35,438 bases of DNA, from assembly GCA_024638965.1 (NCBI GenBank), contig JAHEJI010000034.1:1-35438 (forward strand), in the 5' to 3' direction. The position numbers and the translations under genes are program-made. The notes under the pieces were generated by a model. That model was not told the DNA's origin. It ran no database searches and saw nothing but the letters and a program-made list of their open reading frames with translations. How positions within the stretch are numbered: the stretch's first letter is position 1; every line of letters begins with the position of its first letter. This DNA is from Planctomycetaceae bacterium (GTDB lineage: Bacteria; Planctomycetota; Planctomycetia; Pirellulales; Pirellulaceae). This document shows positions 1 through 35,438 of this stretch, piece after piece.

Positions 1-1
1 C

Positions 2-982
2 GAAGAAGTTGAGAAAGCGCTCGATCATTCTGAAAAACCGGTGCGTCGTGCGGCTTTGGTTGCCCTGGGTGAGACGGTCTCTCTCAACAAACTGTCCGTT
101 CTTATTTCACAGGTTGTTGAGCCTCAGTACATCGAAGACAACAAGGTGGCTCGGCAAGCATTGAAAACGGCCTGCGTCCGTATGCCGGACCGTGAGGCAG
201 TCGCCGCAAGGCTGTCGACTGCTCTTAATCGCTCTCCGGATGCTGCCAAGACGGACTTGCTGGAAATCCTGAGCGATGTTGGTGGTAAAAAAGCTCTGCA
301 AACGCTTGCCGCCGCGGCAAAGAGCAACGATGCTCAACTTCAGGATACCAGTAGTCGCCTACTTGGCAAATGGAACGGCGTTGATGCCGCGCCCGTCCTC
401 CTGGATCTGGCAAAAACGGCTCCGGTTGAGAAGTACCGGGTCCGTGCGCTTCGCGGCTACATTGGTCTCGCGCGAAAGTTCGCGATGCCGGATAAACATC
501 GAGCCGAAATGTGCCGCAACGCATTGAATGCAACCCGTCGTCCAACCGAGCACCAGCTGGTGCTGGACGTGCTGAAGCTCCATCCGAGTGCCGACGGCTT
601 GAAACTGGCGGTCGAAGCAATGGAATTGCCCGGGCTCCAGGCCGAGGCGACTCAAGCCGTGCTGGTTATCGCTCACAAGGTCGGAAAAGGCGTCGACGTC
701 AACAAATTGATGTCACAAGCAGGTTTCGAAAAGGTCAGCCTGGAGATCGTCAAAGCAGAATACGGGGCCGGGACTTATCAGAAGGATGTCACCGCGGTGC
801 TTCGCAAACAAGCGGGCGACTTGCCGGTGATCACGTTGGCGGCAGCCGCCTACAACGAAAGCTTCGGCGATCCCGCACCGGGTGTACCGAAGAAACTGAA
901 AATTCAATACCGGATGAACGGCAAGCTTGGCGAAGCGACCTTCACAGAGAATGCCCTCATCATTCTCCCTTCGCCGAAGTAG
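2..982 (+). CDS. HEAT-repeat protein, C-terminal part (5' end outside window)
   Basis: The reading frame is open from base 2 with no stop, so the gene begins upstream of the window; a GTG at 41 is only an internal codon. The visible 327 residues are mostly paired alpha-helices of the HEAT/armadillo type (for example KALQTLAAAAKSNDAQLQD and APVLLDLAKTAP), which usually act as a protein-protein scaffold. The last 40 residues are different: a short beta-rich module with LKIQYRMNGK and ENALIILP. From general familiarity, similar tails occur on large secreted planctomycete proteins with HEAT repeats, sometimes with a haem or glucose-dehydrogenase-like domain upstream. The N-terminal domain is not visible, so no enzymatic role can be given. 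No clear intrinsic terminator follows the stop codon. Confidence 0.75.
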   Translation, partial: EEVEKALDHSEKPVRRAALVALGETVSLNKLSVLISQVVEPQYIEDNKVARQALKTACVRMPDREAVAARLSTALNRSPDAAKTDLLEILSDVGGKKALQTLAAAAKSNDAQLQDTSSRLLGKWNGVDAAPVLLDLAKTAPVEKYRVRALRGYIGLARKFAMPDKHRAEMCRNALNATRRPTEHQLVLDVLKLHPSADGLKLAVEAMELPGLQAEATQAVLVIAHKVGKGVDVNKLMSQAGFEKVSLEIVKAEYGAGTYQKDVTAVLRKQAGDLPVITLAAAAYNESFGDPAPGVPKKLKIQYRMNGKLGEATFTENALIILPSPK

Positions 983-1279
983 CAAGCTCCGTTTTTTCCC
1001 ATTACCATATATGTTTTTGATCGAACCGCGCACCTGTCATCTGAGGGAGCTTTAGAGCGCGATTGGTTTAAGTTTGGCGTCTTTTCGTCGGTTTGGCCGG
1101 GCAATCAGAGCGCCACGACCGCTATACGTTCGTGCGACACGCACTAGCGACCGAAGAATCTCACGCAAAAACACGAGAGATCCTTCATTTCGCTCCACTC
1201 AATTCAGGATGACACCGCGCATTTTCAAGCCCAAGACACAAACATTGAACGGTATTGCGTTCTCGTCTTTCTCCCATCC
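983..1279. other. Intergenic region, no gene seen
   Basis: About 300 bp between the HEAT gene and the sulfatase. A six-T run at about 992 follows the stop, but the hairpin before it (CTTCG/CGAAG) is weak and too far away for a confident terminator. At 1178-1213 there is a short imperfect inverted repeat (ATCCT ... AGGAT) of the kind seen in dispersed REP-like sequences. I see no coding signal, tRNA or clear promoter. Confidence 0.4.
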
Positions 1280-2869
1280 ATGCCCCGAAGGCGTTTCTTC
1301 ATGATCTTTAGAATTACTTTTTTTGTTTTGATCGCCATCACCCAGGCCCACTTCGTCTTCGGGGAACAAACCCGGCCAAATATCGTGATCATTTATGCGG
1401 ATGATCTCGGTTACGGCGACGTCCAATGCTACAATCCGGATCGGGGTAAGATACCTACGCCGCACATCGACCGGCTTGCCGTGGAGGGCATGCGTTTTAC
1501 AGACGGACATTCCTCCTCTGGCGTCTGTAGTCCCTCGCGCTACACCCTGCTGACCGGCCGCTACCACTGGCGTTCGCGTTTGCAAAGCGGCATTGTGAAT
1601 TTGTGGGGAGCGCCGTTGATCGATACGGAACGGTTAACCATCGGCGGTCTGGCTAGACAAAATGGCTATCGCACTGCGTGCATCGGCAAATGGCATCTCG
1701 GTTGGAACTGGCCGATTCCCCGGGAGAAAAAGAAGTTATTTCGATCCACTGGCTATGGTGGCAAGAAGGAACTTACCGCCACCGACGAACACCGGGCCGC
1801 TTGGCACGAGGTGTTTTCGCAACCGATTCCGGGCGGACCCACCGAAGTCGGTTTCGATGAGTACTTTGGAACCGATGTGCCCAACTGGCCGCCTTATTGT
1901 TTCATTGAAAACGATCACACTGTCGATATCCCGAGCGAATACGCCGCAGCGGAATTGTTCAAAAAGAATCAGGCCAGTCAGCAGGGTCCGGCCTTGAAAG
2001 GATGGACGCTTGAGCCGATCCTGCCCGCGCTGGGCGATCGCGCCGCAGCCTTCATCGAGCGCGAATCGAAAACCCCGGAACCCTTTCTGCTATACCTGTC
2101 GCTCACCTCGCCGCATACTCCGCTGGCGGTAAACGAAGCCTGGAAAGGCAAGAGCGGGCTCAACCTTTACGCCGACCTCGTGATGGAAACCGACGATGTC
2201 GTCGGGCAGGTGCTCGGAGCGTTGGAGAAAAGCGGAGCTGCTAAGAAGACGCTGGTGCTCTTCACCAGCGACAACGGCTGCGCTCCCTATATCGGTGCGG
2301 GTGAGCTGGAAAAAAAGGGTCATTATCCCAGTGGCCCGCTCCGGGGGTATAAAGCCGACGCTTGGGAAGGCGGTCATCGCGTGCCCTTTATGGTTCGCTG
2401 GCCGGGTGTGACGAAACCCGGCAGTGTGTGCGATCAGTTAGTGCATCAGGCCGATGTCCTGGCAACGCTCGCCGACATCTTCGGTACGAAGTTCGCGGAA
2501 GACGCTGGCGAAGACAGTTTCAGCCTATTACCGCTTGTAAAGGGCGATGACAAACCGGTACGTGAAAACGCGGTGAGTTGTTCCGTGCGAGGCGTACCCG
2601 GTCTACGGCTCGGAAACTTGAAATACATTGCAGCGCCCGGTTCCGGCGGTTGGGGCTCCGGCGGCGATCAAAGCCAGCCCGTCCAACTGTACAATCTGGC
2701 TGAAGACGTACAGGAAGCAAAGAACCTCGCCGCCGAGCTTCCCGAACGGGTTGCTCAGATGAAGGTGCTGCTTGAAAAGCTGATAACCGACGGGCGAAGC
2801 ACGCCGGGAGCGCCACAGCAAAACGATGTCAAGGTGATCCGTTATCCTAAACCGCCAGAATCAAAATGA
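1280..2869 (+). CDS. Secreted arylsulfatase-family enzyme
   Basis: Formylglycine-dependent sulfatase, 529 residues, expected to remove sulfate esters from sulfated glycans outside the cytoplasm. A hydrophobic stretch (about residues 9-28) is a signal peptide. The first sulfatase signature is CSPSR at 83-87; C83 is the residue oxidised to formylglycine by a maturase not seen here. Metal ligands are D41-D42 near the N-terminus and D331-N332 in LFTSDNG. The second signature is IGKWHLGW at 135-142 (K137, H139). The C-terminus has the usual small sub-domain (VQLYNLAEDVQEAKNL). The ATG at 1280 has no Shine-Dalgarno; an in-frame ATG at 1301 has GAAGG nine bases upstream and leaves the signal peptide intact, so it may be the true start. 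The gene stands alone, without a GH or PUL partner nearby. Confidence 0.95.
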   Translation: MPRRRFFMIFRITFFVLIAITQAHFVFGEQTRPNIVIIYADDLGYGDVQCYNPDRGKIPTPHIDRLAVEGMRFTDGHSSSGVCSPSRYTLLTGRYHWRSRLQSGIVNLWGAPLIDTERLTIGGLARQNGYRTACIGKWHLGWNWPIPREKKKLFRSTGYGGKKELTATDEHRAAWHEVFSQPIPGGPTEVGFDEYFGTDVPNWPPYCFIENDHTVDIPSEYAAAELFKKNQASQQGPALKGWTLEPILPALGDRAAAFIERESKTPEPFLLYLSLTSPHTPLAVNEAWKGKSGLNLYADLVMETDDVVGQVLGALEKSGAAKKTLVLFTSDNGCAPYIGAGELEKKGHYPSGPLRGYKADAWEGGHRVPFMVRWPGVTKPGSVCDQLVHQADVLATLADIFGTKFAEDAGEDSFSLLPLVKGDDKPVRENAVSCSVRGVPGLRLGNLKYIAAPGSGGWGSGGDQSQPVQLYNLAEDVQEAKNLAAELPERVAQMKVLLEKLITDGRSTPGAPQQNDVKVIRYPKPPESK

Positions 2870-3057
2870 TCTGTTGCTTCAGTAGAGATAACCGCGAAAG
2901 ACGCGAAAGAAAAAATAGCTAAGCACAAGACACTTGCCTGTCGCATGAATTAGGACTTCAGAACATCCCATTTGCGAACAGATGAATTGCCGTTGCGTAA
3001 TTGTCGGGTTTGAGTAATGTGGAATAGTCTTCGAGATCAACAAATAGAGGCGATTGC

Positions 3058-4830
<1,773 letters not shown>

Positions 4831-4868
4831 ACTTACTTGCAAATCGAAACGAGTTCGTGCAGGAGACT

Positions 4869-5192
4869 CTAATTCGATTCGCCACCCTCGGGCCCGTAAA
4901 AGAAGACCCAGGTTGCGAAATCGTCGGTGAAGTTAACGAAACGGTGTTCGGCGCCCGCAGGCACGAACAGAACTTCACCCGTTTCGAATGCATGTCGTTG
5001 GTCGCCGTTGACAAATTCACCGAAGCCCGATGCAATCACGTAAACTTCGTCACGCGTGTGCGGAGTCTGGTGATCGACTTTTTCTGGTTTGTAGTATTCG
5101 ATTTCCAGGGAACCGTGCGAGAACAACAGTTTGAAAGTCTCGGGGACTTCCTGCAGTTGCTGGGCGGCGTTGGAAACCGTGAGACGATCCAT
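4869..5192 (-). CDS. Small single-domain cupin
   Basis: A 107-residue cupin_2-type beta-barrel. Cupin motif 1 is visible as HQTPHTRDEVYVIASGFGEF (about residues 41-60), with two histidines and a glutamate as metal ligands. Motif 2 follows as GEVLFVPAGAEHRFVNF (about 72-88) with the fourth ligand histidine. The start is well supported by GGAGA at 5197-5201 upstream of the ATG. No signal peptide is present, so it is cytoplasmic. Small cupins of this kind bind metals or small sugars and acids, and the sequence does not reveal the substrate. It lies 45 bp upstream of msrB on the same strand in transcription order (msrB promoter side, then cupin), but whether they share a transcript is unknown. 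Confidence 0.85.
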   Translation of the reverse strand: MDRLTVSNAAQQLQEVPETFKLLFSHGSLEIEYYKPEKVDHQTPHTRDEVYVIASGFGEFVNGDQRHAFETGEVLFVPAGAEHRFVNFTDDFATWVFFYGPEGGESN

Positions 5193-5237
5193 TCTTTCTC
5201 CAGATGTTAGTTTGAAAGAGGAGAAGCTGGGCGATGT

Positions 5238-6047
5238 CTATTTCTTGCCGCTACCCTGCCCTGCGGGTTTTGCACCTTGAGCAGACGCTGGATTCGTTGG
5301 CTTCGAGGGATTGGGAATAAACTGCCCGTTGGCCTTCGAATCCGATCCCATTTTGGCGGCCGAACCTGGAGTCGGCTTCCCCGTCGTTGGCTGTCGAGTT
5401 TGCCCTGGTTTCATGTTGGCGATTTTGCCTTGCGGCTCAAACTTGAGCGCAGCCGAGTTCATACAGTAACGAAGACCAGTGGGAACCGGACCGTCTTTAA
5501 ACACGTGTCCCAAATGGGCATTGCAACGAACACATTGGACTTCGGTTCGCACCATGCCCGCGTCGTAATCCGGGACATGCGCGACGTGTTTGTAATCGAT
5601 GGGTTGATAATAGCTTGGCCACCCCGTTCCCGACTTGTACTTGGATTCAGAAGAAAACAGTGGCAAGTCACAGCAAATGCATTTGTAGATGCCAGGTTGC
5701 TTGTAATCCCAATACCGGCCGGTGAATGCTCGTTCTGTTCCTTTCTGACGAGTTACGTAATGCTGAATGGAAGTCAACTGGGCACGCCATTCTTGATCGG
5801 ATTTGGTCAATTTTTCGATAGGTCCTCTTACTGCGGCTTGGGTTGGGCTCTGCTGGGCCTTCGGAATCGGAGTTGGCTGCTGTGATTTCGGATTCGCAAT
5901 CGATGGTTGTTGAGTCGCCGGCGGAGCGGTATCCTGCTCAACATCTCTCGCAGAACCCTTCAATGAAGTGGCCAAAATCAAACCGGCAACCGCAAACAAG
6001 AGAGGAAAAAAGAATGATTTTGCATGATTAGAAAACGTCGTTATCAC
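5238..6047 (-). CDS. msrB: Exported peptide-methionine (R)-S-oxide reductase
   Basis: MsrB reduces the R form of methionine sulfoxide in proteins. The catalytic domain spans about residues 80-205 of 269. The catalytic cysteine is C195 in [11 protein letters not shown]. The structural zinc site is C123/C126 (YKCICC) and C172/C175 (CVRC). TGWPSY and GHVFKDGP are standard family motifs. A hydrophobic segment at 10-30 is a signal peptide or membrane anchor, followed by a Pro/Gln-rich linker to about residue 75. A low-complexity Pro/Lys/Ser tail follows the domain (about 208-269). The protein is therefore expected to repair oxidised proteins in the cell envelope. The start is GTG at 6047 with GGGG upstream. 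Neighbouring redox proteins (the redoxin fusion) may fit the same theme, but that is inference. Confidence 0.95.
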
Positions 6048-6218
6048 TGTTTTTCCCCACTGACTAATTTTAATCCGACAGCATCCTCAGCGTTGAATGC
6101 TGGCCGCCGCGGCCGGCCCGATTTCGAACAGAAACCGTGATCAACAAAACTGAAAGCAATGAACTGAATTTAGCAAATTCGCAACTAATCGCTACGGGTA
6201 AATCCAACTATCCGATGT

Positions 6219-7040
6219 TTGGCAAAATCGATCGTGAATAGACTCACCGACAATGACTCGAATTCGTCGACCGAACCGTCTGGGCAAGCAGGCGAACCCA
6301 GGCCGCCAAGTCTGGCTGGTAAAGTCAAACGGCGGCGAATTTTGGTTTTAGTCGCTTCTCTGATTCTGTTCGTCGCAGTTTTCGTTCTGATCAAGCAGCA
6401 TTTTGATCTCAATCAACTGGTTGAGCAAGAAACGGCTTTGAAGGATTATTATCGGGAGCACCCGAATCTGGTGCTACTGATTGCCTTTTTATTATACGTG
6501 CTGATTACCGCGTTAACGATTCCAGTCGCGACTGTGTTGTCTTTGTTGTACGCCTGGTTCTTCGGTTTTTTTTACGCCCTGATTTTGATCAGCTTTGCGT
6601 CGACCGCAGGCGCCACCATTGCTTTCCTGATCAGCCGATACGTATTACGTGATTTTGTGCAATCCAGATTCGGCGGTCGGCTGGCCATTATAAATTCCGC
6701 GCTTGATAAAGAGGGCGCTTACTACCTGTTTACGCTGCGACTGGTACCCGTGATCCCGTTCTCGGTGATCAATTCGGTCATGGGTTTGACGAAAATGAAG
6801 ACGATTACCTTTTGGTGGATCAGTCAGGCGGGAATGTTGGCCGGAACAGCTGTGTACGTCTACGCCGGTTCAAGAATTCCAAATCTGGAAACGCTTCAGG
6901 AAAAAGGAATTGAAGCGGTTTATTCCCCTTGGCAACTGACTCAGATCACCATCGCTTTTGCGTTGATAGGGATCTTGCCTTTTGCGATCAAACGGATTGT
7001 TGAGTACCTTCGTTCGTTCAATTCCGACTCGAAAGATTAG
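6219..7040 (+). CDS. TVP38/TMEM64 (DedA-like VTT domain) membrane protein
   Basis: A 273-residue integral membrane protein. A charged cytoplasmic N-terminus (about 1-40) is followed by a first membrane helix (about 43-60). The SNARE-associated/VTT core spans about 75-260, with the re-entrant-loop signature around STAGATIAFLISRY (about 128-141) and the conserved RLVPVIPFSVINSVMGLT (about 173-190). Proteins of this family act as lipid scramblases or as transporters linked to undecaprenyl phosphate recycling; which applies here is not shown. The start is a TTG at 6219 with no good Shine-Dalgarno; a GTG at 6234 is an alternative. Its stop codon (7038-7040) overlaps the stop codon of the opposite-strand crotonase gene, so the two are convergent with no room for a separate terminator. 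Confidence 0.9.
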   Translation: MAKSIVNRLTDNDSNSSTEPSGQAGEPRPPSLAGKVKRRRILVLVASLILFVAVFVLIKQHFDLNQLVEQETALKDYYREHPNLVLLIAFLLYVLITALTIPVATVLSLLYAWFFGFFYALILISFASTAGATIAFLISRYVLRDFVQSRFGGRLAIINSALDKEGAYYLFTLRLVPVIPFSVINSVMGLTKMKTITFWWISQAGMLAGTAVYVYAGSRIPNLETLQEKGIEAVYSPWQLTQITIAFALIGILPFAIKRIVEYLRSFNSDSKD

Positions 7041-7783
7041 AGTCGCTTAGCCACGTATGTACGAATCGCGTTGCGAATTTCGTCGGATCGCCAAAGTTCA
7101 AAAACTCGACTCTGAAATTCTGCTTCACCTTTCGCAATTCGGTCGATGGCGGGCTTTCGCAATTGTTTTTTTGAAATGCCAAACACCACCGACGGAATAT
7201 CGGCCAGTTGACTCGCTCGATCGAGTGCCACTTGTTGCTGTTCGTCGCGTTCGACCAATTCATCCGCAAGACCGTTTGCCAGACTCTCCTCGCCTGAAAA
7301 CGTCGAACCGATGTTTACCATCTTTTGAAAGGCTGGCGGTGCCGAAACCATCCGCATGATTTCGATCGCAACTGTCGGTAACGGGACGCCGACACGCAAT
7401 TCCGGAATCCCAATTTTTGCTTGGGGAGCCAACAATCGGTAGTCACAAGCGGATGCGATAATACAGCCGCCTGCCACCGCGTGCCCGTTGATCGCAGCAA
7501 TCAAGGGCTTTGAAAAACAAAACGCAGCTTTAAAAACGTCGATCAAAGCCCGCAGAAACTGATCCAGATAGGGAATTTCTTCTCTGATGACCCGTTTCAG
7601 GTCGACGCCCGCCGAAAAAACTTGACCGCTCCCTGTCAAAATTACGCCCCGACAAGAATCATCTTCCGCCAGTTCTTCAAGATTCGATTTCAGCTCATGG
7701 CAAAATTCGAGGTCCAGCGCATTAACTTTTCCATAAGACATGGTGATTGTCATGATTTGATTCGTCTTCGTGAACACAAACAT
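7037..7783 (-). CDS. Enoyl-CoA hydratase/isomerase (crotonase) family protein
   Basis: A 248-residue crotonase fold, cytoplasmic, acting on a CoA thioester. The two oxyanion-hole segments are visible: FSAGVDL (56-62) and AVAGGCI (102-108). One catalytic glutamate of the hydratases is retained in IPEL (E128). The position of the second hydratase glutamate (in the helix containing FQKMVNIG) appears to carry lysine or glutamine, so this may be an isomerase or another crotonase activity rather than a classical hydratase. This is my alignment by eye. The N-terminus lacks the usual extra strand before NALDLEF, so the first 15 residues are slightly short. There are no fatty-acid oxidation neighbours. 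The gene is convergent with the TVP38 gene, and its 5' side faces the long sigma-54 region. Confidence 0.88.
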   Translation of the reverse strand: MFVFTKTNQIMTITMSYGKVNALDLEFCHELKSNLEELAEDDSCRGVILTGSGQVFSAGVDLKRVIREEIPYLDQFLRALIDVFKAAFCFSKPLIAAINGHAVAGGCIIASACDYRLLAPQAKIGIPELRVGVPLPTVAIEIMRMVSAPPAFQKMVNIGSTFSGEESLANGLADELVERDEQQQVALDRASQLADIPSVVFGISKKQLRKPAIDRIAKGEAEFQSRVFELWRSDEIRNAIRTYVAKRL

Positions 7784-7789
7784 TGGCGA

Positions 7790-7834
7790 CTCGAATTTGA
7801 TCTCTTTATTAAATTAGCTTCTCATTTCGAGACA
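7790..7834 (+). promoter_or_regulatory. Candidate upstream activator site of sigma-54 promoter 1
   Basis: CTCGAATTTGAT (7790-7801) and TTCTCATTTCGAGACA (7819-7834) recur almost unchanged upstream of the second sigma-54 promoter at 8208-8220 and 8225-8240. The core TCTC-N5-GAGA is a short inverted repeat, as expected for a dimeric enhancer-binding protein. Its end lies 96 bp before the -24 GG. The regulator is unknown. Confidence 0.55.
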
Positions 7835-7927
7835 AAAATTAGCTGCAAAACTGACTTGGAGTTCGATTTCGCTTATGAACTTCCTAAAACAACCGAATAT
7901 TGACCACGAACAAATGTTTAATCGCAA

Positions 7928-7945
7928 TTGGCACGGGTGTTGCAT
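7928..7945 (+). promoter_or_regulatory. Sigma-54 (-24/-12) promoter 1
   Basis: TTGGCACGGGTGTTGCAT matches the RpoN consensus TGGCACR-N4-TTGCW at every defined position, with GG at 7930-7931 and GC at 7942-7943 (exactly ten bases between). The predicted start of transcription is about 7955. No coding sequence begins downstream before the terminator at 8030-8072, so the product would be a short RNA. Confidence 0.8.
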
Positions 7946-7954
7946 TCTTAACCC

Positions 7955-8072
7955 GCTGAACGGGATTCCTTCCAGTTTCTTGCCTCGTTGAGCCGGCATT
8001 AACGTCGGTCCGTTCTCTGCCATTATTCCAACGTGATTGTGAGCCATTCATCGTTTGCAATCACGTTTTTTT
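7955..8072 (+). ncRNA. Predicted sigma-54-dependent small RNA 1 (about 118 nt)
   Basis: This is bounded by the sigma-54 promoter and by an intrinsic terminator. The inferred 5' end lies in a small hairpin, CCCG-CTGAA-CGGG (7952-7964), followed by a pyrimidine-rich stretch TTCCTTCC (7966-7973) that could pair with purine-rich ribosome-binding sites. A second hairpin spans 7992-8009 (stem GCCGGC / GTCGGT with G-U pairs, loop ATTAAC). The terminator stem is at 8030-8067. There is no start codon with a ribosome site and a sensible reading frame. I do not recognise the RNA family. Ends are predictions from promoter geometry. Confidence 0.6.
8030..8072 (+). terminator. Intrinsic terminator of small RNA 1
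   Basis: A perfect 10-bp stem, AACGTGATTG (8030-8039) with CAATCACGTT (8058-8067), and an 18-nt loop. T7 runs from 8066 to 8072, overlapping the end of the stem. This is a strong rho-independent terminator for + strand transcription. Confidence 0.85.
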
Positions 8073-8207
8073 GTGCGCACTCTGGACTTCGGACAAAAAT
8101 TTATCGTCTATTAGTTCATTGACATATCATTTGGGCAACAGGCAAGTTCACGATCCAGGCTAACCCAAACACGAATTTGAAAAAGCCTTCCCCAGCAGTT
8201 GAGTCAT

Positions 8208-8240
8208 CTCGAAATTTGATTCGGTTCTCATATCGAGACA
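8208..8240 (+). promoter_or_regulatory. Candidate upstream activator site of sigma-54 promoter 2
   Basis: CTCGAAATTTGAT (8208-8220) and TTCTCATATCGAGACA (8225-8240) are the second copies of the element at 7790-7834, with one mismatch in the 16-bp part. The end of the element is 75 bp before the -24 GG, compared with 96 bp in unit 1; the 21-bp difference is two helical turns. A partial extra copy, ACGAATTTGA, is at 8171-8180. Confidence 0.55.
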
Positions 8241-8313
8241 TTCGAGGAAGAGCCGAGGATAGAAGGCTCATTAAAGCCCATGCTTTTTGAGGAATGTATC
8301 TTTTATTTTGCAA

Positions 8314-8330
8314 TGGCACAACGATTGCTT
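8314..8330 (+). promoter_or_regulatory. Sigma-54 (-24/-12) promoter 2
   Basis: TGGCACAACGATTGCTT again matches TGGCACR-N4-TTGCW, with GG at 8315-8316 and GC at 8327-8328 and ten bases between. The predicted transcription start is about 8340. It is followed by a structured non-coding stretch and a terminator ending at 8460. Confidence 0.78.
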
Positions 8331-8339
8331 TACATTCCT

Positions 8340-8460
8340 TCGTGAGCGGGCGTTACGCCCGATAGTTCTCATCCCATCCGCCGTCTCACGGGTGCCCGCT
8401 CATCTCTCCTTAAATTCCAAACGCGGCTGTGCAACGTGCACCCCACCAGCCGCGTTTTTT
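8340..8460 (+). ncRNA. Predicted sigma-54-dependent small RNA 2 (about 121 nt)
   Basis: This is bounded by sigma-54 promoter 2 and an 11-bp terminator. Two mutually exclusive folds can be drawn at the 5' end. One is a local hairpin GGGCG-TTA-CGCCC (8348-8360). The other is a long-range 9-bp helix, TGAGCGGGC (8343-8351) with GCCCGCTCA (8394-8402), extended by CCCG (8358-8361) with CGGG (8389-8392). A single-stranded linker, CTCTCCTT (8404-8411), is complementary to Shine-Dalgarno sequences. Length and layout parallel RNA 1, but the primary sequences differ. I do not recognise a known family, and the 5' end is inferred. Confidence 0.6.
8419..8460 (+). terminator. Intrinsic terminator of small RNA 2
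   Basis: A perfect 11-bp stem, AAACGCGGCTG (8419-8429) with CAGCCGCGTTT (8447-8457). Six T residues span 8455-8460, the first three of them in the stem. An inner hairpin, GTGCA-ACG-TGCAC (8429-8441), is possible in the loop. It lies 110 bp before the rtcA start codon and would attenuate read-through into rtcA. Confidence 0.85.
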
Positions 8461-8570
8461 CATGCGCTGCTACAAACACAAACCAGGTTTTGGATTGGTG
8501 GTTGTGAACCTAAGCTGCCAATCGTTCTCTTACTACTTTACGCTTGTTTAATATTGCGCAAAGAACATAC

Positions 8571-9608
8571 ATGATCAAGATTGACGGTTCGCGGGGCGAA
8601 GGCGGTGGGCAAATTATCCGTTCGGCGCTGGCACTGAGCGCGGTTACGGGGACGCCTTTTGAAATTGAACGAATCCGTGGCAACCGAAAAAAGCCCGGTC
8701 TGTTAAGACAACATTTGACCGCAGTCAATGCCGCTCGCGACGTCTGCGATGCGGGTGTAACCGGAGCGAACTTGCATTCCAGCCATCTCATTTTCGCACC
8801 CGGCAAGATTCAGGCTCGCGAATTCAATTTTCGAATCGGCACCGCTGGCAGCGCGACACTCGTTGTCCAAACCGTTTTGCCCACCTTGATGACGGCAGCG
8901 CGTCCCTCACGGATAATTGTTGAAGGTGGCACTCACAACATGTCGGCTCCACCTTACGACTACCTGGATCGAGTTTATCTGCCGCTCGTTTCAAAACTCG
9001 GGCCGAAGTTTGAACGTCGCATCGAGTCGTACGGTTTCTATCCGATCGGCGGAGGGCGTATTGTAATTGACATCGAACCTGCCCAAGATCTATCGTCTCT
9101 TGAGCTGATTGAGCGCGGTGGAAAACCAAATCCAACGGTGATCGCGCTGGTTTCCAAACTCCCGCTTGATATTGGTAAGCGAGAATGCGATGTGATACGC
9201 CGCAAGTCGGGCTGGAAACCCGATCGCTTTTCCGTTCAGGAAATCACGAATTCTCCTGGCCCCGGAAACGTGGTCATGATTCACCTGGTCAGTCCCAATG
9301 TCTCCGAGCTGTTTACTGGATTCGGTAAACGAGGAGTCAGAGCCGAGGACGTCGCGCGCGGCGTTTATCGTCAAGCAAAATCCTACCTGGCAAACACGGC
9401 ACCTGTTGGTGAATTTCTGGCCGACCAGTTGTTATTGCCGCTTGGTTTGGCGGCCGCGCAGGGTCAAACAAGCAGGTTTCGCACGGATAGGTTAACAATG
9501 CACGGCCAAACACACATCGACGTACTTAAGCTGTTTCTGGACATTGAAATTGAAGTCCAGCAGATAGACGATGCTTTCGAAATTACGGTTGGGCCTGCGA
9601 TTGGTTAA
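8571..9608 (+). CDS. rtcA: RNA 3'-terminal phosphate cyclase
   Basis: A 345-residue RtcA, the normal length of the family. It uses ATP to convert RNA 3'-phosphates to 2',3'-cyclic phosphates through an enzyme-AMP intermediate. The N-terminal signature GSRGEGGGQIIRSALALS is at residues 5-22. GTAGSATLVVQ and the C-terminal QTHIDVLKLFL, which carries the adenylylated histidine, are present. The ATG at 8571 is chosen because the protein then begins at the conserved start of the fold (MIKIDGSRGEGGG); the frame is open further upstream only through a TTG at 8544. No rtcB ligase or rtcR regulator lies in the window. Immediately upstream are two sigma-54 small-RNA units. In enterobacteria the rtcBA operon is itself sigma-54 dependent, which makes the arrangement notable. 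No clear promoter of its own is visible at 8461-8570. Confidence 0.95.
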   Translation: MIKIDGSRGEGGGQIIRSALALSAVTGTPFEIERIRGNRKKPGLLRQHLTAVNAARDVCDAGVTGANLHSSHLIFAPGKIQAREFNFRIGTAGSATLVVQTVLPTLMTAARPSRIIVEGGTHNMSAPPYDYLDRVYLPLVSKLGPKFERRIESYGFYPIGGGRIVIDIEPAQDLSSLELIERGGKPNPTVIALVSKLPLDIGKRECDVIRRKSGWKPDRFSVQEITNSPGPGNVVMIHLVSPNVSELFTGFGKRGVRAEDVARGVYRQAKSYLANTAPVGEFLADQLLLPLGLAAAQGQTSRFRTDRLTMHGQTHIDVLKLFLDIEIEVQQIDDAFEITVGPAIG

Positions 9609-9623
9609 GTGCAGCTGCAATTG

Positions 9624-12347
9624 TCACCCGTGAATTTCCGTCAGGCACTCGCGAAATGCTTCGATGATTTCCGTATTGGTTGTCGCATCACGAGCGCGAT
9701 ACAGGAAATCCGTTTTTAAACAAAGCCTGGACAGTTCCGCGAGAATCTTCAGGTGGGTTTGGCGATTGTTGGGTGAACCTGTCGTAAAGAGAAGTACATC
9801 GACTTTGTCTTGATTAACCGTTCCGTAGTCAATTGGCTTGGCGGTCGTGATAATCGCGATCGCGGAATCAGAGCTGCCCGCTTGCGTCAATGTTGCGTGG
9901 GGCATGGCCAGGCCATTGCCAACACCTGTGTTTTGTAATTGCTCGCGTTCCCAGAGCGCGGAATTAATGATAATCGGGCTGATATCAGGATAGTGCTTTC
10001 CAAGCAGTTCCGTTGCCGTTCGGAACAAATCCTCTTTCTTGGTAACATCCAGTCGGGCTTTAACACACTCCGCATCGACAAAGCCGAGTAGATCAAATTC
10101 TCTCTCGACGGGTAAATGCTCAACATCAAATGCTTCGTGCGTCTGTAGAAACGGAGTCTTGAGCCAGAGCACCGAACATTCCGCCCTGCGTGTCAAATTG
10201 TCTTTGGGTGTTCCCCACAACCTGCCTTTCAGGGTCCGATTTGGTGCCGCGCCCATGATCATCAGGTCATAGGCAGCCGTCGCTTTCAGGATTGCTTCTA
10301 GTTCGTTTGTTCCATTAACCACTACCGCGGTCGTCGGACTAACGCATAAGTCTCGTAGTTGATCGATATAGTCGGCTCGTGCCTGTGTGCTAATCGGATC
10401 TTGTCCATCTGCACCAAAACAAATGAAATTCAACTCCGCTTTGTAGACTTGAGCCAAGTGGTCCGCTGTGGTTACAACCAACGAATCGTGAGGTCCGGGT
10501 TCAGCAAATACAAGAATCTGTCGAATGTACCTGACGCCTTCGTCTTTAAAGACCGCCAGATTGCATGGCAGATGGTCCTGAAGCCAGCCCAGCGGATTTT
10601 GAAACGAAATTCCGAACCTTCGCCGCCCGGCCGCCTCCATCACCACCCATTCGCAATCCAGCCGATCGGCGACTTCGTGGATCGTATGCACCACGTCGCG
10701 AGTGACGGTTTTATCATATTCCAGCTCGACACCTTCGACTTCGGCCATCACGTGAATTCGGCGACTGAGGGCGATCGAGTGTTGATCTTCTTCAAGTGCA
10801 TCGGCGAGATAAATCTGTTCTGGAACAGGCGTGAGGTGGAGTACTTCCAGCTTGCGACCGTGAGCTAAGGAAGCTCCCATCTCGACGAGCGTTTCCGGCG
10901 ATCGTTCGTTGCCGAATAGTGGCACAACCACCGCAGCTTCCTGTGGCAAGTCCTCCGCGAGTGTCGTTACAAATCCTTCGTTGCGTTCAGGAACCAGATC
11001 GGGACGCCTCCCCATTTTTCCGAGCACGCCGCGACGGTCAGTTTTTCGCTGACCGTAACCAAAATACGAGATCGCTCCCACGACAACAATACAGCCGATG
11101 GCATATAGACTGGTAAATCCCATAGCGGCTAACAGAGCAATGCCACTTACAACTCCGAGAATTTGCGTCAGCGGATAAAGCGGCGAACGAAATCGTGGCT
11201 TGTACCATGAACTGGCAATTTCCCGCAGGACAATGACGGTCCCGCAAACAAACATGAACGCGAGGATCATGAATGCGCTCGCCAATTTGGCGATCTGTTC
11301 CACCGGCAAAAACAAGATGGTAATCGTCATCACAAAAGCTGTTAACAAAATGCTGGCCACCGGCGTCCTGAAATAGGGATTGATCGATTTGATTACCTCG
11401 GGAAGCAATTGATCTCGGCTCATCGCAAACGGGAAACGGGACGCGGCCAGCAACCCGGCGACTGCCATGGAAACCATCGTTATCACGGCTAACACTGCGG
11501 CAATGATTCCAGCCGTGGTTCCACCAACAATGGAGGCCAGTGTATATATCGGATGAAGATCCGGGTTGCCTAATCCATCTGAGTCGGTCAAATCTTTGAT
11601 CGGAACATTGGTGACCAAAACAAAGACGACAAAAACGTAAACGCACATGACGATGAACCACGAAATCAGAATTCCCAGCGGAAGATTTCGATCCGGGTTT
11701 TTGACTTCCTCGGCGATCGCGGCAATTTTGGTGACGCCAGCATAGGAAACGTAAACAAATGCGGTCGCTGCCAGAAAACCGTGAAACCAATAGCTGGCTC
11801 CAACCATCCCCTTATGCGAAAACCCTTGCTCCAGGAATTCCAGCTTCATAGTTGAGACGCCTGCGATTGCCATCGCGATGAGGGCTATAAGTACACCTGA
11901 AATAATGAACTTTTGCAACTTGCTGATAATGCTCACGCCCAGAATGTTCAAGACCGTGATGACCGCCAGCAACGTCAAAGCTACAGGTCTTATTGGCAAT
12001 TCGATCAGCACAGACAAGTAAGCGCCGAACCCGACCAGCGCAAATGCACTTTTTAAGAGCAGCGACAGCCACAATCCCAATCCCGATATCGTACCGGCTA
12101 ACGGACCAAACGTTCGCTCCAGGTAAACGTAGGTTCCTCCCGAAGTTGGCATCGCCGTTGCCAATTCCGATTTGGACAAGGCTGCGGGCAACACGGTCAA
12201 CCCGGCAACCAAATAAGCCAGCCAAACCATTGGGCCCACCTTGGCAGCCGCCAGGCCCGGTAGCACGAAAATACCACTGCCCAGCATCGCACTGATGCTG
12301 ATCGCTACAACCGCGCCTAGTCCCAATCGTCGTTCAAGCGTTTTCAG
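9624..12347 (-). CDS. APC-family permease fused to two USP domains and a PTS EIIA-like domain
   Basis: Numbering is from the TTG at 12326. Residues 1-425 are a 12-helix amino acid/polyamine transporter of the APC type, with GSGIFVLPG (16-24), EEVKNPDRNLP (206-216) and SRFPFAMSRDQLLP (296-309). About 465-595 and 600-740 are two universal-stress-protein-like domains. About 750-900 resembles the fructose/nitrogen-type EIIA domain, with the phospho-accepting histidine in GLAMPHA (H810). The TTG at 12326 has no ribosome site. An in-frame CTG at 12347 has AGAAGG (12355-12360) seven bases upstream and restores the family N-terminus (KTLERRLGLG), so I place the start there. There is no ATG or GTG in the open frame upstream. 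The cytoplasmic half probably gates transport in response to nucleotide or phosphotransfer signals; the substrate is unknown. Confidence 0.9.
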   Translation of the reverse strand: MKTLERRLGLGAVVAISISAMLGSGIFVLPGLAAAKVGPMVWLAYLVAGLTVLPAALSKSELATAMPTSGGTYVYLERTFGPLAGTISGLGLWLSLLLKSAFALVGFGAYLSVLIELPIRPVALTLLAVITVLNILGVSIISKLQKFIISGVLIALIAMAIAGVSTMKLEFLEQGFSHKGMVGASYWFHGFLAATAFVYVSYAGVTKIAAIAEEVKNPDRNLPLGILISWFIVMCVYVFVVFVLVTNVPIKDLTDSDGLGNPDLHPIYTLASIVGGTTAGIIAAVLAVITMVSMAVAGLLAASRFPFAMSRDQLLPEVIKSINPYFRTPVASILLTAFVMTITILFLPVEQIAKLASAFMILAFMFVCGTVIVLREIASSWYKPRFRSPLYPLTQILGVVSGIALLAAMGFTSLYAIGCIVVVGAISYFGYGQRKTDRRGVLGKMGRRPDLVPERNEGFVTTLAEDLPQEAAVVVPLFGNERSPETLVEMGASLAHGRKLEVLHLTPVPEQIYLADALEEDQHSIALSRRIHVMAEVEGVELEYDKTVTRDVVHTIHEVADRLDCEWVVMEAAGRRRFGISFQNPLGWLQDHLPCNLAVFKDEGVRYIRQILVFAEPGPHDSLVVTTADHLAQVYKAELNFICFGADGQDPISTQARADYIDQLRDLCVSPTTAVVVNGTNELEAILKATAAYDLMIMGAAPNRTLKGRLWGTPKDNLTRRAECSVLWLKTPFLQTHEAFDVEHLPVEREFDLLGFVDAECVKARLDVTKKEDLFRTATELLGKHYPDISPIIINSALWEREQLQNTGVGNGLAMPHATLTQAGSSDSAIAIITTAKPIDYGTVNQDKVDVLLFTTGSPNNRQTHLKILAELSRLCLKTDFLYRARDATTNTEIIEAFRECLTEIHG

Positions 12348-13207
12348 AGTTTTGCCTTCTTATTGGGTGAAGCAAGGGTAGCCGGTTCGGGTGTAATTCA
12401 AATCTGACAGTTTCATTACGAGAACCTAAGTCTAACAGATTGACTAAAATTTGAAGATGCCAACACCAGACTGTCTTACACAGATCGGTCTGGCTTGAAG
12501 TAACTGACATCGGTTGATTAACTCATCGCATTGATGGGTAGCTTGAGAACGGACACTGTACCGCTTTGCAACCCTGGCGGTCGAAAATGCCTACAATCTA
12601 TGGGCCTGAAACGTCGTACTGATAACAAACAGCCGATCCAGCCGTGTTGACAAGCTCCACTGCCCGTTGCATGTTCACCAGAAATTAGCCAACCCCGCGG
12701 CGGGGAAAATTTGTTATCTGGCAATGGGTGAAAATGACGAGGTACGAGCGAGCGCATTTTCGAAAATTGTGGGCCTTGATTTTCATCCTGAACCGAGGCA
12801 CGAGCTGAAAGATCTTCCAGAAACAACGAGAGTTTTTAGGGCGAAAGCTCACTCGGGCTAATGCATTTCGCCAGCTGGTCAACCGGATTCGCAAAAATCA
12901 ATACACGAGCGCAACGTCCGGTCGTTCGAAATGTTCAGATCAAGCGCTGATAACAAATCGCTCCGGCAGGTTCGACTTTCAAACCGTCGGCCTATTAGCC
13001 GGTTGCTTTTTGTCCTGGAACAGCAATATTTCCTGAATTTCTGAGAAATATTTCAAATATTTGGCCTGCAACATGGAATGCTCAACCGATTCATTCGATC
13101 TCGGCGTTGATCAGCAGATTTTGTGTAACTTTTTCGCTCAAATCGGTCTTTAATATACGGTGGAAGCGGTTGTTGGCCGTCGGACAATATTTTTAGAGGC
13201 AGTTCAG
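12348..13207. other. Long intergenic region, no convincing gene
   Basis: 860 bp between divergent genes. Short frames exist on both strands, but none has a ribosome site plus recognisable protein character. Two palindromic spots stand out: ATTTTCGAAAAT (12756-12767), and an AT-rich perfect inverted repeat AATATTTC (13025-13032) / GAAATATT (13045-13052). The second lies about 160 bp before the DUF2807 start and could be an operator. TAATAT at 13151-13156 is a possible -10 element without a clear -35. Confidence 0.35.
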
Positions 13208-13894
13208 ATGAAATGGATATTGATTTTGCTTGGTCTGGCATTTGTCGCGTTGCTAGGCAGCTTTGCCGTTGTCGGCTCTGGTGTGCCCGGATCAGGAGCC
13301 AGTAAGACAGAAATTCGGGAATTGGACGCGTTCGATAGAATTTCGTTAATGGAGATCGGCACCATTAATGTTACTTTTGGCCCGACACAATCCGTCTCCG
13401 TGACGACGGACGACAATCTTCTTCAAGTGATTGAAACCACAGTTGACGACGGTGAACTCATTATTCGCCCGACGATGTCGATCAATCCCAAAATTTACCC
13501 TGTCATTGACATCGTTGTACCTGAACTGTCCGCCGTAGAAATTGCCGGCAGCGCATCAGTCAAGGTTGTTGAACTCGAGGCTGAATCGTTTGACTTGGAG
13601 CTGAACGGTGCCTGTGCCGCAATGATGTCGGGAACGGTCCAGAACTTGTCGGTTGAACTAAACGGGGCATGCCGCGCGAAGTTAAAACAACTCGAATCTG
13701 AGAACGCAAAGGTTGAAATCAACGGTACCGGGAGTGCGGAAGTTTTCGCGAGTCAATCGATCGACGCAAGTGCATCAGGTTTCGCTACGATTACCTGCTA
13801 CGGCAACCCACCAGACGTCAAAAAAGAAGCCAACGGGGTTTCAAAAGTCGAGATTGTTGAGTCGGCAAAAGAAGACACGGAGTCGTCAAGTTAG
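13208..13894 (+). CDS. Exported DUF2807 (GIN-type head domain) protein
   Basis: A 228-residue protein. An N-terminal hydrophobic stretch (residues 3-24) is a signal peptide or anchor. The rest is the repetitive beta-solenoid typical of DUF2807. Strands recur about every 20 residues with the signature pattern: FDRISLMEIGTINVTF early, then VEIAGSASVKV, LELNGACAAMM, VELNGACRAKL, VEINGTGSAEV and ASGFATITCYG. The function of the family is not established; it is exported and may be an adhesin-like or envelope-associated structure. The ATG at 13208 is supported by AGAGG (13195-13199), eight bases upstream. The gene is convergent with the polysaccharide locus, with 59 bp between stop codons and no obvious terminator there. 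Confidence 0.88.
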   Translation: MKWILILLGLAFVALLGSFAVVGSGVPGSGASKTEIRELDAFDRISLMEIGTINVTFGPTQSVSVTTDDNLLQVIETTVDDGELIIRPTMSINPKIYPVIDIVVPELSAVEIAGSASVKVVELEAESFDLELNGACAAMMSGTVQNLSVELNGACRAKLKQLESENAKVEINGTGSAEVFASQSIDASASGFATITCYGNPPDVKKEANGVSKVEIVESAKEDTESSS

Positions 13895-13953
13895 CTCTCG
13901 CGTTGCTAAACTGGATTCGTTCAGCCGCAAGTATTGTTTCGCAGCCACGAAAC

Positions 13954-14751
13954 TTAACATCTCGCTTTTCGATCGTCCAATTTTCGCTCGGCGGTTTCAT
14001 CACACTGTTCGGCGAGCTTTGCTTCGGTCGCCGCGCGCAAGGAAGGCGGCATGCGAAGATATTGTTTGCCGGCCTTGGGATCCTGTTCGATCGATTCCAC
14101 ATTGCCGCATGCGATGAGCTGAGCGACCACATCGGCCATCAGCTCACACATGAGCCTCTCAGCTTTGCTGGTGACGGAATCAATCGTGTCTCCGGAATTC
14201 ACCTCGAAACCTTGGCGTGCAACGATTGCTCCGGTGTCGACGCCTGCGTTCACGAAGTGGACCGTGACCCCTAAAGGGTCCCCATTATGGAGAGCCCAGT
14301 GAATTACATCGACGCCGCGATACGCAGGGAGCAGCCCGGGGTGGGCGTTGAGGACGCCGATGCGCGGAATATTGATGACAGGTGGCCGAAGGATTCTGGA
14401 ACCGCCGAGGACGATGAGGTCGGGAGCGAGTTCTCTCAAAATCCGGATGCTGTCCTCGCCGTTGGCATCAGCGACTTCGTGGACTGCAGGTGCCAAGCTG
14501 CGGAAGTCATTTAATTCGCACGCAGGTCTCGTTAGGCTGCTTAGCAATCTGCGCTTGAAACGGCGTGCCAACTCAATGGGTCCGCTGCGCTTCAATATAT
14601 GTCGCGCCCTGGCGATCTTGTCTTGTCCGATAAGCGCGCCTTTATCGAGGATGACGGCGGCGACCGGGATATCGCGGTCGGCGAGTGTTTCCAAGATTTC
14701 GACCGCTCGGTTGGTGCGAAAGCTGATCATGGCGATACGTAGCGGTTCCAT
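13954..14751 (-). CDS. Formyltransferase-family protein (methionyl-tRNA formyltransferase fold)
   Basis: A 265-residue formyl-transferase domain, expected to move a formyl group from 10-formyltetrahydrofolate to an amine. The catalytic triad of the family is visible: N136 and H138 in NAHPGLLP, and D172 in VDTGAI. GVDVIHWALHNGD is the usual loop between them. The tRNA-binding C-terminal domain of Fmt is absent, so a sugar amine or another small amine is more likely than Met-tRNA. The ATG at 14751 is chosen for its AAAGGA ribosome site nine to ten bases upstream and because residues before it are not family-like. It is the last gene of the minus-strand polysaccharide locus, consistent with N-formylation of an amino sugar, although the 580-bp gap before it allows independent expression. 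Confidence 0.85.
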   Translation of the reverse strand: MEPLRIAMISFRTNRAVEILETLADRDIPVAAVILDKGALIGQDKIARARHILKRSGPIELARRFKRRLLSSLTRPACELNDFRSLAPAVHEVADANGEDSIRILRELAPDLIVLGGSRILRPPVINIPRIGVLNAHPGLLPAYRGVDVIHWALHNGDPLGVTVHFVNAGVDTGAIVARQGFEVNSGDTIDSVTSKAERLMCELMADVVAQLIACGNVESIEQDPKAGKQYLRMPPSLRAATEAKLAEQCDETAERKLDDRKARC

Positions 14752-15085
14752 TTTTAGGTTCCTTTTGATTCGGTGCTGGTAGCCGCACAACTGCCAAAGA
14801 ACCGGGAAACCGGGAGCTTAATCCCTCTGGCGCGCGATCCGCAACGATGAGACAGGGCATTTAGAAGTTTAATTGGGGAGGGGACGGGATCTGATCATAA
14901 TCTATGAAACCAGCAATGGTCAAGACACAAGAATCATCTTGGATTGTTTTGAAAATAATAACTCGGTTGCGTGATGACTGTGAATTAGTACCGGTTGCCA
15001 GACCGCTTCGAGCGTCCGTCAATCAGGAATTACAAAATCTGCTTTGTCAAAATGGTCAAATCTGCAGCGACGAGAGAGGTACGAC
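14752..15085. other. Intergenic region
   Basis: 334 bp containing the ribosome-binding site of the formyltransferase gene on the minus strand. I see no coding sequence, RNA gene or strong hairpin in it. It should contain the formyltransferase promoter, but no clear -35/-10 pair was found. Confidence 0.3.
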
Positions 15086-15265
15086 TTGATTTGGACCGAC
15101 ATCATTAACCGCCATGAGCATCTCATCTTTGAGATGAAGGCGAGGATGGGCTGGCAGGCTGTTCGAGCGTTTTTCGAGACAGTCGACGACACGAATCCGA
15201 TTTCAGGATTTGCAAAGTGGCCCGTCAACGTTCACGAGCGACTTGCATTCGATGCTAACGGCTGA
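15086..15265 (+). CDS. Possible small protein, unknown function
   Basis: A 59-residue frame starting at TTG 15086 with a very good ribosome site (AGAGAGG ending at 15079, six bases away). The composition is protein-like (HEHLIFEMKARMGWQAV, then FFETVDDTN), with amphipathic helix character and no signal peptide. It runs against the direction of the surrounding locus. I recognise no family. It could also be a gene remnant or chance, and the only support is the ribosome site and the composition. Confidence 0.3.
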   Translation: MIWTDIINRHEHLIFEMKARMGWQAVRAFFETVDDTNPISGFAKWPVNVHERLAFDANG

Positions 15266-15334
15266 CAAATTGAAAGCCGTTGCTATTGAGAATCAAGTTT
15301 GCAGGCTTAGAAAGATTGCAAACCGATGTTTCAG

Positions 15335-16195
15335 TCAGCGTTTAATTCGCTTGCCATCGACCATCATATGGCAAGTACAATCCTTGCCGTAAAGCCGTAA
15401 ACGATGCAAGTATTTCTTGGCGTACTCTCGAGGCTTGTCACGAAACAGACTTTTCAAATCAATCCCGAAGTTGTTTACGCTAATTGAGGGTTCAAGGGAT
15501 CTCACATGATGCCAGTAGCCACGTGGGATAAAGATCATTTCGCCGGGCTCAAGGAGCGTGTACATGGCGTTAACCCTTGCGAACTCCGGGAAACGATGTT
15601 GGTCATAATCGTCTGCATTCACGGAACTCATCAGCGTATTGGAATCATACTTGCGGCTTGGATACATAAGATTTCGCTGATCATATGAAACGAGCTTGAA
15701 GAATTTTCGCCCGACAATTTGCGCAAAAATATTGTCGGCCCAGTCAATATGGTAGCCAGTCACCGTACCGCCGGGACCAATCCAGCCTGCCGTGTGGTTG
15801 ATAAGCTTGTGCTTAGCAATGATGTCAAAATCTACATCATTTTCAAGCTCGGGAAAGTGATTGAAAAGTTCAAAGACAGACAGATATGCGATGCGGCCAT
15901 TGCTTGGCACGGGATCCTCGATCTTGTCCAGGTACTCCTCGAAAGCCAGAGTCCGAAACGTTGTTGATTCTTGCATCACATTACCCTCTTCAAGAGTAAT
16001 CGTGAAATCACTAGCCAGTCTACGAAAATAATCGAAGGACCACGTTTGCATTGCTTTCCAATCACGTGTGCCATTCGTAATGACAACAGGTTGGCATTTG
16101 CGCAAGTAGTTACGAAGAAATTCGTCATCTGACAAGTCATCAACTCGAGGGATTTCAGTAAGAAACGCCTCCGGATGTTGGTTCAGGTTGATCAT
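15335..16195 (-). CDS. Cupin-like JmjC-type Fe(II)/2-oxoglutarate oxygenase
   Basis: A 286-residue cupin_8/JmjC-fold protein. The iron triad is visible: H149 and D151 in GYHIDWAD, and a distal histidine in PRGYWHHV (H229 most likely). K167 in FFKLVS is placed to bind the 2-oxoglutarate carboxylate. The N-terminal half (PVVITNGTRDWKAMQTW) is the usual lead-in of factor-inhibiting-HIF-like hydroxylases. The C-terminus contains a CTCH motif (about residues 273-276). Relatives hydroxylate protein side chains, small molecules or glycan/peptide natural products. The position between a polysaccharide deacetylase and a formyltransferase suggests tailoring of the locus product, which is inference. The start ATG has only a weak GAGA-type ribosome site. 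Confidence 0.85.
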   Translation of the reverse strand: MINLNQHPEAFLTEIPRVDDLSDDEFLRNYLRKCQPVVITNGTRDWKAMQTWSFDYFRRLASDFTITLEEGNVMQESTTFRTLAFEEYLDKIEDPVPSNGRIAYLSVFELFNHFPELENDVDFDIIAKHKLINHTAGWIGPGGTVTGYHIDWADNIFAQIVGRKFFKLVSYDQRNLMYPSRKYDSNTLMSSVNADDYDQHRFPEFARVNAMYTLLEPGEMIFIPRGYWHHVRSLEPSISVNNFGIDLKSLFRDKPREYAKKYLHRLRLYGKDCTCHMMVDGKRIKR

Positions 16196-16391
16196 TTCAG
16201 TCTCTAATCGGCAGGATCAAAGCAGTAGAAGGACAGGATCCAAGCTGAGAAAAATGTCGTTCGCCCCATCAAGTGAACGCCCAGATACCCATCATAATTG
16301 ACCCGGATTCGCAGACTGTTTTTCGCAGCCGAAAAATCCTAATTGCTGATAAATTGAAGGCCTTTGGCGATGAATCTGAGGATTACAATCC
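16196..16391 (-). other. Spacer with two hairpins after the deacetylase gene
   Basis: Two perfect inverted repeats are present. One is TGAGGATT/AATCCTCA (16377-16394), which begins exactly at the deacetylase stop codon. The other is TTTTTCG/CGAAAAA (16319-16336) with a CAGC loop. Neither has a long U-tract on the minus strand, so they are more likely mRNA-stabilising or weak terminating hairpins than full terminators. Confidence 0.35.
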
Positions 16392-17435
16392 TCAACGATC
16401 ACCAACAGGCTCCTGTGCAGCAGAGCTGCTGGGCTGCAAAGCAAACACGCCTGCTTGCTCGCGTTCTCGCCACCAGCGGGCAACATCCATCGGCGTAGCA
16501 TGCCAGAAGTTGTCTAAATTCTTGACGTATTCTAGAAAGCGAACATAGATTTCCGATTCTCGAGGTCCCGTTAAATAATCGGGATGAGTCAGCATCATCG
16601 CCATCCCATGATGACGGATAATGAAATCCAGTTTGTCTTTCCAAATCCGTTCATCACGCTCGCCCAGCGCGACAAATAGAGTATGATCTTGAGGCAAAGT
16701 GTACGGCAATTCCACGAATCGACCTGCAATAAATGGCCAGATACTTCCGACGCCGCCTGGAGCCGCTTGAAAAGGATCAATATCAAAACATGAACTATCG
16801 TGTTCGATTTCAAGTGATTGAAGCCAGTTCAGATTGCGGTGAACCATCGGCGACCGAAAACCCACGGCACCGTATTTTTTGATCGCCTCGTTGATCGCCA
16901 CGGCCCTTCGTTCGAAAACCCGTCGTGATGAATACAACTGACCGTCATGATTAAAGCCGTGAACTCCAATCTCAAAGCCCCGGGACTGAAGATCTTTCAC
17001 CAGCCCCATGTCGATCTTGTACTTATGGGGAACAAGATTCCAGCTCGAGCGAAATCCAAGTTGCTCTTCAAAATCGGCTATTCGAGCAACGTGCCGCATT
17101 CCTTCAGAGGTCTCCACATCGTGCGTTAGCACAAACGCGAATTCGGAACCGTTTGGCCAGGAACGAATCTGCGCCAGTTCGTTTTCCGTCGATTGAAAAC
17201 ACTCCATCAGTGAATTCATAAACTCGATCGGCTTATACCAACCGTCATTCACGACGACCCGTTGCTTTCGCTGGAGCAGTTGCCGGACGGCAATCGGCAT
17301 GAATGGTCGCAAAAAGCGATAATAGATTCGGTATTTTCGACTTAGGCGAAAATTGCATGAGTCGTTTCGAACCCACGCACGGGCCGTTGCCTGAGCCTCG
17401 CAATTCTGGAATAAAAAGTTGAGTTCCATACTCAT
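16392..17435 (-). CDS. Polysaccharide deacetylase (NodB-like, CE4 fold)
   Basis: A 347-residue protein with a NodB-type metal-dependent deacetylase domain from about residue 95 to 330. LTHDVET carries the catalytic aspartate and its partner (H105, D106). HGFNHD gives the H-x3-H metal site (H159, H163). FRSPMVHRN matches motif 3, and MLTHPDYL supplies the C-terminal histidine. It has no signal peptide; the N-terminal 90 residues are a helix-rich extension. It likely removes acetyl groups from an N-acetyl sugar during polymer assembly. The start is taken at the ATG at 17435, whose first base overlaps the stop of the upstream FemAB-like gene (TAATG), giving translational coupling. Similar deacetylases accompany FemAB and AsnB proteins in exosortase-type polysaccharide loci. 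Confidence 0.9.
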   Translation of the reverse strand: MSMELNFLFQNCEAQATARAWVRNDSCNFRLSRKYRIYYRFLRPFMPIAVRQLLQRKQRVVVNDGWYKPIEFMNSLMECFQSTENELAQIRSWPNGSEFAFVLTHDVETSEGMRHVARIADFEEQLGFRSSWNLVPHKYKIDMGLVKDLQSRGFEIGVHGFNHDGQLYSSRRVFERRAVAINEAIKKYGAVGFRSPMVHRNLNWLQSLEIEHDSSCFDIDPFQAAPGGVGSIWPFIAGRFVELPYTLPQDHTLFVALGERDERIWKDKLDFIIRHHGMAMMLTHPDYLTGPRESEIYVRFLEYVKNLDNFWHATPMDVARWWREREQAGVFALQPSSSAAQEPVGDR

Positions 17436-18469
17436 TATTGACTGTACTTGTACAACGCTTTGCCAATAAAGCGACAAACGGCTGTTGGGCTACGTTTTAT
17501 TACCTCAGACGCCACCCGCATGACAGCTGACTGCTCCTCGTTTTGGTCTGGCTGGCCCAAAACATAACTGTAAAAGACATCACTTTCGGTCGCGCCCCAT
17601 TTACTCTTGAAACGCCGCAGTCCCTCCTGCTTTTTTTCAGAAATACCAAAATCAAAAATGCGATATCCTTCTTCCGACGCGATGCGAATTGTGTTGTAAA
17701 CAAGCCAGTCGTTGGGCCGATATTCAAGTGACGCAGGGTCCGAAGCCGCGTATTTATAAACGAAGCGACCGTTGCAACCCAACATGACCCCAGCTGAAAT
17801 GGGTACCGAACGTCTGGAAACAATACCGACATACCCCAACCCGGTCTTGATCAGCTTGTCATAAATCCCCTTGAAGAAAGTTCTGGACTGTACGGGAACG
17901 CCGAGTTTCCTTCTCGTCAACACATGCAATTTGTAAAAGATGTCTAACGCCGCAGCGTCGTCGCGTTTATGAAATTCGAGTTCTTGTCGTCGCGCTTTTT
18001 TCAGGTTTCTCTTGATTGCGCTGGCAAAGGACGATTCAATTTCAGTTAATGGCACATCCGTGGGCAGTTCATGACGTACATTATGGCTTTCATAGTCTGC
18101 TCCAGGAACTGGTTCATTGCTCCGGACGACGATCGCTGCAAACCGGTCGCGAAATTGGTTTTGGATGAGTTGACATAGAACCTCAAGCGTGGGTAGATCG
18201 TCTGCGAGAATCTGCAAATAATCCGTAAACGGTAGCGAAACAAGTTTTTTCACGCCCCGTAAATTCCGCGTTTGAAGAAGTGGAATGGCCGCCCGTACTT
18301 TTCCTTCGTCCACAAGTGCGGGAATTCGAATCTCGAATCCATACTGCTCATGAAGCAATTCAATCCAGTTCCGGTGATGGAAAATGGAACTGTTCTCGCG
18401 GCTTTCGGCAAAGGTTTGCCATTGGTCGACCGTTAGCCAGCTGATTTCTCGCTGTTTTTGGAGCATCAC
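17435..18469 (-). CDS. FemAB-like GNAT acyltransferase (second copy)
   Basis: A 344-residue protein built as a tandem GNAT fold, as in FemX/FemAB peptidoglycan-bridge enzymes and the FemAB-related proteins of extracellular-polysaccharide loci. Landmarks are SFASAIKRNLKKARRQ (about 147-162), the typical basic helix, and PISAGVMLGCNGRFVYKYAASD (about 225-246). YRPNDWLVYNTIRIASEEGY and FDFGISEKKQEGLRRFKSKWGA (about 270-292) are the acceptor-site and last-strand motifs of the family. It is expected to transfer an aminoacyl or acyl group to an amine of a lipid-linked saccharide in the cytoplasm. It is translationally coupled to the deacetylase downstream through a one-base overlap. The paralogue at 18726-19850 is only distantly similar, which suggests different substrates. 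Confidence 0.85.
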   Translation of the reverse strand: MMLQKQREISWLTVDQWQTFAESRENSSIFHHRNWIELLHEQYGFEIRIPALVDEGKVRAAIPLLQTRNLRGVKKLVSLPFTDYLQILADDLPTLEVLCQLIQNQFRDRFAAIVVRSNEPVPGADYESHNVRHELPTDVPLTEIESSFASAIKRNLKKARRQELEFHKRDDAAALDIFYKLHVLTRRKLGVPVQSRTFFKGIYDKLIKTGLGYVGIVSRRSVPISAGVMLGCNGRFVYKYAASDPASLEYRPNDWLVYNTIRIASEEGYRIFDFGISEKKQEGLRRFKSKWGATESDVFYSYVLGQPDQNEEQSAVMRVASEVIKRSPTAVCRFIGKALYKYSQ

Positions 18470-18725
18470 GCGTTAAACGAAATACCTTTTTTCCAGGAAG
18501 GTGTTATCTAAATGTTGCACGACGCTTTGCGGTTGTGATTGCTTCAGGCAGTTGTTCGTAGTACCGCCTTCAGGCGGAATCGAGCCGATGCGATTTCGAC
18601 TAAACCTGCGATTACAAACCTGTGCTTGCAATTTATCAAACAACGAATCAACAAACTCAGCCTCTCCAAGTCCCAGCATCCACAACGACTCGGAGAGCCG
18701 TTCAACTGTGGTTTTGAACTGGTTT
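18470..18725. repeat. Spacer with REP-like hairpin
   Basis: The 256-bp spacer between the two FemAB-like genes contains a perfect hairpin, CCGCC-TTCA-GGCGG (18564-18577), flanked by GTTCGTAGTA on its left. From general familiarity this resembles short dispersed palindromes found in planctomycete genomes. Only one copy was noticed in this window. No gene is seen in the spacer. Confidence 0.4.
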
Positions 18726-19850
18726 TTAACTCGTTCGAAAACGGCTGATCGCCTTCTGAAGAATGGACCACTGCACGACCTGAAATCCTACGCGGTTATA
18801 GATTGATCGCAATACTGGATTGGCAATAAAGCAATAAGCCTCGGGGTATAACACCACATCACCTCCGAGACGCAACTTGAAGGATGTCGGGCTCGCCGCG
18901 TATTCCTGCGGAAGCGAATGTCCGTTAATGATCGCTGTTGCGGCCGCACGCTCAATTCCTTCCAGATCGTAATACTTGTAGCCGTTATCTTTGGCCCAGC
19001 GAATTGTAAACCAGTCAAGTGCTTCGTTGGGATGCAAACGACTGTGCTTGCCGGACCAACCGATCTGTTTGGCAACGACGGTGTCGCCGAACGGAACGCA
19101 GACCTGCGCTGAGACAGCTTCGTCGTTCAATTCGGCGAGAAACAGCTTAAAACATCCTTCCGGTTCCAGGATGTCCCACATTCCTTGAAAATATTCGAGG
19201 TCGAATGTCGTAAACCCGCGCCGCCCGCTGGTGGCCGTGAGCAACTGGTGGAACGTTGAAAGGTCGTTTTTCGTCCCCTCACGCACGGTGATACCACGAT
19301 TTTGACTGCGACGAACGCCATTGCGCATCCCCTTCGTCATTCTCGACAAGATGGTGTCCAGGTCACTGGAAAGGTCTACCAGAATTGTTGCTGATGGTGC
19401 CGTTTCAACGGGACAAGTTCGAAAGCCATGTTTTGCCAATCGTTCCACAAATATGCCGTTTTCAGGCGGCTGAACAAACAACACTCGGAGCCGCTCCGCT
19501 GTCGCCATTTCGCGAATCCGTTTCAACAAATCATCGGCAAGCACCCTATCTTCGCTCGGCAAAACCGGCCCCTTGGGAACGTATCCAATTGAACCCACAC
19601 ACCGGACGTTTCGAATTAACAATTGCGCGCCGCCGACAATCCGCCCAGCTTGAGAAACGGTAATTCGTTTTGTCCGCCATCCGTTGATTGCTTTTACGGC
19701 CGACCACAAGCTAGACTGCAAATGACGGTTAGAACTGAGTCCGGAAAGAAACGAATCCCAATTTGAATCCTTCCCGCCGTCCGAGACATCAAACATGTAC
19801 GAACTATTATCGGAATCAGTTTGCGGTCGTTTTTTAGTCAGACTGATCAT
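18726..19850 (-). CDS. FemAB-like GNAT acyltransferase (first copy)
   Basis: A 374-residue protein with two GNAT-like halves. GSIGYVPKGPVL (about 86-97) and the downstream ILVDLSSDLDTILSRMTKGMRNGVRR-like segment (about 156-181) are the classic FemAB hallmarks, as is the later DLEGIERAA. ALDWFTIRWAKDNGYKYYDLEG (about 279-300) is the conserved acceptor region. Family members attach amino acids from aminoacyl-tRNA, or acyl groups, to lipid-linked muropeptides or sugars. Here the polysaccharide setting favours a glycan-linked amine. The start ATG has no clear Shine-Dalgarno, and an internal ATG at 19796 is possible. It follows aepX after only 22 bp, so it probably shares its transcript. Confidence 0.85.
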   Translation of the reverse strand: MISLTKKRPQTDSDNSSYMFDVSDGGKDSNWDSFLSGLSSNRHLQSSLWSAVKAINGWRTKRITVSQAGRIVGGAQLLIRNVRCVGSIGYVPKGPVLPSEDRVLADDLLKRIREMATAERLRVLFVQPPENGIFVERLAKHGFRTCPVETAPSATILVDLSSDLDTILSRMTKGMRNGVRRSQNRGITVREGTKNDLSTFHQLLTATSGRRGFTTFDLEYFQGMWDILEPEGCFKLFLAELNDEAVSAQVCVPFGDTVVAKQIGWSGKHSRLHPNEALDWFTIRWAKDNGYKYYDLEGIERAAATAIINGHSLPQEYAASPTSFKLRLGGDVVLYPEAYCFIANPVLRSIYNRVGFQVVQWSILQKAISRFRTS

Positions 19851-19872
19851 GCAAATTTGCTAAATGGGATTC

Positions 19873-20781
19873 CTACCGAACAGGATCGACAAGCGGTTGT
19901 TCTTTGGTAGGCGGTAAGTACTTTTTCTCGGCTTGTTGAAGTTCGGACGCGTTCTGAAGACGGAACACTTCTTTGACGGGAACAATCTGTTTTTCAATTT
20001 CTGCGACCGATTCATCCGCAAAGATTTTCCCGGCCGCTTGCTGCATCGAGATGATCGCCGTTCGCAACAGTTGATTGGCCCAAATTGAGATACTGAAACC
20101 GGCATCACGAAACACCGACGTCGGTGTGTTGTGATACATCGTCGGAACAATGACGACTGGACATCTATCTTGCCATTCCTTCTTGAAATCGAGCACCTGT
20201 TCGGCCGTTGAGATTTTGCTGTGGATCAAGATGGCGTCCGCACCGGCATCGTGATAAATGGACGCCCGTTTCAATGCTTCGTCCAACCCCCATCCTGCAA
20301 TAAAGGCCTCCACCCGCGCGACGACACAAAAATCGGGATCCTGCTGCGAATCTTTGGCTGCTTTGACTTTTCCACCAAACTCAATTGGGTCAGCCAGCGG
20401 TTGTTGCTCGCCTTTAATAAAAGAATTAGTTTTTGGAAATAGCTTGTCTTCGATGCACATTCCGCCCACATTGATCTGTTCCAGCTTGCGAACGAGACGT
20501 CGCACGTTGTTGAAGTTTCCGAACCCCGTGTCGGCATCGAGCAAGATTGGGATCGTCGTCGCGTCACTCATGAACTCCACGGTTTCCAGGACTTGGGTCC
20601 AACTCGCTTCATTGTTATCGCGCACGCCAAATGCGGCGGAAATGGCGAGCCCACTGCCCCAGATACCGGAAAATCCGGCTTCTTCGACAATTTTGGCGGA
20701 CAAGCCGTTGTGTGCTTCCATCAAGAACTCAAGTTTTGGCGACTCGAGGAGGCGCCTTAGCTGCGTTGTTTTTCTAATCAT
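19873..20781 (-). CDS. aepX: Phosphoenolpyruvate mutase (phosphonopyruvate-forming)
   Basis: A 302-residue enzyme that rearranges phosphoenolpyruvate to phosphonopyruvate, the C-P bond-forming step of almost all phosphonate pathways. The diagnostic EDKxFPKxNS motif is exact ([10 protein letters not shown], 111-120), which separates PEP mutase from isocitrate lyase and related lyases. The Mg-binding DADTG (82-86), [14 protein letters not shown] (42-55) and [17 protein letters not shown] (about 154-170) are also conserved. The length matches stand-alone mutases; the cytidylyltransferase domain fused in some AepX proteins is missing. Its ATG overlaps the stop of the upstream dehydrogenase gene (ATGA, 20778-20781). 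No phosphonopyruvate decarboxylase or aminotransferase is nearby, which is unusual because the mutase reaction is uphill and needs a pulling step. Confidence 0.96.
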
Positions 20782-21764
20782 GAGATTTTTCTCGTGGCGG
20801 GTCTAGTTGCTGTGTTAAGAGGTTCATTTTGATGCGATTCAAACGTTTCAACCGCCTCAATAACTCGGACACCAATTTCTCGCATCGTGTCAACCGTCGT
20901 TGCGCCGATATGGGGCGTCAAAACGACGTTAGGCAACGACGCGAGCGGGGATATTTTTCCTTCGCCTTCGTCTTGATGAACATCCAGCCCTGCGCCGGCA
21001 GGACCATGGCCATTTTTCAAAGCGTCAAGCAATGCCGATTCATTGACGATGCCACCTCGGGCGAGGTTGATCAAGAACGAATTAGGCTTCATCCAGGACA
21101 AGACTTCAGCGTCAATCAAGTTCAGCGTCGACTCCGACTTGGGCACGTGAATTGACAAAAAGTCTGCCTGTCTAACGACCTCTTCGAGTGGGGCAACGCG
21201 AATTCCTTTCCGGTTCAGCTTTTCAATTTCCTGTGCTGATGGAGGTTCAATACATCCAATCGCCTGCATTCCCCAGGCGATTCCCATTTCGCCGACTCGA
21301 GAGCCGATGTTTCCTGCGCCAACGATCCCGAGTGTTTTGTCCCGCAGCACGTACCCCGTCGTCTTGTGTTTCGTCCAATGGCCTTTACGCAGTTCACCGT
21401 CGTTAAAGCGAATTTGTCGCGCCAGGTTGATCATCATTCCAAATGCGAGTTCGGCAACCGCCTGTGCGCCCGGTTCAGGAATTCGAACCAGCTGGATCCC
21501 ACGTTGCTGGGAATACTCGACATCAAGATTATCGAGACCCGAACCGGCACGGATGAGCAATTTTAGATTTGGAGCGCGCGACATGACTTGTTCGCTAATC
21601 TGCACTCCACTTCGAAACACAATGACATCGCGATCCGTCACCGCTGCACACAGTTGGTCCTCTGATCCATTGACCGCGCACGCGACATCATGACGATTTT
21701 GCAATTGTTCAAGTGCGTTTGGACAGATCGAACTAGCTATCAGGATTTTCATAGAATCAGACAT
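20778..21764 (-). CDS. D-2-hydroxyacid dehydrogenase (phosphoglycerate dehydrogenase-like)
   Basis: A 328-residue NAD(P)-dependent D-2-hydroxyacid dehydrogenase. The Rossmann motif is GAGNIG (149-154). The catalytic triad is R236 (NLARGG), E266 (DVHQDE) and H285 (TPHIGA), by comparison with SerA. The C-terminal regulatory ACT domain of SerA is absent. Because it is translationally coupled to PEP mutase (ATGA overlap), the likely substrate is phosphonopyruvate, reduced to phosphonolactate; 3-phosphoglycerate is the fallback assignment. Its own ATG overlaps the stop of the UPF0489-like gene by one base (TAATG at 21764), so all three genes form one coupled unit. A second in-frame ATG four codons in (MKILIAS) could also serve as the start. 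Confidence 0.9.
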
Positions 21765-22513
21765 TAATAGATGCCTCGCTCGCGTAGCGCACGAAAGACA
21801 AAGTAATGGAATTGACGTACAGGTTGGTAGATTGGTTTAAGCATCGTTTTGACGTAAGATTGCGGTTTTACCTTGGCCGGCCTGGGTACTTCTATAATCT
21901 TCGCACCGAATCTTTCCGCTAATACATTCACGAATTCCTTGAATTGCGGCCGAGTTGGGTGTGAGTATTCGGGTGAGTAACAAACGATGGTTTGCTCCGG
22001 TATATGAACCAAGTCTTGCGACAGAAAGTCATCAATTCGTGCTTGGATCGAATCGATCGAATATTCATTAGCGGCAAAAAAATCCCAGTCGAGATCGAGG
22101 ATTTCTCCCGGCTTGATGCCCGACCAATCTGCAGTCTTCAAGACTTCATACTGAATCGGAATTCCCTGATCTCGTTGCAATGCCAAGACAGCTCGATGAA
22201 TAAATGCAGACACATCCGATTCGTATTTGACCGATTTGATGTCATCTTTGCGGCCGCCCGGATCATCGTGCACCCAACGAATTCCGCGAATGATGCCTTC
22301 CAGAACGGCATGTTTCAAAAAATTGCCTTCGTCGACTTCAGGAAAACGTGTCCAAATTTTGAAAGCACGTTGTGACTTTCGGTTGATCAGAAGTCCGCGC
22401 AGGTCACAATGAAAATCGACGTGCAGGACATTTGCATTGCGAATATTGTTGCGGCGCCAAATCCCCAATGCTTGTTCGTGCGATTCGATGGCATAAATGG
22501 TTCGTTTCGACAT
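21764..22513 (-). CDS. UPF0489-like protein
   Basis: A 249-residue cytoplasmic protein. Features that resemble the UPF0489 family are the opening YAIESHEQAL, the aspartate/histidine cluster LHVDFHCDL (about 30-38), the second cluster DLDWDFF (about 138-144) and the SPEYSHP segment (about 179-185). These acidic and histidine positions suggest a metal site in an arginase/deacetylase-like fold. No activity is known to me. One-base overlap with the dehydrogenase start shows that it is co-translated with the phosphonate genes, so a role in handling the phosphonate intermediate is possible. The 100-bp gap on its 5' side (22514-22613) contains no obvious feature. The family assignment is by motif memory only. 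Confidence 0.6.
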   Translation of the reverse strand: MSKRTIYAIESHEQALGIWRRNNIRNANVLHVDFHCDLRGLLINRKSQRAFKIWTRFPEVDEGNFLKHAVLEGIIRGIRWVHDDPGGRKDDIKSVKYESDVSAFIHRAVLALQRDQGIPIQYEVLKTADWSGIKPGEILDLDWDFFAANEYSIDSIQARIDDFLSQDLVHIPEQTIVCYSPEYSHPTRPQFKEFVNVLAERFGAKIIEVPRPAKVKPQSYVKTMLKPIYQPVRQFHYFVFRALRERGIY

Positions 22514-22613
22514 TTTTTAAGCCGTCACGCCGTTCGTAACAAGTTGAACATCGAGGGGGCCACAGCTTGGTAAGTTTTTGCCGAAATGGCCTCGTCTCGA
22601 TCGTTGGGATAAA

Positions 22614-23381
22614 TTAATCACGATGCTGCTTCGAGCAGTGCTCCAAAATCAGGTTGTTTACGATGTCGATGACTTCATCTAAGGGCTTCGTGACGTCGAC
22701 GGTTACAAACTCTTTTGCGTAACAGCTCTTCTGAATGAGGTTCAGTCTGTCGCGCTCCAGATCCTCGACCGATATTTCCGGTTTGCGGGCATAAAGTACC
22801 TCGGCGGGCGCGTCAAGCAAGATCCCCAAGCCGGGGCGCGGGTAAAGACTACGCAGAAACCAGTTATGAACTTGATCCGTAAAGCGATGCTTGCCGGTGT
22901 CGCTGGGCGGCGGACATGCGTCGAACAGGAAATGTCGATCGTACAACACAACATTTCCGCGCAACTGATAAATCCAGGAATGCAGTTGTCGATATAACTC
23001 TTCGGAAACGCGGCGAAGCAGTCGTCCAAAGGCGCCAAGTTTTCCACGCGTTTCCACACGGTGCTCTGGACCATGTAAGGTAATTTTTTCTGGAACGGTT
23101 TTGCCGGATCGCTGTAAAGATTTTTTGTGCTGATAGACTTTCCATTTGTGAACTAATCGCGACGTTGGCAGCGCCACGTTGCTCGATTCGATGCTCGTTC
23201 CCATGTACAGATACTTGAGCGGCAGTGGACAACGTTCCAGCAGAGCTTTTGCCACCGCGGTTTTTCCAGAGCCATCGGGACCAATCAGGGCAACCGTCGA
23301 ATGGAAACTCCGCGTGCTCTCCCTGGTGTTGCCTTTTTGCTCAAGTTTTGTTTGTTCAGGCTTTTGTGCAATAAAAGACAT
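22614..23381 (-). CDS. P-loop kinase, thymidylate-kinase-like
   Basis: A 255-residue P-loop NTPase. The Walker A GPDGSGKT lies at residues 34-41, and VVLYDRHFLFD (about 150-160) matches the DR-containing strand of nucleoside/nucleotide kinases. LLDAPAEVLYARKPE (about 192-206) is the lid-side motif of the thymidylate-kinase group. Unlike true Tmk it has an extra long segment (about 70-130), and the context is biosynthetic, so a sugar- or phosphonate-linked phosphorylation is as likely as dTMP. The start is placed at ATG 23381 (MSFIAQK) with GGA upstream; the frame is open to 23462, but that would overlap the methyltransferase gene by over 100 bp. The remaining overlap is 26 bp, consistent with coupled translation. 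Confidence 0.75.
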   Translation of the reverse strand: MSFIAQKPEQTKLEQKGNTRESTRSFHSTVALIGPDGSGKTAVAKALLERCPLPLKYLYMGTSIESSNVALPTSRLVHKWKVYQHKKSLQRSGKTVPEKITLHGPEHRVETRGKLGAFGRLLRRVSEELYRQLHSWIYQLRGNVVLYDRHFLFDACPPPSDTGKHRFTDQVHNWFLRSLYPRPGLGILLDAPAEVLYARKPEISVEDLERDRLNLIQKSCYAKEFVTVDVTKPLDEVIDIVNNLILEHCSKQHRD

Positions 23382-24114
23382 GTTCATCGTCCAACAAGCC
23401 ATACTGTTCCTTCGTTTCGAGAGGCACGTCCTCCCCGCGATCCAATTGAACTTCAAATCCACACGCCCTCAGGCGTTCCGCGAAATCAAGACCGTAAAAT
23501 CGAACGTGTTGCTCTTCACCAAAATGCTTTTTGCGTTCCTCGGGAGCTATGATGGACGGGTCTTCGTAGGTTTCCCGGTTGAAATCAATTGGCACGGTAA
23601 TCACTGCCCAGCCACCTGGCTTCAGCACGCGATAGAGTTCGTCCATCGCCTTTCTGTCGTTCTCCACATGTTCCAGCACGTGAATACAGATGATTGCGTC
23701 ATAGGAATTCGACTCAAAGGGGATCTCCGTGATGTCTACGGTGTGGGAAACATGTGGCCGTCCATCAAGATCGACGCCAACAAACTCGATCGCGGGCATT
23801 TTTACCAGGCGTCGTGAGAGTGCATATTTCGGGGAGACGTGTAACAGGCGAATCGGATCAGAAAACAGATTGGTATTCTCCTTCAAAAACAGCCAATCTC
23901 TCCGGTGCCGAGCTTTTGAATTGCACCGCGGGCAATATCCATACGGGCGGATTTTGAGTGATGTGCCTCCGTGCGTAAACGCACGAAGCTTCCATCCGCA
24001 GCATGGGCAAATGTGTTTATTTCCAAGGAATAACAATGCGCGGCACGCCAACGCGGACTCGATCCACCAGCGATGGGCCGAACTACCCGCGAAGTTAAAT
24101 AACGGACTGATCAA
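23356..24114 (-). CDS. Class I SAM-dependent methyltransferase with N-terminal zinc motif
   Basis: A 252-residue methyltransferase. The N-terminal region has two CxxC pairs (CPCC at about 36-39 and CPRC at about 60-63), a likely zinc ribbon. The Rossmann core covers about 88-215. Strand 1 (LLHVSPKYALS) lacks the usual glycine-rich loop, FVGVDLDG (about 110-117) carries the acidic ribose-binding residue, and CIHVLEHVEND (about 143-153) with LKPGGWAVITVP gives the remaining family motifs. The substrate is probably a sugar or nucleotide sugar, by context. The start is a TTG at 24114, four bases after the ATP-grasp stop codon, with no strong ribosome site; close spacing suggests re-initiation. 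Confidence 0.85.
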   Translation of the reverse strand: MISPLFNFAGSSAHRWWIESALACRALLFLGNKHICPCCGWKLRAFTHGGTSLKIRPYGYCPRCNSKARHRRDWLFLKENTNLFSDPIRLLHVSPKYALSRRLVKMPAIEFVGVDLDGRPHVSHTVDITEIPFESNSYDAIICIHVLEHVENDRKAMDELYRVLKPGGWAVITVPIDFNRETYEDPSIIAPEERKKHFGEEQHVRFYGLDFAERLRACGFEVQLDRGEDVPLETKEQYGLLDDEHVFYCTKA

Positions 24115-24117
24115 CGT

Positions 24118-25413
24118 TCAGCTGCGTGATTTGTGTTTCGTTTGGAGACTCTTGACGCCCCGTTTTTTTCGATTCCTGGGCGACAGGAATGACAAAAATG
24201 CCGCCATCCAATCGTATATGAATGGCCACGGATCTCGCCACGAAGCGACGGCGTAAGCCTTCCGGCCGCGCAATGACCGCCACCAGTCCAGCAAAGTCAG
24301 TTCGCCCCGACGCCAATATTGAAACGCAGATTGGACGTCCTTTCGCAAGTGAATCCATTTCACACCTTGATAGGTTTGCTGACGATTTTCGGGCAACGGC
24401 AGGCCCAGTGCATCACAATATGCGGTGTACAGCAACGCGACACCGCCCGCTTCGGCGATCGAGGAACGACCCGTCGGACGCCCAATGTTGGGTTCGACGA
24501 TGAAGTATTCACCAGTCCGTCGATCACGCTTCATTTCCATGTAGCCGAGTCCGCGATAATTCACATTTCCGAATAATCGTAGTGTTTGTTCCAGCACCGT
24601 GTCATCGCGAACTTCTTCGCCCAGGCAACTGACACCTGTTTCCGGCGGCCATTGACGAATTTTGCGGGCAACGAACGTCGCTAACGGTTTTGAATTGGCA
24701 TCGAAATAACAGTTGCACGAGTAGAGATCTGAATCGCTGCCCTCAATCCACTCTTGAACCACAAAGCAATCGGTCCAACGCTGATAGTAGTCATGGGTTG
24801 CAATCAACGTATCGGCATCGTAGGTTTTGAAAGCCTTGAAAATCGTTTCGTCTTCCCATTTCGTTGCGGCACTATCGCGCGGCTTAAGAACACAAGGATA
24901 GGTCAGCTCATCGGCCGCCCGTTTAAGATCCTGTTTGTTTTCAATGAAAAACGTTTTGGGAATCGGCAGATCGTTTTCCTGCGCGTACGAATAAAAGCTG
25001 ATTTTGTCCATCAACATCTCAACGATGTCCGGCTCGGGCAAAACAATATGGTAATACGCCTCGAGCTGTTTTCGATGGCGAGACACCAACAGTACATTGG
25101 TGTCCTCGCATGGGAATAAAACGGCTTTTTCTTGCAGACGAGCACCGAGCTCAACCAGACGAGGTATCAGTTCTTCTGTTGCAGTTGGTGCGTAAATGAT
25201 CTCTTTGCAGACATTTGTTTTGCTTTGAGGGTGTTTCGGGTCCGCAGCAATTCCAATCACGGGGATGCCGTGAGCCGCGAGAGTTCGGGCGGCTGGCAAT
25301 CCCTGCATGCTGTCAAATCCGACCAGTACAGCAGTCGGCAAAGTGTTCCCTGGCACGTTCGCCTGATGGCCTTTTGCGCGCTGTTTAGTTTGTGATGTTG
25401 TAGTTGCGATCAT
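24118..25413 (-). CDS. ATP-grasp carboxylate-amine ligase
   Basis: A 431-residue ATP-grasp enzyme of the carbamoyl-phosphate-synthetase-like type. The N-terminal pre-ATP domain begins VLVGFDSMQGLPAARTL (about 29-45). ATP-binding residues include LKPRDS (about 181-186) and VVQEWIEGSDSD (about 217-228), and the Mg site is the E-x-N of IVEPNIGRPTGRS (about 309-321). It would join a carboxylate to an amine or amino acid at the cost of ATP, for example amidating a uronic acid or coupling an amino acid. This fits the AlgD and AsnB genes nearby, but the substrate is unproven. A C-terminal extension of about 90 residues, rich in W and R, follows the ligase core. The basic C-terminal tail is not conserved-looking. 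Confidence 0.85.
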   Translation of the reverse strand: MIATTTSQTKQRAKGHQANVPGNTLPTAVLVGFDSMQGLPAARTLAAHGIPVIGIAADPKHPQSKTNVCKEIIYAPTATEELIPRLVELGARLQEKAVLFPCEDTNVLLVSRHRKQLEAYYHIVLPEPDIVEMLMDKISFYSYAQENDLPIPKTFFIENKQDLKRAADELTYPCVLKPRDSAATKWEDETIFKAFKTYDADTLIATHDYYQRWTDCFVVQEWIEGSDSDLYSCNCYFDANSKPLATFVARKIRQWPPETGVSCLGEEVRDDTVLEQTLRLFGNVNYRGLGYMEMKRDRRTGEYFIVEPNIGRPTGRSSIAEAGGVALLYTAYCDALGLPLPENRQQTYQGVKWIHLRKDVQSAFQYWRRGELTLLDWWRSLRGRKAYAVASWRDPWPFIYDWMAAFLSFLSPRNRKKRGVKSLQTKHKSRS

Positions 25414-25492
25414 AATTGCGGGTCAGTATGTTGCGAAACTTGTTGTCGTTTTGCCTCCCTGCTAAAAAAATGATGTATATCAATGATAACTT

Positions 25493-26761
25493 TTATTGAT
25501 TTGCGGTTACCGGTTCTGGTGGAACCTCCGTTGCGATTGGCTTGGATTTGCGTTCCGAATCGAATCCGAGATTTGCGTAAACCTGCAACAGATTTTCTTC
25601 TTGATGGTGCCAAGCTAATTGTTCTTCCATTCTCTGGCGTCCATAAGCTCCCATCTTCTCGCGCAGTTCGGGGTTATCGATTAGGTTGGCTATGTGGTGG
25701 GCAAAGTCCTGTTCATCGTTGTGTTTGGCATACAGAGCAGCATCTTCTGCCGAAGCTCGGTGTTCCGTTAAATCAAACGCCACAATCGGTTTTGCCAGTG
25801 CCATGTAATCCATCATTTTGATCATGGTCGACCGATCATTGAACGGATCGTATGGATCGGGGTCGACGCAGATGTCAGCCGTTGATAGATATCGCAACAT
25901 GTCTTCATCAGGAATGCGACCGGTAAACCAGACGTGGTCGTCGAGCCCGAGTTTTGTCGTCAATTTTTTCAGGCTGGGTACCGCGTCGCCTTTGCCGATG
26001 ATCACGGCGAACACCTCGGTTCGCTCAAGTTGATCGACAAGGCAGTCCAGTGCCCTGAGAAAATAGTCGACGCCGTCCTGCTGCCCCATTAGTCCACAGA
26101 ATCCGACAATCGTTTTTGCCTTCGCGCGGAGTTCAGGGTCCGGGGCGACCAGTTTGACGCGATTCAAATCCGGACCATTTCGGACGATCGTGACTTTTTC
26201 TGCGGGAATGTTGGAACGTTCGATTTCAATTTTCTTATACGATTCGTTCGTCGCGATGATTTGGTCCGCGAAACGGCAGGAGAGTTTTTCGAAAAAGACT
26301 AAGGCCTTGTACACGATGGGTTTGCCGCCGTTGCGGAAACGGGAGTTGTACATCTCGGGTGATAGATCGTGATGATCAAACACGAATTTCTTCCCAAAGA
26401 CTCGGAAACAAAGGGCGATCAAAACGAACAGATCCGGTGGATTGTGGGCGTGAATGACGTCAAAGCCTCGACGGAAAAAGACCCAGATCGTCAAATAAAA
26501 GCTGGAGAATATCGACCAACCGTATTCCCACAGGTATCCCATCAGGCTGTCGCCAGAGGCGGGCGCCAAAAAACGGTAGACATGGACTCCATCGACATTT
26601 TCGCATCGAGGCAAAGATCTCTTGCCTGGCGAGATCACTGTCACCTGAAATCCTGCATTTACCAGTGAATTGGCTTCGCGTCGCACGCGGAGATCACCCG
26701 GATAGGGATTATTCTCCAGTAGCATCAATACTCGACATTTATTTTTTTTTCTGGGATTCAT
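25493..26761 (-). CDS. Glycosyltransferase family 4
   Basis: A 422-residue GT-B retaining glycosyltransferase, cytoplasmic side of the inner membrane. The N-terminal acceptor domain carries NPYPGDLRVRREA (about 18-30) and DVIHAHNPPDLFVL. The donor domain contains VGFCGLMGQQDGVD (about 218-231) and VWFTGRIPDEDMLRYL. DPFNDRSTMIKMMDYMA (about 312-328) and AKPIVAFD form the nucleotide-sugar site. It adds one sugar to the lipid-linked repeat unit. The C-terminal 20 residues are Pro/Glu-rich and unstructured. A hydrophobic stretch at about 84-100 may rest on the membrane. A 185-bp spacer with simple repeats separates it from the AlgD-like gene upstream. Confidence 0.92.
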   Translation of the reverse strand: MNPRKKNKCRVLMLLENNPYPGDLRVRREANSLVNAGFQVTVISPGKRSLPRCENVDGVHVYRFLAPASGDSLMGYLWEYGWSIFSSFYLTIWVFFRRGFDVIHAHNPPDLFVLIALCFRVFGKKFVFDHHDLSPEMYNSRFRNGGKPIVYKALVFFEKLSCRFADQIIATNESYKKIEIERSNIPAEKVTIVRNGPDLNRVKLVAPDPELRAKAKTIVGFCGLMGQQDGVDYFLRALDCLVDQLERTEVFAVIIGKGDAVPSLKKLTTKLGLDDHVWFTGRIPDEDMLRYLSTADICVDPDPYDPFNDRSTMIKMMDYMALAKPIVAFDLTEHRASAEDAALYAKHNDEQDFAHHIANLIDNPELREKMGAYGRQRMEEQLAWHHQEENLLQVYANLGFDSERKSKPIATEVPPEPVTANQ

Positions 26762-26946
26762 TAGATTTGAATTTGAGTTGGTGCTGCGAATTATGCCTTC
26801 TTCATCCTAGTCTTACTCGTAATCGTTGTCTTAGGCCCTGGTAGGTTAAACGACTAAAACTAAAACTACGACTACGACTACGACTACGAGTAAGAATAAG
26901 AGTAAGAGTAAAGAGCAAGACTGGGATTAAGTTATGAACCATCGAC
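26762..26946. repeat. Hexanucleotide simple repeats with inverted arms
   Basis: The spacer between the GT4 and AlgD-like genes holds CTACGA repeated four times (26866-26889), then GTAAGA/ATAAGA-type hexamers four times (26890-26913), preceded by ACTAAA twice. All are in six-base phase. TCTTACTCGTAATCG (26811-26825) pairs with CGACTACGAGTAAGA (26881-26895) with one mismatch, so the transcript could form a 15-bp stem with the repeats in the loop and arm. No spacers or palindromic repeats of CRISPR type are present. No promoter is evident. Confidence 0.75.
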
Positions 26947-28266
26947 TTACCAACAGATGCCGCGGTAGTTTCCATTGCGTTGTTGGCTGGATTCTTTGTT
27001 GTTACCGACAAAATCGATGATGATCTGATCGTTGCGAGCCACGCTCGAAATCTCATGAAATGCCGAACTCCCGTTGGTCACGACCAGCACCTCTGAGTCT
27101 TCAATCACTTCGCCGATCGTATTCCGCATCAAGGAAGCGATATGGGGAAGCTCGCGATCGAGAAACGCTCGATTGGAACCAATGAGTTGATCGGGGACGA
27201 CGTTTTCGTCAAACACAGAAACGGAAAAACCGCGGCCAAGCAGAGTCTCAATGATCGGCACGACAGGGCTCTCCCGAACGTCATCCGTTTGAGCCTTGAA
27301 ACTCAATCCGAGAACGCCGATGTTCTTGCAACCTGTTTTTTCGATCATTTCGATTCCAGCTTGAATTTGTCGTTGATTGCTATTGAGAACTTCGCCCAAC
27401 ACGGGACATTCAACGTCGTTGATCTTGGCGTCATACATCAATGCTCGAAGGTCCTTTGGAAGGCACGAACCACCAAAAGCAAAACCGGGTTTGAGGTAGG
27501 CGTCAGAAATATTCAACCTTTTATCCTGGCAGAATATCTCCATGACTTCCTGTCCGTCCACATTGTGCACTTTGCAGATGTTTCCAATTTCGTTAGCAAA
27601 GACAATTTTCAGGGCGTGAAAGGCGTTATTGGCGTACTTGACCATCTCCGAGGTCTGCAGCGATGTGCGAATCGACAGCGCATCAACTTTTTCGTACATC
27701 GCCTCAATACAATCACCGCTACGGGAATCGAGCTCACCAATCACGATCAAACTGGGTTGATCGTAGTCGGCAATCGCGCTACCTTCACGCAGAAACTCCG
27801 GATTCATACAAACTCCAAAATCTCTGCCCGCGCGTTTTCCTGACGCCTGCTCCAGCACGGGAATGACGCGGCTGTGAACTGTATTTGGAATTACCGTGCT
27901 GCGGACGACCACAACGTGGTAAGAATCCTTGTTGGCAATTGCTTCCCCGATTTCTCGGCAGACGTTTTCAACGTAAGTCAATTTCAAACTTCCGTTGCCG
28001 TTGCTTGGTGTGCCGACACAAATCAGGCTTACGTCGCTCTGCTGAACGGCAACAGCGCAATCGACAACTGCCCGCAATTGCCCGCTACGACACACTTCAC
28101 CGACAAGTTCGGCAAGCCCCGGCTCACCGACTGTCGCGCGGCCTGCGGTAATCGAATTTACTTTTTCCTGGTTGACATCGACTCCGATGACTTCATGCCC
28201 ATCTCGTGCGAGACAAGCTGCGGAGACGGTGCCAACATAACCAAGTCCAAAAACGCTGATTTTCAT
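26947..28266 (-). CDS. algD: GDP-mannose 6-dehydrogenase-like nucleotide-sugar dehydrogenase
   Basis: A 439-residue UDP-glucose/GDP-mannose dehydrogenase family enzyme that oxidises the C6 alcohol of a nucleotide sugar to the uronic acid with two NAD+. The NAD-binding GLGYVG is at 7-12. The catalytic cysteine is C268 in GFAFGGSCLPKDLRAL. GLSFKAQTDDVRESP lies in the C-terminal domain. Overall wording (NPEFLREGSAIADYD, ICVGTPSNGNGSL, VCREIGEAI, MVKYANNAFHALK) is closest in my memory to AlgD, so GDP-mannuronate is the preferred product; UDP-glucuronate is possible. It provides a uronate for the polymer and a carboxylate that the ATP-grasp or AsnB proteins could amidate. It is 16 bp from the AsnB gene. 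Confidence 0.85.
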   Translation of the reverse strand: MKISVFGLGYVGTVSAACLARDGHEVIGVDVNQEKVNSITAGRATVGEPGLAELVGEVCRSGQLRAVVDCAVAVQQSDVSLICVGTPSNGNGSLKLTYVENVCREIGEAIANKDSYHVVVVRSTVIPNTVHSRVIPVLEQASGKRAGRDFGVCMNPEFLREGSAIADYDQPSLIVIGELDSRSGDCIEAMYEKVDALSIRTSLQTSEMVKYANNAFHALKIVFANEIGNICKVHNVDGQEVMEIFCQDKRLNISDAYLKPGFAFGGSCLPKDLRALMYDAKINDVECPVLGEVLNSNQRQIQAGIEMIEKTGCKNIGVLGLSFKAQTDDVRESPVVPIIETLLGRGFSVSVFDENVVPDQLIGSNRAFLDRELPHIASLMRNTIGEVIEDSEVLVVTNGSSAFHEISSVARNDQIIIDFVGNNKESSQQRNGNYRGICW

Positions 28267-28282
28267 GTCAAATCACTCATGT

Positions 28283-30214
28283 CTATTTGTGTTGTGAAGC
28301 AAAGACTGTTGTGGGTGCGCAGAATTTATTCCGCGGTGGTGAATCGATGTAAATTTGATACCAGAGTTCCAGGCTGATCAGACCCCAAATCAACATGCCA
28401 TGATCTGCCAGCCGGGATTCATGTTCCTCGATCAACTGGGTCACATATTTTGCGTTGAACAATCCTCGTCGCTGAATCGTTTCTTCGGACAACATGTCGC
28501 GCACAAACGGATTCATTTCATTTCGGAACCAGGACGAAATCGGAATCGGGAAACCTTCTTTCTTTCGATCAACAATCTCGGTCGGCAACAATTTGCGCGC
28601 GACTTTCTTGAGCAAATATTTTCGCACCATGCCATTAAGTTTCATTTTTGGCGGCAACGAAGCGGCGAATTCAACAAGCTTGTGATCGAGGAAAGGTGTT
28701 CGGGCTTCCAGCGAGTTGGCCATGCTCATCTTGTCGCCGCGTAATAACAGAAAATCAGGAAGCCACAATTTCGTGTCGACATACAACATGCGATTAAGTG
28801 GAGTATCGGCGTCCGTTTTCGCCAGGCAAGAACCAAACGCGCGACTTGCGTCTGAACCGTTGACCCCGCTGTCTAAACCGGCGACAAGTTCCGATTGCAT
28901 GTCACTGTTAAACAGTGGGAACCAGTTCGTAAATCGAGCAACCTCGTCTTTTTGACAAAGTGCAAACAATGCAATTTTCTGGCGACGCATTCTTGGCAGC
29001 TGGGCACCGGCGGCGAGCGCCAATGATTTGATGGGCCTTGGCATGAAACGAAACAGAGGCGAGTAACGCTCGCCGAGGTAGCGGGCATACCCGGCGAAGA
29101 GTTCGTCGCCGCCTTCACCAGAGAGCACCATTTTGACATGCCGCGACGCGAGTTCCGACACGGCAAACGTGGCCAACGTCGCTTGATCGGCAATCGGCTG
29201 ATCCAGGTGCCAGGTTACTTTCTGGGCCAACTCCGTGAAATAATCGGGCCGCATCACGACTTCATGATGATCGGTGCCGAATTGGTTGGCAACTTTTCGC
29301 GCGTAGGGAAGTTCATCCTGCTTGCCCCGGGAATGTTCGAATCCAACCGAAAATGTCTTCACGGGTTCATCCAGCAGTCGACTCATCAACGCCACGATTA
29401 CGCTGGAGTCAACACCCCCGGAAAGAAAGGCCCCAAAAGGCACGTCGCTACGCAATCTTAGTTTGACGGTTTGATGCAACAAGTCATCAAGTTCGGCCAC
29501 ATAATCGTCTTCTGTCTTGCTGCCACCTCGTTCGATTTGGAACGACAAATCCCAATACTGCTTGATCTGGACTCCATTTCGATCGACGGTCAAACCATGT
29601 CCTGGCGGAAGCGATTTGATTCCCGCGAACATGGTTTGCGGTGACGGAACATACTTGACCGACAGATAGGCACTGATCCCGTTAAGATTCGGAGCCGCGT
29701 TAATGCACGGATGTTGCAAGAGTGCTTTGATCTCCGACGCAAACACCAGCCGATCGCCGGACTGCCAGTAGTACAAGGGCTTGATGCCCAGGCGGTCACG
29801 GGCGACGAACAGCTCTTGTTTTCTCGAATCCCAAATTGCAAATGCGAACATGCCCCGCAAATGCTGAACACAGTCGCGTCCATATTCTTCGTAAAGGTGG
29901 ACGATGACCTCCGTGTCGGAATCGGTAGCAATGTCGTGACCTTGAGTGCGAAGCTGGTGGGCCAATTCCCGGTAGTTATAGATTTCTCCGTTTGAAACAA
30001 CGTGCACGCTGTTGTCTTCGTTGCTGATTGGTTGCTGGCCACCCTCAGGGTCGATGATACTGAGCCTGCGCATGCCCAAACCGACTTCGTCGTTGACGAA
30101 AAAGCCTTCATCATCGGGTCCGCGATGCGTAATCGAATCCGTCATTTGCTGCAAAACGTTTCGCGTTTCGAAAGCGTTTACTGCGGGGTCAATAATTCCT
30201 ACGATGCCACACAT
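28283..30214 (-). CDS. asnB: AsnB-type glutamine amidotransferase (asparagine synthase family)
   Basis: A 643-residue two-domain amidotransferase. The glutaminase domain begins with the N-terminal nucleophile Cys2 (MCGIVGI), with RRLSIID (49-55) and SNGEIYNYREL (74-84). The synthetase domain has the ATP pyrophosphatase loop SGGVDSS (265-271) and LSGEGGDELFAGYAR (around 365-380). It forms an amide from a beta- or uronic carboxylate using glutamine. Free-standing AsnB makes asparagine, but homologues in exosortase-type polysaccharide loci are thought to amidate the polymer. The locus supports the latter, although asparagine synthesis cannot be excluded. Length is slightly above E. coli AsnB (about 554), as usual for the polysaccharide-linked subgroup. 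It sits 2 bp from the neighbouring GT4 gene. Confidence 0.92.
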   Translation of the reverse strand: MCGIVGIIDPAVNAFETRNVLQQMTDSITHRGPDDEGFFVNDEVGLGMRRLSIIDPEGGQQPISNEDNSVHVVSNGEIYNYRELAHQLRTQGHDIATDSDTEVIVHLYEEYGRDCVQHLRGMFAFAIWDSRKQELFVARDRLGIKPLYYWQSGDRLVFASEIKALLQHPCINAAPNLNGISAYLSVKYVPSPQTMFAGIKSLPPGHGLTVDRNGVQIKQYWDLSFQIERGGSKTEDDYVAELDDLLHQTVKLRLRSDVPFGAFLSGGVDSSVIVALMSRLLDEPVKTFSVGFEHSRGKQDELPYARKVANQFGTDHHEVVMRPDYFTELAQKVTWHLDQPIADQATLATFAVSELASRHVKMVLSGEGGDELFAGYARYLGERYSPLFRFMPRPIKSLALAAGAQLPRMRRQKIALFALCQKDEVARFTNWFPLFNSDMQSELVAGLDSGVNGSDASRAFGSCLAKTDADTPLNRMLYVDTKLWLPDFLLLRGDKMSMANSLEARTPFLDHKLVEFAASLPPKMKLNGMVRKYLLKKVARKLLPTEIVDRKKEGFPIPISSWFRNEMNPFVRDMLSEETIQRRGLFNAKYVTQLIEEHESRLADHGMLIWGLISLELWYQIYIDSPPRNKFCAPTTVFASQHK

Positions 30215-30216
30215 TT

Positions 30217-31410
30217 TTAATTCTCTTTGGGCGACAATTCTGTTGCGCCCCCGCCGATGACGGCATAATCCGTCTTTTGCGATAGCCGCGATAGAATCTC
30301 AGCGGTGCGCATTGCATTTCTTGTCGAAAACATTTGCTCAGCCGTTTTACGATTTTCCGTACCGAGGCGTTGGCGAAGCTCGCGCGACTGGTGGACCTGC
30401 CGAAGTGCATCCGTAAGCCCGTCGACGTCATTCTCATCCACCACGATTTCCCGGATAACACGTGGAATTTCGACGTGGCGAGTTGATATCACCGGCTTGC
30501 CAAAAGCCATTGCCTCGGCGATGACCGTCGGGAATCCCTCGGCAACTCCTGTTCGATCGGTTCGGCACGGCAAACAGAACACGTCACAATTGCGGTAGAC
30601 TGCCTTCAATGCATTGCCGCTCAGTTTTCCGAAAAAAGCGACCTTGGACGCAATGCCGATTTCTTCTGCGACACGCTGAACGTCGACAGTTCCCTCTTCA
30701 GGCCCACCATCACCGACGACCCATATTTCAACATCGGGTTCATCTAATTGCTTGATTGCACGAAACAGTACTTCGTGCCCTTTGCGCTCGGCAAAGTAAC
30801 CAACGATCAGCACGACGAATTTCTCTTCCGGAGTGTAGTCCTCAACGTTAACACTGATTCTGACGACCTCGATCTTGGTGGTCGAAATCCCGAATTTGTC
30901 TTCCAGAAGTTCTTTATTGAATTCGGTTACCGTCAGGACTTGATCACAGGCGGCCAGCGCAATCGGGAAAAATACCGGGTTAGGATTGTTATATAGCTCG
31001 TAAGCGTGAATCGTGACGGCAAGTGGTTTGTTAATTATTTGCTTGCAGAAATATCCGACGAATAGCTTGTGATCGCCGAAAGTCGCGTAGATCACATCTG
31101 TATCGCTCATATAGCGGGAGAAATTCCAGGCCAAGGCAAAATCAACAAATCCTCCTACGCGAATCGCCTCGCGCAACAACCTCAGATATAACAACGGATG
31201 GCAGAGCAAAAACCATGGTTGCATCGCAAGCACGGCAAGCTGGTTCCACGGATGGAATCTCCATTCCTTACGAGGTTCGTACAATCCTCCTGATTGATAT
31301 TTTGTGGGGAACAAGCTGATGTCACATCCTGCATTGGACAAGACGTTTAGTTCGCGGCTGATGAAGTGTTCCAGACCCTGTTTTAACGATGCAATTACCG
31401 AGATTCGCAT
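30217..31410 (-). CDS. Glycosyltransferase family 4 (colanic-acid WcaL-like)
   Basis: A 397-residue GT-B enzyme. VIYATFGDHKLFVGYFCKQ (about 105-123) and LAVTIHAYELYNNP (about 129-142) are acceptor-domain motifs shared with WcaL/AmsK-type enzymes. VGYFAERKGHEVLFRAIKQL begins the donor domain. TGVAEGFPTVIAEAMAFGKPVI contains the E-x7-E motif (E and E of EGFPTVIAE). It probably adds a galactose- or glucose-type sugar to the repeat unit; donor specificity cannot be read. Its start overlaps the end of the toroid gene by 16 bp, and its stop is 2 bp before asnB, so the three are almost certainly co-transcribed. Confidence 0.92.
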   Translation of the reverse strand: MRISVIASLKQGLEHFISRELNVLSNAGCDISLFPTKYQSGGLYEPRKEWRFHPWNQLAVLAMQPWFLLCHPLLYLRLLREAIRVGGFVDFALAWNFSRYMSDTDVIYATFGDHKLFVGYFCKQIINKPLAVTIHAYELYNNPNPVFFPIALAACDQVLTVTEFNKELLEDKFGISTTKIEVVRISVNVEDYTPEEKFVVLIVGYFAERKGHEVLFRAIKQLDEPDVEIWVVGDGGPEEGTVDVQRVAEEIGIASKVAFFGKLSGNALKAVYRNCDVFCLPCRTDRTGVAEGFPTVIAEAMAFGKPVISTRHVEIPRVIREIVVDENDVDGLTDALRQVHQSRELRQRLGTENRKTAEQMFSTRNAMRTAEILSRLSQKTDYAVIGGGATELSPKEN

Positions 31411-32576
31411 GGAGTCTCCGTTGGTTGAATCGTGGATTGGGCAAAATCCGAGAGTTTGTCTGAATCCACGCCGCTGGATAACAAGTGATAAAGAATCATG
31501 GAAAGATAGCGCGGATACGAACGCCGATCATGAAGCACAAAGTAATCGCGTCGAGAATACGGAAATCCTCCATCGGATCTCTGCAACTTCAGCGTATACT
31601 GAAACGCACGGCTCGATAGGTTATCGTACCCGGGAATTCCAATCTGCCTCGCTCCAGCAAAAGCCGCACCCAACACAGCCGCATGGTAGGTCACGGCACG
31701 GTAGCGACTGCCACATTCGTACAAAGCATGGCCATCGCCAGCCAACCCGGTGGCCAAAAACTCCAACAACTTTTTCCCAAGTGCCAGCGCCTGCGGATCC
31801 CGAGTCAAATGGTAGAACCGTTGAAGATCAAGGCATTGAAAAGCGTTGTATTGATAACACTGGAAGTGGTCTTTGCCAGGTTTTCCGTTCCGTGCAGCCA
31901 CCGTATAAGGAAGCTCACCGTTGTCCTTCTGGACTTCGCTCAAAAACGAAAGCAACGCATCGTTCTTTTCCAGAACGGACTCATCGCCTGTCACCGAATA
32001 CAACTCCGCAAGAAATCGCACGACGAACGCCGTGTTGTTGGGCACCGGGGTCCCCGTTCGGTCGGCAAAATAGTTAACGGCCAGCTGCGACTGGTCACCC
32101 TCCAAGCTCGTGTCTTGAAAACCAATTCGATCCATCAGGAATTGGTGCCAGCGTTGAACGCCGTCCAGAAAAATCGGGTCTCGTGTGTGACGATAGCTTT
32201 CGATGAGAGCAATTGCCGCCCAAGTGCCTTCGGCCGTCGCAATTCGGCCGCGCCATTCCGGGTTAGGATATTCCCATTCGCCATCGTTTCCCTGCTGTTG
32301 CAACATGTATCGCGAGCAAGCCAAGGCAACCTCGCGATTTACCGGATCGCCTGATTGGGTGTGCATCAACCAATTAGCCAATATCCAATAGCCTTGACCT
32401 TGAACGTAGTAAAGCCCGTCGTTCCAGGCAAACGCTCGCAGATAGCTTTTAACAAACCTTCCAATGCGATAGTTGATGCGGATCCCGGGATCAGGTCCGA
32501 TCAGTGCGTCGCCGTTCCAATGTGCACCCATCAGGTATTGATGCAAATGGTTCGCTGCTTTGACGTGCCTGCTCAT
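31395..32576 (-). CDS. Alpha/alpha-toroid protein, candidate uronate epimerase or lyase
   Basis: A 393-residue protein with repeated helix pairs bearing aromatic and acidic residues, as in (alpha/alpha)6 or (alpha/alpha)7 barrels: GQGYWILANWLM, GNDGEWEYPNPEWRGRI, TAEGTWAAIALIESYR, NGELPYTVAARNG and QRSDGGFPYSRRDYF. These W/G/D-rich turns resemble glycoside hydrolase, polysaccharide lyase, squalene-cyclase-like and C5-epimerase toroids. The exact family is not clear to me. No signal peptide is present, so it acts inside the cell. Next to an AlgD-like enzyme a role as epimerase or polymer-editing enzyme is plausible. The reading frame overlaps the downstream glycosyltransferase by 16 bp. Confidence 0.65.
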   Translation of the reverse strand: MSRHVKAANHLHQYLMGAHWNGDALIGPDPGIRINYRIGRFVKSYLRAFAWNDGLYYVQGQGYWILANWLMHTQSGDPVNREVALACSRYMLQQQGNDGEWEYPNPEWRGRIATAEGTWAAIALIESYRHTRDPIFLDGVQRWHQFLMDRIGFQDTSLEGDQSQLAVNYFADRTGTPVPNNTAFVVRFLAELYSVTGDESVLEKNDALLSFLSEVQKDNGELPYTVAARNGKPGKDHFQCYQYNAFQCLDLQRFYHLTRDPQALALGKKLLEFLATGLAGDGHALYECGSRYRAVTYHAAVLGAAFAGARQIGIPGYDNLSSRAFQYTLKLQRSDGGFPYSRRDYFVLHDRRSYPRYLSMILYHLLSSGVDSDKLSDFAQSTIQPTETPCESR

Positions 32577-32625
32577 TCGGAGCTCCTGTCAGCTCGCGAT
32601 GGAAAGCGGTAAGGCTTCATTTGTT

Positions 32626-33942
32626 TCATGGTCGAGCGGTCGAAACGGAATCTGATTTCTTGATCCTTCGTTGGCGTCGCTTTTTGGACGATTTACGGTC
32701 TGCAATTGCCGCACGATAAACATCAGCTGTTTGCTTAGTCACTGCCGCCTGGGATAGATCCGTTTCTAATTTGCGTTTTCCCGCCTGGCCCAACGACTCA
32801 CGCAAGTGTTTGTCTCGCAGCAACTGCACAATCGCGTCAGCTAACTGCACTTCATTCTTGGGGTCGACGAGAATTCCGGTTTGCCCGTCTTCGATAATGT
32901 CGGGCAGACCTCCCGTTCGCGTCGCTATCACCGGCTTGGCATGGGCGTACGCGACCGGCACAACACCGCTTTGCGTGGTCTCGATATAGGGTAAGACAAC
33001 AATGCTCGCTCGCTGAAAGAATTCAGATTGCTCGTCGTCGGTAATCCAACGATTGTGCACAATGAATTTGTCTGGATCACTCATCAACTGTCGATAGCGC
33101 TGAAAATTCTCGCCCTCGCCGCAAATCATTATCTTAGCGTCGGGAAACTGCTGACTAATGATCGGTTGGGATCGAATCAGGTAATCCAGGCCCTTGTATT
33201 CCCAAATGCGTCCGAAGAACAAAATCAATTGCCCATCGGTTTCCGAAACTTCGTTCGTATTACGCTCCCCAATCGCGATGTGCGGAATCACGTGGATCTT
33301 GTTGTAGGGAATGCCAATTTCAGTTGCCACGACCTCCTTTAATTGCGATCCGTGCACAATGACGTGGTCGGCTTGGCGATAGCCAAAGTCCATCACAAAC
33401 TGTGGCGTTTTTTGGGATCCGCGGTCACCGGCGTGATGACGCGGGTCGTGAATAGTTACGACCAGAGAATAACGCTTCAAAAATGGCATCGCCAAATTGA
33501 ACCACAGGTGCCCTCTTTGGAAGTGAATCACGTCGGGCTGGAACTCACGGATCTGGCGAAATATCCAGCGAATACAAGCCAGTTGTCGCAGAGGTTGACG
33601 CAAACGTGGTTTATCAAATGGCCGAAAGTCGACTTGAGGATCCAGGATGGACAAATGCGGATCGGCTAATTCTCGGGGTATGATCAACATCACGTTCCCG
33701 GTGCCCAACAATCCGTTAGCATGTTTGATACAGTATTCGCCAAAATCGTACGACACGAAAGCCACTCGCAACCGATGGGCGGTAGACGCGCCCGCCGGCA
33801 CGCCAGCGCACAATTGCGTTGTTTCGGAAACTCGTTTGTTTTCTGCCGGATTCAAGTTCGATTTGCTTTGCTGTCGATGGTTGCTATGCCTTGATCGCAG
33901 GCCTGATTGGAACCGTCTCAATGTCGTCCGCGCGCCCTGCAT
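32626..33942 (-). CDS. Glycosyltransferase family 4
   Basis: A GT-B glycosyltransferase of 438 residues from the ATG at 33942. The conserved fold starts at RLRVAFVSYDF (about residue 57), so the first 55 residues, rich in R/S/Q, may not be translated. They overlap the sulfotransferase gene by 59 bp and look unlike the family; internal TTG (L59) or GTG (V61) codons are alternative starts. DVIHFQRGHLWFN and VVTIHDPRHHAGD (about 150-162) form the acceptor domain. LILFFGRIWEYKGLDYLIRS begins the donor domain. SGVVPVAYAHAKPVIATRTGG is the sugar-nucleotide site, in which the second glutamate of E-x7-E is replaced by alanine. The C-terminus is a Lys/Arg-rich tail. Confidence 0.88.
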   Translation of the reverse strand: MQGARTTLRRFQSGLRSRHSNHRQQSKSNLNPAENKRVSETTQLCAGVPAGASTAHRLRVAFVSYDFGEYCIKHANGLLGTGNVMLIIPRELADPHLSILDPQVDFRPFDKPRLRQPLRQLACIRWIFRQIREFQPDVIHFQRGHLWFNLAMPFLKRYSLVVTIHDPRHHAGDRGSQKTPQFVMDFGYRQADHVIVHGSQLKEVVATEIGIPYNKIHVIPHIAIGERNTNEVSETDGQLILFFGRIWEYKGLDYLIRSQPIISQQFPDAKIMICGEGENFQRYRQLMSDPDKFIVHNRWITDDEQSEFFQRASIVVLPYIETTQSGVVPVAYAHAKPVIATRTGGLPDIIEDGQTGILVDPKNEVQLADAIVQLLRDKHLRESLGQAGKRKLETDLSQAAVTKQTADVYRAAIADRKSSKKRRQRRIKKSDSVSTARP

Positions 33943-34819
33943 GAATCAGCGTCGCAGGGTAGTAACGGCGATAGACTCTTTTTATTCGTTGCGCAAAATA
34001 CCATCCCGGGTAAACGTGCGGCGGGCGATAAGGTTCGCTTCGCCGATAAGCGCTGGATTCGGTGACATCCACGCTTTTCAGAAAATGAATCAACTGTTGA
34101 ACCTCGTTGTCGGCGTTGATTGTATCACTCAGAGCATCAACTTTCGTCGCGAATTTGTCTGAGAAGTTCTGCTGGGAAACAAAGACAGATTGACCAGCCT
34201 CGACTTGTCGGCGTACACCTAAACTGCCAAACAGATGGTGGTGTTCCCCCTCCCAAAAGCGCTCCTTGCCTTCATAATCCGGCATCCCGATGGCGGCACA
34301 AAGCGACGCTGTTGTTTCTCGTGGCCGTTGCATCAGATCGCCATAGTTAATGGCGACGACGGGAAGTCTTAGCTGTTGGACGCGGCCGTAATACTTGACG
34401 AATTGGGAACGCCAGAACATGAGATCATGGCCGCGTTTCCAAAAAGAGTAAGCCAAATCCAGCGGATTTTTCCAAACAACCACGTCCACGACCGCATAGT
34501 CGGAGTTCCTGGCCCAACGGTGTGTATCCAGAATCCAACTCAGCGCCTTGGAGGAATCGACTAGGTATTGGACACCAAGTTCTCTGAACGCTGTTGAATA
34601 AAATTGGTTTGCCGAAGCAGTGGAAATCTTGTTCCAAACGGGACACGGACGACGGCCGCAGGGACAATCGATTTCGAAATGGTGTGTATGCTCAGGACGA
34701 AACCAACTAACAACCTCCCCACATGCAATGGCATCCGGCGCGTTGCCCAAAATAAGATGCACTAAAGTACTACCAGAACGACTGGTACCACCAACGTTTA
34801 TGAGTGTGGGCGTTTCCAT
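33884..34819 (-). CDS. Sulfotransferase
   Basis: A 311-residue cytoplasmic sulfotransferase that would transfer sulfate from PAPS to a sugar hydroxyl or lipid-linked glycan. The 5'-phosphosulfate loop is RSGSTLV (14-20). The 3'-phosphate-binding serine region is around NPLDLAYSF (about 117-125). INYGDLMQRPRET (about 158-170) is the conserved strand ahead of helix 6. A CPCGRRPC cluster (about 53-60) is an unusual cysteine motif in the early part. The sulfatase at 1280-2869 is too far away to be functionally linked. It is immediately followed by the GT4 gene (59-bp overlap) and preceded by the flippase after 3 bp. It marks the polymer as likely sulfated. Confidence 0.9.
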   Translation of the reverse strand: METPTLINVGGTSRSGSTLVHLILGNAPDAIACGEVVSWFRPEHTHHFEIDCPCGRRPCPVWNKISTASANQFYSTAFRELGVQYLVDSSKALSWILDTHRWARNSDYAVVDVVVWKNPLDLAYSFWKRGHDLMFWRSQFVKYYGRVQQLRLPVVAINYGDLMQRPRETTASLCAAIGMPDYEGKERFWEGEHHHLFGSLGVRRQVEAGQSVFVSQQNFSDKFATKVDALSDTINADNEVQQLIHFLKSVDVTESSAYRRSEPYRPPHVYPGWYFAQRIKRVYRRYYPATLIHAGRADDIETVPIRPAIKA

Positions 34820-34822
34820 CGT

Positions 34823-35438
34823 CTATAACCACAGCCGCTGGTAATTTGATCTCAACTGGTTAATTCCACCACTCGTCCAAACCAATACGGCAAATAACAG
34901 GACAGCGTACAGTGCGGATGCTGAGAGAATGGCCAACATTAGATGTGAGTCACGGCAGAAAAACAGCAAAAACCCCATACATACTGTCGGCAGGATGGGT
35001 TTCCAACCACTTTGCAAGATGCGGAGTCCACCGAAGAGCCGGGAAACGTAGTAGCAATGTTGAAGCAGGTTGATCGCAGCAACCAGAATCGATGTGACAG
35101 CCGCACCGATCAGGCCAAATTGGCTGATCAACAGCGGTCCCAGGACAATCGCGAAGGCAAGGTTAACCGCTCCAATCTTGAAAGCGGTGTTTTCGCGATG
35201 CGCGGCCCACAAGGTTTGTCCGATCACGGTTGTCAAAGCATTTTGTAAGGGTAGCCAGACCAGGATCTGTAGAACGATCGCGGCCTGCCCAAACTCCGGT
35301 TTATGATAGAGCAGGGTCAGCACCGGATGGGCCAAGAAAAACAGCCCCACGACCGACGGCAGGGCCCACGCGGCGAAAAACTCGATCAACCGCTGAGCGA
35401 TCTTTTCGAGACTCTCAAGCCCACTGTCGTACCGTATG
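34823..35438 (-). CDS. Polysaccharide flippase (Wzx/oligosaccharide exporter family), 3'-terminal part
   Basis: Partial: the frame runs off the right edge, so the N-terminal half is missing. About 205 residues are visible, with at least five hydrophobic helices (for example VVGLFFLAHPVLTLL and FAIVLGPLLISQFGLIGAAV). AWALPSVVGLFFLAHPVLTLLY and IVLQILVWLPLQNALTTVIGQ-like helices match the MOP superfamily of Wzx flippases, which carry lipid-linked oligosaccharide across the inner membrane. The position at the upstream end of the minus-strand cluster is usual for such loci. Its promoter and start lie outside the window. Confidence 0.88.
   Translation of the reverse strand, partial: IRYDSGLESLEKIAQRLIEFFAAWALPSVVGLFFLAHPVLTLLYHKPEFGQAAIVLQILVWLPLQNALTTVIGQTLWAAHRENTAFKIGAVNLAFAIVLGPLLISQFGLIGAAVTSILVAAINLLQHCYYVSRLFGGLRILQSGWKPILPTVCMGFLLFFCRDSHLMLAILSASALYAVLLFAVLVWTSGGINQLRSNYQRLWL

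Follow-up and report, generated by a model that had tools for sequence, protein, structure and literature searches.

The question raised by this locus is what, if anything, is made from a 787-bp gap between two protein genes in which two -24/-12 promoters, each followed by an intrinsic terminator, stand on one strand in front of rtcA. The gap lies in the window (the whole 35,438-nucleotide stretch of DNA that was analysed), which is contig C98 of a draft assembly; the genome measures 5.7 Mb and is 88.6% complete. The source is a marine planctomycete, inferred to belong to the genus Mariniblastus in the family Pirellulaceae. A first, sequence-only reading had taken the gap to hold two discrete, sigma-54-controlled non-coding transcripts; sequence comparison now supports that proposal for the second of them, RNA 2, without any transcript data.

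Layout of the locus and its two -24/-12 sites

The gap runs from 7784 to 8570, between an enoyl-CoA hydratase gene (7037-7783, - strand) and rtcA (from 8571, + strand), the latter with a Pfam RTC match. It had been described as free of protein genes; the five reading frames (67-98 aa) that overlap with it have no Pfam match at E up to 0.1. Its features are as follows.

7801-7834, + strand: upstream activator site (UAS) 1, palindrome TCTCATTTCGAGACA at 7820-7834 with a TCTC half-site at 7801-7804, exactly 19 bp upstream; motif and spacing also occur in relatives
7929-7944, + strand: -24/-12 sigma-54 promoter 1 (TGGCAC ... TTGCA), TGGCACGGGTGTTGCA, ten bases between GG and GC
7955-8072, + strand: predicted small RNA 1, about 118 nt, its start inferred 12 nt after the -12 GC
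8030-8078, + strand: terminator 1, stem 8030-8067, T-run to 8072, then TGCGC at 8074-8078
8207-8240, + strand: UAS 2, palindrome TCTCATATCGAGACA at 8226-8240 with a degenerate copy, TCTCGAAATT, at 8207, exactly 19 bp upstream
8314-8329, + strand: -24/-12 sigma-54 promoter 2 (TGGCAC ... TTGCT), TGGCACAACGATTGCT, GG-N10-GC; 42 of the 48 distinct hits of the models have such an element here
8340-8460, + strand: predicted small RNA 2, of about 121 nt, which belongs to the structured family of models R1 and R2
8342-8403, + strand: hairpin of RNA 2, helices P1 (8342-8351/8394-8403) and P2 (8358-8361/8389-8392), with covariation on alignment A3
8365-8388, + strand: conserved single-stranded apical loop of RNA 2, GTTCTCATCCCATCCGCCGTCTCA, a proposed pairing or protein-binding segment
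8419-8467, + strand: terminator 2, stem 8419-8457, T-run to 8460, then TGCGC at 8463-8467

The promoter pair held as first described, with both elements on the same strand, 385 bp apart, and ten bases from GG to GC in each. They are the sole matches to TGGCRCR-N4-TTGCW in the whole window when one mismatch is allowed. The number of such matches expected by chance is 1.84, so the two sites are not significant by themselves and their significance rests on conservation. The predicted starts, 7955 and 8340, lie 12 nt past the -12 GC and would give RNAs of about 118 and 121 nt; when these were folded with their terminators, none of 200 shuffles reached their energy (z -3.70 for RNA 1 and -4.72 for RNA 2). 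UAS 1 is likely to be the site of an enhancer-binding protein, as inferred from its sequence, with binding untested.

Both terminators are where the sequence-only reading had placed them. Its description of their stems as perfect held for terminator 1, a continuous stem of 15 pairs including G-U, and failed for terminator 2, in which a 10-pair stem bears an inner 5-pair stem with a 6-nt bulge. An automated terminator scan of 6500-10000 reported terminator 1 and missed terminator 2, and over that interval it found no excess of terminators over shuffled sequence (3 found vs a mean of 4.6).

The structured family of RNA 2 and its putative control elements

RNA 2 is a member of a conserved structured RNA family, in which promoter, structure and terminator are conserved far above background. 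When the whole 787-bp gap was compared by blastn with 60 genomes, matches were found in 14, all of the same genus and the source genome included. There are 15 matched places outside the window, 14 of which fall inside 8314-8433, an interval that takes in promoter 2 and the RNA downstream of it. The fifteenth (L013) looks like coding sequence and was rejected as a relative of the RNA.

A first model, R1, was built from 14 aligned bodies with promoter and terminator left out; it scores RNA 2 in the window at 70.6 bits (E 2.3e-17), the RNA 2 sequence being part of its training set. Within the genus it matches 23 of 28 genomes at E up to 0.01; in a set of 119 family genomes it matches 11 at that threshold, a count that includes the source genome and some false matches. 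The second model, R2, again of the body only, was built from 39 matches and at the same threshold finds 31 of 241 family genomes: 24 of the 28 in the genus and 7 of the 213 outside it, one of the seven (G190) being without the promoter. This R2 search was run with strict filters, as was that of 294 genomes drawn across the phylum, where weak matches are lost and the sole R2 match was the source genome. A scan of named genomes gave 26 stretches, and R2 matches 11 of them, every one from a record under the name Pirellulaceae, Planctomycetaceae or Mariniblastus; no R2 match was obtained for the remaining 15, one of them from the planctomycete Roseiconus nitratireducens, and these were taken as chance.

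The evidence for structure comes from base pairs that change on both sides. In alignment A3, with 38 distinct sequences, 14 of the 15 pairs do so, and pairing holds in 89.5% of cells. Its covariation score of 0.450 compares with 0.241 for shuffled alignments, none of 500 scoring as high, and with at most 0.145 for slid partners. A3 was fitted to the structure, and its score is therefore favoured. Alignment A2, made by sequence only, gives a weaker signal (0.311 vs 0.242; 6 of the 500 shuffles reach it, and slid partners no more than 0.192), and its further pair types, 15, fall below the 17.4 of the shuffles.

Conservation of promoter and terminator in relatives had been named beforehand as the computational test of the two-transcript proposal, and RNA 2 passed it. 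For this count, 48 distinct hits were pooled from the R1 and R2 searches, weak and false ones included; a 23-position hit at a contig start (G004:C24) was left out of the 48 and of the promoter count. An element of the form GG(C/T)A(C/T)...GC, with exactly N10 and ending 11-14 nt before the body, is present in 42 of the 48, against a background at that place of 74 in 30,000 random positions of the fetched regions. Neither model has a promoter column, and the conservation of the promoter is thus independent of them. The six hits without it are the second tandem copy in G006, G190, L052, L053, L057, and L056, which is cut by a contig end; of these, L052, L053 (with an identical body in L054), L057 and G190 were taken as false and nonetheless kept in the 48.

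Behind the promoter, a hairpin of -9 kcal/mol or better with a T-run follows within 170 nt in 38 of the 42 promoter-bearing hits (vs 48 of 300 random positions), and 31 of those 38 would yield transcripts of 111-138 nt. Ahead of it, the palindrome TCTCA-N3-TGAGA lies upstream of most family members. A loose UAS expression was found upstream of 38 of the 48 hits, all of them among the promoter-bearing 42, compared with 444 of 20,000 random positions, and paired copies, where displayed, are 19 bp apart.

The terminators share a further mark. The string TTTTT-N0-6-TGCGC occurs 43 times in 766,200 bases (the window plus 60 regions), and in 24 of the 43 it is preceded within 260 bp by TGGCA-N7-TGC, vs 1.9% of random positions; the TGCGC tail is present in 26 of the 42 promoter-bearing hits.

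No Rfam family accounts for these RNAs: the window has no match at the gathering score, 7780-8580 has none up to E 5, and 13 related loci have none at the gathering score. The RNA 2 family is new relative to Rfam in this sense; no comparison was made with the alignment of the Rhodopirellula-1 motif (Weinberg 2010, PMC2864571). The neighbours of the family copies are partly shared, with msrB, VTT and enoyl-CoA hydratase genes beside many of them, and partly different. In one genome (L040, G006:C4, 1501-1738) two family members lie 169 bp apart; they may come from one transcript, since neither a promoter nor a UAS could be assigned to the second by the search script.

The case of RNA 1 is different. 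The types of RNA distinguished here are type A, the modelled family; type B, with the loop GAUCUCCCGAAG and a length of up to about 200 nt; and type C (L061-L063), which R2 scores at 19.8, 33.4 and 21.3 bits. The reading of RNA 1 as a discrete transcript rests only on its UAS, promoter, terminator and TGCGC tail, which are of the same kind as those of RNA 2 and match the regulon; its body matches neither R1 nor R2 and has no blastn relative in 60 genomes. A possible closing stem (7958-7964/8009-8015) is at the right distance, in a fold 2.7 kcal/mol worse than the minimum-energy one. RNA 1 adjoins the enoyl-CoA hydratase gene, and the same gene stands beside a type A RNA in seven other regions and beside a type C RNA in three.

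Proposed mechanism, rival explanations and known systems

The preferred reading, which is considered likely, is that the region comprises two regulatory small RNA genes, each standing alone and both belonging to a single sigma-54 regulon, with RNA 2 acting in trans in a Qrr-like manner; transcription, activator, trans action and targets are all inferred. The support from sequence comparison covers RNA structure, promoter, UAS, terminator and regulon, and no RNA data stand behind the reading. As proposed, an unidentified enhancer-binding protein would bind TCTCA-N3-TGAGA, often paired 19 bp apart, about 80-190 bp upstream of the -24 element, and the bound activator would open sigma-54 RNA polymerase at the -24/-12 element. 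Transcription would begin near the foot of the hairpin and stop about 120 nt on at the intrinsic terminator. RNA 2 would form a two-helix hairpin displaying a pyrimidine-rich loop of the UCUCAUCCCAUCCGCCGUCUC type and would act in trans without Hfq, the loop pairing with purine-rich segments of mRNAs as in Qrr, and RNA 1, its body being different, would be its partner in the regulon. It is inferred that a single activator serves all the sites. A search of 28 genomes for complements to the 21-nt core of the loop, with up to three mismatches, found 13 places, all within the RNA genes themselves, and 3 with a reversed control. Any pairing of the loop with mRNA would have to be shorter, since no 21-nt complement exists elsewhere in those genomes.

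The main rival, a possible one, is that the RNAs are mainly decoys for an RNA-binding protein or an RNase, in the manner of GlmY or CrcZ, with the loop as the protein site. In its favour, the 24-nt loop is kept in many members and yet has no long complementary site in 28 genomes, no Hfq was found that might aid pairing (PF17209 matched in none of the 28 genomes of the genus, while the same search was positive in 5 of the 14 control genomes, including E. coli), and the presence of more than one copy in many genomes would fit titration. Against it, the loop sequence clearly varies between subfamilies, beyond what is expected of one protein site, and Qrr RNAs act by pairing and yet also keep a long core (PMC4211561). 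A narrower doubt concerns RNA 1, which could be a decayed or captured copy that has kept its promoter and terminator without function. Its body matches nothing found, while ten other regions have type A or C RNA genes beside the enoyl-CoA hydratase gene, and decay remains possible on those grounds. On the other side, the UAS with its half-site at 19 bp, the GG-N10-GC element, the strong terminator and the TGCGC tail are all intact; decay would not be expected to spare them and is disfavoured for that reason. RNA 1 is taken here to be a partner in the regulon whose body is of unknown type, and it may be an orthologue that changes fast.

The two remaining rivals concern the region as a whole. 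The gap could be the leader of rtcA, in a sigma-54- and RtcR-controlled RNA-repair operon with the terminators as attenuators. For this it can be said that rtcA starts 111 nt past the second T-run on the same strand, and that control of rtcBA by RtcR and sigma-54 has been described in Salmonella (PMC9879122, PMC7790460). Set against this, no rtcA homologue is clustered in 60 other regions (55 from other genomes and 5 from the source genome), no RtcR above the family cut-off was found in the 88.6%-complete genome, and the window has no third sigma-54 site at one mismatch, so that the leader is very unlikely. The original placing of the RNAs in front of rtcA is true as geography only, and rtcA looks like an accidental neighbour; a link to RNA damage is not supported, because rtcA is not a conserved neighbour and no RtcR exceeds the cut-off. 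Nor are the transcripts likely to be short mRNAs for small proteins, an explanation that is all but excluded. Some frame of at least 15 codons does occur in 16 of 36 family members, but no reading frame is common to the 36, the frames and their products differ between members, an ATG start is found in only 4 of the 36, and compensatory base changes are characteristic of RNA structure.

The preferred reading, of two regulatory RNA genes under one sigma-54 regulon, has one of its nearest counterparts in the Qrr RNAs of Vibrio, activated by LuxO. These too are stand-alone sibling small RNAs, several per genome, with a response regulator of the sigma-54 activator kind and one long conserved core, of 32 nt in Qrr (PMC4211561). 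Qrr genes are under sigma-54, with upstream activator sites and intrinsic terminators; Qrr RNAs use Hfq, and the UAS of LuxO differs from the TCTCA-N3-TGAGA palindrome. The window RNAs also differ from Qrr in having no Rfam match (in 7780-8580 up to E 5, neither the Qrr family with its 32-nt core nor any other matched), in the lack of any Hfq gene found in the genus, in the several hairpin bodies under one UAS and in an activator that is still unidentified. The enterobacterial GlmY and GlmZ resemble them as two related small RNAs under sigma-54 control, which is documented for glmY (PMC3162934). GlmY and GlmZ are highly homologous siblings, the GlmY decoy protecting GlmZ (PMC4211561), whereas the window RNAs differ in body and match no Rfam family. 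CrcZ and CrcY of Pseudomonas are sigma-54 small RNAs with a two-component activator and more than one per genome. The window RNAs would share the sigma-54 control with them and likewise number more than one per genome, but CrcZ is about 400 nt long with A-rich decoy motifs and the window RNAs are about 120 nt with a C/U-rich loop. In Salmonella the gene order rsr-yrlBA-rtcBA forms an RNA-repair operon with Y-like RNAs. The likeness is a sigma-54-driven non-coding RNA close to rtcA; here, by contrast, rtcA is not a conserved neighbour, there is no RtcR above the cut-off and the RNAs have terminators of their own.

The first reading had known of no description of sigma-54 small RNAs in planctomycetes, and none was found in the open-access literature searched, outside of which most subscription papers lie. 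Since sigma-54 small RNAs such as Qrr and GlmY are already known, the new part is the family, the phylum, the absence of any Hfq found and the several bodies per control site. Planctomycetes are a phylum with unusual cell biology, and with a covariance-supported RNA family, its promoter and its activator site in hand, direct tests become possible for the regulon, for the activator still missing and for RNA regulation without Hfq. Multi-copy sigma-54 small RNAs at such a distance from the proteobacteria are also relevant to the question of whether small RNAs came under sigma-54 control more than once.

Further genes behind the same putative control site

The combination of the palindrome, 60-120 bp and a -24/-12 element was counted 61 times in 28 genomes of the genus, compared with 4 when the pattern was reversed; the 61 include six promoters twice, since each has two palindromes ahead of it, and the motif was first noticed on R1 members, so that part of the 61 is the discovery set. 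A stricter UAS and sigma-54 pattern gave 51 matches vs 2 reversed in 27 genomes of the genus, and 50 vs 3 reversed in 213 family genomes outside it, three of the 50 being discovery set (G062, G079 and G125). Five loci of the stricter scan were inspected: two are type B RNA genes and three precede protein genes.

Eight matches to the pattern lie in the source genome itself. They comprise the two window RNAs, a family member on contig C16, a site at the end of C121 that nearly repeats the one on C16, two matches at an RNA of another type on C239, one upstream of the sigma-70-like gene of C104, and a last one, probably due to chance, inside a predicted gene of C127. The pair of RNAs originally taken as the unit is thus too small: sequence alone points to at least two further RNA genes in the genome, on C16 and C239, that share this UAS and promoter. 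Contigs C121 and C16 may adjoin, since the last part of C121, with its UAS and promoter, is almost a copy of the first part of C16.

The RNA on C239 (L118, G000:C239, about 8539-8740) is of type B and about 200 nt long, and is preceded by a sigma-54 promoter and by a pair of UAS copies with 19-bp spacing. Type B relatives were seen at L084, L085, L086, L066 and L131, and in another genus at L227 and L228.

A bolder reading can be put forward, though it is held with some reserve and the balance tips slightly against it. It would have a family-wide, Hfq-free small RNA regulon in the Pirellulaceae, in which bodies are exchanged behind a fixed control cassette; in this genus, at any rate, Hfq seems to be missing. 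As parts of the same joint claim, one enhancer-binding protein would act with sigma-54, the UAS, promoter, terminator and TGCGC tail would be shared, the 5' hairpins would be of types A, B, C and others, and genes for exported proteins would belong to it as well.

The genome has a gene for sigma-54 (rpoN) and 21 activator-domain matches, some of them partial. None of the 21 has the strict UAS motif at its locus, within 1.5 kb on either side where the contig allows. At L116 (G000:C104, 4609-9134), an NtrC-type response regulator and a histidine kinase have as neighbour a sigma-70-family gene with a UAS and sigma-54 site at its start; this cluster is a lead only for the activator.

The TGCGC that directly follows the T-run is kept across RNA types, though it would be expected to lie beyond the end of the RNA, and is unexplained. 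Apparent genes for exported proteins were also seen behind the same UAS and sigma-54 promoter at L121, L125, L127, L128 and L225 (and L122 and L129); these loci come from several genomes, one of them of another genus, and one of the proteins, of 345 aa, has a weak CARDB match.
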